Assembly: GCA_002170245.2 (NCBI GenBank)
Contig: NHFN02000017.1
Location: 157,950-221,949, forward strand
Length of the DNA: 64,000 bases
From: Gammaproteobacteria bacterium TMED112
GTDB lineage: Bacteria > Pseudomonadota > Gammaproteobacteria > Magnimaribacterales > TMED112
Reading direction: 5' to 3'
A program made the position numbers and the translations under genes. Of this stretch, positions 1-64,000 are shown piece by piece. The first letter of the stretch is position 1; the number at the start of each line of letters is the position of its first letter. Under the pieces are notes generated by a model. The model was not told the DNA's origin and made no database searches. It worked only from the letters and a program-made list of their open reading frames with translations.

Positions 1-1547
1 AAACCAAATTTTGTCTGTGCTTCTGCTTCAGATAATCCTAGTAATTGAAAAACTTTTTCCTGAAGAGATTTATTATGAATACGAATAGATCCTCCACCAA
101 TTTCCACTCCATTTATCACCATGTCATAAGCTTTCGAATTAATTTCTAGAGGGTTTAATTTACCAAGCTTTTCAAGATCTGTTTCGAACGGACATGTGAA
201 TGGATGATGCAAAGAAGTTAAAGATCCATCCGAAGCTTCCTCAAACATTGGAAATTCAGTAATCCAACAAGCTGCAAAATCGCCCTCCAAAAGATCTAAA
301 TCATCACCAAGCTTAGTTATGAGTCTACTCATATAGTCATTCACAATTTTCTCTTTGCCAGCTCCAAAAAATATTAAGTCACCTTTTTTAACATTTAAAG
401 TAGTCATGATATTTGTTAAGCATTCTTCAGAAAGATATTTAAGAATCGGCGATGCAAGGTCTGAAACATTATCACCTTCAACTCTTATATAAGCTAAACC
501 TTTAGCTCCAAATTCTTTGACAAATTCTGTATATCTGTCGATTTGTCCTCTACCAATTTTATGACCTTCAGGTACTATTAGTGCTGCAATTCTTGAGTTA
601 TTGTCGTTTGCCGGGTCTGAAAAAACTTTGAATTCCTCTTTTTTAAAAATGTTAGATAACTCAATAAGTTGCAGAGGGTTTCTTAGATCGGGTTTATCAC
701 ATCCATACCTCTCCATAGCATCGTGCCATTTTAATCTTGGTAGCTTATTAAGTTTTTTATTTAGAATTTTCTTGAATGATTCACTGATCATTTCCTCCGC
801 AAAATTCATCACGTCTTGTTCCTCTACAAATGATGCCTCAATATCAATCTGTGAAAACTCTGGTTGTCTATCAGCTCTAAGATCCTCATCTCTAAAACAT
901 CTAGCAATCTGGTAATATCTATCAAAACCAGAAATCATCAACATTTGTTTGAATAATTGTGGTGACTGAGGAAGTGCAAAGAAATTACCCGCACTCGTTC
1001 TACTTGGAACTAGATAATCTCTCGCACCTTCTGGTGTAGCTTTTGTTAATATTGGAGTTTCTATATCCACAAAATTGTTATTCTCTAAATAATCTCTAAC
1101 AGATTTTGTCAGGTTGGATTTAAGTCTTAAATTATTTTGCATCTCAGGTCTTCTGAGATCTAAAGTTCTGTTTTTTAATCTTACGTCTTCACCAACTTCT
1201 GATGATTGATCAAGTGGAAATGCAGGTGTCTCTGCTTCATTCAATAATTCAATTGAACTGCATTTAATTTCAATGTCACCCGTTGTTAATTGAGCATTTT
1301 GAGAATCTTCAGGCCTCCCTTCAACTTGCCCGAATGCCTTGATAACATATTCAGACCTAATATCTTCTGCTATCTTGAAAGCTTGTTCATTTTCAGGATT
1401 TACAACAACTTGAACAATCCCAGTACTATCTCTTACATCAAGAAAAATCACACCACCATGATCTCTTCTTCTATGGATCCATCCACAAATAGTTACTTCT
1501 TCGTTGAGATTTTTAATATTTAAATTACCACAATGATGACTTCTCAT
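1..1547 (-). CDS. aspS: Aspartyl-tRNA synthetase (3' end truncated by window edge)
   Basis: Not in the ORF track as a minus ORF. Reverse translation from CAT at 1545-1547 gives MRSHHCGNLNIKNLNEEVTICGWIHRRRDHGGVIFLDVRDSTGIVQVVV...FRDEDLRADRQPEFSQIDIE, typical AspRS motifs. Confidence 0.96.
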   Translation of the reverse strand, partial: MRSHHCGNLNIKNLNEEVTICGWIHRRRDHGGVIFLDVRDSTGIVQVVVNPENEQAFKIAEDIRSEYVIKAFGQVEGRPEDSQNAQLTTGDIEIKCSSIELLNEAETPAFPLDQSSEVGEDVRLKNRTLDLRRPEMQNNLRLKSNLTKSVRDYLENNNFVDIETPILTKATPEGARDYLVPSRTSAGNFFALPQSPQLFKQMLMISGFDRYYQIARCFRDEDLRADRQPEFSQIDIEASFVEEQDVMNFAEEMISESFKKILNKKLNKLPRLKWHDAMERYGCDKPDLRNPLQLIELSNIFKKEEFKVFSDPANDNNSRIAALIVPEGHKIGRGQIDRYTEFVKEFGAKGLAYIRVEGDNVSDLASPILKYLSEECLTNIMTTLNVKKGDLIFFGAGKEKIVNDYMSRLITKLGDDLDLLEGDFAACWITEFPMFEEASDGSLTSLHHPFTCPFETDLEKLGKLNPLEINSKAYDMVINGVEIGGGSIRIHNKSLQEKVFQLLGLSEAEAQTKFG

Positions 1548-1567
1548 TTTTTTAAGATCCTTTTTTG

Positions 1568-1798
1568 TTATCTTTTTCTCTCATTATTACTGGATTGAAG
1601 GTTTTTTTTGCCTTTAACTTTAAAATCTATCTAATTCCAACAGCTGCCTTATAATTTAAATTTCGAAGCAGATGGTAATTTTAACACTTTAGTGGATTTG
1701 TTACATTTAATGCATTCTTTAATAGGTATTTCACTTATTTTTTGAAAAACTTCAAAGTTTGAATTACATACTTCGCAATAATACTATTAAATGGGCAT
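1568..1798 (-). pseudogene. FmdB/zinc-ribbon family relic with four in-frame stops
   Basis: Single frame from ATG at 1798: MPI**YYCEVCNSNFEVFQKISEIPIKECIKCNKSTKVLKLPSASKFKL*GSCWN*IDFKVKGKKN... Aligns to the FmdB pattern MPIYEYxCExC...CxxC...FRLKGSGWYETDFK, in the usual position upstream of aspS. Confidence 0.82.
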
Positions 1799-1840
1799 AA
1801 TCCTTACTAAATTACCATATAATTAATCCAGGAGATTATA

Positions 1841-3112
1841 GTGTATTTCTCAAAATTATTCGTCCCCACAACAAGGCAAGACCCATCAGATGCTGAACTA
1901 ATTAGCCATAAACTAATGATTAGAAGCGGTATGATTAAAAAATCTGCTGCGGGGATTTATAATTGGCTGCCACTTGGATACAAAGTACTAAAAAAAGTCG
2001 AGAATATAGTCAGAAAAAATCTTGATAGTTTTGGAGCGCAAGAAATATTAATGCCTATGGTTCAACCAGCCGAATTATGGAAAGAGTCACTTAGGTATGA
2101 TCAGTATGGTAAGGAGCTTCTAAAGTTTAAAGATAGATCAAATAGAGATTTTGTTTTGGGGCCAACACATGAGGAAATAGTCTGTGAAATTTTTAGAAGC
2201 TACCCTATGAGCTACAAAGAACTGCCAATTAATTTATACCAGATTCAAACAAAATTTAGAGATGAAATTCGCCCAAGATTCGGCATTATGCGATGTAGAG
2301 AGTTTTTGATGAAGGATGCATATAGCTTTGATATCGATAAAAAAGGCATGGAGAGCAGTTATGAGAATATGAAAGAAGCTTATATTAGCACCTTTGACGA
2401 TGTAGGTTTAGATTATAGGATTGTAAAAGCAGATGCAGGCAATATTGGCGGCGATGTAAGTGAGGAATTTCATATTATAGCTGACTCTGGTGAAGATTTA
2501 TTGGCAATTAGTAATTCAAGTGATTTTGCTGCAAATGTTGAAGTTTTGGAATATGAGAAAGACCCAAGTGAATTGGATGGAAAGCCCTCACCAGATGGTA
2601 AAGGAAAGTTAATTATTAAAAGAGGTATTGAAGTCGGCCATATCTTTCAACTCGGACAAAAATATAGTGAAAAGATGTCTGTATCAATTAAAGACTCATC
2701 TGGACAAGGCATAGATGTTTTTATGGGTTGCTATGGAATAGGTGTATCAAGAATAGTTGCTGCAGCCATTGAACAAAATCACGATGATAGAGGAATAATA
2801 TGGCCCTATGCAATCGCTCCCTTTCACGTAAATGTAATCTGTCTCGATCCTAAAAAGGATGAAGTACTAAAGGAGTGTGAAAGTGTTTATCAGATACTTA
2901 AAGATGCAGGTCATGATGTTCTTTTAGACGATAGAGACATGCGCGCTGGTCAAAAATTTACCGATAATGAAATATTAGGAATCCCATACTCTATTGTCAT
3001 CGGACCAAAGAATTTTTCAAATAACAATTTTGAATTTGTAATTAGAAATACAAATGAAAAATTAAATTTAAATATTGATGAAATAAAACAAAGAATGGAG
3101 GAAGAAAAATGA
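1841..3112 (+). CDS. proS: Prolyl-tRNA synthetase lacking the INS editing domain
   Basis: 423 aa; class II aaRS motifs (RPRFGIMRCREFLMKDAYSFD, GCYGIGVSRIVAAAIEQNHDDRGIIWP). GTG start with AGGAG upstream. Confidence 0.95.
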   Translation: MYFSKLFVPTTRQDPSDAELISHKLMIRSGMIKKSAAGIYNWLPLGYKVLKKVENIVRKNLDSFGAQEILMPMVQPAELWKESLRYDQYGKELLKFKDRSNRDFVLGPTHEEIVCEIFRSYPMSYKELPINLYQIQTKFRDEIRPRFGIMRCREFLMKDAYSFDIDKKGMESSYENMKEAYISTFDDVGLDYRIVKADAGNIGGDVSEEFHIIADSGEDLLAISNSSDFAANVEVLEYEKDPSELDGKPSPDGKGKLIIKRGIEVGHIFQLGQKYSEKMSVSIKDSSGQGIDVFMGCYGIGVSRIVAAAIEQNHDDRGIIWPYAIAPFHVNVICLDPKKDEVLKECESVYQILKDAGHDVLLDDRDMRAGQKFTDNEILGIPYSIVIGPKNFSNNNFEFVIRNTNEKLNLNIDEIKQRMEEEK

Positions 3113-4974
3113 TTAGATTTTTTACATCAATTGGCGGTTTTTTATTAGGGGCACTTTTGTTTGCTTTTTTACTGACAATTTCATTCAATCCAAATTTTTT
3201 TGCAAAAGCAATGCTTAAAGATTTTGCAAAAACTATTGCTCAACCAGCTACTAATAGTCTTGATAAATTTCTTGATGAGTCGGTCTTGGAGCCTATTCTC
3301 GAGAGCCCACAAACTTTAACTAGCTTAGGACTTCATCAACTAGACTTCCTTACAAATCATAATGAAAAATTAGATGACTATTCAGTTGAAAAATCTGAAT
3401 CGGATCATGAAAAATTTCTTATCTATTATGAAAAATTAAATAATTTTGATGAAACAAAGTTACCTAACTCTGCAAAACTTAACTTAGAAGTTGCAAAATT
3501 TGCAGCAAATATTGAAAAAAGAGGCTTTGAAAATTTTAGGTATTATATGGGTCCTTTTATCCAATTTTACGGAACACATTTAAGTTTCGTGAATTTTATG
3601 ACAGATACTCATAAATTGGTCTCTGAAAAAGATGCTGAAGATTATATAAAACGTATATCTGAAATTCCAAAAGCAATTGAGCAGCTGATGATATTTGAGA
3701 AAAGGAGAGCTGAGGCTGGTATCTACTCCCCTAAGTTTGTGTATGAAAAGACTTTGTTGCAGCTAACTTCTCTTATTGAAACTCCAACTGACCAACACCC
3801 TTTATTTGTAAGTTTTAAAGATGCATCAGAATCGATGAATTTAGATAATGATAAAGAGGAATACATGTTGCTCAATCTCAAAGATAATATTGAAAAATTT
3901 AAATCTTCATACGCAAGATTAAAAATTCTTGTAGAAGAAAATTCTAAAAATGCTAGACAATTTGATGGCGTATGGAGCTTGCCTAATGGTGATGATTACT
4001 ATAAACATCGCTTACAAATCTTTACTACAACAGATCTGACTGCTGATGAAATTCATAATTTAGGTTTGCAGATGGTTGATGAGATTCAATCAGAAATTAA
4101 AAGGATATTATCAGAGGAAGGTTATGATACAAATCGGCCATTAGCTGACCTTTTTGTTGAATTGAATAATGATCCTCGATTCTTGTTTGAGGACTCAGAT
4201 AAAGGCAGAGAAGCAATTCTCGAAGAGTATAGAAGAATAAATGAAGAAACTTATACGATGCTTCCAGATTATTTTAACGAGTTACCCGAAGCAAAAGTCG
4301 TAGTTAAAAGGGTTCCAATTTTTTCTGAAAAAAGTGCTGCGGGAGGGTATTATCAAGGGTCATCATTAGATGGTTCCAGACCAGCTGCATGGTATGCCAA
4401 TCTATATGATATTAATGCAACACAGACTTTCAAAATGCCTGCACTTTCTTTTCACGAAGCTGTCCCTGGCCATCACTTACAGATAGCTTTGAATCAAGAG
4501 AATCAAAATCAAACTCTTTGGAACAAATTTGGATATAGAACTTCAGCTTTTTCAGAAGGATGGGCATTATATGCTGAGAGATTGGCAGTAGAGGCTGGTT
4601 TGATTAAGGATCCTTATGAAATGATTGGTTCACTACAATCAGAACTATTTAGAGCAGCAAGATTAGTTGTTGATACAGGCCTTCATTCAAAAGAATGGAC
4701 TAGAGAAGAAGCTATTGTTTATATGATGGATAATGCTGGTGAGGTTAGAAGTGAATCTGAATCAGAGATTGAAAGATATATTGTCTGGCCTGCTCAAGCT
4801 ACTTCTTACATGATTGGCAGAATTAAGATTATGGAATTAAGAGAAAGAGCTAAAGCAGAATTAGGAAATAGATTCGATATTAAAGATTTTCATTCAGTTG
4901 TTCTAATGAATGGAATCTTGCCTCTAACAGTATTAGAGGCTCTCGTTGACCAGTACATTCAAGAAAATAGTTAA
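3109..4974 (+). CDS. DUF885 family (putative metallopeptidase-like) protein with N-terminal TM segment
   Basis: 621 aa; [17 protein letters not shown] and [15 protein letters not shown] motifs characteristic of DUF885. Confidence 0.88.
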
Positions 4975-5948
4975 TTTGCCAGAACAGAAGCTTCGATTTC
5001 TTCAAGAATTTTTGGGTTTTCCTTTAAGAACTCTGAAGTTTTGGCAATACCTTGGCCAATTTTATCGCCTTTATAACTGTACCAAGCTCCTGCTTTTTCT
5101 ATAATTCCTTTTTTCACAGCAAACTCAATTATTTCAGCATTTTTGTTAATACCTTTACCATAAAGAATCTGAAATTCTACGACTTTGAATGGAGGTGCCA
5201 TCTTATTTTTGACGACTTTTACCCTTGTTTCATTCCCTACTACTTCATCTCCATCTTTTATTGCTCCGATTCGTCTTATGTCCAATCTTACACTTGAGTA
5301 AAATTTAAGTGCATTACCACCTGTAGTAGTTTCTGGACTTCCAAACATTACGCCAATTTTCATTCTGATTTGATTAATAAAAATAACCATAGTATTTGAT
5401 TTTTGAATACTTCCTGTAATTTTTCTTAGGGCCTGGGACATTAATCTTGCTTGAAGACCAACATGTGAATCACCCATATCACCCTCCAGCTCTGCTCTAG
5501 GAACTAATGCTGCTACACTATCAATAACAATTACATCTAAACTTCCACTTTTGACCAACATATCAGTCACCTCTAGTGCTTGTTCTCCTGTGTCAGGCTG
5601 AGATAAAAGTAGTTCATCAATGTCAACTCCAAGAGCCTTTGCATATTCAGGGTCTAATGCGTGTTCTGCATCAATAAAAGCAGCACTACCGCCGGCTTTC
5701 TGACACTCTGCAATAATTTGAAGTGTTAATGTTGTTTTTCCAGAAGATTCTGGACCATATATCTCAACCACCCTTCCTTTTGGGAGACCACCTATTCCAA
5801 GAGCATTATCTAACCCAAAGGAACCGGTTGGGATAGAGGGAACTTCAACAGTTTCCCTGGTACCTAATTTCATAATTGTTCCTTTACCAAATTGGCTTTC
5901 AATTTGTTTTAGAGCTGTATCGAGCGATTGTTTTTTTGTATCTGCCAT
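4971..5948 (-). CDS. recA: Recombinase A, short C-terminus
   Basis: 325 aa; [13 protein letters not shown] Walker [54 protein letters not shown]. Confidence 0.98.
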
Positions 5949-5959
5949 TTTTTTTCCTA

Positions 5960-5979
5960 TGGTGTATATATATACAGTA
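5960..5979 (-). promoter_or_regulatory. Candidate LexA (SOS) box upstream of recA
   Basis: Plus strand TGGTGTATATATATACAGTA matches TACTGTATATATATACAGTA at 18/20 positions; lies 11 bp upstream of the recA ATG. Confidence 0.7.
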
Positions 5980-6073
5980 TTAGAGCATATATTTTTTCTA
6001 TAGTCTAGACATTTATAAATTTTTTAACTTTTAATAATGAATTGCAGCCTTATTATAGAAGTACAATATTTCT

Positions 6074-6400
6074 ATGGCATTTATAGTTACTGAATCATGC
6101 ATTGAATGTAAACACACAGATTGCGTTGAAGTTTGTCCTGTCGATTGTTTTTATGAGGGGGAGAATTTTCTTGTTATCAATCCTGATGAGTGTATTGACT
6201 GTGGTTTATGTGAACCAGAGTGTCCAGTTAATGCTATTTTTCCTGAGGATGAACTACCACCTGATCAAATTGCTTTTATAGAAATAAACGACAGGCTTTC
6301 TCAAGAATGGCCAAATATTTCAGAAAAAAAAGAAGCGTTGCCAGAAGCTGAAAAGTTTGCTCAAAAAAAAGAAAAATTCAGTTTGCTCAAAGAAGTCTAA
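6074..6400 (+). CDS. fdxA: 7Fe-8S type ferredoxin
   Basis: [21 protein letters not shown] ... [16 protein letters not shown] cysteine pattern; adjacent to recA as in many gammaproteobacteria. Confidence 0.93.
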
Positions 6401-7131
6401 AATAAATGTGTCCAGACTGCGGGAATAGATCCCGATATTAATCCGGAGAAAAATACTTTAGTCTTACGCTCATTATTATTAATTCTCTTCATTATTTCAG
6501 CTGGTATTATCAATAAAGATAAGACCATCCCAATAATAAATGGCGCTAAAAACAATACGTCTATATCTTTAATAGCTGTGGTTATATTTCCGTATACTCC
6601 CAGAATTACGAGAACTAAGGAACCAGAAATGCCTGGTAGAAGAAATGCTGCAAAAGCTAAAATGCCCGCAAAAGGTAACAGGAATATATTATTAAAATCT
6701 AACTCCAATAAAGAAAAAGAAATTATAACTGCCATAACTAAACCAAGAATAAAATCAAAAAAGTATTTCAAAGAATCAAAAAAAGGTTGATCAAAAGCAC
6801 AATTTTTAATTACCGCAATAAGCATCACTGCTGAAAGAAAAATTTTTAGCTCATAAAGAAAATTATTCCTTAAATAATCTACTGCAAAAGCAGATAGATA
6901 TACTGAGATTGCCATACCTATAAGCAAGGGAATGATAAAACTGAAATTAATCTCCTGAGAAAAATACTTAAAATTGGGTTTCAGCTTAAATGGGCTAAAC
7001 ACATGTAAAAAAGTTACAAATTCTTTATAAACATTGAATAAACCTGCGATTGTTGCCCCGGAAACACCTGGTGTAATCTCAGCTATTCCCATGCAAAAAC
7101 CTGCTAAGAATTTATGTGAAATGTTAGACAT
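6397..7131 (-). CDS. DUF368 family membrane protein
   Basis: 244 aa multi-[26 protein letters not shown] and [18 protein letters not shown] motifs typical of DUF368. Confidence 0.85.
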
Positions 7132-7867
7132 TAGGCAACTTGCCTTTCACTTTTTCAAGGTTAGTCATATCCCAAAAAAGTGGAGTTACAGATATATTTT
7201 TATTCATGATAGCTTCAAAATCTGTTCCAGTTAAGTCACCATCTGGATTTCCTGATTTTCCGATTTTATAACTTACTGTCTGATCATCTCCATCAAATTC
7301 AGGAGCTAATGGTACTCCTCTGTTGCCAAGGCGTGTAAATGTAAAGCCGTTGAGTTCATTGAAAGGTAAGTTTGGGATGTTTACATTGAAGACTAACCCA
7401 GTATGCCCATTTTCATCGTAATTATCTGAAACATAATTAAGCATAAGATCAGTTGCCAAGACTGCTGCTTCGAAATGCTCGAAAGATTTACCAGAAATTG
7501 AGGTTGCTATGGGAGGATATTTCAACTTCCTTCCTGTAAATGCTGCTCCCAAAGTTCCGGAGTGAATGACATCATCACCCATGTTAGCTCCTTTATTAAT
7601 ACCTGAAATAATGATGTCTGGGATGTCTTTCATTATTGCCATTAATCCCATGAAAACGCAATCTGCCGGAGTGCCATCAACTGCATAAATATCATTTTCT
7701 TGCTTTTCAATTTGAACTGAAGTTCTCAGAGTAATTGCTGCACCCTGCCCACTTTTATCCTTCTTTGGTGCAATTAAAGTAACATCGTGATTTTCTTGCA
7801 GCTTTTCAAATAATGCCCTTGTAATCTTCGACTCAATTCCGTCGTCATTTGTTAGTAAAATTTTCAT
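7124..7867 (-). CDS. surE: 5'/3'-nucleotidase SurE
   Basis: MKILLTNDDGI, GTPADCV, ISGINKGANMGDDVIHSGTLGAA. Confidence 0.96.
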   Translation of the reverse strand: MKILLTNDDGIESKITRALFEKLQENHDVTLIAPKKDKSGQGAAITLRTSVQIEKQENDIYAVDGTPADCVFMGLMAIMKDIPDIIISGINKGANMGDDVIHSGTLGAAFTGRKLKYPPIATSISGKSFEHFEAAVLATDLMLNYVSDNYDENGHTGLVFNVNIPNLPFNELNGFTFTRLGNRGVPLAPEFDGDDQTVSYKIGKSGNPDGDLTGTDFEAIMNKNISVTPLFWDMTNLEKVKGKLPNV

Positions 7868-9000
7868 TTATTTAATTTAGCCATTACAAAGCAAGCAGCT
7901 CCTTCACTTTTTCCAATGAAGCCCATCTTTTCAGAAGTCTTTGCTTTAAAACCTATATTTGACTCTTTTAGACCTGTTATCCTTTTTAAGCTAGTTATAA
8001 TTTTTTCTCTAAAAGTATTTAATCTAGGCTCTTCCAATACTACGATTATATCAATCTGACTTAGTGAATACCCTTTTTCTTTAATCATTTCATTGGTTAA
8101 TTTATATAAATATTCACCTTCACTATCTTTCCATTCCTCTGTATTTGGGAAATGTGTGCCTATATCACCAATACCAAGTGAACCAAGCATAGAGTCAATT
8201 AAGGCATGTAAAACAATATCACCATCGGAATGAGCATCAAATTTATATTGACAAGGGATTTTGCATCCACCAATCATTAGTCCATCTCCAGGGAGAAATC
8301 TATGGCTATCAAACCCATTTCCTATTTTTTCATTTAGTAAATCTTCCTGCACGGTAATCTTTATGTTTGACCTACTACCAGGAAGAAATCTTACTTTTCC
8401 TCCTATTTTTTCAATTGCTTCTGATTCGTCACCAGGATAAAACTTATCATTCAGACAAAAATTAATCGACTCCTTTAAAACATTTGAAAGGCAAATCTGA
8501 GGTGTTTGAGCTAAATAATATTTGTTTCTATCAACACTTTTTTTAATTGATAAAGTATCAGGATCAATTTTTTTTAATGCTTCATAAATTGGAATTCCAT
8601 AGACAAGAGCATCATCTTTTTCTTCATCAAAATTTACAATAAGATTTTTAATCATCTCAGTCTGAATAAATGGCCTGACTGCATCGTGCACAATTACCAT
8701 ACTGTTTTCTTTGATGGTTTTTAGAGCATTTAAAACAGATTCAGCTCTAGTGTCGCCTCCCGACACAATCTGAATTTTTTCATTTTTTGCAATGTCTAAA
8801 TTTGAGAAAATTTTATCTTGTTCTCCAAGAGGAATAATTAACTTTATAATCTCATCAATATTTAGGAAATGATTAATTGTTTTTTCAATAATCAACTCTT
8901 CATTTATGTTGAAATATTGTTTTGGAATTGCTGCGTTAAATCTTGTTCCAGACCCTGCAGATGGAATTATTGCATAAACTTTTTTAATCTGGTTCTTCAT
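7864..9000 (-). CDS. ispDF: Bifunctional IspD/IspF (MEP cytidylyltransferase / MEcPP synthase)
   Basis: 378 aa; N-terminal IspD (IIPSAGSGTRF...VHDAVRPF...YYLAQTPQ) continuous with C-terminal IspF (GNGFDSHRFLPG...IGGCKIP...AHSDGDIVLHALIDSMLG...KAKTSEKMGFIGKSEG). Confidence 0.95.
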   Translation of the reverse strand: MKNQIKKVYAIIPSAGSGTRFNAAIPKQYFNINEELIIEKTINHFLNIDEIIKLIIPLGEQDKIFSNLDIAKNEKIQIVSGGDTRAESVLNALKTIKENSMVIVHDAVRPFIQTEMIKNLIVNFDEEKDDALVYGIPIYEALKKIDPDTLSIKKSVDRNKYYLAQTPQICLSNVLKESINFCLNDKFYPGDESEAIEKIGGKVRFLPGSRSNIKITVQEDLLNEKIGNGFDSHRFLPGDGLMIGGCKIPCQYKFDAHSDGDIVLHALIDSMLGSLGIGDIGTHFPNTEEWKDSEGEYLYKLTNEMIKEKGYSLSQIDIIVVLEEPRLNTFREKIITSLKRITGLKESNIGFKAKTSEKMGFIGKSEGAACFVMAKLNK

Positions 9001-9280
9001 CTATGTATTCTTCACCTTCCCTTATTAGCCCTAAATTTTCCCTAGCTATATGCTCTACATATTCTTCATTATTTTTGAGCAATCTAATTTCATCTTTGAG
9101 CATCTCATTTTTCTCTGAAATATTTATTAGTTCATCTTCCTTTTTTTCAATTAATGTTTCTAATTTTTTGTTTTCTTGGAGGCTAAATTGACCAAATAAA
9201 ATGTCTCTTAATAAGCTTGCTAAAATAATAATGAATAATATCAATGCTAAAAATCTAAAAATCTTTTTGACGGCACTCAT
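8984..9280 (-). CDS. ftsB: Cell division protein FtsB
   Basis: 98 aa, N-terminal TM plus coiled coil; position between eno and ispD is canonical. Confidence 0.85.
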   Translation of the reverse strand: MSAVKKIFRFLALILFIIILASLLRDILFGQFSLQENKKLETLIEKKEDELINISEKNEMLKDEIRLLKNNEEYVEHIARENLGLIREGEEYIDEEPD

Positions 9281-10530
9281 GGGTATAACTCGTCTTCAAT
9301 AAGAAGTAGACGATTATATTTAGCAGTTCTATCCGATCTAGCAGGTGCACCAGTTTTTATTTGACCAGCATCTACAGCCACAGCTAGGTCGGCAATAAAA
9401 CTATCCTCAGTCTCTCCAGACCTGTGGGATATTATGGTCTTATAGCCATTTTTTTTTGCAAGACAAATTGTTTGTAACGTTTCTGATAACGTGCCCACTT
9501 GATTAAGTTTTATTAAAATAGAGTTAGCAACTTTGTTTTTTATTCCCTTTTTAAGAAGCTTTTCTTTAGTAACAAATATATCATCTCCTACTATCTGAAA
9601 ATCATTGTTGTTTGTAAAAGTTTTCCATGCATCCCAGTCCGTCTCATCAAACGGATCTTCAACTGACTTAATTTCATATTTATTAATTAGCGATTCTAAG
9701 TAATAAATCATTTGCTCAGACGAAAAGTTTTTATTTTCTCCTATCAATCTATAGGAATTTTCAGTGAAAAGTTCAGATGCTGCGCAATCTAGTGCAATTG
9801 AAATATCATCTAGATAAGTTAAGCCTGCTCGTTCTATTGATTCAATAATTAAATCTAGAACTTCTTCAGATTTTTTCAAACTTGGGGCAAAGCCCCCTTC
9901 ATCTCCTACAGATACGCTGAGCCCTTTCTCTTTTAAAAGATTTTTTAGATGATTATAGACTTCCACAGATTTCATTAACCCATCTTTGAAATTAAATTTT
10001 TTTGATGGAATGATCATAAACTCTTGAATGTCAACGCTATTGTTTGCGTGACACCCACCATTCATTATATTGAGCATAGGAACTGGAATTGACATAGCAG
10101 AATCTTTATTTGTCATCCCTTTATACATAATATTTAAATATTCGTATAAAGAAGTGTTCATTGACTTTGATGCTGCTCTTGCACAAGCCAGGGAAACAGA
10201 TAAGATTGCATTTGCTCCAAGTTTGGATTTATTTTCTGTGGCATCAAATTCAATAAGTTTGTTATCTATTTCGAGTTGATCCTCTGGAGAAACCTCTCTT
10301 AAAATTTTCAATGTTTCCTCAGAGTTTTTCACCGCACCTTGAACTCCTAAACCACCATATCTTTGTTTATCCCCGTCCCTCAATTCATATGCCTCAAGCT
10401 GGCCTGTAGATGCTCCACTCGGAACCATTGCTTGGCCAATACTGCCATCGTCAAGATATACACTTGTACATAACGTTGGTCTAGCTCTTGAGTCTAAGAC
10501 TTCAATTGATTTAATTCTTGATATTTTCAT
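9277..10530 (-). CDS. eno: Enolase
   Basis: EVLDSRARPTLC, VPSGASTGQLEAYELRDGD, ILIKLNQVGTLSETL, SHRSGETEDSFIADLAVA. Confidence 0.98.
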   Translation of the reverse strand: MKISRIKSIEVLDSRARPTLCTSVYLDDGSIGQAMVPSGASTGQLEAYELRDGDKQRYGGLGVQGAVKNSEETLKILREVSPEDQLEIDNKLIEFDATENKSKLGANAILSVSLACARAASKSMNTSLYEYLNIMYKGMTNKDSAMSIPVPMLNIMNGGCHANNSVDIQEFMIIPSKKFNFKDGLMKSVEVYNHLKNLLKEKGLSVSVGDEGGFAPSLKKSEEVLDLIIESIERAGLTYLDDISIALDCAASELFTENSYRLIGENKNFSSEQMIYYLESLINKYEIKSVEDPFDETDWDAWKTFTNNNDFQIVGDDIFVTKEKLLKKGIKNKVANSILIKLNQVGTLSETLQTICLAKKNGYKTIISHRSGETEDSFIADLAVAVDAGQIKTGAPARSDRTAKYNRLLLIEDELYP

Positions 10531-11342
10531 TAGTTACTTTTCACAAATTCATCTAAAGAAATAATTTTTTCCATGAATATGTCTAAGTCAGCTAATTTCA
10601 GTGCACATGGACCATCACATTTTGCTTGGCTTGGATCAGGATGAGTTTCAAGAAAAATACCCGCTATATTTTGAGAAATACCAGCTTTAGCTAGCTCAAG
10701 AACATATTGGCCTCGACCCCCAGTGCTTTTTTCTAACAATCCTGGTTGTTGTAAGGAATGAGTGACATCAAAAAATACAGGATTACCTTGCTCTTTTAAA
10801 ATTTGAAAATTTAAGGTATCCACAACTAAATTGTTGTAACCGAAAATATTTCCTCTTTCACAAAGTATTACATCATTGTTTCCAGCCGTACTACATTTCT
10901 TTACAGCATGAAACATTTCTTTCGCTGAGGAGAATTGAGGTTTTTTAATGTTGAGAACTTTTTTTGTTTTTGCTGCTGCAACAATTAAATCAGTTTGTCT
11001 GCACAAAAATGCAGGAATCTGTAGCACTTCACAAACTTCAGCAACTGGTGTAGCCTGATTTGGTTCATGAATATCAGTAATTACAGATAAATCAAACTCA
11101 TTTTTTACTTTCTCTAAGCTTTTAAGGCCTTCATCTAATCCTGGGCCTCTAAAAGAATCTAATGAAGACCTATTTGCTTTATCAAATGAAGCTTTGAAGA
11201 CGTAATTAAAATCTAATTTTTCAGATAATATTTTAAATTTCTCTGCTACTGAGAGTAGCAAATCATCAGACTCAATGACATTAACACCTCCAAAAACTGT
11301 CAATTTAGTTTCATTAGATACTTCTCTTCCATTTATTTTCAT
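10530..11342 (-). CDS. kdsA: 3-deoxy-8-phosphooctulonate (KDO8P) synthase
   Basis: 270 aa; FKASFDKANRSS, DIHEP, FLCRQTDLIVAAAKT, DVTHSLQQPG. Confidence 0.96.
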   Translation of the reverse strand: MKINGREVSNETKLTVFGGVNVIESDDLLLSVAEKFKILSEKLDFNYVFKASFDKANRSSLDSFRGPGLDEGLKSLEKVKNEFDLSVITDIHEPNQATPVAEVCEVLQIPAFLCRQTDLIVAAAKTKKVLNIKKPQFSSAKEMFHAVKKCSTAGNNDVILCERGNIFGYNNLVVDTLNFQILKEQGNPVFFDVTHSLQQPGLLEKSTGGRGQYVLELAKAGISQNIAGIFLETHPDPSQAKCDGPCALKLADLDIFMEKIISLDEFVKSN

Positions 11343-12979
11343 TTTTTGCTCCTTTTTACCTCTGCAGCTTTAATAAAATCATTAAAAAGAGGGTGGCCTT
11401 TTTTTGGCTTTGATGTAAATTCAGGATGAAATTGGCATGCAACAAACCATGGATGATTTTCAAGCTCTATCATTTCAACAAGGTCATGCATTTCTGATCT
11501 TGCTGATACAATAAGACCATGTTTTTCTAAGTCTGGAAGATAACTTGGATTCACTTCATACCTATGTCTATGTCTTTCAAAAATTGAACTTTTTTTGTAT
11601 AGCCTTTTTGCTAAGGTTCCATTTTTTAGGAAAGCTACTTGAGCTCCAAGCCTCATAGTTCCACCTTTATCTGATTTATGATTTCTTTTCTCAATAGTTC
11701 CATCCTCATTTTTCCATTCTGTTACTAGAGAGATAACCTTATTTTTAACTCCTTTTTTGAATTCCGTACTATTAGCATCTTTTAGTTTTAACAAGTTTCT
11801 TGTCATCTCTATGATTGCAATTTGTAAGCCTAAACAAATCCCAAAATAAGGAGTATTTGATTCTCTTGCATATTTTGCAGCCAAAACCATACCTTCTATT
11901 CCTCTATCTCCAAACCCTCCTGGAACTAAAATTGCATCTGAATTTTTTAGAGTTTTTTTGTAGTTTTTTGTATCAAGTTTTTCAGAGTTAATAAAATTGA
12001 TTGTTACTTTTGTATCATTATGTATTCCGGCATGATCTAAAGACTCAATTAAGGAAAAATATGCATCTTTTAAATCCACATATTTTCCAACAAAAGAAAT
12101 ATTTACTTCTTTAGTTGGTTGAAGCTTTCTCTTGACAACTTTTTTCCATTCTTTCAGGTTGGGAGGAGTATTTTCTAGCTGTAATTTGTCAGTGAGTATT
12201 TCGTCTAAACCTTCTTTTGCTAGAAAAACAGGTACCTCATAGATAGTCTTCATATTAGGCAGTGATATGACTGTTCCTTTTGGCATCGAGCAGAATAAAC
12301 CAATTTTATCTTTGCTCTCCGATGTTAGTTCAAATTCAGACCTACAAATAAGAATATCTGGCTGAACACCAAGACTTCTAAATTCTTTTACAGAGTGTTG
12401 TGTAGGTTTTGTTTTTAATTCTCCTGCATTGGAAAGATATGGAACAAGTGTCAAGTGAAGGTACGCTGTCTGATAATTCTTTAATTCAAGGCCTAACTGT
12501 CGTATTGCCTCAATAAATGATTGACTTTCAATGTCACCAACTGTTCCCCCAATCTCAATTATTGCAATATCACAATCTTTTGATGCTTCAATTATTCTTC
12601 TTTTAATTTCATCGGTAATATGTGGGATGATTTGAACGGTTTTACCTAGATAATCACCTTTTCTTTCTTTCTTTAATACTGAGTAATAAATTTTTCCTGC
12701 AGTAAAATTATTTTTTTTGGTACAGGTATTGTTAATAAATCTCTCGTAATGGCCAAGATCTAAATCCGTCTCAGTACCATCTTCAAGAACAAATACCTCT
12801 CCATGTTGAAAAGGGCTCATAGTACCTGGATCAACATTAAAATAAGGGTCAAGTTTTATTACTGAGACTTTGTATCCTTTTGATTCAAGAATTGAACCTA
12901 TTGAGGCTGAAGTGATTCCTTTCCCTAGAGATGAAACAACACCTCCTGTGACAAAAATATATCTAGTGTCTTTGAGCAA
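11339..12979 (-). CDS. pyrG: CTP synthase
   Basis: 546 aa; YIFVTGGVVSSLGKGI, KLDPYFNVDPGTMSPFQHGEVFVLEDG, GICLGLQ, CQFHPEF. Confidence 0.98.
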   Translation of the reverse strand: MLKDTRYIFVTGGVVSSLGKGITSASIGSILESKGYKVSVIKLDPYFNVDPGTMSPFQHGEVFVLEDGTETDLDLGHYERFINNTCTKKNNFTAGKIYYSVLKKERKGDYLGKTVQIIPHITDEIKRRIIEASKDCDIAIIEIGGTVGDIESQSFIEAIRQLGLELKNYQTAYLHLTLVPYLSNAGELKTKPTQHSVKEFRSLGVQPDILICRSEFELTSESKDKIGLFCSMPKGTVISLPNMKTIYEVPVFLAKEGLDEILTDKLQLENTPPNLKEWKKVVKRKLQPTKEVNISFVGKYVDLKDAYFSLIESLDHAGIHNDTKVTINFINSEKLDTKNYKKTLKNSDAILVPGGFGDRGIEGMVLAAKYARESNTPYFGICLGLQIAIIEMTRNLLKLKDANSTEFKKGVKNKVISLVTEWKNEDGTIEKRNHKSDKGGTMRLGAQVAFLKNGTLAKRLYKKSSIFERHRHRYEVNPSYLPDLEKHGLIVSARSEMHDLVEMIELENHPWFVACQFHPEFTSKPKKGHPLFNDFIKAAEVKRSKK

Positions 12980-12994
12980 AATAAAATCCTTAAG

Positions 12995-14038
12995 CTATTC
13001 TAAATAATTTTTATCAACTCTACCCGAGATATTTGTTAATAAACGATATGAAATGTTCTTAAATTCAGATGAAAAACTTGTTAAGTCTGTATTAAATCCC
13101 CAAAGCTCTACCCAATCTCCAATTTTAATTGATTCATCACGATCAAGATCTATTGTTATTGCATCCATATTTATTCTTCCTGCTGTTTTAAATACCTTGC
13201 CATTTATACGAACATCTATTGGATCAGAAAAGTATGGAAATCCGTCTGCATAGCCAATGCCTATAACTGCTATTTTTGTATCATGTACTGATGTCCATGA
13301 CATATCATAGCCAACACTATCTCCTTTCCTTATATCCTTGATCGAAATGATTTTTGATCTCAGTTTAGTGGTAGGTTTAATGCCAAGTTCGAGATATTTG
13401 CCTCCATACAATCCAATGCCAGGTCTCACGATATCGAAATGTGCTTCTGGAAAATTAAAAACAGCCCCTGTATTGCAAAGACTTTTTCTTTCAGGCATAT
13501 TTTTTGTAATTTTTTTAAAAACTTCTATTTGTTTTTTATTCATAGCATTATTCTTCTGGCTTGAACAAGCTAAGTGTGACATTAGAATTACTTCGGCAAA
13601 TCTCTCCTTATTCATTGTCTTATAAATATCAACAAAATCTTCCTCTTTTAGCCCAAACCTATTCATGCCTGTTTCTATCTTTAGCCAAATTCGCGAATTA
13701 GATAAATTATGTTGGTCAATCCCATCTAGCTGCCATCTTGAATGCACTACAAAATCAAGGTTCAAATCTTCAATATTAGAATAATCCTTAGTTTCATGTA
13801 CGCCTTGGAGCAATAAGATAGGTTTATCTGTCAATTGTCTAAGTGCTCTTGCTTCATCAATGGTGATAACTGCAAAGGACTCAACATCCTTTGATAGTTC
13901 ATGATATACCTCATTTATAGCTAAACCGTATGCGCCAGCCTTCACAACAGCTTGAATATCTGAGGATGTATATTTTTTTATGAGAGAAAGGTTGTCCTTA
14001 ATGGACTTAAGGTTAATCTGCAGTTCTGTCTTGCGCAT
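12995..14038 (-). CDS. alr: Alanine racemase
   Basis: 347 aa; AVVKAGAYGLA, FDIVRPGIGLYG, IGIGYADGFP, GRINMDAITID. Confidence 0.95.
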   Translation of the reverse strand: MRKTELQINLKSIKDNLSLIKKYTSSDIQAVVKAGAYGLAINEVYHELSKDVESFAVITIDEARALRQLTDKPILLLQGVHETKDYSNIEDLNLDFVVHSRWQLDGIDQHNLSNSRIWLKIETGMNRFGLKEEDFVDIYKTMNKERFAEVILMSHLACSSQKNNAMNKKQIEVFKKITKNMPERKSLCNTGAVFNFPEAHFDIVRPGIGLYGGKYLELGIKPTTKLRSKIISIKDIRKGDSVGYDMSWTSVHDTKIAVIGIGYADGFPYFSDPIDVRINGKVFKTAGRINMDAITIDLDRDESIKIGDWVELWGFNTDLTSFSSEFKNISYRLLTNISGRVDKNYLE

Positions 14039-15371
14039 AATTATTCATTATTTCTGGAGCAAGATCACCAAATCTAGTAAGTTCGTCCCTAAATGACAGA
14101 AGGACTCTCTTTGTTGGACCGTTTCTATGCTTAACTAAATTTAGTTCAGCAACATTTTTCCATTCCTCATTTTTGTTATAAACAAAATCTCTGTATAACA
14201 TGAAAATTAAGTCTGCATCTTGCTCAATGGCACCAGAATCTCTTAGATCTGACATCTGAGGTCTTTTATTTGGTCTCTGTTCAACTCCTCTATTTAGCTG
14301 AGAAAGAACAAGAACAGGGGCTTCAACTTCTTTTGCTAAGTATTTCAATGATCTTGAAATATCTGATAATTCATTGACCCTATTTTCATTTCGTCCTGGC
14401 ATCTGCATCAACTGAATATAATCTATAACCACAAGATTTACACCTCCAGTATCTCTAAACTTTTTAGCTAACCTTCTGCACTTCGCTCTAATTTCAACTG
14501 GTGAAATATTAGGTTTGTCATCAACAAAAAGGTTTAACTCTTTCATTCTGGCTGACTGTTTTGCAATTTTTTCCCATTGTCTATCCGTTAAATTTGCAGA
14601 TTTAACATTTGATTGTGAAATTCCAGCCATCGAAGCCATCATCCTGGAGGTTAATGACTGAGAGGACATCTCTAAACTAAAGACTGCAACACAACCGTCA
14701 TCATTTTTTGCTACATTTTCAGCAATATTCATGGCAAGTGAAGTTTTTCCCATACTCGGTCTTCCTGCTATTACAATTAAATCCTCTTTTTGAAGACCTT
14801 GTGTTAGGCCATCAACAGCTTTAAATCCAGATGAAAGACCTATCAGTTCACCTTGTTTTTTTGCTAGCTCTCCTAACCTATCGAGAGTTTGCCCTACATA
14901 TTCATCAATTTTTTTCAGCGAATCTGTTTTTGAACGGTTTTCTGAAAGTTCAAAAATTTTACTTTCGGCTTCATTTAGTAAATCATCACTAGTTTTGCCT
15001 TTCGGATCCTTAGCAAGCCTCATTAACTCATCTAAAACCTTTCGTAAATTTCTATCTATAGATTGATCTTTAACAGTATTGGCGTAACTATCAGCGTTTA
15101 ATGCTGAGATTGGAATAGTTTGCAGTTCTTTTAGATAGTCTACTCCCCCGATCCTTTTTAAAGAATTTTTTCTATCTAAGAGCTTAGATACTGTAATGTG
15201 ATCAATGGCTTTGTCTTGGTCTGCGAGTTCTTTAATACATTCATAGATTTCTTTATGAACATCAGATTCAAAGTCAACAGAACTTATTAAGGCGTCTACC
15301 TCAGGATATTTTTCTCTTGATAATAATAAGGCGCCTAAAACTGCTTGTTCTACTTCTATACTACTTGGCAT
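14013..15371 (-). CDS. dnaB: Replicative DNA helicase DnaB
   Basis: 452 aa; AGRPSMGKTSLAMNIA, VIDYIQLM, DLRDSGAIEQDADLIFMLYR. Confidence 0.97.
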   Translation of the reverse strand: MPSSIEVEQAVLGALLLSREKYPEVDALISSVDFESDVHKEIYECIKELADQDKAIDHITVSKLLDRKNSLKRIGGVDYLKELQTIPISALNADSYANTVKDQSIDRNLRKVLDELMRLAKDPKGKTSDDLLNEAESKIFELSENRSKTDSLKKIDEYVGQTLDRLGELAKKQGELIGLSSGFKAVDGLTQGLQKEDLIVIAGRPSMGKTSLAMNIAENVAKNDDGCVAVFSLEMSSQSLTSRMMASMAGISQSNVKSANLTDRQWEKIAKQSARMKELNLFVDDKPNISPVEIRAKCRRLAKKFRDTGGVNLVVIDYIQLMQMPGRNENRVNELSDISRSLKYLAKEVEAPVLVLSQLNRGVEQRPNKRPQMSDLRDSGAIEQDADLIFMLYRDFVYNKNEEWKNVAELNLVKHRNGPTKRVLLSFRDELTRFGDLAPEIMNNYAQDRTAD

Positions 15372-15820
15372 TACGTTGCTTTTACTTCTATAGATATAGA
15401 TTTAACTATTTCTGGATGAAGTTCAACGTTTACAGTGAATTCTCCGACCTCTTTTATTGGTCCGGTCAATAAAATAATTGATGATTTACGTACAAAATCA
15501 CGGCCTTCAGCATGTAATGCATCTAAAATTTCTGAAACACCAACAGAACCAAACAAAGCACCACTTTCTTGAGCATTAGCTGATATTACTAATTTAAAGT
15601 CTTCAAGATGGAGTGCATTTGCTTCAGCTAAAGATAATTCATCTTTTGCTTTTTTAAGGTATTCTTCTTTTTTTTCTTCAAAATCGTTGATGTACTGATC
15701 TGTTGCTGGCAATGCTTTGTGATAAGGCAATAAAAAATTACGAGCAAAACCAGATTTTACATCTACAATATCGCCAATATTCCCTAAGTTTTTTATCTTA
15801 GTAACTAAGACTACTTTCAT
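15371..15820 (-). CDS. rplI: 50S ribosomal protein L9
   Basis: 149 aa; [36 protein letters not shown]. Confidence 0.97.
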
Positions 15821-16023
15821 TTATCTTCTTCAATTTTATGTTTTTCTGTGAAAGGCAATAAGCCCAACAAACGTGCTTTTTTAATAGCCTTAGTAAGTTT
15901 TCTTTGTTCTTTCGCGTTCAGTCTAGTATATCTGGATGAGAGAATTTTCCCATTTTCTGAAATAAATCCTTTAAGAGTATTTGCATCTCTGTAATCAATA
16001 TTTAATTTTTTTTCTTCAGTCAT
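15817..16023 (-). CDS. rpsR: 30S ribosomal protein S18
   Basis: 68 aa; [50 protein letters not shown]. Confidence 0.97.
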
Positions 16024-16310
16024 TATGAGGTAAGTTTTACAGTTAAGTGACGAAAAACATTTTGATCATATCTAAATTTTTCTTCTAATAAATTAAGTGT
16101 TTCTGGTTCAACGCTCACATCCAAATGGATGTAGTTAGCATAGTTCATATTATTAATTGGATATGCTAATTGTCTTTTTCCCAAAAGCTTTGTATCTATT
16201 AAGTCGCCTTTATTGTCAGAAATAAGTTTCTTTAGACTGCCTATAAAATCGTCAACTTCATCCATAGTATTTGGATTTAATAGAAGCATTAATTCATATT
16301 TTTGCATCAC
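16023..16310 (-). CDS. rpsF: 30S ribosomal protein S6
   Basis: 95 aa; [14 protein letters not shown]... followed by rpsR-rplI as expected. Confidence 0.96.
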
Positions 16311-17500
16311 AATTCAGTTCTTATCCATTCAAGCACTCGGGCTATGATACCCTTGGATTGATTAAAGGTAAACTCTTTATCTTGTTCTAAAGCATAAAAT
16401 TTTGTCATACCCAGAATTGCACTATTTTCTGGCTTTAATAGATTGTCAGATTTTTGCGGAAGATTATATTTTGGGGTGCCAATTTTAAAGTTAAGATTGG
16501 TTAATTTCTCTCCAAGCTTAACCATTCCTTCCATATTTGCTGAACCACCAGTAATTACTATTCCGGCAGGAATACAATTTAGAAGATTATTTTCTTCTAA
16601 ATTGTTTATACAGTGTCTAAAGATTTTTGACATTGAGTTTTCGATTAATTCAGATAGGGCTTTTCGGGAAATTGATTTTTTTCCATTTTTCAGGGAAATT
16701 TTTAACATTTCATCATTTATATAATCGGAAAAAGCACATCCATACTTCTTTTTTATTACCTCGGCCTCGCTAGATTGAATTTCTAACGCAGAAGCAATTG
16801 TCTCGGTAATATAATCTCCTGAGTAAGGCAAAACTTTAGAAAAAGTAACTGATCCGTTCTGATAAACAGAAATGTCAGTAGTCCCTGCCCCAATATCTAG
16901 CAAACAAACACCTAGTTTTTTTTGATTTTCAGTTAAGACGCTATGAGCTACTCCTAATTGACTGTAGAAATATCTCCTTATTCCAATACCAGATGAGCCA
17001 TCATCTATACATTTTTTTATATTATCTTTTGTATTTTTGGAGCAATGTATCAAATGAGATCTGGCTTCTAATTTGATTCCATTCATTCCAAGGGGATCAC
17101 TTATATCTCCTTGACCATCTATCAAGTAACTATTTGGCATTGCATACAGTAAGGTTTTATCGTTAGGAATCTTCATCGTTGAAGACATATTCAATGCATT
17201 CTCAATATCTCTTGCAGAAACCTCTTTTTCAGATATTGCTGCTTGACCTATTGAATTTGTGCTTGAGACTTCTTCTCCTGAGATGGAGACAAGTACTTCT
17301 TTTATCTTTAAACCAGACTGTTTCTCAATATCTGTTAAACATTCTGAAATTGAACAAGCTGTAGCTGCGATATTTATTATTGAGCCTTTTTTAACTCCTG
17401 AAGTCTCAACACTTGAAAAAGCATTAATTGTAAAATTTGATAAATTATCAATCAATAGCCCGCTAACTTTAGAGGTGCCAAGGTCCAAAAAACATATCAT
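16307..17500 (-). CDS. ftsA: Cell division protein FtsA
   Basis: 397 aa; FLDLGTSKVSGLLID, LLDIGAGTTDISVYQNG, GIVITGGSANMEGM; dcw context. Confidence 0.95.
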   Translation of the reverse strand: MICFLDLGTSKVSGLLIDNLSNFTINAFSSVETSGVKKGSIINIAATACSISECLTDIEKQSGLKIKEVLVSISGEEVSSTNSIGQAAISEKEVSARDIENALNMSSTMKIPNDKTLLYAMPNSYLIDGQGDISDPLGMNGIKLEARSHLIHCSKNTKDNIKKCIDDGSSGIGIRRYFYSQLGVAHSVLTENQKKLGVCLLDIGAGTTDISVYQNGSVTFSKVLPYSGDYITETIASALEIQSSEAEVIKKKYGCAFSDYINDEMLKISLKNGKKSISRKALSELIENSMSKIFRHCINNLEENNLLNCIPAGIVITGGSANMEGMVKLGEKLTNLNFKIGTPKYNLPQKSDNLLKPENSAILGMTKFYALEQDKEFTFNQSKGIIARVLEWIRTEL

Positions 17501-18121
17501 TTAATTAATTTTTAATACATATCCCTGTTGGTATCTTAAGTCTAGATTGATTAGGTTTGAATTACTTTGCCTTAAATTATTGGTAATTTTTTTAAGTAAT
17601 TTTAATCTTTCATCTATTTCGGTTTTACCTATTTTTACAATCGCCTTATCAGTGATAATTTTCCAGCCTGAAAGATTTGAATAATTAAGACTTTTTAGAT
17701 TTTTAATATTTTTTTCAATAAATTTCGCTTGCTTTATTACCTCACCTCTTAAATTATCCTCTTCAATAAACAATATTGGCAGATTTAATTTTTGAGGCAT
17801 AAAAAATTTTTTAAAATCCTCATCGTAATAAATATTATTTTTAATTTTGAAAATAGGTTCTTTTAGAGAAATTGTATATGTTATTTTTTGTTTAGTTTTA
17901 GTTTGAAAAAAATTTTTTACCCAATCTTTATTTTTAACATAAGTTTCAAAATACTTATCTTTGAAAAGACTCCTCTTTAAATCATTTTCACAAAATTCAC
18001 AGTTCAGGGAGAGCAGTAGATTTACTTCAATTTTTTTTTGATTATTATTAGCAACCTTTACTACTGTAATCAGGGAAAAAACTAATATTATTAATAAAAA
18101 AATTTTATATTGAATCTTCAA
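17501..18121 (-). CDS. ftsQ: Putative FtsQ (divergent, positional call)
   Basis: 206 aa, single N-terminal TM, located between ddl and ftsA. Confidence 0.7.
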   Translation of the reverse strand: MKIQYKIFLLIILVFSLITVVKVANNNQKKIEVNLLLSLNCEFCENDLKRSLFKDKYFETYVKNKDWVKNFFQTKTKQKITYTISLKEPIFKIKNNIYYDEDFKKFFMPQKLNLPILFIEEDNLRGEVIKQAKFIEKNIKNLKSLNYSNLSGWKIITDKAIVKIGKTEIDERLKLLKKITNNLRQSNSNLINLDLRYQQGYVLKIN

Positions 18122-18998
18122 TTATATTTGTAATTAACTCCTGGTAATTTATTCCAGACAATTTAGCAGCAAGTGGGAATAAGCTTTTTTCTGTAAATCC
18201 TGGAACGGTATTTATTTCCAAAACTCCTAAATTTTCTCCATCATAGACAAAGTCTACTCTTCCCCATGTCTGGCAGCCGTGTTTATAAAAAGCTTTTAAA
18301 GCAATATTTTTTAATTCCTCTTTTATTTTTTTATCAACTACTTCAACTTTTTTTGTTCCCTTGCTTAAATACTTTGCCTCATAGTTATAAAACCCCTTAT
18401 TATCCTCCGCGATTATTTCAAGTGGTTGAAGAGCCTCGCCTTTTAATATTCCAACAGTATACTCAGCAGAATTATAGGCCTTTTCAATTATTACATCTTT
18501 AGAGTATTTTCTTGCCTCTGCAATTGCTTCATTAAGATTTTTTTTATGATCAACCTTTGAGACACCAAAACTTGAGCCGTTATTGTTGGGTTTAACAAAA
18601 AAATTTTTTGTTTTTAAAAAGAATTCATCTTTTAGATCTAATTTTTGCTTTTTGGTAATAACTTTAAATTCTGGAGTGGGTATTTCATTTTCAACCATCA
18701 AGATTTTCGAGGAAATTTTATCCCAACATTTCTTTGTTGAGATTTCATCTGAACCTGTAAATCTAATATTATTTCTACTTAATAATTTTTGGGTGTTGCC
18801 ATCTTCACCATCCTTACCGTGAACAGCAATGAATATTAAAGCTTCTTTATTTGTAACCTCAACATCAAATTCTTTAATGTTTTGCATTGTTGCAGAAAAT
18901 TTTGTTTGATCAATATTTTTTATGATTCCTTGTGCACTTTGTTGAGATATCTCATTCTCAACAGAATCACCTCCGTATAAAATAATTACATCTCTCAT
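18105..18998 (-). CDS. ddl: D-alanine--D-alanine ligase
   Basis: 297 aa; VIILYGGDSVENEIS, AVHGKDGEDG, FVKPNNNGSSFGVSKV, VLEINTVPGFTEKSLFP. Confidence 0.95.
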   Translation of the reverse strand: MRDVIILYGGDSVENEISQQSAQGIIKNIDQTKFSATMQNIKEFDVEVTNKEALIFIAVHGKDGEDGNTQKLLSRNNIRFTGSDEISTKKCWDKISSKILMVENEIPTPEFKVITKKQKLDLKDEFFLKTKNFFVKPNNNGSSFGVSKVDHKKNLNEAIAEARKYSKDVIIEKAYNSAEYTVGILKGEALQPLEIIAEDNKGFYNYEAKYLSKGTKKVEVVDKKIKEELKNIALKAFYKHGCQTWGRVDFVYDGENLGVLEINTVPGFTEKSLFPLAAKLSGINYQELITNIIEDSI

Positions 18999-20383
18999 TT
19001 GTATATTGCTTTTATGGAGTTTGATATGTCTACAATATTACCTGCACCTTGTGTAACTATAATTTCATTTCCCTTAATCTCAGATTCTAAAATTTTACAT
19101 ATTTCTTTTAGATTCTTTGCAAAGAAGGCATTTTTCTTTTTACCAATGAGAGCATTTACAAAGTCATATGAACTTATTTTTTGTAAATTTTGCTCTCCTG
19201 CTGAATAGATATCAAGAATTATTGACGTATCAACATCTCTTAAACACTCAATAAAATCTTCAAATAATAACGTAGAACGAGTGTATCTATGTGGTTGAAA
19301 TATCATACAGATTTTTTTGTTTGGGCTAGTCGATCTTAATGCCTCAATTGTTGCTTTTAATTCAGTTGGATGATGCCCATAATCATCAATTAGAGTTGCT
19401 GATTTACCTTCAATATTTAAATTAGCTTTAAACTCTAACCTTCTTGAGACTCCACCAAATTTTTTAAAAGAATCTTTAATGACTTTTATATTTATTCCTG
19501 CCTTCTGAGCAACTATGAAAGCTGCTGTAGCGTTAAGTGCATTATGTTTTCCAGGCAGGGTTAATTCTAAAGATATTTCCTTGCCTGTAGAACTACGGAC
19601 TATTTTAAATTTTTGAAGCATTGCATTTTGTTTCAGGTCTTTAATAAAATAATCAGCTTTTTTGTCAAATCCATAGGATATTTTTGGTCTGGATAATAAT
19701 CTAAATACCTCTTTAGAATTATCGGAATCTATGCAAATTATTGCACATCCGAAAAAAGGTAGATTTTCAAGAAATTGTAGAAAAGTTGAATCCAATTTTT
19801 CAATACTATTCTCATAATAATCAAGGTGATCATTATCAATGTTTGTAACAACGCTAATTTCTGGATTTAGATGCAAAAAAGATGCATCACTTTCATCAGC
19901 CTCAACTATTAAAAATTCGCCTGTTCCTAAAATACTTTTGTTTTCTTGGCCTAAAATTTTACCGCCGATAATAAATGTGGGATCAAGCTTTGCTCTAACA
20001 AAAATATCTGCAATTAAGCTTGTAGTAGTAGTTTTTCCGTGAGAACCAGCTACCGCAATACTTTGAAACCCTCTCATTAAGCTCGATAACATTTCTGCTC
20101 TTGGTATTAAAGTAATATTTAGAGACTTAGCAGCTTTCATTTCAGGATTTGAAGCGTTTACTGCAGAGGAATATACAACTACATCTGAACTTCTTACATT
20201 CTTCTGATTATGGCCAATAAAAATTTTTGCGCCTAAAGAAGATAATCTAGAAGTATTTTTATTTTTAACAAGATCGCTACCACTTACACTAAAGCCTTGC
20301 TTAATAAGCATTTCTGCAATGCCAACCATTCCCACACCTCCAATACCAATGAAGTGTATTTTTCTGATATTACTTAATTTCAT
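18995..20383 (-). CDS. murC: UDP-N-acetylmuramate--L-alanine ligase
   Basis: 462 aa; HFIGIGGVGMVGIAEML, AVAGSHGKTTTTSLIADIF, YGHHPTELKATIEALR, FQPHRYTRS. Confidence 0.97.
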   Translation of the reverse strand: MKLSNIRKIHFIGIGGVGMVGIAEMLIKQGFSVSGSDLVKNKNTSRLSSLGAKIFIGHNQKNVRSSDVVVYSSAVNASNPEMKAAKSLNITLIPRAEMLSSLMRGFQSIAVAGSHGKTTTTSLIADIFVRAKLDPTFIIGGKILGQENKSILGTGEFLIVEADESDASFLHLNPEISVVTNIDNDHLDYYENSIEKLDSTFLQFLENLPFFGCAIICIDSDNSKEVFRLLSRPKISYGFDKKADYFIKDLKQNAMLQKFKIVRSSTGKEISLELTLPGKHNALNATAAFIVAQKAGINIKVIKDSFKKFGGVSRRLEFKANLNIEGKSATLIDDYGHHPTELKATIEALRSTSPNKKICMIFQPHRYTRSTLLFEDFIECLRDVDTSIILDIYSAGEQNLQKISSYDFVNALIGKKKNAFFAKNLKEICKILESEIKGNEIIVTQGAGNIVDISNSIKAIYK

Positions 20384-21365
20384 GAACTATTTTTTCTGCC
20401 GAATTCAAGTGTATACTTTTGCCCATTTTTTTACTTAATTCTTGAAAATTTTGTAAGCTGAATTCATAAATTTTTTGAGAAAAATCCTCAACTTCAAATT
20501 TTTTTTCGTTTAACACAATTCCCCCACCTTCATCGCATGCTAATTTAGCATTCTTCATTTGATGGTCATCTATTGAGTTTGACAATGGAATAAATACTGC
20601 TGGCAAACCCATGCTTTGCACTTCGGCAACAGTTGATGCGCCAGCTCTACAAATTATAAATTTTGATCTAGCCATTACTTCTGGCATATTTTCAATGAAC
20701 TTTATGTATTCAATTTTTTCTGTTGATGTTTTTTTATCATGCTCACCAGTCTGAAATAGTATTTTTTCATTTAAATCTAAGTTATCTAATATTTCACTTA
20801 GTTGATTGTTAAAAAAAAGGGCTCCCTGACTGCCTCCTAGGACAAGAATATGTTCTTTTTTAGAGTGTGAAGCATAGCTTAGCGTATTAAACGCAGATCT
20901 TATTGGTTGGCCAAAATTATGTTCTTTTTTTTCGTTTAGAGGAAATGTTGTGAACAGTTTTTTTGCAAATAATAAACTTAATTTATTGGCTGAGCCTAAA
21001 ATTGAATTTTGCTCATGTATGTAGATATCTTTAAACAGAATAATTGATGAAATTAAACCAATTACAGAAATATAATTACCCATTAGAAGAACATTCTGGG
21101 GCCTATATTTCAATAGCAGAAAAATTGAAATCAAAACACAATTCATGATACTAAAAGGCCATAATATTTTTTCAAAAAAATTTTTTCCCCTGAACCCTGA
21201 AATATTTAAATGTCTTACTTTAAAACCTGAATTTTTATAAATTTTTCTCTCTATCTCCCTATTTGAGGCAATAAAAATTACATTTTCTTTACCAAACTTT
21301 TCAGCTATAGATAATGCAGGATAAATGTGGCCTCCTGTTCCAGCTGCAAAAATTGCAATTTTCAT
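20370..21365 (-). CDS. murG: MurG glycosyltransferase
   Basis: 331 aa; AAGTGGHIYPALSIAE, LGGSQGALFFN, ICRAGASTVAEVQSMGLPAVFIPL. Confidence 0.95.
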   Translation of the reverse strand: MKIAIFAAGTGGHIYPALSIAEKFGKENVIFIASNREIERKIYKNSGFKVRHLNISGFRGKNFFEKILWPFSIMNCVLISIFLLLKYRPQNVLLMGNYISVIGLISSIILFKDIYIHEQNSILGSANKLSLLFAKKLFTTFPLNEKKEHNFGQPIRSAFNTLSYASHSKKEHILVLGGSQGALFFNNQLSEILDNLDLNEKILFQTGEHDKKTSTEKIEYIKFIENMPEVMARSKFIICRAGASTVAEVQSMGLPAVFIPLSNSIDDHQMKNAKLACDEGGGIVLNEKKFEVEDFSQKIYEFSLQNFQELSKKMGKSIHLNSAEKIVHEIK

Positions 21366-22483
21366 TTTATTTTATTTCTGAACTCCCAACTTGCTCGTAA
21401 AGTGATAGCTAAAGCAATAAAATTCATGATAACACTACTTCTTCCATAACTAATGAATGGTAAGGTCAGACCTTTTGTTGGAATGACACCAAGGTTTACG
21501 AAAATATTTAGAGAAGTTTGAATAAAAAATAATAAAGCGAATGATGTAATAATTAAGCTATTAAAAAAATAATTTTGATTTTTTGCATTTTCAGCTAGTT
21601 TAAATAGCCTCCACAAAATTACAAGATAACAAGATAACAAGATAAGAAAGCCAATTGCTCCAGTTTCTTCCAAATAAATTGAAAAAATAAAATCAGTGTG
21701 GGCTTCAGGAAGAAAAAAATATTTTTGTGTGCTCTCACCAATTCCAAGACCAAAAATACCACCTTGAACAGATGCAATAAGTGCATTTATAAGCTGATAG
21801 TCTGAGCCGGTCATATCATCCCAAGGATTTGCAAAAGATAAAACTCTATCCAGTCTTTCAGGATTAAAATAAATTGCAACAGTAAGAAATATAAAGAAAA
21901 TTATAGTCAAAATAGCAAGCTGTGAGATCTTTGCGCCTCCAATGAAAAGAATACATATTGCTATTGAAAATAATATTGCAGTATTTCCATAATCAGGTTC
22001 AAGAAATAAAAGCAAGGCAATTAATGTTGTAACAGCTATTGGCTTGATGAAGCCCCTCCAACTAGTCTCAAGCTGCTCTTTTCTTCTTAAACAATAACTA
22101 CATAAATACAAAGGAAGAAATATCTTAATAATTTCTGAGGGTTGAATATTTATTGGGCCAATGGCTAACCATCTTCGAGCTCCATTTATCTCTTGACCTA
22201 AGCCTGGGATCAAAACAAAGCCCAAAAGCATTGAACTTAATACAAGCAAAATAAGTCCATTTTCCTTATAAAAAGATATAGGAATAAAAAGAAATATTGA
22301 ACATGCAACTAGTGATATTGATAAAGCAATTATTTGTCTTTCTAGGAAAAAGAATGGATTACCAAAGTCTGCATTTGCAATTACATTTGAAGATGAATAA
22401 ATAAAAATAAGACTTATACCAGTAATAATTATGAATGGAACTAGTAAAGTTAAGTCGAATAAATTTTCTTTTCTATTAATCAA
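21362..22483 (-). CDS. ftsW: Lipid II polymerase / division protein FtsW
   Basis: 373 aa multi-TM SEDS; RRWLAIGPINIQPSEIIKIFLPLY, LPEAHTDFIFSIYLEETG, LPFISYGRSSVIM. Confidence 0.95.
   Translation of the reverse strand: MINRKENLFDLTLLVPFIIITGISLIFIYSSSNVIANADFGNPFFFLERQIIALSISLVACSIFLFIPISFYKENGLILLVLSSMLLGFVLIPGLGQEINGARRWLAIGPINIQPSEIIKIFLPLYLCSYCLRRKEQLETSWRGFIKPIAVTTLIALLLFLEPDYGNTAILFSIAICILFIGGAKISQLAILTIIFFIFLTVAIYFNPERLDRVLSFANPWDDMTGSDYQLINALIASVQGGIFGLGIGESTQKYFFLPEAHTDFIFSIYLEETGAIGFLILLSCYLVILWRLFKLAENAKNQNYFFNSLIITSFALLFFIQTSLNIFVNLGVIPTKGLTLPFISYGRSSVIMNFIALAITLRASWEFRNKIK
21621..21644. repeat. Three perfect tandem copies of an 8-mer (ACAAGATA) inside ftsW
   Basis: Read directly: acaagata acaagata acaagata. 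Confidence 0.9.
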
Positions 22484-23546
22484 AATACGTTTCTTTTAAA
22501 TTATTAAAATGTTGCCCTCTTTCGATAAAATTTGAATAATCATTGCCGCTTGGATTGCCAGGACTAAATAAAATATCTTTGTATTTGTCTTTTTTTAAAA
22601 TATTAAAAATTTCACCTAGATTTTCAAAAGTTGAGATATTTTCATGTTTTAAAATGTTTAGCAATTCATTTCGATGCTTTCCATAAATAAAAACTCTTCT
22701 AGGGCCTTTTATACATAATTCTTTGCAATCTTCTTTATTTGGATTACCGCAAATAATTAAGTCTCCCTTAAAATTTAATTTATTTATAGCGTACAGAAGT
22801 GACGCTGAATTTGTAGATTTAGAATCATTAATAATTCCCGCTGAAATCTCTTGCAATCTAAATGGCAGAGTAGATAAATTTAGATCTGCAACATTCAATT
22901 TCGGCTCAATTCCTGATACAAAAGCTATTGCAAATTCTAGGTAATCATCTGTTGTGCAAAACATTGTTTTTCCTTTTTCAGAGCAGATTTTCAATTTTGT
23001 ATTTTTATAATCCTCGTAGTTTCCATGATGATCAATATGGTCGTTTTGAATATTTGTAATAATTGAAAAATCGAAATGATTTTTTTTCATTTTCTCTAAC
23101 TGAAAACTTGATGCTTCAATAACCGTATATTTATTTGTGTGATTTATATTATCTAAAAGTGGATTGCCAATATTTCCAAGTGCAACTGAAGAACTCACTT
23201 TATTCAAAATTTGATTAAGATAATTAACCAATGTGCTTTTACCATTTGTTCCAGTAACTCCAATTTTTATAGATTTATTGTTTTGAAAAAAAAGGTCTAA
23301 ATCAGAAACATAATTCAGCTTCCCAATACTTATATTAGAAAAATATTTTTTTAATTGTATCCCAGGAGAAACATATAAATTCACGTAATCAGAAATACTT
23401 TCATCATTTAAACAATCTAATGTATTTTTTTTATTTTCTAATTTTGTCTTATCTTCATCAAAAATATCAAAAGGAATAGAATTTGTAGCGAGGAATTTTT
23501 CGAAAGATTTTCCAGTTACTCCATAGCCAATAATAAGTGATTTCAT
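22476..23546 (-). CDS. murD: UDP-N-acetylmuramoylalanine--D-glutamate ligase
   Basis: 356 aa; IGVTGTNGKSTLVNYL, EASSFQLE, NDHIDHHGNYEDY, INDSKSTN. Confidence 0.94.
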   Translation of the reverse strand: MKSLIIGYGVTGKSFEKFLATNSIPFDIFDEDKTKLENKKNTLDCLNDESISDYVNLYVSPGIQLKKYFSNISIGKLNYVSDLDLFFQNNKSIKIGVTGTNGKSTLVNYLNQILNKVSSSVALGNIGNPLLDNINHTNKYTVIEASSFQLEKMKKNHFDFSIITNIQNDHIDHHGNYEDYKNTKLKICSEKGKTMFCTTDDYLEFAIAFVSGIEPKLNVADLNLSTLPFRLQEISAGIINDSKSTNSASLLYAINKLNFKGDLIICGNPNKEDCKELCIKGPRRVFIYGKHRNELLNILKHENISTFENLGEIFNILKKDKYKDILFSPGNPSGNDYSNFIERGQHFNNLKETYFD

Positions 23547-24628
23547 TATCTAATTTTTAAGAGAGATAGACCAACCAAAACAAATATAAAAGTTAAGATC
23601 CAAAATCTCACAATTATTTTTGGTTCTTTCCAGCCTAATAACTCAAAATGATGATGAATAGGAGCCATTTTAAAGATTCTTTTTTTTCTTATTTTGAAAG
23701 ATGAAACTTGTAGAATTACACTCAAAGCCTCCATTATAAAAACCATCGACATTACGGCAAAGACTATTTCGTGTCTTACAATTATTGCTACGAGTGCAAT
23801 AAATGCCCCCATTGAAAGTGAACCAACATCACCCATGAAAATTTGTGCAGGATAAGCATTGAACCACAAAAAACCAATTCCAGCTCCAATTAAAGCTCCA
23901 CAAATAACTAATAATTCTCCTGTACCTTCTACGTAAGGTATATACAAATAATCGGAGACAATTGTATTTCCTGCAGACCAAGCAATTAAGCCAAGTGCTG
24001 AAGTAATAAGAATTACTGGAAGAATTGCCAAACCATCAAGACCATCAGTTAAATTTACTGCATTTGAACTTCCAACAATTATAAATATTGATACCGGTAT
24101 AAATAATATTCCTATCGAAATTGAGACATCTTTAAAGAAAGGCACTATGTAATTCAGCTCTTTTGGTTCAAAAACATAAAAATAAAGAACTACGGAAATA
24201 ATTAAAGAGAATAAAAATTGAAAAGAAATTTTAGTCCATGAAGAAATACCTTTTGAATTTTTTTCGGTTACTTTTTTGAAGTCATCAGCAAAACCTAATA
24301 TTGCAAAGAGGAATAAGCATAATAGAGATACTGATAAGAACCTATTTGAAAAATCACCCCAAAGAATACTTGAAAATATCACACTTCCGATAATTAGTAG
24401 ACCTCCCATTGTTGGAGTTCCGTCTTTTACTTTATGCGAGTCTGGCCCTCTATCCCCAATTGTTTGTTGAAATTGAAATGATCTTATTTTTTTAATAAAA
24501 AATTCTCCAAATAAAAGAACAATCAATAGGCCTGATAATGTGGATAAGAATGTTCTTGTGCTTAAATACGAAAAAAGGTTAAGAAATGGGCTTTTTTCTA
24601 AAAAAAAATTAAGAAGAAATTCAATCAT
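23546..24628 (-). CDS. mraY: Phospho-MurNAc-pentapeptide transferase
   Basis: 360 aa; GDRGPDSHKVKDGTPTMGGL, NAVNLTDGLDGLA, FMGDVGSLSMGAF, KMAPIHHHFELLGWKEPKI. Confidence 0.97.
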   Translation of the reverse strand: MIEFLLNFFLEKSPFLNLFSYLSTRTFLSTLSGLLIVLLFGEFFIKKIRSFQFQQTIGDRGPDSHKVKDGTPTMGGLLIIGSVIFSSILWGDFSNRFLSVSLLCLFLFAILGFADDFKKVTEKNSKGISSWTKISFQFLFSLIISVVLYFYVFEPKELNYIVPFFKDVSISIGILFIPVSIFIIVGSSNAVNLTDGLDGLAILPVILITSALGLIAWSAGNTIVSDYLYIPYVEGTGELLVICGALIGAGIGFLWFNAYPAQIFMGDVGSLSMGAFIALVAIIVRHEIVFAVMSMVFIMEALSVILQVSSFKIRKKRIFKMAPIHHHFELLGWKEPKIIVRFWILTFIFVLVGLSLLKIR

Positions 24629-25778
24629 TTATCAACAACTCAAGATAGGATTCCATTTTACTAGACCTGGAGCCTTTAAAATAGACTTTTTTCCCTCCCT
24701 TAAGCTGTTTTATCAGATAATTTTTTGGGAAATCTTGTTTATTTTCAAAAAAATTAATATTTTTGCAAGATATTTTTTTGATAGCTTCTTTAAAAATTTT
24801 TCCTGTTAAAAATATCTGAAAATCTGAAAGCTGTCTTAACAAATTTTCATGTTTTTTATTTTCATCTTCACCTAATTCCGCCATATCACCCAAAACTAAA
24901 ATAGTATTACTTGAATCTTCTTCCATAGCAGTTGCTATGACAGTGTCTGGGTGAGCATTATAGGTTTGATCTATAATTTCACTGCCGTGCAATTTAATTA
25001 TGTTGCCTCTTCCAGCAGAAGGTGTGAAAGTGATTTTTTTTAGATCTTTATCGATAGATAGTAAATTTAATATTCTTTGAATAATTTCTTTGTTCTTCTC
25101 TAAGATATTTTTATTTTTAATACCTCTTCCATCGACAAAATTATCTATATTCTTAAGACATTCTTTTAGTTTTAATTTTGTTTTGGATATATTTTCTATA
25201 TTTTTAAATGTGCTTAGGTGGTTTGAAGCTATAGCTGTTAGGATAAAGACATCACAAGAAAGTTTTTTAGAAATTAAATCAAAATCCCCAACATTTCTTG
25301 CACCACATTCAACAACAAGATATTCAGTATCTTTTGGCATGCTCAGTATAGTAAAGGGTATACCAAATTCGTTATTTTCATTATCTTTGCTTGCATGACA
25401 TTTATCTCCTAACAAGCTTTTCAACATATCTTTAAGAGTTGTTTTACCATAGCTCCCAGTAATAAAAATCACTTTAGCTTTACTTTCAATTAGTTTAAAA
25501 GAGCATATATCTAGCAAAGAGCTGTAAACATCATCAACTACAATCGAAGTACCAAAAATTTTTTGTTTAGTTATTACAGATGCGCCTTTTTGCAATACTT
25601 CTTCAATAAAAACTTCAGCATCATGATTATTTCCTTTTAATGGAATAAATAGATCACCCTCTCTGGCCATTTTTGAATCAAAAATAATTCTTTCAATTTT
25701 TGCATCAGTTTGAACATTCTCAAACCCAAGAATTTGAGATAATTCTTTTAAAGATTTATTTTCACTCATAATATGCAC
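24621..25778 (-). CDS. murF: UDP-MurNAc-tripeptide--D-Ala-D-Ala ligase
   Basis: 385 aa; Mur ligase fold; ITGSYGKTTLKDML, YNAHPDTVIATAM, LVLGDMAELGE. Confidence 0.93.
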   Translation of the reverse strand: MHIMSENKSLKELSQILGFENVQTDAKIERIIFDSKMAREGDLFIPLKGNNHDAEVFIEEVLQKGASVITKQKIFGTSIVVDDVYSSLLDICSFKLIESKAKVIFITGSYGKTTLKDMLKSLLGDKCHASKDNENNEFGIPFTILSMPKDTEYLVVECGARNVGDFDLISKKLSCDVFILTAIASNHLSTFKNIENISKTKLKLKECLKNIDNFVDGRGIKNKNILEKNKEIIQRILNLLSIDKDLKKITFTPSAGRGNIIKLHGSEIIDQTYNAHPDTVIATAMEEDSSNTILVLGDMAELGEDENKKHENLLRQLSDFQIFLTGKIFKEAIKKISCKNINFFENKQDFPKNYLIKQLKGGKKVYFKGSRSSKMESYLELLIND

Positions 25779-27160
25779 TTTTTTACCTCCTCATAATCAG
25801 AAAAATCTAAACATGCATCACCAATAATTTGTTTATTTTCATGACCCTTGCCAGCTATTAGAAGTATGTCTCCTTCGCTAAGCTCATTTATAGCATTTTT
25901 AATTGCACGAGATCTATCAAGCTCCATACAGATCTTATCCGACCCTTCTATTCCTTCCACTATCATATTTGATATTTGCTGAGGGTCCTCATTTCTTGGA
26001 TTATCAGAAGTTATATAAATTTTCTCACAATATCTATCTGCGACTTCTCCCATTAGAGCCCTTTTACCTTTATCCCTTTCACCTCCAGCTCCGAAAACAA
26101 TTATTAATTTATTTTTTTTCTTTTTAGATAGACATTTACATACAGATTCTAAAGCTTTGGGCGTATGAGCATAATCAATATACACATTCTCTTTTTCAGT
26201 TTTACTTAATCTGCCAAATGGCAATGACAGGTTCTGAACTTTAGCAAAAAAATCTTCGCAATCATCATTGATAAATTGATAATAAGGCAGAGTTAAAAAT
26301 AAATTATATAGATTAAATTTAGATTCAATTTTAGAAGCAGCTTGAAATTTACCCCATGGTGTTTCTACTAAAAATTCAATATTTCCATCCTCAAAGGACT
26401 TTAGAACTTTAAAAAAGATATCTGATTTATTATCTCTAGACGAAATCTTAAATGTTTTCATTGAGCATATCTTTTTAAGTTGACTAGATATTATTTCATC
26501 GTCAAAATTTACAGCTACTGTCTTAACTTTTGCGTTGCTAACTAACTTAAACTTAGCATTAATATAATTCTGCAACGAGCCATGATAATCAAGATGATCT
26601 CTGGAAATATTTGTGAATATAGCATGATTAATCTTTAAGCCCTGCAATCTATTTTTATCAACTCCGATAGATGAAGCTTCAAAAATAATATTCTTAATGC
26701 CCGTTCGAAAACATTTTGACATAAGATTTCTGATGAAAACAGGCTCTTCTGTAGTGAGCTCGTTATTAAAAATTTTTTGCTCATTTATGAAAGTTCCTAA
26801 AGTGCCAGATGAAGCATGTTTAATGCCATTATTTTCCAAAATTTGGCTTAAAAAGCTGAGAGTTGTTGTTTTACCATTTGTTCCTGTAATAAAGAGATTA
26901 TTGAAATATGAATGATCAATCTGAAAGTATTCATCTATCCATTTTAAATACGAACTATTAAGATCTTTTATTTTGGAAGCTTTTGGTAGATCTATATTTT
27001 CACTGCTATCTAGAAAGACATGTTTTGCAAGATCTGCTTGATCATTAGTCAAATATTTTGCTCCGCCTCTGAGAGATAAAAAAATATCATTTTTTCTTAA
27101 ATATTTTGAATTTGTAACTAGGTTTTCATTTGAACTGAGATTTAAAAAAGGATTTTTCAT
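25766..27160 (-). CDS. murE: UDP-MurNAc-L-Ala-D-Glu ligase MurE
   Basis: 464 aa; FITGTNGKTTTLSFL, YIDYAHTPKALESVC, VFGAGGERDKGKRALMGEVA, TSDNPRNEDP. Confidence 0.95.
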   Translation of the reverse strand: MKNPFLNLSSNENLVTNSKYLRKNDIFLSLRGGAKYLTNDQADLAKHVFLDSSENIDLPKASKIKDLNSSYLKWIDEYFQIDHSYFNNLFITGTNGKTTTLSFLSQILENNGIKHASSGTLGTFINEQKIFNNELTTEEPVFIRNLMSKCFRTGIKNIIFEASSIGVDKNRLQGLKINHAIFTNISRDHLDYHGSLQNYINAKFKLVSNAKVKTVAVNFDDEIISSQLKKICSMKTFKISSRDNKSDIFFKVLKSFEDGNIEFLVETPWGKFQAASKIESKFNLYNLFLTLPYYQFINDDCEDFFAKVQNLSLPFGRLSKTEKENVYIDYAHTPKALESVCKCLSKKKKNKLIIVFGAGGERDKGKRALMGEVADRYCEKIYITSDNPRNEDPQQISNMIVEGIEGSDKICMELDRSRAIKNAINELSEGDILLIAGKGHENKQIIGDACLDFSDYEEVKKCIL

Positions 27161-28743
27161 AGGTATTTTAACCTCATCATAAATTTAGATAGCTTCCCTA
27201 CAACAGGTGCGGACACATCTCCTCCAAAATATTTATTAGGATCAGGCTCATCAATTGAGACAATCATAATAAATTTTGGGTTGTTATAAGGAAAAATAGA
27301 AGCAAAACTTGAGATGTATTTTTCAGACGCATAACCAACACCTTCAATATACTTTTCCGATGTTCCTGTTTTCCCTGCTATTTCTATTCTCTCATTCTTA
27401 AGGTTTGATGCTGTACCATCTAAAACTGTCATTCTCAACGAGTCCAAAATAAATGAAGCAGTAGATTTACTAAGAACTCTCACTCTTTCAGATTTAATAT
27501 CTGGTAAGATCCTTGGCTCTATCATTACCCCCTCATTAGCGAAAACGCTATAAGCTCTTGCTATTTGTAGTGAGTTAGAGGTCAAACTATATCCATAACC
27601 TAATGATGCTTTGTCAATATCATAGAGTTTAGGATTATCAATAATTTTTCCAGGAGAATTAGTTATCCATTGCATTTCTAGTTCTTTTCCAAAACCAAAT
27701 TGACTAAGATTGTCTCGCATCTCAGCTGACGAAAATTTAATAGCAATCTTTGCTATTGCAACTTGAGATGATTTTGAAATAGTTTCTGAGGGATTGATTC
27801 TGCCAAAATTTTTGCCTCCTGCCTCACTTCTCTTAAAACCAGAAAGTGTAACAAAGCCAGGGTTTGTATTGATAACACTATCTTTTTGAATATGTCCAAG
27901 TTTAAGTGCTCCAGCAACAGTTACAGGTTTAATTAATGATCCAGGCTCAAAAAAATCGTGAACTACTTTATTTCTCTCAATTACTCGATCAGGGTTATTT
28001 GGGTTAAATGTTGGATAACTTACCATTGCCAGTATTTCTCCTGACTTAGCATTCATTATTAATGCAGAGCCCCCCTTAGCTTTTGAAGTTGAAATTGCTT
28101 CTTTCAACTCATTAAAAAGTTTAAATTGTAAGTTTGTATCTAATGTAAGAGATAAGCTCTCACTAGTTCCAAGGTTTATAAAATCCTCTAATTGACCATA
28201 TAGTTTTTCACCTCTTCCGCTTTGCCTAAATGTTGATTTTCTTTCATCAATAACTAGGTCTTTATCCATTACTTTTTCTACACCTTCAAGACCTCCATCA
28301 GTCCCAGAGAAACCTATTACAGGACCATAAATACTACCGAATGGATAATACCTTTTGAATGTATCTTCCCTTATTGGCACGCAACTACATGCTTTTTGAA
28401 TGTCGGACAGCATTGATTTTGAAATATTATTTTCTAAATAAATTCTTCTTTTAGTATTCAAAAAAATTTCTTGAGATTGTTTGAATAAGATATCTTTTGC
28501 AATATTTTTATCATTCTCATTTTTAAACAATAAAGTTGGCCGCATAATATCAGTTGCAAGCTCTATTCCATTTCTATCTAATATTTTTTTTCTAGGTTGC
28601 AGATTAATTTCAGAGGCAGTATTCCTAATTTCCGCGGCTTCAAGAAATCGATCTCGCTCTTGGTTTAGTTGGTAGTATCTGTAGCCAGGTATTGATAAAA
28701 GAATCAAAAAAATAAAGAAAAGAAATCTTAACTTACTCATCAT
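27157..28743 (-). CDS. ftsI: Division transpeptidase PBP3
   Basis: 528 aa; LDRNGIELATD, FEPGSLIKPVTVAGAL, SSQVAIAK, AGKTGTSEKYI. Confidence 0.95.
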   Translation of the reverse strand: MMSKLRFLFFIFLILLSIPGYRYYQLNQERDRFLEAAEIRNTASEINLQPRKKILDRNGIELATDIMRPTLLFKNENDKNIAKDILFKQSQEIFLNTKRRIYLENNISKSMLSDIQKACSCVPIREDTFKRYYPFGSIYGPVIGFSGTDGGLEGVEKVMDKDLVIDERKSTFRQSGRGEKLYGQLEDFINLGTSESLSLTLDTNLQFKLFNELKEAISTSKAKGGSALIMNAKSGEILAMVSYPTFNPNNPDRVIERNKVVHDFFEPGSLIKPVTVAGALKLGHIQKDSVINTNPGFVTLSGFKRSEAGGKNFGRINPSETISKSSQVAIAKIAIKFSSAEMRDNLSQFGFGKELEMQWITNSPGKIIDNPKLYDIDKASLGYGYSLTSNSLQIARAYSVFANEGVMIEPRILPDIKSERVRVLSKSTASFILDSLRMTVLDGTASNLKNERIEIAGKTGTSEKYIEGVGYASEKYISSFASIFPYNNPKFIMIVSIDEPDPNKYFGGDVSAPVVGKLSKFMMRLKYL

Positions 28744-28984
28744 CGATATCAGGATCGGTCATTCCAAGAGCTATAGCTTTATCATAAATATATGGTGATG
28801 ATTTCAAGAGAGCTATTTCAACATTTAACTTTGAATTTTGATTTTGTAACTTAAAGATTTTGTCTTGCACATTATCAAGATGCATGAAGTTTCTTTTATA
28901 TTCAAAAACAAGAAAGACCTTTAAGAAAGAAAGACCCAGAAAAGCTAAAAAAAATATTGCTAGCAAGTAATCTAAAATTTTCAT
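28733..28984 (-). CDS. ftsL: Cell division protein FtsL
   Basis: 83 aa, N-terminal TM plus coiled coil between rsmH and ftsI. Confidence 0.85.
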   Translation of the reverse strand: MKILDYLLAIFFLAFLGLSFLKVFLVFEYKRNFMHLDNVQDKIFKLQNQNSKLNVEIALLKSSPYIYDKAIALGMTDPDIDDE

Positions 28985-29871
28985 AATTTTTCAATAATTC
29001 TCATTTTAGCGCTTCTAGCTCTTGGGTTCAGGGAAATTTCTTCAGGAGGAGGATAAATTATTTTACTTATCTTAAATTTATCAGGAACATCTTTATGTAT
29101 CAAAGGGATATCTTTTTCATGAAAATTGATTTTTGGTTTAAATGTTTGTTTTGCAATCCTATCTTCAAGAGAATGAAATGTAATTATCACTAATTTACCT
29201 GATTTAATTAATTTTTCTTTAATTTTTTCTAGGCAAACTGAGAGATTTTCAATTTCTGAATTTACAGCCATCCTCAGGGCTTGAAATGACTTTGTTGCCG
29301 GATGTTTTTTTGTTTTGATTGCTTTAGCTGCTTTAATGATTTCTGCTAGTTCTAGAGTATTTTTAATTGAATTTTTTTCTCTATGTTTAATGATAAATTT
29401 TGCTATTTTTCTAGATTCCTTTTCCTCACCAAATTTCCAAAGAATTGTGGAAATCTCTTTTTCACTAAATTCTTCAATTATATCTTTGCATGTAAATTCC
29501 TGTTTTTGATTGAATCTCATATCCAACGGTCCTTTTGCTTGAAAACTAAATCCTCTTTCAGGATCATCAAGCTGTGGTGATGAAACCCCACAATCAAGCA
29601 AAACTCCTGTTAAAGAATTGTCTTTAATAAAATCGTCAATCTTTGAAAAATTTGTTTTGATGAATCTAAAATTTTGATGTTTAATATTCTCAGCAACTTC
29701 CACGGCTGAATCATCTAAATCAAATGAAACTAGTTGCCCTTTTGATGAAAGTCTCTCTAAGATTTTTTTTGTATGTCCTCCTCTTCCAAATGTACAATCC
29801 AGATACAAGCCATCTGTATCTGAAATTAGGTTATTTACAGATTCTTCCAGAAGTATTGGTGTATGTTTAAT
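28981..29871 (-). CDS. rsmH: 16S rRNA m4C1402 methyltransferase RsmH; likely ATT start at 29871
   Basis: ORF track starts at an internal TTG (29808). Upstream in frame: IKHTPILLEESVNNLISDTDGLYLDCTFGRGGHTKK, the conserved RsmH N-terminus; first possible codon after the upstream TAG is AGG then ATT. Confidence 0.92.
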   Translation of the reverse strand: MKHTPILLEESVNNLISDTDGLYLDCTFGRGGHTKKILERLSSKGQLVSFDLDDSAVEVAENIKHQNFRFIKTNFSKIDDFIKDNSLTGVLLDCGVSSPQLDDPERGFSFQAKGPLDMRFNQKQEFTCKDIIEEFSEKEISTILWKFGEEKESRKIAKFIIKHREKNSIKNTLELAEIIKAAKAIKTKKHPATKSFQALRMAVNSEIENLSVCLEKIKEKLIKSGKLVIITFHSLEDRIAKQTFKPKINFHEKDIPLIHKDVPDKFKISKIIYPPPEEISLNPRARSAKMRIIEKL

Positions 29872-30967
29872 CCTCTAAACTCCGTATTACATCATTTATA
29901 TCAATTAAGTTAAGTTTTTCAGGATCCACATACCCTTTTAATTCTTTTCTTACTGTATTCATATCTCGCACAGGTCTTATATAAGAATTTGAAAATTCAT
30001 CTAGATTAAATCTTCTCAAGCCTGTTGCAATAATAGTTACTACTATTTCATCTCCAAATGATTCATCTATTGTAAGCCCTGGAATTGCCTCAACACCCTC
30101 TTGACTTATGCTTTGTGCTTGTCTCATGATCTCATTTATTTCTTGCATCTCCATTCCCGATGCTCCACAAATATTTACTAATAATCCTTTAGCATTTTTG
30201 ACTTCTGCTTTATTAAAAAATGGATTATTCAAGGCATCATTGACAGCATCAATGGCACGATTTAATCCTTTTGCTTTGCCTATACACATAATTGCCATCC
30301 CTTTTTGAGACATAGCAGCCTGCACATCAGCAAAATCAACATTCATTGTCGCAGGGTTCAAAATTACGTTAGAAACACCTCTAACAGCATTTGTGATTAC
30401 TTCATTCACTGCATTAAAGCCTTCATTAAACTGTGCATTTGCTGGGAAAACTTCAAAGATTTTTTCATTGTCTATCTCAATACATGAATCTACATTCTGC
30501 ATTAATTTTGATATTCCAGCTCTAGCCTGTTCAGCTCTTTTTTCTTGTTCATATTTAAATGGTGTTGTAACAATAGCGACAGTAAGAATGCCTAATTCTT
30601 TTGCAACTTTTGCAATTACTGGAGAACCACCAGTACCTGTTCCTCCACCCATGCCTGCGATAATAAAAAGCATTTCGGTATGTTCCAATGCGTCTCTTAT
30701 TTCTGGAATACTCAATTCTGTAGCGACTCTGCCTCTCTCAGGATCATTCCCAGCCCCTAGACCTTTAGTAAATTGCTCACCTAATTTAATTTTTTTTGCT
30801 TTGTGAATCTTTGTTAAGTCTTGCGAGTCAGTATTTGCACAAATAAATTCAACTCCTTGAATATCTGACTTGATCATGTGGTGAATACTATTACCTCCAC
30901 CTCCACCTATACCAATAACAGTTATTTTTGCCTGTTCATAGTTTGAATCTAGAATTTGCCAAGTCAT
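29867..30967 (-). CDS. ftsZ: Cell division GTPase FtsZ (divergent C-terminus)
   Basis: 366 aa; VIGIGGGGGNSI, AGMGGGTGTGGSPVIAKVAKELGILTVAIVT, NVDFADVQAAMSQKGMA. Confidence 0.97.
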   Translation of the reverse strand: MTWQILDSNYEQAKITVIGIGGGGGNSIHHMIKSDIQGVEFICANTDSQDLTKIHKAKKIKLGEQFTKGLGAGNDPERGRVATELSIPEIRDALEHTEMLFIIAGMGGGTGTGGSPVIAKVAKELGILTVAIVTTPFKYEQEKRAEQARAGISKLMQNVDSCIEIDNEKIFEVFPANAQFNEGFNAVNEVITNAVRGVSNVILNPATMNVDFADVQAAMSQKGMAIMCIGKAKGLNRAIDAVNDALNNPFFNKAEVKNAKGLLVNICGASGMEMQEINEIMRQAQSISQEGVEAIPGLTIDESFGDEIVVTIIATGLRRFNLDEFSNSYIRPVRDMNTVRKELKGYVDPEKLNLIDINDVIRSLED

Positions 30968-30983
30968 ATTATGATTTTAAATG

Positions 30984-31313
30984 AGTGGAGTGAGTTGGTC
31001 TATAAGCCGGATTCTGTTATAGCCATCATTTATCTAGATGCTTTGTCACCAAAACATTCATGCTGCCTACCCTGATCTTACGCGAGCAACGTATTTAGAT
31101 CTCTATTTGGCATTGCTTCAAGTGGGGTTTGCCATGCCCTAATTTTACTTAGGCGGTAAGCTCTTACCTTACCTTTTCACCCTTACCATAAAATGGCGGT
31201 TTGTTTTCTGTTGCACTAGCCGTAGACTCACGTCCCCCAGCAATTAACTGGCACTTTGCTCTTTGAAGTCCGGACTTTCCTCTTATAAAAATAAGCGATA
31301 GCTCGACCAACTC
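30984..31313 (-). ncRNA. rnpB: RNase P RNA (bacterial type A)
   Basis: Minus strand GAGTTGGTCGAGCTATCGC...GAGGAAAGTCCGGACTTC...GGGGGACGTGAGTCTACGG...AGGGTAGGCAGCATGAATG...ACAGAATCCGGCTTATAGACCAACTC; conserved P4 segments and closing P1 helix present. Ends approximate. Confidence 0.95.
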
Positions 31314-31327
31314 AGGAAGATATGATA

Positions 31328-32158
31328 TCAGGACTTTTGTGAAAAGGATAAAAATCTTTTATAAAGTAAATTTTTATTAATTCCTGTTAGATCTGAAGCT
31401 AATTTTGATATCTCTTTAATTGAGATTTTTGATTGTAAATTATCAAATATCTTATCTGCTTTTGAATAATCGTAAGCTTTTTCATTAAAATTTAACAATA
31501 AAACGAACTCTCCTTTAACAAGCTCTGTTTTTGCATTAAATATTTGTAAAACCTCTCTTGGCGAACCTCTAAAAAAGTTTTCGTGTAGTTTAGTTAATTC
31601 TTTTGCCACACAAAGGCATACCTCAGAACCAAAAATTTGATCGATGAGTTCTAAAGAAGTTATTAACCTATGTGTTGTTTCATAGAAAATTGATGTGCCC
31701 GAAAAATTACAGCATTCGTTAAGTGCAGCAAACAATTCTTTTTTCTTTTTTGGAAGGAACCCATTAAATTGAAATTTATCAGTAGGCAAACCACTTCCAA
31801 CTAAAGCTGTTATAACTGCAGTAGGCCCTGGCAAAGAAATTATATTAATATTGTTTAATATTAGTTCTGAAATAAGCTTGTAGCCTGGATCTGATATTAA
31901 CGGAGTCCCAGCATCTGAAATTATTCCACCATTAAGGCCGCCCTTCAATTGCTTGAGTATATTTTCTCTATCAGCCTTATTGGAGTGGTCGTTATAAGTA
32001 AATATTTTTTTTGTTCTGATTTTAAGCTTCTTCAATAAATTCATGGTTGCTACTCTATTTTCAACTAATAAAAAATCTACTTCTTTAATCACATTGATTG
32101 CACGAATAGTAATATCATCAAGATTGCCGATTGGAGAAGGTATAATATAGAAAGCCAT
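31328..32158 (-). CDS. rsmI: 16S rRNA 2'-O-methyltransferase RsmI
   Basis: 276 aa; YIIPSPIGNLDDITIRAI, LVENRVA, NDHSNKADR, ISDAGTPLISDPGYKL. Confidence 0.96.
   Translation of the reverse strand: MAFYIIPSPIGNLDDITIRAINVIKEVDFLLVENRVATMNLLKKLKIRTKKIFTYNDHSNKADRENILKQLKGGLNGGIISDAGTPLISDPGYKLISELILNNINIISLPGPTAVITALVGSGLPTDKFQFNGFLPKKKKELFAALNECCNFSGTSIFYETTHRLITSLELIDQIFGSEVCLCVAKELTKLHENFFRGSPREVLQIFNAKTELVKGEFVLLLNFNEKAYDYSKADKIFDNLQSKISIKEISKLASDLTGINKNLLYKRFLSFSQKS
32141..32146 (+). promoter_or_regulatory. Candidate -10 element (TATAAT) for the lpoA-like gene
   Basis: Exact TATAAT ending 10 nt before the ATG at 32157, inside the rsmI coding start. Confidence 0.4.
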
Positions 32159-33224
32159 GTTTATAAAAAAATTTTATCTATTATTGATAATTATTATTAT
32201 AACTAGTTGCTCCAGTGCTCCTAAAAAAAATATTACAAAAACTCAGTTTGTCCCGGATATTGCAGGGAATAAATTCATTGGAGTCACTGATATTGAAGAT
32301 TATCTTGATGTGAATAATTATCAGAATAAATTTATCGTGGCGGCGCCTGATCACAAAAGATTTTCAGAATTCAATAATTTTTTCCAGTTGGGTATTCTGA
32401 CAGCTAAAAATCAGTTAAAAATTTCTAATGAAGTTAAATTTATTGATCAAGAAAATTTAAATTTGTTAGAAGCAAACAAAAATTTCTTAATTGGTCCCTT
32501 GAGTAATGAAATTGTGATTAACATTGATGGTTTGCTTTTGAAAGATAAAGCTCTACTTCTAAATGATGCAGTCGACAATTATTCGATTTCACTCAGTCAA
32601 GAATCCCAAATCTCAACACTTGAAACTTATTTGTTAAATAATAGCATTGAAAGGCTAGGAATTATTGAGGATGAAAATAATCCTACTGAGCAGACAAAAG
32701 ACTTCAAAAAAAAGTGGTTAAATGAAAACAGAGATGCCGTAACTATAGCAGTTGATAATGATCCATCTACTAGAATTGAAAATTTTTTGAACGTAACAGA
32801 TAGTAAATTTAGGTTTCAAATTATTGATGAAGCAAGTTTCTCTGACGTCGAGTTTATCCCAAGGACCAGAAAAGATTTTTCACAAGTAGTAGTTTTTACA
32901 AATGATCTAAGCAGATTATATGAAATAGCTTCATTAGTAAGGTTTAATTACGGTCTGGAATATGAGATATTTTCCCTAACCTCAAATTTTGATCAAAAAA
33001 TAGATAAAAATGAAATTTCATTACATGACATAACGCTTATTGATCATACGTATGAGAATAGATTTACAAGCGATCTTCCTAAAAGTCGCAGTTTCTGCTT
33101 AGGATTTGATGCGCTTCTCGTAAGTTATGCTATTGCCAATAATGTTAAAGGAGAAATAAGAGGTCTCCTTGGAATCTATAAAATTACTAATGAATCTTTA
33201 GTTTCTAAATCTTATATTAATTAA
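32157..33224 (+). CDS. LpoA/LppC-like penicillin-binding protein activator (short lipoprotein)
   Basis: 355 aa; lipobox IITSCSSAPKK; canonical divergent partner of rsmI; periplasmic-binding-like fold pattern. Confidence 0.7.
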   Translation: MFIKKFYLLLIIIIITSCSSAPKKNITKTQFVPDIAGNKFIGVTDIEDYLDVNNYQNKFIVAAPDHKRFSEFNNFFQLGILTAKNQLKISNEVKFIDQENLNLLEANKNFLIGPLSNEIVINIDGLLLKDKALLLNDAVDNYSISLSQESQISTLETYLLNNSIERLGIIEDENNPTEQTKDFKKKWLNENRDAVTIAVDNDPSTRIENFLNVTDSKFRFQIIDEASFSDVEFIPRTRKDFSQVVVFTNDLSRLYEIASLVRFNYGLEYEIFSLTSNFDQKIDKNEISLHDITLIDHTYENRFTSDLPKSRSFCLGFDALLVSYAIANNVKGEIRGLLGIYKITNESLVSKSYIN

Positions 33225-33837
33225 AAGAATATTTTAAATCTCTTTCTGAGTCGGTTAGAGATAATTCAAAACTTGGTCTTGAAAAAAGTTTTTCTTGATA
33301 TGCGCTCAAGCTTGCAAAAGATTTTGTATTTGGCAGGCTCACTCCTAGATATGGAAGCCTATATAAAATTGCAGCCATGTAGCAATCAACCAATGTAAAT
33401 TCATCACTCATGAAGTATGGTTTTTCTTTTAAAACTAATACTATCCCTGAAACTAATCCAACAAGTTCTTTTTTCAATGAATCAAATTCTTTTTGACTAA
33501 TTTTAGGCCTCATCATTCTATCGACAACTGGCAACCAGTCCCTTTCAATTCTGTGAATTAATAATCGACATTCTGCTTTATCATTTGGATAAATTGGCAA
33601 TAACGGGGGATGAGGAAATCGTTCATCAAGATATTCAAGAATTACTCTTGGCTCATATATAGTAACTTCTCGCTCAACTAATACAGGTAATTTGTTGTAA
33701 GGGTTGATCGTTGGCAATTCCTCAGGCATTTTTCCCTCAGGGTCAAATTCCTTTATATCACAAGCAATATCTTTTTCTGCTAATACAATTCTAATCATAT
33801 GACTATGGTGTCCCTTTTCTTCAGAATAAAAAATCAT
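33217..33837 (-). CDS. sspA: Stringent starvation protein A (GST-like)
   Basis: 206 aa; LPTINPYNKLPVLVEREVTIYEPRVILEYLDERFPHPPLLP; downstream of petABC. Confidence 0.92.
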   Translation of the reverse strand: MIFYSEEKGHHSHMIRIVLAEKDIACDIKEFDPEGKMPEELPTINPYNKLPVLVEREVTIYEPRVILEYLDERFPHPPLLPIYPNDKAECRLLIHRIERDWLPVVDRMMRPKISQKEFDSLKKELVGLVSGIVLVLKEKPYFMSDEFTLVDCYMAAILYRLPYLGVSLPNTKSFASLSAYQEKLFSRPSFELSLTDSERDLKYSFN

Positions 33838-34532
33838 TTAAGCTCCTTTGCATATTCTCTATAAAGAAGATTCATCACAGCAGTAAAAACAATAAAAAAT
33901 AGAATTACAAAAACACCATTTTTTTCTCTTGTTATTCGTGCTGGCTCTGCTGCATAAGCTAAAAAGTTAACTAAATCTTTCATTGAATCATCAAATTCTT
34001 CAGCAGTCATTGAACCTTCAGAGATAGAAACTAGTGTACCACCCGTGTCAAGTGCCTGATTGCCTTGTAAGCCAGCAAGCACATTAGGCATAGCAGTTCC
34101 CACATAAACAAGGTTATTTGATCCGGATGTTTGAGAAGGATCTTCATAGAATGTTCTTAAGTAAGTATATATCCATTCATCGCCCCTTACTCTTGTTCTC
34201 AAAGTAAGATCTGGGGCACCAATAGGAGATACATCTGGCATACCAAAAGTCATATGGTCAGCTATTTTTGTATCAGGCGTTCTGATTAATTCTTCTGTAA
34301 TAATGTTTTCAGGAATTACTAAATCTTTTTGCAATCTATTCCATCTCAAAAGTTTTAGCGTGTGGCAGCTTGCACAATAATTCATATAGATACCAAGACC
34401 TCTTTGAAGAGAATAGAGATCATGTACATTGGAGGAAAATGCATCACATTTTTCTAAAGAACCGCAATTATTTTCTCCAGCAGAGAAACCGTATGAACTC
34501 AAAATTAAAAGTATTAGTAATAGTTTTTTCAT
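33834..34532 (-). CDS. petC: Cytochrome c1 of the bc1 complex
   Basis: 232 aa; signal peptide, CASCH heme motif, C-terminal TM, petABC order. Confidence 0.93.
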   Translation of the reverse strand: MKKLLLILLILSSYGFSAGENNCGSLEKCDAFSSNVHDLYSLQRGLGIYMNYCASCHTLKLLRWNRLQKDLVIPENIITEELIRTPDTKIADHMTFGMPDVSPIGAPDLTLRTRVRGDEWIYTYLRTFYEDPSQTSGSNNLVYVGTAMPNVLAGLQGNQALDTGGTLVSISEGSMTAEEFDDSMKDLVNFLAYAAEPARITREKNGVFVILFFIVFTAVMNLLYREYAKELK

Positions 34533-35773
34533 AATCTATCTGGAACTTCTAATGTTTTTTCATATTTTGTGTAAATTGGCATAAGTATAAATGGTGCAAA
34601 GTAAAAAACAGTGCATATTTGAGCTATTATGGTTCTCAGTTCATTTACTGGCTTTGTACCGAGGTAACCTAGTGTTATAAAAGATGCTGCGAAAAGAATC
34701 ATTGCAATTTTGCTATACATCCCCTTATATCTGATACTTTGTACATTTGATCTATCCAGCCATGGAACTACGAAAAGAATCGCTATACTTGCAGCAAAAA
34801 TTATAAATCCTAAGAATTTACTTGTTATACCTAAAAAGGGTATGCCAAAAGTAACTGCCCTCAATATAGAGTAAAAAGGAGCATAGTACCAAACTGGTGC
34901 TATATGTTCTGGTGTTTTAAGGAAATTTGCTTCTTCAAAGTTTGGCTTCTCTATAAAATAACCACCACCTGTTGGAGCAAAGAATACAATGGCAAAAAAT
35001 ACAATAAAGAAAATCCCAATAGCAGGCAATGCACCAAAAGTTTTGTATGGGTGAAATGGAGCTCCATCTAATGGCATACCTTTTTTGTCTCTGTACTTTT
35101 CAATATCCACTCCCTCTGGATTTCCTGCTCCAACCTCATGAAGTGCAAAAATATGAAAAACTACCAGTGCAATCATTAATAGTGGAACAACTACTACATG
35201 TAGTGCGAAAAATCTCGAAAGCGTAATACCTGAAAGGACAAAATCACCTTGAATCCAAACCTGCAAATCAGGCCCTATGAAAGGAATTGCTCCAAATAGC
35301 GACAAAATAACATTTGCTGCCCAATATGACATTTGACCCCATGGAAGCACGTAACCTAAGAACCCTTCTGCCATTAGCAAAAACAGAAGAAAACAACCAA
35401 ATAGCCAGACAAGTTCCTTTGGTTTTTGATAAGAGCCATATAAAAGACCCCTAAACATATGAAAATACATTAAGAAGAAAAATGCACTGGCGCCTGTACT
35501 ATGCATATATCTCATCAACCATCCATATTCAACGTCTCTCATAATATATTCAACGCTTGCGAATGCTCCTTCTTCAGTATTTGTATAAAACATCATTAAC
35601 CATATGCCTGTAACAACCTGGATCATGAAAACTACCATTAATAAAGCCCCAAACAGATAAAAGAAATTTACTTTTTTTGGAACAGGGTGTTTTGTTAAGT
35701 GTCTTTCTAGATTTTCAGTGACAGGTAGTCGTCTGTCTACCCAGCCCATTATTGTATTTTTTTCGCTAGCCAT
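34529..35773 (-). CDS. petB: Cytochrome b of the bc1 complex
   Basis: 414 aa; MRYMHSTGASAFFFLMYFHMFRGL, GYVLPWGQMSYWAANVI, PEGVDIEKYRDKKG, APVWYYAPFYSILRAV. Confidence 0.96.
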   Translation of the reverse strand: MASEKNTIMGWVDRRLPVTENLERHLTKHPVPKKVNFFYLFGALLMVVFMIQVVTGIWLMMFYTNTEEGAFASVEYIMRDVEYGWLMRYMHSTGASAFFFLMYFHMFRGLLYGSYQKPKELVWLFGCFLLFLLMAEGFLGYVLPWGQMSYWAANVILSLFGAIPFIGPDLQVWIQGDFVLSGITLSRFFALHVVVVPLLMIALVVFHIFALHEVGAGNPEGVDIEKYRDKKGMPLDGAPFHPYKTFGALPAIGIFFIVFFAIVFFAPTGGGYFIEKPNFEEANFLKTPEHIAPVWYYAPFYSILRAVTFGIPFLGITSKFLGFIIFAASIAILFVVPWLDRSNVQSIRYKGMYSKIAMILFAASFITLGYLGTKPVNELRTIIAQICTVFYFAPFILMPIYTKYEKTLEVPDRL

Positions 35774-36576
35774 TATGTTAGTTCTCCTATAATTAATGTG
35801 TCTCCTTCGAATGTGTGTGGTGGCACTTCTAAGTTTGTTGGTGCAGGTACCCCTTTGTAAACCCTCCCGGCAAGATCAAATTTAGATCCGTGACAAGGAC
35901 AAAAAAAGCCACCCAACCATTGCTCATCCCAAGCTTTCGGTTCAATTTCAGGATGATATTTGGGTGCACATGACAAATGAGTGCAAACCCCTTTTAAAAC
36001 CGTGAATTTTTCATTAGTTGATCTTGCAACCCCTTCTGAAAGAACAGGGTCTGTTACTCTATTATTCAGTTTCGGAAGGTTTTCTAACGCTTTCGGGGTT
36101 TGATGTACTACAAAAATTGGAGTCCTTCTCCATTCTACAACTGCCATTGCACCTGGCTCTAATTTAGATAAATCAAATTTGACAGAAGCGCCAAGAGCCT
36201 TAGCTCTTTCACTTGGATTCCATGCACTCAAGAAAGGAACGGCAAAACCAGCTACTGTCACTGCTCCCATCAAGCTTGAAGTGATCATTAAAGCCTTTCT
36301 TCTCGTATTATTTACTACTGGGTTTTTTAGCACATCCATTTCTAGGTTTCCATTTAGCTTGTTAAGAGATTTATCTAGAAGTAATTTACTTTTCCATTCA
36401 AACAAAAACTTTTCTGCTTCTCTTTTATCTCTTGTTTTAAGGCTCTTTTTATAAATTTCACCCCCAACATTTAAATAACCCCAATAAAAAGGTGATTTAT
36501 CCCGTTTGTACAGAGACATTCCATCTAATATGTGAATATGTTTTTTTCCTTGCTTGTTTTTGGACATTTTGAACAT
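35773..36576 (-). CDS. petA: Rieske [2Fe-2S] subunit of bc1 with ~79-aa N-terminal extension (alternative start M80 at 36339)
   Basis: CTHLSCAPKYHPE...GGFFCPCHGSKFD cluster motifs and Tat-like TRRKALMITSS; extension MSLYKRDKSPFYWGYLNVGGEIYKKSLKTRDKREAEKFLFEWKSKLL resembles an integrase arm-type N-terminal domain. Confidence 0.93.
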   Translation of the reverse strand: MFKMSKNKQGKKHIHILDGMSLYKRDKSPFYWGYLNVGGEIYKKSLKTRDKREAEKFLFEWKSKLLLDKSLNKLNGNLEMDVLKNPVVNNTRRKALMITSSLMGAVTVAGFAVPFLSAWNPSERAKALGASVKFDLSKLEPGAMAVVEWRRTPIFVVHQTPKALENLPKLNNRVTDPVLSEGVARSTNEKFTVLKGVCTHLSCAPKYHPEIEPKAWDEQWLGGFFCPCHGSKFDLAGRVYKGVPAPTNLEVPPHTFEGDTLIIGELT

Positions 36577-36595
36577 TTAATTCAGTGTTCAAAAT
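36566..36595. repeat. Perfect 10-bp inverted repeat around the petA start codon
   Basis: ATTTTGAACA - TTTAATTCAG - TGTTCAAAAT. Confidence 0.9.
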
Positions 36596-36691
36596 TAGGT
36601 GAAACCGAATTAGTTAATTCCTCTTAAATCTTTATGAGCAGTATTATATACAGAATTTTTTTAAAATAAAAATTTTTTTCTAAATTATCTT

Positions 36692-36740
36692 AAAAAAAAA
36701 GGTTTTGAACATAAATTCGTAAAATTTATTAGTGTTCAAA
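36692..36740 (-). terminator. Rho-independent terminator of rplM-rpsI
   Basis: Minus strand TTTGAACA-CTAA-TAAATT-TTACG-AATTTA-TGTTCAAA-ACC-TTTTTTTTT downstream of the rpsI stop. Confidence 0.75.
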
Positions 36741-36750
36741 GGTTAGGAAA

Positions 36751-37131
36751 TTATCTTTTTGAAAACTGTGGGCTTTTTCTAGCTTTTTTAAGGCCAACTT
36801 TCTTTCTTTCTTTAACTCTTGAATCTCGAGTTAAGTACCCTGCTTTTTTAAGATCAGATCTTAGTTCTGGGTTTTCCTCTAAAAGTGCCTTGGATATTGC
36901 TAACCTTATTGCTCCTGCTTGACCAAAAGACCCTCCACCTTGAACTTTTGCATTTACATCAAAAGAACCATCATTTTTCGTTAGAACTAGTGGTTGCCTT
37001 ACTATCATTTTGGCTACATCTCTGCCGAAGTATTCATCTATACTTTTTTTGTTAATAGTGACAATGCCTGTTCCTTTTGTGAGCTTAACTACTGCTGTTG
37101 CTTCTTTTCTTCTTCCTGAAATAGTACTCAT
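36751..37131 (-). CDS. rpsI: 30S ribosomal protein S9
   Basis: 126 aa; [12 protein letters not shown]...[20 protein letters not shown]...[25 protein letters not shown]. Confidence 0.98.
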
Positions 37132-37556
37132 TATTTCAACACCTCAGGATTTTGTGCTTCATGAGGATGATTTTCATCATTATAAACTTTTAATTTTGTA
37201 ATAATTTGTCTATTAAGTTTGTTTTTAGGCAACATTCCCTTAACTGCACCTCTTATAACTTTTTCAGGATCCTTCTCCATTTGATCTTGAAAAGATATTT
37301 GTTTAATGCCACCTGGAAATCCAGAGTGTCTATAATAGATTTTATCTGTTGCTTTTTTTCCTGTAACTTCAATTTTTTTGGCATTTATAAGGATAACATA
37401 ATCACCTATATCTGAATTAGGTGTATATTCAGGTTTATTTTTTCCTCTAAGTATATTAGCAACTTGTACAGATAATCTGCCTAAAGTTTTCCCAGTACAG
37501 TCGAAAATGTACCATTTTTGCTCAATATCTTGAGTTCTTAATGCTGTTGTTTTCAT
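37131..37556 (-). CDS. rplM: 50S ribosomal protein L13
   Basis: 141 aa; [46 protein letters not shown]. Confidence 0.98.
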
Positions 37557-37611
37557 GTAATGCTCAAAGTTGACCCGCTATATATTAATATATTGATAAA
37601 GGATTTGAAAC

Positions 37612-38580
37612 ATGAAGAACCTGTTTTTATTGATATTATTTTTTGGACTGTTTTTTGGTGCTCAGTTTGTTTTTTTTGAAAATAGATATGCTGAGCAAAA
37701 AAATATTGATTTTGAAAATATTTCTTCCTCAATTGTCACCATTGAGACATTAAATAATAGGGGAAAGACATTTGGTTCAGGAGTTATTATTTCCTCTGAT
37801 GGATATATTATTACTGCATTCCATAATTTATCAGGAAATTTAAGTAGTGTTAAAATTTCTGGAAAATCCTACTTAGCAAACTTAATAGGCTTTGATGAGT
37901 ATGCGGATTTAGCAGTTTTAAAAATAAACGAAGAAAACCTTAACCATATCAAATTTTCTGATAACGATAATTTAAAAATTGGTCAGACAGTTTATGCTAT
38001 CGGCAACCCATTTAACTTAGGTATCTCAATTTCCAGGGGCATTTTAAGCGCTACAGGAAGAAACTTTGGAAACCCATATTTAGATATCATTCAAACAGAT
38101 GCTGCAATAAATAAAGGAAATTCTGGAGGAGCGCTTATAAATAATAAAGGAGAATTCATAGGTTTGAGCACACTGATTGCATCAACCTCTGGAGGTTCTG
38201 ACGGAATTGGTTTCGCTCTGCCATCCGATAAAGTATTGTCAATCACAAATCAAATAATTAAATATGGAAAAGTTAGTAGAGCCTGGATTGGGGAGTTTAG
38301 ATTTAGAAGAGGTATGTATACTAGCCCAAAAACTAAATTGAGAATACCCGCACTTTACACTGTTGCTTTAAATAATAATTCAAGTTTTGAAAACGGTTTA
38401 AGAGATGGAGATGTGATAATTGCTATAAAAAATACAGAAGCCAGGTGGAATACATTATTGGCTTCAGTAAATAGTATTTCCCCTGGAGAAAATCTGGAGC
38501 TAAAAATTATTAGAGCTGGCGAAGAAATGAATCTAAATTTAGTAACTAAAGAAAGACCTAATCGACCACAGGCTCTCTGA
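37612..38580 (+). CDS. Periplasmic HtrA-family serine protease with PDZ (DegS/AlgW-like)
   Basis: 322 aa; GSGVIISSDGYIITAFHN (His), GFDEYADLAVLKI (Asp), TDAAINKGNSGGALINNKGEFIG (Ser); position divergent from rplM. Confidence 0.9.
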   Translation: MKNLFLLILFFGLFFGAQFVFFENRYAEQKNIDFENISSSIVTIETLNNRGKTFGSGVIISSDGYIITAFHNLSGNLSSVKISGKSYLANLIGFDEYADLAVLKINEENLNHIKFSDNDNLKIGQTVYAIGNPFNLGISISRGILSATGRNFGNPYLDIIQTDAAINKGNSGGALINNKGEFIGLSTLIASTSGGSDGIGFALPSDKVLSITNQIIKYGKVSRAWIGEFRFRRGMYTSPKTKLRIPALYTVALNNNSSFENGLRDGDVIIAIKNTEARWNTLLASVNSISPGENLELKIIRAGEEMNLNLVTKERPNRPQAL

Positions 38581-39823
38581 TTATTTCTGCACCCAACTTA
38601 TTTAGTTTCTCTTCTATACACTCATAGCCTCTATCAATATGATAAATGTCATTGATATGAGTTTTATTTTTTCCAACTAGTCCTGCAAGCACTAAGCTAG
38701 CAGACGCTCTCAAATCTGACGCGCTTACAGTTGCTCCAACTAAATTAGAGACACCGGAAACAAAGGCTTTATTTTCATTTAATGAAATATTTGCTCCCAT
38801 TTTTCTTAGTTCACTTACATGTTGAAACCTATTCTCAAAAACAGTTTCTTCAACTGTACAGTCTCCTTGAGCAATTGTATTAAGTGTCATAAATTGAGCT
38901 TGCATATCTGTAGGGAAGCCAGGAAAAGGCTCTGTAAATATGTCTTGAGCTTTGAGATCTGAAGAAGTTGCATCAACTTCTACAGAATTTTTAAAGATAT
39001 TTACCTTCACACCCATTTCAATTAATTTTTTACTAACAATATCAATAGTTTCTGGGTTAATTTTATTAACTTTCACATGTCCATTTGTTATTGCTCCTGC
39101 AATAAGATAAGTACCTGCTTCAATTCTATCGAATAAAACATTCCATCTAGTCGCATTTAGGCTTTCAACACCATTTACGATAATTTCAGATTCACCTGCA
39201 CCTTGAATTTGCGCCCCACAACTATTTAGATAATTTGCAAGTTCTAAAACTTCTGGTTCTTTTGCACAGTTCTTCAATCTTGTTTCCCCCTTAATAAGAG
39301 TTGCAGCCATCATTAAGTTCTCAGTACCTGTTACTGATACTCTTGGAAAAGTGAAAGAAATAGGCTTTAATTCCTTTGCTTTTAAATAGATATATTTTGA
39401 GTCAGAAGTAATTTCAGCACCCATTTGCTCAAGTCCTGATAAATGAAAATCAATGGGTCTTGAACCAATATCACACCCTCCAGGTTGAGATATTTTTGCC
39501 TTACCATATTTTGCTACTAATGGTCCCATCACTAAAATTGATGCCCTCATTGTTTTTACAAGCTCATATCTAGCCTCTGGTAGCAGAATATTTGAAGAAT
39601 TTATTTCGATAAAACCATCTTCATGAAAGTTTATTGAAGAACCCATTGAGTTTAATAGTTCAAGCTTGGTTGTTATGTCTTGGAGGTGGGGTAAATTGCC
39701 TATAAAAGCTGAGCCCTCAAGTAAAATTGTAGAGGCCAAAATTGGCAAACCAGCATTTTTTGCACCTGAACAATCAACTTCACCTTGTAAATGGTTACCG
39801 CCTTTAATTATCAGTCTTTCCAT
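38558..39823 (-). CDS. murA: UDP-GlcNAc 1-carboxyvinyltransferase
   Basis: 421 aa; GAKNAGLPILASTIL, GGCDIGSRPIDFHLSGLEQMGA, FPTDMQAQFM, DLRASASLVLAGL. Confidence 0.97.
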   Translation of the reverse strand: MERLIIKGGNHLQGEVDCSGAKNAGLPILASTILLEGSAFIGNLPHLQDITTKLELLNSMGSSINFHEDGFIEINSSNILLPEARYELVKTMRASILVMGPLVAKYGKAKISQPGGCDIGSRPIDFHLSGLEQMGAEITSDSKYIYLKAKELKPISFTFPRVSVTGTENLMMAATLIKGETRLKNCAKEPEVLELANYLNSCGAQIQGAGESEIIVNGVESLNATRWNVLFDRIEAGTYLIAGAITNGHVKVNKINPETIDIVSKKLIEMGVKVNIFKNSVEVDATSSDLKAQDIFTEPFPGFPTDMQAQFMTLNTIAQGDCTVEETVFENRFQHVSELRKMGANISLNENKAFVSGVSNLVGATVSASDLRASASLVLAGLVGKNKTHINDIYHIDRGYECIEEKLNKLGAEIIREPVVD

Positions 39824-39826
39824 TTG

Positions 39827-40435
39827 CTAAAGAGTGGTTGGTTTCCATGATTCAATAGCAATATCGAGGTTGGAGTTATTTTCAAGATATGTATCTTGAA
39901 ATTGATTTCTGAAAGTTAATCCTAAATTAATGCCGTCAATAATGATATTTATTATTCTGTATTCACCAAAGCTGTTTTTATAAACTGTAAGCTTAGTAAC
40001 AAATGCGCTTGAGTCCGAATAGAAGTTCACTAAAACCTCATACGTCCTATTTTTGTTAATTTTAATATCTTCATCAGTTTTTATTTGATAGTTATCAAAT
40101 TCTAGTAAAGTTGTTACATAAGTATCTAACAGCAATTTTTTTGTTCTCTCTTCAAACAGGTCTTTTTGAGCTTCAGTTGCACTCGAATAAATTTTTGATG
40201 AAAGTATTAACCTAGATACAACTTTTACATCTACCATAGGCTCCCAGATATTTTTTAACATATCTTTAAACTCTTCAGGATTCTCATCAAATTTTGAACC
40301 TTCTTCTTTTATAACAGTCAGAAAATATTGAGCATTTGAATCAATGTATTCATGAAGATCAGGAATTTTATCTGCATATAAACTTTGTGATAAAAGAAAA
40401 ACAAATAATATTTTTGATGAAAAAAATCGTAACAT
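39827..40435 (-). CDS. mlaC: MlaC/Ttg2D-like phospholipid-binding protein
   Basis: 202 aa; signal peptide; MlaC-like helical pattern (MVDVKVVSRLIL...LEFDNYQIK...YRIINIIIDGINLGLTFRNQF). Confidence 0.8.
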   Translation of the reverse strand: MLRFFSSKILFVFLLSQSLYADKIPDLHEYIDSNAQYFLTVIKEEGSKFDENPEEFKDMLKNIWEPMVDVKVVSRLILSSKIYSSATEAQKDLFEERTKKLLLDTYVTTLLEFDNYQIKTDEDIKINKNRTYEVLVNFYSDSSAFVTKLTVYKNSFGEYRIINIIIDGINLGLTFRNQFQDTYLENNSNLDIAIESWKPTTL

Positions 40436-40454
40436 GTATAAATTATAGTTTGAA

Positions 40455-41420
40455 ATGAAAAAAAATATTTTCCAAAAAGAGGCAAAAAAAGCTTTTTTAA
40501 TAGAATTAGAGGAATTAAAGGCTTTTTATGGGTCAAAAAACTTCAATGTAGAGGAGTTGTGTACAAATATTTCAAATTGTAAAGGAAAAATATTTATAAC
40601 TGGTGTTGGTAAATCTGGGCATATTGCAAACAAGTTTGCTGCAACTTTATCAAGTACTGGCACACCATCATTCTTCATTCATCCTGCAGAAGCACTTCAT
40701 GGTGATCTAGGGATGATAGAAAAAGACGACGCAATTATAGCAATTTCAAAATCTGGTGAAAGCTCAGAGATTTGTGACTTGATTCCAGCAATAAACTTGA
40801 AAAAAATTGATCTTTTCTCCATTACTGAAAATATCAACTCCACAATCGCACAAGCCTCAAAAAATCATATTCTTGTAAAAGTTAAAAGAGAAGCATGTCC
40901 CAACGATCTAGCACCTACTTCAAGCACTACCGTGACACTTGCACTTTTAGATGCCATTGCAGTTGCTTTACTAAAGTCTAAGGGCTTTACTTCTGAAGAT
41001 TTTGCAAAGTCACACCCAGGAGGAAAGCTTGGAAAAAAATTAACTTTACGAACAAAAGATTTGATGATACCAATTAAAAAAGCTGCTGTAGTGAAGGATT
41101 CAGACACTCTAAAAGATTTAATTTTCGAAGTTTCTGAAAAAAAACAAGGAATTGCATTGGTAAAAAAGGGGGCAGATATAGTTGGTGTATTCTCAGATGG
41201 TGATTTAAGGAGACAGCTTAAAAAAAATATCCAAATTGATAAAATTAAACTCTCTTCAGTATTAACAAAGGAATTTAAGACTATTAAATCCGATGAATTG
41301 GTGGTCAAAGCAGCTGAAAAAATGAAGTCTTTCAAAGTTTACACACTTGTTGTTAAGGAAAATAAAAAAGTTGCGGGTATATTGACAATGCATGATATTT
41401 TGGAAGCAAATGTTATATAG
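40455..41420 (+). CDS. kdsD: Arabinose-5-phosphate isomerase (SIS + CBS)
   Basis: 321 aa; ITGVGKSGHIANKFAATLSSTGTPSFFIHPAEALHGDLGMI, ISKSGES, HPGGKLGKKL. Confidence 0.93.
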   Translation: MKKNIFQKEAKKAFLIELEELKAFYGSKNFNVEELCTNISNCKGKIFITGVGKSGHIANKFAATLSSTGTPSFFIHPAEALHGDLGMIEKDDAIIAISKSGESSEICDLIPAINLKKIDLFSITENINSTIAQASKNHILVKVKREACPNDLAPTSSTTVTLALLDAIAVALLKSKGFTSEDFAKSHPGGKLGKKLTLRTKDLMIPIKKAAVVKDSDTLKDLIFEVSEKKQGIALVKKGADIVGVFSDGDLRRQLKKNIQIDKIKLSSVLTKEFKTIKSDELVVKAAEKMKSFKVYTLVVKENKKVAGILTMHDILEANVI

Positions 41421-41781
41421 GTTCATCACAATATTACTTTCTTTTAATCTGGCAGCACAAGAATATGAGATTACATCAGAAAATATTGAGATCAACACAC
41501 AATTAAACACAATTAATTATGAATATAATGTTGTTTTTAAATCTGAAGAAATTTTTTTTACTGCTGATGAGCTAAAACTCAATCAAGAAAATGAGTCATT
41601 TGTAGCATTCGGAAATCCCATAAAAATTAAATTTTATGATGGTATAGAATTTATAGAAGGTGAAGCTGAAAAAATTGAAATAGACTCTCAGTTTTTAAGA
41701 ATGTCAAAAAACGTTTCAATTATTAAATCTGGCAATAAGATAAATTCTGAAAATATGACTATTAAACTCTCTAATGATTAA
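41410..41781 (+). CDS. lptA: LptA-like LPS transport protein
   Basis: Start reassigned to MLYRFITILLSFNLAAQEYEITSENIEI (signal peptide); upstream of lptB; OstA-like beta pattern. Confidence 0.75.
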   Translation: MLYRFITILLSFNLAAQEYEITSENIEINTQLNTINYEYNVVFKSEEIFFTADELKLNQENESFVAFGNPIKIKFYDGIEFIEGEAEKIEIDSQFLRMSKNVSIIKSGNKINSENMTIKLSND

Positions 41782-42484
41782 AGTTGAAAGTATAAACAAA
41801 TCCATAAAGTCAAAAATACTTTTTAAAAATATTACATTTGATTTATGCAGTAATAAAATTGTTGGATTGTTAGGAGCTAATGGAGCAGGTAAAACTAGCT
41901 TATTCAAAGCTATTTCTGGTCTTTCAAAAATTGATTCAGGAAAAATAAGTTTTAATAAAAAAGACTTGCACCTAATGAGTCTCGAAGAAAGGTCAGCTGC
42001 TGGGTTGAACTATGTCCCACAAGAGAATTCTCTGTTTGATGACTTAAGTTTAGAAGAAAACCTAGAAGCAGTTGTTGAATTGAGGTTTAAAGGAGTTTCA
42101 ACAGAAAAATCTACTCAAATTAAAAATCTTTTAGATGTGATGAAACTTACAGACAAAGCTAAGATAAAATCTAAATTTCTATCCGGAGGAGAAAAAAGAA
42201 AGACTGAAATATTGAGAACTATTTTACTTGATTCAAAATTTATTCTTCTTGATGAGCCCTTCGCAGGGGTTGACCCAATATCAGTGGAAGAAATTATAAA
42301 AATACTTAAGAGTTTTAAGAAAAATTTAGGAATTTTTATTAGTGATCATAATTTTAGAGATGTAATGAATGTGTGTGACGAAGTAATTCTTCTTAATCAG
42401 GGAGAGTTATTATTACAAGGCACTCCAAATCAAGTAAAAAATAACCCAATAGCTAAAAAATTATATTTTGGCGAACTGAATTAA
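41774..42484 (+). CDS. lptB: LPS export ABC ATPase
   Basis: 236 aa; LLGANGAGKTSLFKAISGL, LSGGEKRKTEILRTILLDSKFILLDEPFAGVDP, ISDHN. Confidence 0.95.
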   Translation: MIKVESINKSIKSKILFKNITFDLCSNKIVGLLGANGAGKTSLFKAISGLSKIDSGKISFNKKDLHLMSLEERSAAGLNYVPQENSLFDDLSLEENLEAVVELRFKGVSTEKSTQIKNLLDVMKLTDKAKIKSKFLSGGEKRKTEILRTILLDSKFILLDEPFAGVDPISVEEIIKILKSFKKNLGIFISDHNFRDVMNVCDEVILLNQGELLLQGTPNQVKNNPIAKKLYFGELN

Positions 42485-42507
42485 ACGTTTTCTTGTAGAA
42501 TAGCCAA

Positions 42508-43851
42508 ATGGCTTCAGAAAATTTAGATAAAAGATTTGAGCTCATTCAAGAAACCTTTTCAAATCCAGAATTTAAAACAAAGCTTGGTCGGATCCTAAGT
42601 GAAATGAGTCCAAGTGAATTAGCTTATGTAATCGAATCATCACCTCCACACGAAAGGAAAATTATTTGGGACTTAATTCAGCTTGATACAGAAGGAGAAG
42701 TGCTTGGAGAGCTTGATGAAAACCTTCGAGAAGACTTACTTGCAGGTATGAATCCCGAAGAAATTTCAATAGCAATTAGCGATCTAGAGGTTGATGACTT
42801 AGCTGACATTCTACAGACTCTTCCTGAAAAAATGACGAATGATGTTTTATCTTTGATGAATTCTCGTGACAGGGGAAGGGTCGAAAAGATTCTTGATTAT
42901 CCAGAAGAGTCTGCTGGGGGCTTAATGAATACTGATGTCATAACTGTTCGAGCAGAGAATTCAATTGAATTAGTAATGCGTTATTTAAGATTCCTAAAAG
43001 AACTTCCACATAATACTGATGATATATACGTTGTAAGCAAAAATGATGAATATTTGGGTATACTGCCAATCACAAAAATATTAACCTCTGACCCAAACCT
43101 TACAGTCAGAGAAGTAATGGATACAGAATTTAAACCCTTAAACATTGAGAGCAATCAAATAGATGTTTACAACCAATTTAAAACAAAAGATCTGTTTTCT
43201 GCGCCTGTTGTTGATAGTAAAAATCATCTTTTAGGAAGAATTACTGTTGATGACATAATTGAAGTTGCAGTAGATGAGGTAGAGCAAGATTTCATTGGAT
43301 TTGCCCAAATTGAGGAAGATATTTTTGCTTCCCCTAAAAAATCTATAAAAAACAGAGTTTTATGGCTTTCGATCAATTTACTTACTGCTGTTCTAGCAGC
43401 AGCTTCAATCAGTTTTTTTGAAGATGTCATACAAAAAGTAGTTTATGCAGCAATTTTAATGCCAATTGTTGCAAGCATGGGAGGTATTGCGGCAACGCAA
43501 ACACTTGGTATCTATATTAGAGCAGAAGCTATGAGACAATTAAATCGTAAAAACTTTAGATATTTATTTCGAAGAGAATTTATAGTTGCGCTTGCAAATT
43601 GCATTGTATTTTCGGTTCTAATATATGGAATAACCTCTTTCTGGTTTGCTGATACAGCTCTGTCACTTGCTATAGCATTAGCAATGGTTTTTAACTTATT
43701 AGCAGCAGCTATTTTTGGATTCATGTTTCCACATTTTCTTAGAAAATTTGGTTATGACCCAGCAATAGCTGGAGGAGTTGTTATTACGACATTCACAGAT
43801 ATTATCGGCTTTGTCAGCTTTTTAGGCATTGTGAGCTTTCTTATTGGATAA
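42508..43851 (+). CDS. mgtE: Mg2+ transporter MgtE
   Basis: 447 aa; MgtE N-domain, CBS pair, PIVASMGGIAATQTLGIYIRA and C-terminal TM domain. Confidence 0.94.
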   Translation: MASENLDKRFELIQETFSNPEFKTKLGRILSEMSPSELAYVIESSPPHERKIIWDLIQLDTEGEVLGELDENLREDLLAGMNPEEISIAISDLEVDDLADILQTLPEKMTNDVLSLMNSRDRGRVEKILDYPEESAGGLMNTDVITVRAENSIELVMRYLRFLKELPHNTDDIYVVSKNDEYLGILPITKILTSDPNLTVREVMDTEFKPLNIESNQIDVYNQFKTKDLFSAPVVDSKNHLLGRITVDDIIEVAVDEVEQDFIGFAQIEEDIFASPKKSIKNRVLWLSINLLTAVLAAASISFFEDVIQKVVYAAILMPIVASMGGIAATQTLGIYIRAEAMRQLNRKNFRYLFRREFIVALANCIVFSVLIYGITSFWFADTALSLAIALAMVFNLLAAAIFGFMFPHFLRKFGYDPAIAGGVVITTFTDIIGFVSFLGIVSFLIG

Positions 43852-45859
43852 CCTCGATATCGAGATTGTCGACATTTCCAGATATAGAATACTTTGTACT
43901 GGTAATATCACTAAATTCATCTTCAAGAACTTCAGTAACTACTGCAGCGCTTGCTGCTGCGGGCAAGCCACCAAGGATTGCAACATACCATGGAATGTTT
44001 TCTGACAAAGTTGAATTAAAAACCATCTCCAAATTAAAATTGTCAAAAGATTCTTTAACAGATGAAATGGTCCCTGAGAGCTCAGCATTTCCTGCATCAA
44101 AATCCATATTAAATTCATTTAAATTTGCATAACCAGAACTATCAATAAAGAACTCTCCATCTAATGAATTGATGAAAAAATTATCTTGGTCAAGCTTTTC
44201 AAAATCTGCATTTAGAATGTTAAGTAACCTTGATCTTATATCAATAAGAGATAAAACTCTTAAAGCATCAATAGTAAATGTTGTATTGGAATATGAAATA
44301 TCTTTTCCAGAAATATCTATGAGCCCTCCAAAATCTAAATTTTTGTTCTCAATATTTAAATAACTATTTTTGAGACCTAGTTCTAATTTACTAAAACTGA
44401 GGTTCGAGCTCCTTAAAGGATTTTGATCTTTATTTCTTATCGATAACTGAGCATTAATATTTTTTAATGAGAAATTACTTAAATCGAAATCAAAAGAATT
44501 TAATTTATTTTCATTTAAACTGAAAAAATTAGATTTAAAGTTTTTTGGATAAATTTTGAGAATGTTGTCTTTAAATTTATAGGAATCAAGATAATCAAAT
44601 TCAATAAAAATATCTTTATAATTAAACAAAAGATTCTTATCATTTAAAGTAAGTTTAATTTCTTTATTTTCAGTAATTGATGCGTCCCCATTTATGCTTT
44701 TAAATCTTCCTTTATTGTCAAATTTTATTGATATTCCTCTATCATCTAATAAAAGTTCATAAATATTTTCTAATTTAAAATTGTTCATTAAGTATAAATC
44801 TCCTACAGAGTATTCTGAAATATGAAAATTATCTCCAAATATTTTTATTGAAGCATTATCAATGTAGGCTTTTAAAGAGTTGGCTTTTAATTCAGCTCCT
44901 TCAATCACAATTTGACTTGCTTCGGATAATAATATTGAAGAGAAATTTATCTTATCTTTATACGAGGATATGGAGAATAAAATATCTAGTTGTTTTGCTT
45001 CTAAATTCGATTCCTTAAGAAATTTTTTTATATCTCCCTGAGATGTTGGTAGATAAGTAGATAAAATTTCTTCATTTCCTCTAGAAGCCATTTGTAATTG
45101 AAATTCATTCTCATATTTAAATGTTAATTTGAGATCTGTTTCATTAGTAAATGCGGATATATTTGCATATGGAATTTTGAATTTTTTATTAAAGTCTAAA
45201 TAAATATTGCCTGTCATATTTTCAAGTACCTGGGGAACATCAAAAAAATTAAAATACAATAAGCCCATTTTTGTGTTCAGATCGCCATATAATTTCCCGT
45301 CATAAAAATACCCCTTACCATTTAATCCTTTAATAGTACTCAGGTTTCCAGGAAGGTCTAAATTTAAATCTTGGAAATTAAATCCAAAAGCATTCTTATG
45401 AGTTAAGAAATTAGATAATTTCAATTCTTGAAAAACTGTGCCTCCCACTTTTAAATTTATTATGGATAGCTCATCAATAAAAATTTCAAGTTGATTAATT
45501 TGCTCACTTTTATTTGCTTCACTTAATTTTACTTCGGCATTTGTTAATGAAAACTTAGAAACATGAATCTTGTTCCCTACCACTGAGTTAAGAAAATTAA
45601 TTTGTAAATTAATTTCTTCACCAGAAAATTCTGCTGCTCCCATATATTGAAAATTTCCTATATCAACTTTCATTCCTAGCAAACTTGGTTGAATAAATAT
45701 ATCTTGAAATTGAAGGTTATCCTCAAATAAGTAACTAGTGATTAACTTTGACCCATAATTAGAAGAAATAATTAGACAAAAAAAATAAAAACTCAAAATA
45801 AAAATAGCTATAAGGTATAGAAAAAGCCTTATAGGCCATATTAGATATTTCTTAACCAT
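43841..45859 (-). CDS. AsmA/YhdP-like envelope protein (short)
   Basis: 672 aa; N-terminal TM, long beta-rich repetitive region, C-terminal FNLEMVFNSTLSENIPWYVAILGGLPAAASAAV; downstream of mreBCD. Confidence 0.65.
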   Translation of the reverse strand: MVKKYLIWPIRLFLYLIAIFILSFYFFCLIISSNYGSKLITSYLFEDNLQFQDIFIQPSLLGMKVDIGNFQYMGAAEFSGEEINLQINFLNSVVGNKIHVSKFSLTNAEVKLSEANKSEQINQLEIFIDELSIINLKVGGTVFQELKLSNFLTHKNAFGFNFQDLNLDLPGNLSTIKGLNGKGYFYDGKLYGDLNTKMGLLYFNFFDVPQVLENMTGNIYLDFNKKFKIPYANISAFTNETDLKLTFKYENEFQLQMASRGNEEILSTYLPTSQGDIKKFLKESNLEAKQLDILFSISSYKDKINFSSILLSEASQIVIEGAELKANSLKAYIDNASIKIFGDNFHISEYSVGDLYLMNNFKLENIYELLLDDRGISIKFDNKGRFKSINGDASITENKEIKLTLNDKNLLFNYKDIFIEFDYLDSYKFKDNILKIYPKNFKSNFFSLNENKLNSFDFDLSNFSLKNINAQLSIRNKDQNPLRSSNLSFSKLELGLKNSYLNIENKNLDFGGLIDISGKDISYSNTTFTIDALRVLSLIDIRSRLLNILNADFEKLDQDNFFINSLDGEFFIDSSGYANLNEFNMDFDAGNAELSGTISSVKESFDNFNLEMVFNSTLSENIPWYVAILGGLPAAASAAVVTEVLEDEFSDITSTKYSISGNVDNLDIEVIQ

Positions 45860-46305
45860 TTTTGCCTTTGATTAATGAAAATGATTGACCAAATGATTGA
45901 ATTTAATAACGGATTTATAAAAATTCTTATTTCCATATCATCAGAAAAGTTATTTGTGGAAAACAAGAGTATATTTAAAAACAAACTCACTAAAATTATT
46001 AATATTAGTTGCTCCAAAAGCGATCTTTGTATCCATTTTAAATTTGAAAAATTTAAATAAAGTCCAATCATTGTATAAATTAATGTATAAGGCATGGAGA
46101 TATTGCTAAAAAAAAGATCAATTAAGAAGCCCATTAGAATAAAAAAATAAATATTTGGAATTTTTCGTACAAATGTAGTGAAAAGTAGTGTGTGCACAAA
46201 AAATATATCAGGAGATACAGCCCACAAATTTGTGCCTAACAAAATTTGATTAAAAATTATCAATAAACCAAAGCTTAAGTATCGAAGAACTTCATTCATG
46301 TACAA
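45841..46305 (-). CDS. mreD: Rod shape-determining protein MreD
   Basis: 154 aa, multi-TM, after mreC. Confidence 0.8.
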   Translation of the reverse strand: MYMNEVLRYLSFGLLIIFNQILLGTNLWAVSPDIFFVHTLLFTTFVRKIPNIYFFILMGFLIDLFFSNISMPYTLIYTMIGLYLNFSNLKWIQRSLLEQLILIILVSLFLNILLFSTNNFSDDMEIRIFINPLLNSIIWSIIFINQRQKWLRNI

Positions 46306-47089
46306 TCACCTTTTTGTTAATAGACTGGTAAGGATCAAAAAAAAGCTCTATCTCTAAACTGTGTTGAAATACGTTTGATTGGCTAGTTGATATACCTACT
46401 ATTCTGCCAACAATTAAATCTGGAGGATAAATTCCATCAAAGCCAGTGGTAAAAAAAGTATCTCCTAATTCATAGCTAACTGCTTTTGATTCATTTAAGC
46501 AATTTATAAATCTGCCTTTTCCCATTCCTTTAGCTATGCAAAAAAATCCACTGGTAGTTTTAATGGATATGTACTCATCTGGATCACTTAGTAATCTTAC
46601 TTCCATTTCATCTTCCGAAATACTCTTTGTTTTACCTACAGCAAAACTTCCTTGGGATATTGCAAAAATTCCATCTTCAACTTCGTTAGGATTATTAATG
46701 TAAACTCTATGTTTATTGCAACATGTAAAGTTCATTTGATCGAATGAACTGATGTAAGTTTCTGAGTTATCACTTACGAAAAAATTAAAATCATTATATG
46801 AACGTAAATTTTCTAGTGATCTAATTTCAAGCTGATTTTCATAAACTTGATTTTGTAAATTCAGAATTTCTTCTTCAAGTTGGGCTATTTTTTCATTCTC
46901 AAATTCTTGATATTCATTTAAAACTTGAGAAATAAATTGCTGAGGAACACTTAAAAACTTTACTAAAAGTCTTTGTGATTTTTCATTAAGGTCTAAGCTC
47001 TGTGATAAGTAAATTAAAAAGCCGGATAAAATAAATGAAAAAAAAGTGAGCCTTAATTTCTTCTGGAATGGAAGAATGTTTGTAGACAT
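46292..47089 (-). CDS. mreC: Rod shape-determining protein MreC
   Basis: 265 aa, TM + coiled coil + beta domain, downstream of mreB. Confidence 0.88.
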   Translation of the reverse strand: MSTNILPFQKKLRLTFFSFILSGFLIYLSQSLDLNEKSQRLLVKFLSVPQQFISQVLNEYQEFENEKIAQLEEEILNLQNQVYENQLEIRSLENLRSYNDFNFFVSDNSETYISSFDQMNFTCCNKHRVYINNPNEVEDGIFAISQGSFAVGKTKSISEDEMEVRLLSDPDEYISIKTTSGFFCIAKGMGKGRFINCLNESKAVSYELGDTFFTTGFDGIYPPDLIVGRIVGISTSQSNVFQHSLEIELFFDPYQSINKKVIVHE

Positions 47090-48129
47090 TAATCTTCAGC
47101 GAATAAATCGAAATCTTTGTCCATTAGGCCAAGAGCAATACCACCGCCTCTGGCTACACATGTTAATGGGTCTTCAGCAATTCTTGTTGGAATGCCTGTA
47201 GATTGCTCTATAAGAGTATCAAGACAGTGGAGTAATGCACCTCCACCTGTGATAACAATTCCATCCTGAGAAATATCTGCAGCAAGTTCAGGAGGTGAAA
47301 GTTCTAGGGCTGTCCTCACAGACCTTACTATAGCCGATGTTTGGTTTTCCAATGCTTTAAATCCATCCTCTTTTTGAAAAATAACAAGTTCTGGTATTCC
47401 CTCAGCAAGATTTCTGCCTCTAAATTCATATGGTTCAAACTCTTTTTTGCAGTTTAGTGTTGCACAACCAACTTGAAGCTTGATTAATTCAGCAGTTGAT
47501 TCACCAATAACAACACCAAACTTTCGTCTGACATAAGTTTGAATAGCCTCGTCAAATTTATCACCACCTACTTTCAAAGATTCAGAGTAGACAATGCCAT
47601 TTAAGGATAAAATGGCAACTTCAGATGTGCCGCCTCCTATATCAATAACCATACTTCCTCTAGGTTTATCAATAGCCACCCCTGCCCCTAATGCTGCTGC
47701 AATTGGTTCTTCAATAAGTTTTACGACACTTGCACCAGCTGATAATGCTGATTCACGTATAGCTCTTTTTTCTACCTGTGTAGCTTTTGAGGGGACACAA
47801 ACAAGAACTCTCGGACTTGGCGATAGAATTGAGTTATTAGATACCTTTTTAATGAAATGCTGTAACATTTTTTCCGTAACATTAAAATCAGCAATTACAC
47901 CATCTCTCAATGGTCTGATTGCTTCCATTTGTCCTGGAGTTCTACCTAACATCTTTTTAGCATCATGACCTACCGCAACAACAGTTTTCTGACCACTTCG
48001 TTCTTGTATTGCAACTACTGAAGGCTCATCTAAGACTACTCCATCTTCTTTAGTGTAAATTAATGTATTTGCAGTACCCAAATCAATGGATATGTCATTT
48101 GAAAAAAGACCACGTAAAAACTTAAACAT
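47089..48129 (-). CDS. mreB: Rod shape-determining actin homolog MreB
   Basis: 346 aa; [55 protein letters not shown]. Confidence 0.98.
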
Positions 48130-48178
48130 TCTTAATATATCTCTATAATATTTAGAATCTTATAGAATAAGGCTTTTA

Positions 48179-48460
48179 ATGGATAAAATCGAGTTAAAAA
48201 ATCTTTTATTTCTTGCACGTATTAATGCAAAAGAAGAAGAATACCCTGAAATCATTGAAAAACTAGAAAATACTTTTGAACTAATAGATGAAATGCAAGA
48301 ATTAGACTTATCGGATCTAAAGCCATTAAATAATCCTTTAGAATTAAGCAACGTTTCCAGAGAAGACAAAGGCAATAATCGTAATAATAAGAAAAAGTTT
48401 TTAGACAATTCATCAGAGTCTGATGAAGATTATTTCAATGTGCCTAAAATTATAGAATGA
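48179..48460 (+). CDS. gatC: Asp/Glu-tRNA amidotransferase subunit C
   Basis: 93 aa; LENTFELIDEMQELDLSDLKPLNNPLELSNVSRED. Confidence 0.93.
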   Translation: MDKIELKNLLFLARINAKEEEYPEIIEKLENTFELIDEMQELDLSDLKPLNNPLELSNVSREDKGNNRNNKKKFLDNSSESDEDYFNVPKIIE

Positions 48461-49884
48461 ATTTTAAAGAGCAAAGAGAAAATTATAGGTTAAAAAAGAT
48501 ATCAGCCAAGGAGGCAGTGCAAGAATCATTGGTAAAAATAAAAAACGATAAATTAAATATCTTCATAAATCACTTTGAAAAACAAGCCCTAGCTAATGCT
48601 GAACATATAGATAACAACTTTAATGATTTTAAAGATAAGCCTTTATCTGGAATCCCAATTGCACACAAAGATATTTTTTGCACTGAAGGTTTACCAACAA
48701 CTTGTGGTTCGAAGATGCTTGAAAACTTTATAGCTCCCTATGATTCGACAGTGGTCAAAAATTGTTTGGATGCTGGATCAATAATGGTAGCTAAAACGAA
48801 TATGGACGAGTTTGCAATGGGCTCTTCAAATGAAACAAGTTACTTTGGTGCTGTTGCCAATCCATGGAATCATGATTTAGTACCAGGTGGTAGCTCTGGT
48901 GGAGCGGCAGCATGTGTGTCAGCAAATATAACGACTATTTCAACTGGTACAGATACTGGTGGATCAATAAGGCAGCCCGCTGCTTTGTGTGGGATAACCG
49001 GTTTGAAACCAACCTATGGCTTGGTGTCAAGGTGGGGTATGATCGCATTCTGTTCAAGCATGGATCAGGCAGGACCTTTTGCAAAAGATGCTTTTGGATG
49101 TGCTGCTCTACTAGATGCAATGGCTAGCTTTGACGAAAAAGATTCTACAAGCACAAAAAGAGAGGATATTAATTTTGAGAAATCTTTATCAAAAGATTTT
49201 GGTACATTGAAAATTGGTGTTATTAAAAATATTCAGAAACTTGGTATAAGTGAAGATGTAATAAATGCTTACGAAAACTCCAAGACGGTACTATCAGGTT
49301 TAGGTCACAAGCTAGTCGAGGTTGATTTTTCTGAGTTATCGTCAGGAATTTGTTCATATTACGTAATAGCTCCAGCAGAGTGCTCTTCAAATTTGTCTCG
49401 ATTTGACGGAGTAAAATACGGCTATAGATCAAAAGGTGAAAAAGATATTGCTAATTTATACATGAATACAAGATCTGATGGTTTTGGTGCCGAAGTTAAG
49501 AAAAGAATTCTTATCGGTACACATGTTCTTTCAGCTGGCTTCTATGATGCATATTACTTGCAAGCTCAAAAGGTGAGAAGAATGATAAAAGTTAAATTTG
49601 AAAATTTCTTTAAAGATGTTGACTTAATTTTCATGCCAACTACCTTAGATCAAGCCTTTGAGAAAAATAGAAAATCAGATGACCCAAATAGAATGTATAA
49701 AGAGGATCTTCTGACTATACCTGCTAACCTTGCAGGATTGCCTGCAATTTCGTTCCCCAATGGCTTCAAAAATAATCTACCTATAGCTGGTCAATTGATA
49801 GGAAAATATTTCGGGGAAGATTTACTGTTAAATACTACTAATAAAATACAGGGGGTGACAGATTGGCACAAAATGACACCCTAA
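48457..49884 (+). CDS. gatA: Asp/Glu-tRNA amidotransferase subunit A
   Basis: 475 aa; amidase signature PIAHKDIFCTEGLPTTCGS, GGSSGGAAACVSANITTISTGTDTGGSIRQPAALCGITGLKPTYG. Confidence 0.97.
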   Translation: MNFKEQRENYRLKKISAKEAVQESLVKIKNDKLNIFINHFEKQALANAEHIDNNFNDFKDKPLSGIPIAHKDIFCTEGLPTTCGSKMLENFIAPYDSTVVKNCLDAGSIMVAKTNMDEFAMGSSNETSYFGAVANPWNHDLVPGGSSGGAAACVSANITTISTGTDTGGSIRQPAALCGITGLKPTYGLVSRWGMIAFCSSMDQAGPFAKDAFGCAALLDAMASFDEKDSTSTKREDINFEKSLSKDFGTLKIGVIKNIQKLGISEDVINAYENSKTVLSGLGHKLVEVDFSELSSGICSYYVIAPAECSSNLSRFDGVKYGYRSKGEKDIANLYMNTRSDGFGAEVKKRILIGTHVLSAGFYDAYYLQAQKVRRMIKVKFENFFKDVDLIFMPTTLDQAFEKNRKSDDPNRMYKEDLLTIPANLAGLPAISFPNGFKNNLPIAGQLIGKYFGEDLLLNTTNKIQGVTDWHKMTP

Positions 49885-51299
49885 TTAAAGGTTGGCAACC
49901 TGTGATTGGATTAGAAGTCCATGTTCAGTTAATGACCAACACAAAGTTATTTTCACCTGCAAAAAATCAATTTGGAGAAGATGCGAATACATTAGTAGAT
50001 TTAATTGATCTAGGTCTGCCAGGTGTTTTGCCTGTTTTAAATGAAGGGGCAATGAAACAAGGCATCAAATTTGGTTTAGCTACAAATGCGAAGATCGCTG
50101 AAACCATGATTTTTGACAGAAAAAATTATTTTTATCCAGATCTGCCGAAAGGTTACCAAATAACACAATTACATTATCCAATTGTTCGAGATGGAGTTGT
50201 TGAAGTAAACGGCAAAAAAATAAGAATACATCAAGCTCACCTAGAAGAGGATGCAGGCAAATCAATTCATGACAAATATGATGATAAATCAGTAATTGAT
50301 CTAAATAGATCAGGGGTTCCTCTGTTAGAAATTGTTTCTGAACCAGATATTAGATCAGCTTCTGAAGCTGTTGAATATCTGAAAAAAATACACCAAATAA
50401 TCACCTATCTTGATATATCGGATGGAAATATGTCCCAAGGGTCAATGAGATGTGATGCAAATGTTTCCATTATGAAACCAGAGGATAAAGAGTTTGGGAC
50501 ACGAGCTGAAATTAAAAATATAAATTCATTCAAATTTGTCGAGAAAGCAATTAATTTTGAAATAAGGAGGCAAATTAAAATTTTAGAGGCTAACGGAGCT
50601 GTTGAGCAAGAAACTCGTCTGTATGATTCCATAAAAGATGAAACAAGATCAATGAGAACAAAAGAATTTGCTAATGATTATAGATATTTTCCATGTCCAG
50701 ATTTAGTGCCAACCAATATATCAGAAGAATTTATTGAGAGTGTCAGAAAAGATATGGATGAATTACCTGAGGAAAAACAAGAAAGATTCATGAGTACTTA
50801 TAATTTGAATGAATATGATGCTGGAGTTATTTGTGCTGATAAACAAATAGCAAACTTTTTTGAAGAAGTTGTCAAAGATGCAGATATTCAGCTTGCTGCA
50901 AAATGGATTATTGGTGATCTTAATGCATTATTAAATAAACATGATATTTGTCTTGATGAAAGTAAAATTGATGCAGCGAATTTTTCTGAACTTATTCAAA
51001 AGATCACCGACAACACTATATCAGGCAAAATAGCTAAAGAGGTTCTTGAAGAAATATGGATAACAGGAACTAAAGTGACTGAGGTGATAGACAGCAAAGG
51101 TATGCAGCAAATTTCAGATGAAGGGGAGTTAGAAAACATAATTGAAACTATTCTTAATGAAAATAATAACCAAGTAATTGCCTATAAATCTGGCAAAGAT
51201 AAGTTATTTGGTTTTTTTGTTGGGCAAGTTATGAAAGCAACACAAGGGAAAGCTAATCCCGGCTTGGTTAATGAATTATTAAAGAAGAGGCTTTCTTAA
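49863..51299 (+). CDS. gatB: Asp/Glu-tRNA amidotransferase subunit B (TTG start)
   Basis: 478 aa; WQPVIGLEVHVQLMTNTKLFSPA, SQGSMRCDANVSI, RYFPCPDLVP. Confidence 0.96.
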   Translation: MAQNDTLIKGWQPVIGLEVHVQLMTNTKLFSPAKNQFGEDANTLVDLIDLGLPGVLPVLNEGAMKQGIKFGLATNAKIAETMIFDRKNYFYPDLPKGYQITQLHYPIVRDGVVEVNGKKIRIHQAHLEEDAGKSIHDKYDDKSVIDLNRSGVPLLEIVSEPDIRSASEAVEYLKKIHQIITYLDISDGNMSQGSMRCDANVSIMKPEDKEFGTRAEIKNINSFKFVEKAINFEIRRQIKILEANGAVEQETRLYDSIKDETRSMRTKEFANDYRYFPCPDLVPTNISEEFIESVRKDMDELPEEKQERFMSTYNLNEYDAGVICADKQIANFFEEVVKDADIQLAAKWIIGDLNALLNKHDICLDESKIDAANFSELIQKITDNTISGKIAKEVLEEIWITGTKVTEVIDSKGMQQISDEGELENIIETILNENNNQVIAYKSGKDKLFGFFVGQVMKATQGKANPGLVNELLKKRLS

Positions 51300-51301
51300 G
51301 T

Positions 51302-52195
51302 TTAATCAAAGACCATTCCATCCTCTGCAATAATTACTGTACCAGAGTAAAAAGTTTTAACTTCATCTAGCATTTCTTGCTCTGAGCTCCCCCAAAATAA
51401 AATATGTGAGAGTATTAAATTTTTAGGTTTTAATGAATTTGCAATCTCGGCTACATCTTTAGGTCCAGTATGATGTGCTTTATGGTATTTCTGCCAGTCT
51501 GGGGTTTTATTATTGAAACCTTTTTGAGAATAAATCTCATGAATCAAATAATCCAAATCTTCTCCGTAGGAGATTAAATTTTTTGATTTGGCTGTATCAC
51601 CAGAAATAAGAATCTTTTTGTCTGCCGTCTCAATTAAAAATCCATATGATTCTTGAAGATCTCCATGATCATTTAGGAATGCTGTAATTTTTATGTTTTT
51701 ATCTTCAAATATAAATCTATCTATCAGTTCAGTAAAAATTACATTGTATCCTGTATTATTTTGCGGCTGTGTACCATTGATTCGATAATCAATATCTGGT
51801 TGGTATGCTTCAATTATATTGGTATGCATTTTTTTAGCACCTTTAGGACCATAAATTTTTAAAGGGTCTGATCTACCCATAATCCAAGGCGTAATTATTA
51901 AGTCTGCTAATCCAAGAGTGTGATCTGAATGGATATGAGTTAAAAAAGCGTGTTTAATATTTTCAACTTCCAATGCTTTGTAATCCCCTCCCCAACTTGG
52001 AGAAAATGCGGCTATTCTTCTTATTACTCCAGTTCCAAAATCGAAAAGATAAGGCTCATCATTTGCTAGAACCAAATAAGATGATCCCATTCTTTCAGGA
52101 TTAGGATTAGGAGTTCCTGTTCCCAATACAAACAGTTTTGTTGAAGCTGTTGCTGCCGATACAATGAAAAACAATAAAATTATTCTTATATTCAT
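51302..52195 (-). CDS. Exported metallo-beta-lactamase-fold hydrolase (RNase Z/arylsulfatase-like)
   Basis: 297 aa; N-terminal hydrophobic signal; THIHSDHTLGLADL HxHxDH motif; FLNDHGDLQ, ISGDTA. Confidence 0.88.
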   Translation of the reverse strand: MNIRIILLFFIVSAATASTKLFVLGTGTPNPNPERMGSSYLVLANDEPYLFDFGTGVIRRIAAFSPSWGGDYKALEVENIKHAFLTHIHSDHTLGLADLIITPWIMGRSDPLKIYGPKGAKKMHTNIIEAYQPDIDYRINGTQPQNNTGYNVIFTELIDRFIFEDKNIKITAFLNDHGDLQESYGFLIETADKKILISGDTAKSKNLISYGEDLDYLIHEIYSQKGFNNKTPDWQKYHKAHHTGPKDVAEIANSLKPKNLILSHILFWGSSEQEMLDEVKTFYSGTVIIAEDGMVFD

Positions 52196-53313
52196 CTTTT
52201 AAAAATTGCTATTCTGTCGGATTTATAGGCTCCTATGAAAATTTGATCTTCAAATGGATATGCAACTGATGCTCCTCCATATGCAACGTCTCTAAAATTG
52301 TATTCTTCTAAAATATTTAAGTCCCTATCAGCTCTTATGATAAAAAAAGGCATTGAGCATTGAATAACTTCTTCAGGAATGCAATTTAAGCCACCAAGGT
52401 CAGTATTTTGTCCGCCTATCCATAATTCATCACGAACAGCAATCACATTATCTGGACCACCATTAAGATATGTTCTGAGAATTAAATCTTTACTAGTATT
52501 TGAACTAAATTTTGTTATTTTTCCGTTCCCTCTATAGTTCACATATAAATCATCATCAATCATATCAATACCATTGGGCCAAGTTCCTTGGGAATTTGGA
52601 ACAATAGAATAACCATCCTTTGAATTCCATTTATACACATGGCCAGTATTTAATTTAAAAATATTCAGAAAAAATAAACGATAAAAGCCTAAGTCCTTAT
52701 CGTATTGATGAGTTGCGTAAAATGATCCATTTTTATCACTAATAACAACGTCATTAAAATAGGTAGTTACTTTTGGAGCTTCGGCACATCCTACCCAAAA
52801 CAAAGTTGGTTCATCTTGATTTGAGAAATTTACAAAATCTGGAAAAATTAGAAAAAATTCAATACTGCTTCTTTTTTGATGATTAACTACAGCTAATAAT
52901 GAAGCTTCCTCTAAAAAGGGGCTTAGATTATTTCCTTTTATCTTTAAATCTTTATAAATATCAATGCCATGCGGATAAAATTCTTTATATGGTTCGCACG
53001 TTTGATCACCTATACCGAGATCATTGTTGTTTAAGAATTCAATCTGATAATCTGTAATTTCTTGTGTTTCCAAATTTAGCTTTGAAAGCTTGCCTACAAG
53101 CACTCTTCCCTCATTTAACTCTGGTAAACCAGCAAATTGGGAAACAACAACTGAATTTGAATGAGGAACTTTGGCAAAATCTTCAGGATTTTGAAGACCA
53201 CAGATTAATTCAAGGGTGCCTAAGCTTTTGCATTCGTTAATATTTTTATACTCACTAGAGCAGCTAGTGAATAATATTAATACTAAAATTAAATATGAAA
53301 ATTTATTAAACAA
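52192..53313 (-). CDS. Paraoxonase/arylesterase-like six-bladed propeller lipoprotein
   Basis: 373 aa; lipobox LFTSCSS; PON-like elements NPEDFAKV, YPHGIDIY, LLAVVNHQKRSSIEFF, FNDVVI, WPNGIDM, GPDNVI, LWIGG, YGGASVAYPFEDQIFIGAY. Confidence 0.72.
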   Translation of the reverse strand: MFNKFSYLILVLILFTSCSSEYKNINECKSLGTLELICGLQNPEDFAKVPHSNSVVVSQFAGLPELNEGRVLVGKLSKLNLETQEITDYQIEFLNNNDLGIGDQTCEPYKEFYPHGIDIYKDLKIKGNNLSPFLEEASLLAVVNHQKRSSIEFFLIFPDFVNFSNQDEPTLFWVGCAEAPKVTTYFNDVVISDKNGSFYATHQYDKDLGFYRLFFLNIFKLNTGHVYKWNSKDGYSIVPNSQGTWPNGIDMIDDDLYVNYRGNGKITKFSSNTSKDLILRTYLNGGPDNVIAVRDELWIGGQNTDLGGLNCIPEEVIQCSMPFFIIRADRDLNILEEYNFRDVAYGGASVAYPFEDQIFIGAYKSDRIAIFKR

Positions 53314-53755
53314 AAATCATCGCTAAGTTTTCAGCAACAAAACCTGGTTTCTCTTGGCCTTCAATTTCCAGCTCAATGCCAAATTTTAATAGCCACCTGT
53401 TACCAGGCTTTTCAGTAACTTCTACCAAAGTACTGTTATAGCGACATTTTGAGTCTACAGGTACAGGGCTAATAAATCTGATCTTATCGTATCCATAGTT
53501 CATTGCCATCTTAGTTCCCTCTACAGGTATTGCTGTTTCATATCCTTTTCCAACAGACAGAGATAGCATTAAGGCTCCGTGCGCTATCGTGCTCCCAAAA
53601 ATAGGCTTTGCTCGTTCTGGATCGACATGAATAAACTGCGGATCATCGGTCACATCAGCAAATGTGTTGATCATTTCCTGATTGACATCAAACCATGAAG
53701 TGCTTTGTGTCTTTCCAATTTCTTTATGTAAATCTTGTGGTTTAATAGCTTCCAT
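53306..53755 (-). CDS. MaoC-like hot-dog dehydratase
   Basis: 149 aa; [35 protein letters not shown]. Confidence 0.9.
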
Positions 53756-53764
53756 TTTTCCTCC

Positions 53765-55378
53765 TTATTTCATTAAATGGTCTTTAAATTGTTCTCTCAA
53801 CTTAATCTTAAGAACTTTACCGGTTGCTCCAATTGGCAACTCCTCTACAAAAAGGATATCATCCGGCTTCCACCATTTGGCAATTTTATCTTCCAGAAAA
53901 GCATAAATTGAATCTTTATCTTTCTTTTCATTAGCTGGCACTACCAATAATACTGGTCTCTCGTCCCACTTAGGATGAGCAACCCCTATTACGCATGCTT
54001 GCGTTACATCAGGGTGACTTTGTGCAGCATTTTCTAGATCAACTGAGCTAATCCATTCACCTCCTGATTTAATGACATCCTTCGCTCTATCAACAATCGT
54101 CATATAACCATCTGGATCAATTGAAGAAATATCACCAGTATCGAACCAACCATCTTTATCAACTGCATCAGAATCATGTTTGTAGTATCTTTTATTAATC
54201 CATGGTCCTCTTATCATTAATTTGCCGTAAGCTTCACCGTCTTCAGGTAGTTTCTTACCATCATCATCGATTATCTTAAGCTCTACGCCAAAAACAGGTT
54301 TACCTTGTTTAGTTTGCAACTTGTAAAGTTCTTCTTTTGATAATGCTTCCATGTCTTTAGTTTTTATATTAGCTGTAGCTAATGGGCTTGTTTCTGTCAT
54401 CCCCCAACCTTGGACAACATTCACTCCATGTTCTTCGTCGAATTGTTTTATCATCGCATATGGCACTGCTGAACCCCCAATTACAGTTTGTTTGACTGTA
54501 TTTAAAGTAATAGCATTCTCTTTACAATAATTCAAAAGCCCCAGCCAAATCGTAGGCACGCCGAAAGCAAGAGTAACTTTTTCTTTTTCAATAAGCTCGA
54601 CAAGAGCTGCGCCGTCCATGCCCATGCCAGGCAAGACTAACTTAATACCGTTCATAGCACCAATGTAAGGTAAGCCCCAACCCATTACGTGGAACATTGG
54701 CACGACCATAAGTATCGAATCATCTTTGTCTAATCCGAGCCCGTTAGCAGATGAACCTGCCCATGCATGCAGTAAAGTAGATTTATGAGAATATAAAACA
54801 CCTTTTGGATTGCCTGTAGTTCCTGATGTATAACATAATCCACAAGGGGCATCTTCCTCAAGTTCTGGCCACTCATATGATTCGTCTCCATTTTCAATAA
54901 ATTCTTCATACGAAATTGCATTTTTTAGCTTCGTCTCAGGCATCTCCTCTTTTGAACATAGCAGAACATATTTCTCTACAGTTGGGCAATTTTCTTGAAT
55001 TGCTTCAAGCAATGGAGCAAAGACTGTTTCTAGAAAAATTATTCTGTTTTCCGCATGATTAATGATATAAACAACTTGCTCAGGGTGTAATCTAAAATTT
55101 ATTGTATGCATAACAGCACCCATACCTGAGATACCATAATACATTTCCATATTTCTATATGTGTTTAAGGCAAGCGACCCAACATTTTGTCCATGTTTGA
55201 TTCCGTATGCCTCAAGAGCTGATCCTAATTTTTTAGCTCTTTTGGCAACTTGCCCATAATTTGATTTGACTATTTCTCCAGATAAAGCTCTCGAGACGAT
55301 CTCTACTTCTGGAAAAATTCTTTCTGCATAATTAATTATGCTTCCTACATTTTGTTTCCAAGATTGCATATTGCTCAT
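53765..55378 (-). CDS. Fatty acid--CoA ligase (AMP-binding, AlkK/FadD-like)
   Basis: 537 aa; [74 protein letters not shown]. Confidence 0.95.
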
Positions 55379-56361
55379 TAATTTTCCCCTTTTTTTAAAT
55401 TATGTAGATAAGGATACCATTCATTTTTGAGTGGGTGAAACCATGAAAACATAATTTCATGAATTTTATGTCTATCCTTTTCATTTATTTTTTTCTTGGA
55501 ATTGGGATTAAGCAGATGTATTAAGTCTAAAAATCTTTCATCAACTCCATGCCTTAGAAGTATTGTATTGAAAGAATCTTTCTTTCCATCCTTAAAAGCA
55601 CCAAATAATTCGACCAACAATTTATCTGTTCTCGGCATTCCAGTTAAATTTATTAAATAACAATTTTTTGAAGTAAAAAATTTATAGCTTAAATGATCAC
55701 AAAAAGATAAGTTGATATTTTTTGGACATGAGTCAACTGTAAAGTAGTTATCCCATATATAAATATTTTTATTTTCGAAATCAGATAAAGAGGATTGACA
55801 GTTTTCGTTCATTTCTAAACTAATTACTTTGTCTCCTGTCCAAAAGAAATTATTCGATTTTGGGAAATACTTAATAAAGTCATTGAAATATTCATTATGC
55901 TTTTTATTTTTATCAATTAATTCAGTGGCATACACAGTAGGGCAAAAGTCAAAAGAAAGCTCAGAGAAACTAGTTGTGACATCATTAAACATCTGTAATT
56001 GTTTTTGAAGACAAAAGCCTTCTTCAATATCATCAAAAAGTATAGAAAAAGACTCGACTCCATGTTCTGAAAAAATTTTAATTTTTTCTTTTAGGTCAGT
56101 TAGGTGCCCTGTTTTTACGGGTGCAAGCCCAACACCAATATCTACTGAAAGATCATTTGAAAAATTAACAAAACTTTGAAAATCTGAAAGCCACTCCTTT
56201 GTATATTCTATATCTAGATGAGAGCGTAAAAACGGGTCTTCTTTTGGTGCATAAAGATAAAAATTAAAATTATTTTTATTTAAGCTTTCAATAATTTTTT
56301 TTCTGTCATCAAATTTTGATATTTCCCCATAGTAACCCTCAACAACACCAATTCTTTTCAT
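55378..56361 (-). CDS. GH84 beta-N-acetylglucosaminidase / O-GlcNAcase-like catalytic domain
   Basis: 327 aa; GVVEGYYGEISKFDDRK, YLYAPKEDPFLR, GVESFSILFDDIEEGF (catalytic Asp-Asp), FFWTGDKVIS, YIWDNYFTVD. Confidence 0.85.
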   Translation of the reverse strand: MKRIGVVEGYYGEISKFDDRKKIIESLNKNNFNFYLYAPKEDPFLRSHLDIEYTKEWLSDFQSFVNFSNDLSVDIGVGLAPVKTGHLTDLKEKIKIFSEHGVESFSILFDDIEEGFCLQKQLQMFNDVTTSFSELSFDFCPTVYATELIDKNKKHNEYFNDFIKYFPKSNNFFWTGDKVISLEMNENCQSSLSDFENKNIYIWDNYFTVDSCPKNINLSFCDHLSYKFFTSKNCYLINLTGMPRTDKLLVELFGAFKDGKKDSFNTILLRHGVDERFLDLIHLLNPNSKKKINEKDRHKIHEIMFSWFHPLKNEWYPYLHNLKKGEN

Positions 56362-56364
56362 ATT

Positions 56365-57156
56365 TTATCTATGTCCAATAATGAATCTATTTATATCTTT
56401 TAAGTCTTTTATTAATTCTATCTTTTTAAAACCTTCTTTGATCATTTTTTCTTGTAAATAATTTTCTTGGCCAATTCCATGCTCCAGCATTAATACACCA
56501 TTCATTTGCAAATAATTTATCGAATAAGTGATAATTTTTGATAAATCAGCTAAACCTTGATTTTCTGAATACAAAGCGATCAGTGGTTCAAAACTAACGC
56601 TTTCATCCAAGTTTAAACTTTTTGCTATGTAGGGAGGGTTTGAAACAATTAAATCATACTTCTGATTTACATTAGAGAACCAGTTTGAGGTGAAGAAATT
56701 AACATGATTTTCCGTCTGAGAATTATTCTTTTTGGCTAATTCTATAGCTTTTGCAGATATATCTACGCCAGTTATCTTAGCTGTTTGTAATTTTTTTGAA
56801 AGCTCAACTGCAATACAACCTGAACCCGTACCGAGATCTAGGATATTCTTTTTATCTTTAAATTTACTAGTTACGTAATCTACAAGTATTTCAGTTTCAG
56901 GCCTTGGAATTAAAACGTTTTCATTTATGAAATATTCACCTTCATAGAAAGACCACTTTTTGAGTATGTATTGGATTGGAATTTTTTTTTCTATCTTATC
57001 CAGTACATCACCAATATTATGTATAGGTAAATTAAGACCTTTTATTAAAAACTTGAGGCCCTCTGCATAAGAGTTTTGATAAACCGAGTGCCAGGTATTT
57101 TGAAGAAGTCTTATTTGTTCATTATCCGTCTTGAATTTCAAGTAGTTTCTCTGCAT
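56365..57156 (-). CDS. prmC: Release factor glutamine methyltransferase
   Basis: 263 aa; [43 protein letters not shown]. Confidence 0.95.
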
Positions 57157-58201
57157 TGCTCTGTGCTTTTAACGAATCTAACATTTCATCAATATCACCA
57201 TCAAGGAAATTTTCGATATTATGAATAGTTAACTTTAGTCTGTGATCAGTTACTCTTCCTTGAGGAAAATTATAAGTTCTTATTTTTTCACTTCTATCGC
57301 CAGTGCCTACTAAAGATTTTCTCTCAGTTGCCTCTTTCTGTTCAATTTTTTGTTTTTCTACGTCATAAATTTTTGCAGATAATAGTGCCATAGCTTTTGC
57401 TTTATTTTTATGTTGGCTTCTATCTTCTTGGCATTCGACAACTATTCCACTAGGTTCATGAGTTAATCGAACAGCTGAGTCTGTTTTATTAACATGTTGG
57501 CCACCAGCTCCTGAAGCTCTATAAGTGTCTACTCTTATCTCAGACATATCAAGATCTTTCTCTTCTATATCATCTAGTTCTGGCATAATTGCAACAGTTG
57601 CTGTTGATGTATGTATTCTGCCCTGAGATTCAGTTAATGGAACTCTTTGCACCCGATGAACGCCTGATTCAAATTTTAATTTTCCATATGAATCATTACC
57701 TATAATTTTCAATACAACTTCTTTGAAGCCTCCAGGCCCTGACATAACTTCTTTAATTTTTTCAGTTCTCCAATTATTTCTCTCAGCATATCTGCTAAAC
57801 ATTCGATATAAATCTCCAACAAATATAGCAGCTTCATCTCCTCCAGCTCCCGCTCTTAATTCAAGAAAAGAGTTTCTTGAATCGTCTTTATCCTTAGGTA
57901 ATAACTGAACCATTATTTCGGATTCAAGCACATGAAGTTTTTTTTCACATTCTAATTTCTCTTCTTGAGCTATATCTTTCATTTCTTCATCTTTTAATAG
58001 ATTTTCTAAATCTGAAATAGTTAACTCAATCTTTTGATAGTTAGTCCAGTTTTCAACTACATCTTTAATTTCTGAAAACTCTTTATTTAAAGTAGTTAAT
58101 TTAGATATATCGGAAGTAATAGATGGATCAGATAATTTTTGGCTTAGCTCAAGAGCTTTTTTTTGCAAGCTTAATAATGATTTTCTAATGGTATCTTTCA
58201 T
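57122..58201 (-). CDS. prfA: Peptide chain release factor 1
   Basis: 359 aa; [64 protein letters not shown]. Confidence 0.98.
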
Positions 58202-58207
58202 AGATAA

Positions 58208-59374
58208 TTAGCTTCCCCTCTTTTTGCCACCCAACGATTCATCCAGTATTTTTGAAACATGAAATGCATTTTTTGATGCTATCTCATTGGCTAGATCTTT
58301 TATTACCTTTTCTACATTGTTTCCTTCAGCCAGCATTTTGAGTGCATTATCTAGTGCTTTTTGTTTAATGATTGATTGTTCTTCATGAAATCTTTTTTGA
58401 ACATTATTAATATTTTTTCTATTTCTTAGTTTTGCAAACTCTTGATCACAGTTAATAGAAATAAATTCTTCAGCTTCCTTAACTGCAATTTCTCTTCCTT
58501 TTAAATTTTCATTAACCATTCCACTAAGCTCATCTAACGTTAAAACATTTAAGTTTAGGGAATGTTTTAATTCTTGAGGTAGATTTCTTGGAATTGCGAG
58601 GTCAAAGATCAGTGAATCATTTTTTGATAAGTGATTTTCATTAAAAAAGGGGGTTTCTGAAGCTGCTGCTACAACTATTATTTCATATTTATTTATATCT
58701 TCCTTGACATGCTCTAATGATTTGGATTGTATACCCTCCAGTATGATATCTGATCTGTTGTAAAGGCTTATTTCATAACCTTTGTTTTTTAATCTTTTAA
58801 TTAGAGCTTTTCCAACATCGCCAGCACCAATAACTAAAACTGGCTTCTTCTTGATTTCAAGTATTTTGTTTTCAACTAGCGAGGCTATTGAAAGTGGATT
58901 TCTTGATAACTGAGTTTCTGAGCGTATCTCCTTTGTTAAGTTTATTGCTCTTGAAAATATTACTTCTAATTCAGAATCAAGATAGTTGAATATTTTTGAA
59001 TTTTTGAACGCTTTTTTTACTTGTCCAAAAATATCAGGCTCTCCCACTATCATTGAATCAATCCCCGTCATAACTCTCAGCAAATGTTTAAAGGCGTCAT
59101 TATTTGAAAATAAATATTGATCATTTTTTCTTAGATTGATATCTCTACCCGTTAATCTTTCAAGAAATGTGTCAAAATTTTTGATCTCTGTTCTTTTGCA
59201 GAATGAATAAAATTCAGTTCTGTTGCATGTTGAAAGAAATACACCATTATCAAATGGTGTAATCAACATAAGATTCGCAATAATTTCATCAATCTTTTCT
59301 TTATTAAAAGCAAATTTTTCTCTAACCTCTAGAGAGGTAGATTTATGACTTATGCCCCAACAATGAAATTCCAT
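58208..59374 (-). CDS. hemA: Glutamyl-tRNA reductase
   Basis: 388 aa; GISHKSTSLEVREK, LSTCNRTEFY, GEPDIFGQVKKAF, VIGAGDVGKALIKRL, FDLAIPRN. Confidence 0.96.
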   Translation of the reverse strand: MEFHCWGISHKSTSLEVREKFAFNKEKIDEIIANLMLITPFDNGVFLSTCNRTEFYSFCKRTEIKNFDTFLERLTGRDINLRKNDQYLFSNNDAFKHLLRVMTGIDSMIVGEPDIFGQVKKAFKNSKIFNYLDSELEVIFSRAINLTKEIRSETQLSRNPLSIASLVENKILEIKKKPVLVIGAGDVGKALIKRLKNKGYEISLYNRSDIILEGIQSKSLEHVKEDINKYEIIVVAAASETPFFNENHLSKNDSLIFDLAIPRNLPQELKHSLNLNVLTLDELSGMVNENLKGREIAVKEAEEFISINCDQEFAKLRNRKNINNVQKRFHEEQSIIKQKALDNALKMLAEGNNVEKVIKDLANEIASKNAFHVSKILDESLGGKKRGS

Positions 59375-59776
59375 AATTATTTTCCTAAAAATATTCTTTC
59401 TTCTATTTTTTTAATATACATTTTATCTAGCTGTGCAAGTTTAAATACATCTAATCAAACATACAATCTTGAGGGAAAGTTTTCGTATCTTTCAAAGGAT
59501 TATTCAGCAATTTTCTTAGTAAAGATAAGCACCAATTTGAGAAAGATTAAAATCGACCTCTATGAGACTATAAATGGGACTTTAATCACTAGTTTAAAGA
59601 GTTCGAACAATAACTGGATAACGAATCAGAACTTAGAAAATATAGAATCAATATTCCCAGAGCCTAAAGAGCTAATATATTTAATTAATAATAAATGCCT
59701 CAAAAGTAAAAGCTGCAAGTTTGATCTTGCCAGCGACAATAATGTGAAAATTAAGGTGATACTGAAAAATGTTTAA
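59363..59776 (+). CDS. lolB: LolB-like outer membrane lipoprotein (short)
   Basis: Start reassigned to MKFHNYFPKNILSSIFLIYILSSCASL (lipobox); located between hemA and ispE as is lolB in gammaproteobacteria. Confidence 0.7.
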   Translation: MKFHNYFPKNILSSIFLIYILSSCASLNTSNQTYNLEGKFSYLSKDYSAIFLVKISTNLRKIKIDLYETINGTLITSLKSSNNNWITNQNLENIESIFPEPKELIYLINNKCLKSKSCKFDLASDNNVKIKVILKNV

Positions 59777-60566
59777 GTATAAATCTTGTGCAAAATTGAA
59801 CAGCTACTTAAATATCACAGCAAAATTAAAAAATGGCTATCATGAATTGAGTACACACTTTCAACTATTAGACCTCTTTGATGAGATTAAATTTACTGAA
59901 AACGAAACTTTTTCATTTGATTCAAATATTAAATTAAGCTATAAAAATAATTCCGTTTTGAATGCTATTAATTGGTTTAATACAAAATTTAACTATAACC
60001 AAAATTTTAGAGTTTCTCTAAAAAAAAATATACCAATTGGTGGCGGATTAGGGGGTGGAAGCTCGAATTGTGCAACAACACTTAAGTTTCTTTGTGATTA
60101 CCATTCTATTGATCGAGGCTCGCTTGATTTTAACGAGATTTGCTTTGCTTTAGGAGCAGATGTCCCACTATTTTTATATGGTAAGAGCACTTTCGCAGAG
60201 GGCTGTGGACAAATATTTACTAAAGATTACTACTACAATTCAAAATATTTGCTCATTATGCCTAATATATCAATTGCAACTAAACAATTATTTGAATCAA
60301 GCCATCTTCAAATATCTAATAAGTTAGATAAATCTCAAAATACTTTTTTGAATGTCATTACTAAGGAAAGCAAAAAATTTAGTGATTTCATTAGCTTACT
60401 TTATTTAAACCTTCCGAAAAATACTCAAAATAAAATGAAATTGAGTGGGACAGGATCAACATTGTTCATCGAAAATCCAAATGATAACGAAATTCAATTA
60501 ATTATGGGTAAAAATGAAAATAATTTTAGAGTTTTTCAAGTTAAAGGATTAGAATACTATCACTAG
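59769..60566 (+). CDS. ispE: 4-diphosphocytidyl-2-C-methyl-D-erythritol kinase
   Basis: 265 aa; CAKLNSYLNITAKLKNGYHELSTHFQLLDLFDEI, IPIGGGLGGGSSNCATTL, LGADVPLFLYG. Confidence 0.94.
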   Translation: MFKYKSCAKLNSYLNITAKLKNGYHELSTHFQLLDLFDEIKFTENETFSFDSNIKLSYKNNSVLNAINWFNTKFNYNQNFRVSLKKNIPIGGGLGGGSSNCATTLKFLCDYHSIDRGSLDFNEICFALGADVPLFLYGKSTFAEGCGQIFTKDYYYNSKYLLIMPNISIATKQLFESSHLQISNKLDKSQNTFLNVITKESKKFSDFISLLYLNLPKNTQNKMKLSGTGSTLFIENPNDNEIQLIMGKNENNFRVFQVKGLEYYH

Positions 60567-60571
60567 AACAT

Positions 60572-60646
60572 TGGGGTGTCGCCAAGTGGTAAGGCAGAGG
60601 CTTTTGATGCCTCCATGCGTAGGTTCGAATCCTACCACCCCAGCCA
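60572..60646 (+). tRNA. tRNA-Gln (UUG anticodon), CCA encoded
   Basis: TGGGGTGTCGCCAAGTGGTAAGGCAGAGGCTTTTGATGCCTCCATGCGTAGGTTCGAATCCTACCACCCCAGCCA; cloverleaf folds by eye. Confidence 0.97.
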
Positions 60647-60653
60647 ACATAAA

Positions 60654-61601
60654 ATGAATAGTAGAGTAATATTTACAGGAAGTTCCAACCCACAGCTTGC
60701 ATTAAAAGTTGCGGAAAATCTAGACGCTAGTCTGGGCGCCATCACAGTTGATACTTTTAGTGATGGTGAGATAAATATTGAAATTACTGAAAATGTAAGA
60801 GGGAAAGATACATTTGTAATACAGTCAACAAATTACCCTGCTGAAAAAAACCTAATGGAACTAATACTAATTATTGATGCCCTTAAAAGAGCCTCAGTGA
60901 GTTCTATTACAGCGGTAATACCTTACTTTGGTTATTCAAGGCAAGACAGAAGAATTAGGTCAGCCAGGGTGCCCATAAGTGCGAAAGTTGTGGCTGATAT
61001 GCTTTCAAATGCTGGTGTTTCTCGGATTATTACATTAGATATTCATTCTGAGCAGATTCAAGGGTTCTTCTCTTTCCCAATGGACAATATTTACACTGCA
61101 AATTTAATGGTTAAAAATTTAGTAGATAATTACACCGTTGAGGACCTACAAGTAGTTTCACCAGATACTGGAGGAGTTATAAGAGCACGTTCAGTAGCAA
61201 AAACTCTTGGAGTTCAAGATCTTGCAATTATTGATAAAAGAAGAGAGAAAGCAAATGAATCTCAAGTAATAAATCTAATTGGAGATGTGGAAAATAAGGT
61301 TTGCATAGTTCCCGATGATTTAATCGATACTGCAGGCACACTTAGCAACGCAAGTCATGCACTTAAAGAGAAGGGTGCAAAAGAAATTATTGCGTATATT
61401 ACACATCCAGTTTTGTCTGGAAATGCTATTGAAAATTTAAATAATTCTGCAATTGATAAGTTGGTAGTGTCAAACTCTATAGATATTGGTGACAAATCTA
61501 AAAAATGTCCTAAAATAGACGTCTTTGATATTTCGCCAATACTGTCACAGGCAATTACAAGGCTGATGACTGGCGAGTCAATAAGTGAATTGTTTAGTTA
61601 A
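60654..61601 (+). CDS. prs: Ribose-phosphate pyrophosphokinase
   Basis: 315 aa from MNSRVIFTGSSNPQLALKVAENLDASLG; YFGYSRQDRRIRSARVPISAKVVA, DTGGVIRARSVA. Track start at 60576 lies within the tRNA. Confidence 0.97.
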   Translation: MNSRVIFTGSSNPQLALKVAENLDASLGAITVDTFSDGEINIEITENVRGKDTFVIQSTNYPAEKNLMELILIIDALKRASVSSITAVIPYFGYSRQDRRIRSARVPISAKVVADMLSNAGVSRIITLDIHSEQIQGFFSFPMDNIYTANLMVKNLVDNYTVEDLQVVSPDTGGVIRARSVAKTLGVQDLAIIDKRREKANESQVINLIGDVENKVCIVPDDLIDTAGTLSNASHALKEKGAKEIIAYITHPVLSGNAIENLNNSAIDKLVVSNSIDIGDKSKKCPKIDVFDISPILSQAITRLMTGESISELFS

Positions 61602-61603
61602 AT

Positions 61604-62311
61604 ATGGAAAATTTAAAACTCAAAGCTGAGAAAAGAGAGAAAATAGGTGGATTAAGCTCTAAAACAGCTATTTATAAGGAAAATAAAATTCCAGGAATAA
61701 TATATGGAGGAAAAGGCGAACCTCTTCCGATTTTAGTAAACAATAACGAGCTTCTTAAAATAATTAATAAAGAAGGAATTTTTAACACAATTGTTGAAGT
61801 AGAACTTGATAAAGGAACTGAAAACGTCGTTTTTAAAGAAGTTCAGAAACATCCATCCAAAAATATATTTACTCACATTGATCTACAAAGAGTAGTTAAA
61901 GGGACAAAAGTAAATGTTGTTGTTCCGGTGCTGTTAAAAAATCAAGACAAATGTTTTGGTGTAAAAATTGAGGGTGGAGTAATAAATCATGTACTTAAAG
62001 AAATCTCAGTTTTAGCTAGTCCAGAGTCTATACCTGAATCAATTGAAGTGGACATGGAAGATATTAAGGCTAAGGAAAAGGTTAGATTGGGTTCACTTGC
62101 GGCAAATAGTGAGTATGATTTTCCTTCCAGCTTAAAAAATCAAGATCCTGTTTTAGTCTCGGTGCTTACAGCTAAAGGCGGAAGTCTTGATTTTGAAGAT
62201 GAAGAAGTCGATGATGTTGAAGAGGGTGCAGAAACAGAAAGCACTGAAGCTACTGATGAGAAATCTTCTGATAAAAATAGCTCAGACAATTCTGAGGAAA
62301 AAGCAGAATAA
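61604..62311 (+). CDS. rplY: 50S ribosomal protein L25 (general stress protein CTC form)
   Basis: 235 aa; KREKIGGLSSKTAIYKENKIPGIIYGGKGEPLPI, VQKHPSKNIFTHIDLQRV; acidic C-terminal tail. Confidence 0.94.
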   Translation: MENLKLKAEKREKIGGLSSKTAIYKENKIPGIIYGGKGEPLPILVNNNELLKIINKEGIFNTIVEVELDKGTENVVFKEVQKHPSKNIFTHIDLQRVVKGTKVNVVVPVLLKNQDKCFGVKIEGGVINHVLKEISVLASPESIPESIEVDMEDIKAKEKVRLGSLAANSEYDFPSSLKNQDPVLVSVLTAKGGSLDFEDEEVDDVEEGAETESTEATDEKSSDKNSSDNSEEKAE

Positions 62312-62312
62312 A

Positions 62313-62882
62313 TTGCTTAATCTTTGCATAGTTGGACTAGGCAATCCTGGCGATAAACATAAAAAAACTAGACATAATGCAGGCTATGATTATCTTGAAA
62401 GGCTTTGCGATGATCTAGGTGTTGTTTTAACTCCAAATAAAAAACTTGATGGCCATTATGGAGAGGCTGTTATTAATGGTCTAAAGGTTGGCTTTTTAAA
62501 ACCAAATGAATACATAAATAATAGTGGTAAATCAGTTCTTCTGGTTAAGAAATATCATGTTAAAAATTTATCTGACATATTAGTAATTCATGATGACATG
62601 GACCTAGAGCCTGGAGAGGTCAAACTCAAAGAGAGTGGTGGTCATGGTGGACACAATGGTCTCAAGGATATCATTGGAAAAGCTGGTAAAGAATTTGTTC
62701 GATTACGATTTGGTATTGGTCACCCTCCTATCAAAAAAGAAACGAATGCATGGGTAATAAAAAAACCAAATCCAGAAGAAAAACAAGGTTTAAAAGAATC
62801 ATTTGCGAAAGCAGACAGTGCCAGAGATTCTATTTTAGAAAAAAAATGGCTTATTGCCATGAATGAACTTCATAAAAAATGA
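62313..62882 (+). CDS. pth: Peptidyl-tRNA hydrolase (likely TTG start)
   Basis: LLNLCIVGLGNPGDKHKKTRHNAGYDYLERL, HDDMDLEPGEVKLKESGGHGGHNGLKDI; track start at 62187 runs inside rplY. Confidence 0.95.
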   Translation: MLNLCIVGLGNPGDKHKKTRHNAGYDYLERLCDDLGVVLTPNKKLDGHYGEAVINGLKVGFLKPNEYINNSGKSVLLVKKYHVKNLSDILVIHDDMDLEPGEVKLKESGGHGGHNGLKDIIGKAGKEFVRLRFGIGHPPIKKETNAWVIKKPNPEEKQGLKESFAKADSARDSILEKKWLIAMNELHKK

Positions 62883-63967
62883 GTATTAAGTGTGGCATAG
62901 TTGGATTACCCAACGTAGGTAAATCTACTTTATTCAATGCACTAACCTCACAGAAAATTGATGCGGAGAATTTTCCATTCTGTACTATCGAACCAAATAT
63001 AGCTCGTGTAAACATACCTGATGCTAGGTTGGATCAACTTTCAACATTAGTAAATCCTGAGAAAGTTATTCCGTCATTTATGGAATTTGTTGATATTGCT
63101 GGTTTAGTTAAAGGAGCACACTCTGGTGAAGGTCTTGGTAACAAATTTTTATCACATATAAGAGAAACTCAATGTTTTGCGCATGTAATCAGATGTTTTG
63201 ATGATGAAAATATAGTTCATGTAGAAGGTAAAGTGTCTCCATTAGAAGATCTTGAAACAATTGATACAGAACTCATTCTAGCTGACCTTGAGATAATTAT
63301 TAAGCGTAAAGAGCGTATTGCAAAACAATTAAGAAATGGAGATAAGGCAACGCAATTTGAATTTAATTTATTAGAAAAGATTGAAGACCATCTAAATGAG
63401 ACAAAACCTATTAGAGATTTATCTTTTGAGCCTAATGAACATGAGATTTTAAAACAAATACAGCTAGTAACTGCTAAACCATTTTTTTTCATTGCTAATT
63501 TGCATGAGGATGAAGGCAAAAACACACATTATTCAGCCCTAGATGAGTATGCTGCTAAATGTGATCTTCCAATTATTAAAGTGTTTGCCAAAGCTGAGGG
63601 TGAATTGGTTGATTTGGAACCTAGTGAAAAAATAGAATATCTTGAAATGCTTGGGCTTCAAGAACCAGCACTAAATGCAGTGATTAGAAAAGGATATGAG
63701 ATGCTTAATTTATTCTCTTACTTTACTGCCGGCCCTAAAGAGGTGAGAGCATGGTCAGTTAAAACAGGCTCGACAGCTCCTCAAGCTGCTGGGAAAATTC
63801 ATACAGATTTTGAAAAAGGTTTTATCAAAGCAGAAGTTATTGGTTTTGATGATTACATGTCTTGTGGTGGTGAACTTAGAGCAAAAGAACAGGGCAAATT
63901 TAGAATTGAAGGCAAAGATTACATTGTTAAAGATGGTGATGTTATTCACTTTAGATTTAATGTGTAA
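62879..63967 (+). CDS. ychF: Redox-regulated ATPase YchF
   Basis: 362 aa; CGIVGLPNVGKSTLFNALT, NFPFCTIEPN, FVDIAGLVKGAHSGEGLGNKFL. Confidence 0.97.
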   Translation: MSIKCGIVGLPNVGKSTLFNALTSQKIDAENFPFCTIEPNIARVNIPDARLDQLSTLVNPEKVIPSFMEFVDIAGLVKGAHSGEGLGNKFLSHIRETQCFAHVIRCFDDENIVHVEGKVSPLEDLETIDTELILADLEIIIKRKERIAKQLRNGDKATQFEFNLLEKIEDHLNETKPIRDLSFEPNEHEILKQIQLVTAKPFFFIANLHEDEGKNTHYSALDEYAAKCDLPIIKVFAKAEGELVDLEPSEKIEYLEMLGLQEPALNAVIRKGYEMLNLFSYFTAGPKEVRAWSVKTGSTAPQAAGKIHTDFEKGFIKAEVIGFDDYMSCGGELRAKEQGKFRIEGKDYIVKDGDVIHFRFNV

Positions 63968-64000
63968 ATTGATGTAATTAAAAATTAATTATTTATAATT

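Follow-up and report, generated by a model that had tools for sequence, protein, structure and literature searches.

Enzymes such as PutA, BirA and NadR carry a built-in DNA-binding domain and repress their own gene or operon, and the isc operon is controlled by IscR. Among integrases, negative autoregulation has been shown for KplE1 IntS, which represses its own promoter via arm-type sites overlapping that promoter, a mode of control predicted for most tRNA-linked integrases as well (PMC2951348). DNA-binding domains of mobile elements have also been repeatedly co-opted as regulators in eukaryotes, giving rise to transposon-derived transcription factors (PMC10027918, PMC8097297), and in chloroplasts the control by epistasy of synthesis adjusts the synthesis of subunits to complex assembly at the level of translation (PMC12449265).

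Here we analysed a stretch of 64,000 nucleotides (the window), part of a 1.02-Mb SAR86 genome, in which the petA gene for the Rieske iron-sulphur protein begins with a recombinase-type domain, and compared it with SAR86-cluster single-cell genomes and metagenome-assembled genomes. Like the autoregulated int genes, of which KplE1 intS is an example, the locus combines a homologous N-domain with cognate repeats just 5′ of the gene; unlike intS, the SAR86 fusions have no recombinase core or catalytic domain and are joined to metabolic enzymes. As with PutA, BirA and NadR, they would be enzymes repressing their own gene or operon, a prediction from site arrangement and constraint only, but they have a different DNA-binding fold of mobile-element origin and stem from repeated independent captures, in which the sites were co-captured with the domain. 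In the repeated recruitment of a DNA-binding domain from a mobile element, the SAR86 case recalls the eukaryotic factors, although it is bacterial, integrase-derived, enzyme-fused and apparently directed in each instance at the gene itself. A logic in which subunit synthesis is tuned to assembly may be shared with the chloroplast system, except that control in SAR86 is presumed to be transcriptional, via the fused DNA-binding domain. No earlier description of such fusions was found in the open-access texts searched; a Rieske–integrase-arm fusion was likewise not known to the first-pass annotation.

Results

The petA open reading frame runs without interruption from 36576 to 35773 on the minus strand (267 amino acids in translation), with the canonical Rieske N-terminus appearing only after residue ~85, both as first annotated: by Pfam, the Rieske Tat segment spans residues 88-122, with the Rieske domain at 183-251, and NCBIfam Rieske_proteo matches residues 91-262. 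The product has the attributes of a bc1 Rieske protein (PetA), namely a Tat/TM segment, the CTHLSC and CPCHGS motifs and petB-petC neighbours, and not those of a functional tyrosine recombinase, since core-binding and catalytic domains are lacking and the remainder is Rieske. The fused gene (35773-36567) comprises an arm-type, i.e. tyrosine-recombinase N-terminal, DNA-binding domain of four strands and a helix (36370-36540), a variable linker (36313-36378) and the Rieske protein proper, with its Tat/TM segment and [2Fe-2S] domain (35776-36312). On the same strand, rpsI (36751-37131) is the upstream neighbour, and petB (cytochrome b; 34529-35773) and petC (cytochrome c1; 33834-34532) follow in the operon. 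Translation had been proposed to start at M1, M20 or M80, none of which withstood the comparison of codons among relatives: M1 is not conserved, with CTG at that codon in many relatives, M80 has no counterpart in most of them, and M20 was rejected in favour of M4 (36567), an ATG kept in every fused copy with TTCAAA immediately 5′ of it.

The extension is a 60-residue domain homologous to the N-terminal DNA-binding domain of tyrosine recombinases, which is how the first-pass annotation had read it. Order-wide and class-wide profile searches linked it to tyrosine recombinases, and an integrase-only profile found it with E = 1.1e-15, along with the domains of other fusions described below (petB, 6e-8; Ior, 2e-8; gltD, 3e-6), in each case in a small local database of open reading frames. 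The closest full-length relative found was a SAR86 tyrosine recombinase (G029). The gene of this recombinase (L037) adjoins a tRNA-Phe-like gene, and five TAACACA repeats precede its start. Queried by itself, the petA domain had no more than weak matches in Pfam, PHROGs and the PDB, and the homology therefore rests on the profiles; the weak matches of the first ~85 residues include DUF6538 and integrase PHROGs, with a score against Pfam DUF6538 (PF20172) of 14.7 bits, under the curated cut-off of 27. The viral contigs searched held no relative of the domain, and an Rfam search returned no relevant match. The proposal was supported by the integrase profile and not by Pfam alone. It also agrees with the predicted fold, a beta4-alpha arrangement (pLDDT 82; strands 10-14, 17-21, 28-34 and 37-42, helix 48-66), which in the model satisfies the description of an arm-type N-domain as a beta-sheet with a C-terminal helix and superposes on phage and viral integrases (probability up to 1.00, TMq 0.55-0.65). 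No fold search with this short domain reached an E-value below 0.001, which we count against our interpretation. The full-length PetA prediction was of low confidence (pLDDT 50) and was used for the N-domain only.

The extension is present in 14 of the 20 genus members with petA, counting one copy with a frame break (G015) and two that are split or cut by contig ends; the other six have a plain petA that starts roughly 10-20 bp past rpsI. Several members evidently do without the fusion, which is therefore dispensable, a point against our interpretation, and rooted trees did not decide between one gain followed by loss and two gains. The relatives' fused proteins have 74-90% overall identity. 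In the codon comparison, pN/pS was 0.20 for residues 2-19 and 0.18 for residues 20-66, as compared with 0.94 for the linker (67-88), 0.13 for the Tat segment and 0.125 for the Rieske part. By this measure the N-domain is under purifying selection and the linker is neutral, and retention in relatives together with the codon-level constraint shows that the extension is not a chance product. The same selection, with the lack of conservation of M80, leaves unsupported the alternative first offered, a dead captured integrase fragment followed by Rieske translation from M80. In G015 (L032/L014), the frame is broken between the N-domain and the Rieske part in an A-rich stretch, possibly reflecting a split gene, a frameshift or an assembly error; this, too, we count against our interpretation.

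Two inverted repeats flank the putative petA promoter. IR2 (TTTGAACACTGAATTAAATGTTCAAA; 36568-36593), a putative operator, abuts the start codon; a conserved TATAAT, the putative -10 box, lies 55 nt before it on the minus strand (36643-36648); and IR1 (TTTGAACAC...TGTTCAAA; 36704-36740), a putative second operator, is located just past the rpsI stop. No match to a -35 box was found at this promoter, which weighs against our interpretation. There are two occurrences of the pattern TTTGAACA-n-TGTTCAAA in the window, none in the shuffles and none elsewhere in the genome, where a looser pattern gave a single unrelated match. IR1 and IR2 lie on either side of TATAAT in 14/14 fused petA loci; the exact repeat is found twice per genome in 11/14 fusion genomes and once in the other three, in which IR1 starts with C. 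Across the 20 genus genomes, the repeats accompany petA only where it is fused and are absent from the petA of unfused relatives. Arm-type domains bind repeated sites near their own gene; at petA, repeats are present and locus-unique, and binding to them is inferred.

The same repeats could act in RNA, with the domain binding a hairpin of its own mRNA at the start codon and controlling translation. Both can fold as RNA hairpins (z -3.6 and -3.9), which we count against our interpretation; IR2, which folds better than shuffles, sits against the start codon, and dsRNA-binding domains are among the weak PDB fold matches. However, sites are also found upstream of TATAAT, in three genomes IR1 has a T-to-C change without compensation, the site of the gltD fusion (see below) is a direct repeat without an RNA fold (z -0.16), and true integrases of these families, which share the site classes, bind DNA. 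The TATAAT-IR2 spacing is 54, 55 or 66 nt and the IR1-TATAAT spacing 24, 46 or 55-57 nt; these steps are near whole helical turns, which suggests recognition of DNA rather than RNA. Translational control by a hairpin is accordingly improbable in our judgement.

Arm-type domains also head other enzymes. Fusion to GltD was found in about 95 genomes of one family (f3), with loci read for ~40 genomes and the remainder inferred from the length of the open reading frame. Its site is a direct repeat GTCATACTATGTCATAC with a 10-bp period, one per genome; the tandem site is present at 35/35 gltD loci, and TGTCATACNNYGTCATAC occurs exactly once in 14/14 fusion genomes, each time ahead of the fused gltD, and in 0/6 unfused ones. 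In two genomes the domain heads indolepyruvate:ferredoxin oxidoreductase, the repeats there being ATACACA, and in four genomes from another order it is joined to cytochrome b, where paired TTACACA clusters occupy both ends of the intergenic region. The repeats at arm-type loci are of the ACAC or GAACA type, ACAC being also found at the arm-type integrases G029 and G321. A PilM-like protein (L110, in G569) is possibly a further fusion: its long N-terminal extension contains a weak recombinase-type domain, and five GTGTTAGAG-type repeats lie upstream; because the domain is weak (integrase profile E 0.1, no Pfam match), it was left out of the count.

A search with PF20172 gave matches in 121/204 genomes of the order and in 0/14 control genomes. 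DUF6538-type domains were found on a 674-aa Fe-S NAD(P) oxidoreductase, on IscS and, in genus g10, on a second Rieske protein (G034 petA; L221/L025), an independent fusion whose recombinase domain belongs to another subfamily and whose sites are GGGTACA. The two separate Rieske fusions are a convergence on the same gene. The G184 Fe-S oxidoreductase, the second Rieske and a 150-aa form with a membrane helix at its C-terminus score above the DUF6538 cut-off; the IscS and G026 oxidoreductase examples score below it. The gene of the DUF6538-IscS fusion opens an isc operon, iscS-iscU-iscA-fdx; unlike in IscR control of such operons, iscR was not found adjacent, and the enzyme itself would regulate. 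Such operons span 2112-4307 in L230 and 2923-5526 in L231, and the L231 operon seems to have its ferredoxin joined to an IscA-like domain in one 244-aa open reading frame. GTACA repeats precede the start of the short membrane-helix proteins (L213-L215, L225, L227, L229), which are possibly membrane-tethered DNA-binding proteins of SAR86.

The sites follow the domain. GGTACA/TGTACC lies upstream of 47/49 DUF6538 loci and of 0/55 arm-type loci, and it occurs 2.64 times per Fe-S-oxidoreductase locus vs 0.06 expected. One of the 47 is a genuine DUF6538 integrase (L223), with sites before its start as at the fusions. By these motif counts, site class tracks domain subfamily and matches the sites before true integrases. 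Nearly all partners are Fe-S proteins, an Fe-S biogenesis protein (IscS) or PetB, which forms a complex with an Fe-S protein, a bias that may, speculatively, reflect a common signal.

The first-pass annotation had envisaged that the domain tethers the bc1 complex to nucleic acid, and one could extend this to a DNA anchor that holds the complex or nascent polysomes at the nucleoid without regulating anything. Rieske N-termini do face the cytoplasm, and a DUF6538 protein with a membrane helix exists. As its mere role, however, tethering fits poorly with sites found essentially only at the gene itself, flanking its promoter, and with the presence of the domain on the soluble enzymes GltD and IscS. 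The promoter-flanking sites found only at petA, and the reappearance of such domains on further enzymes with sites of their own, both overlooked in the first-pass annotation, indicate autoregulation and not merely a tether, which we consider very unlikely as the sole role. Still harder to credit is an inert relic, retained only as a source of promoter and start codon. The fusion did supply a promoter and set petA apart from rpsI, but the domain has low pN/pS and the linker a higher one in six fusion types (petA, gltD, Fe-S oxidoreductase, IscS, petB and the second Rieske), the linker of each type tested being less constrained than the domain or unconstrained, and the repeat sites are conserved although synonymous positions are near saturation.

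Discussion

That enzymes with recombinase heads have matching sites at their own promoters suggests that these genes are self-regulated. For petA, we hold with good confidence that the extension is a captured recombinase domain with its arm sites, serving as a built-in autoregulator, binding and regulation being inferred in the absence of binding or expression data, which counts against it. An integrase 5′ end with arm-type sites would have been captured onto petA as a ready-made autoregulatory module, and, as a general principle, any gene that acquires an integrase 5′ end by splicing would receive the arm sites with it as a ready operator. When Rieske protein has just been made or is in excess, its cytoplasmic N-domain is envisaged to bind both TTTGAACA..TGTTCAAA sites beside the petABC promoter, most likely repressing it and so matching bc1 synthesis to need. 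No route is shown by which a membrane-bound Rieske protein would get to its promoter, which counts against this autoregulation.

The negative sign is likely, yet inferred. It cannot be read from sequence, and IR1 lies upstream of the promoter, such that positive autoregulation or an architectural promoter role is conceivable; the position of IR2 between the presumed transcription start and the start codon is, however, that of a roadblock, and the integrase precedent is negative, making either alternative unlikely, though not negligible. That the fused domain senses assembly or Fe-S state is an inference we regard as possible but doubtful. Equally tentative is the broader idea that streamlined SAR86 cells have largely swapped free Fe-S regulators for enzyme-borne integrase heads, with which enzymes would report the state of their cofactor or assembly to the promoters of their own genes. 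The idea would cover Rieske twice, GltD, a GltD-like oxidoreductase, indolepyruvate oxidoreductase and IscS (in place of IscR). If true, a portable domain-plus-operator module would have spread through metabolism several times independently.

The results suggest that DUF6538, by name a domain of unknown function, has a function in SAR86, and the predicted protein-site pairs are open to in vitro testing. The fusions recur in one abundant ocean group with tiny genomes, marine SAR86, above all in respiratory and iron-sulphur functions, and bacteria may thus gain gene regulation in a single step, by placing the 5′ end of a recombinase gene, together with its sites, onto the gene of an enzyme.
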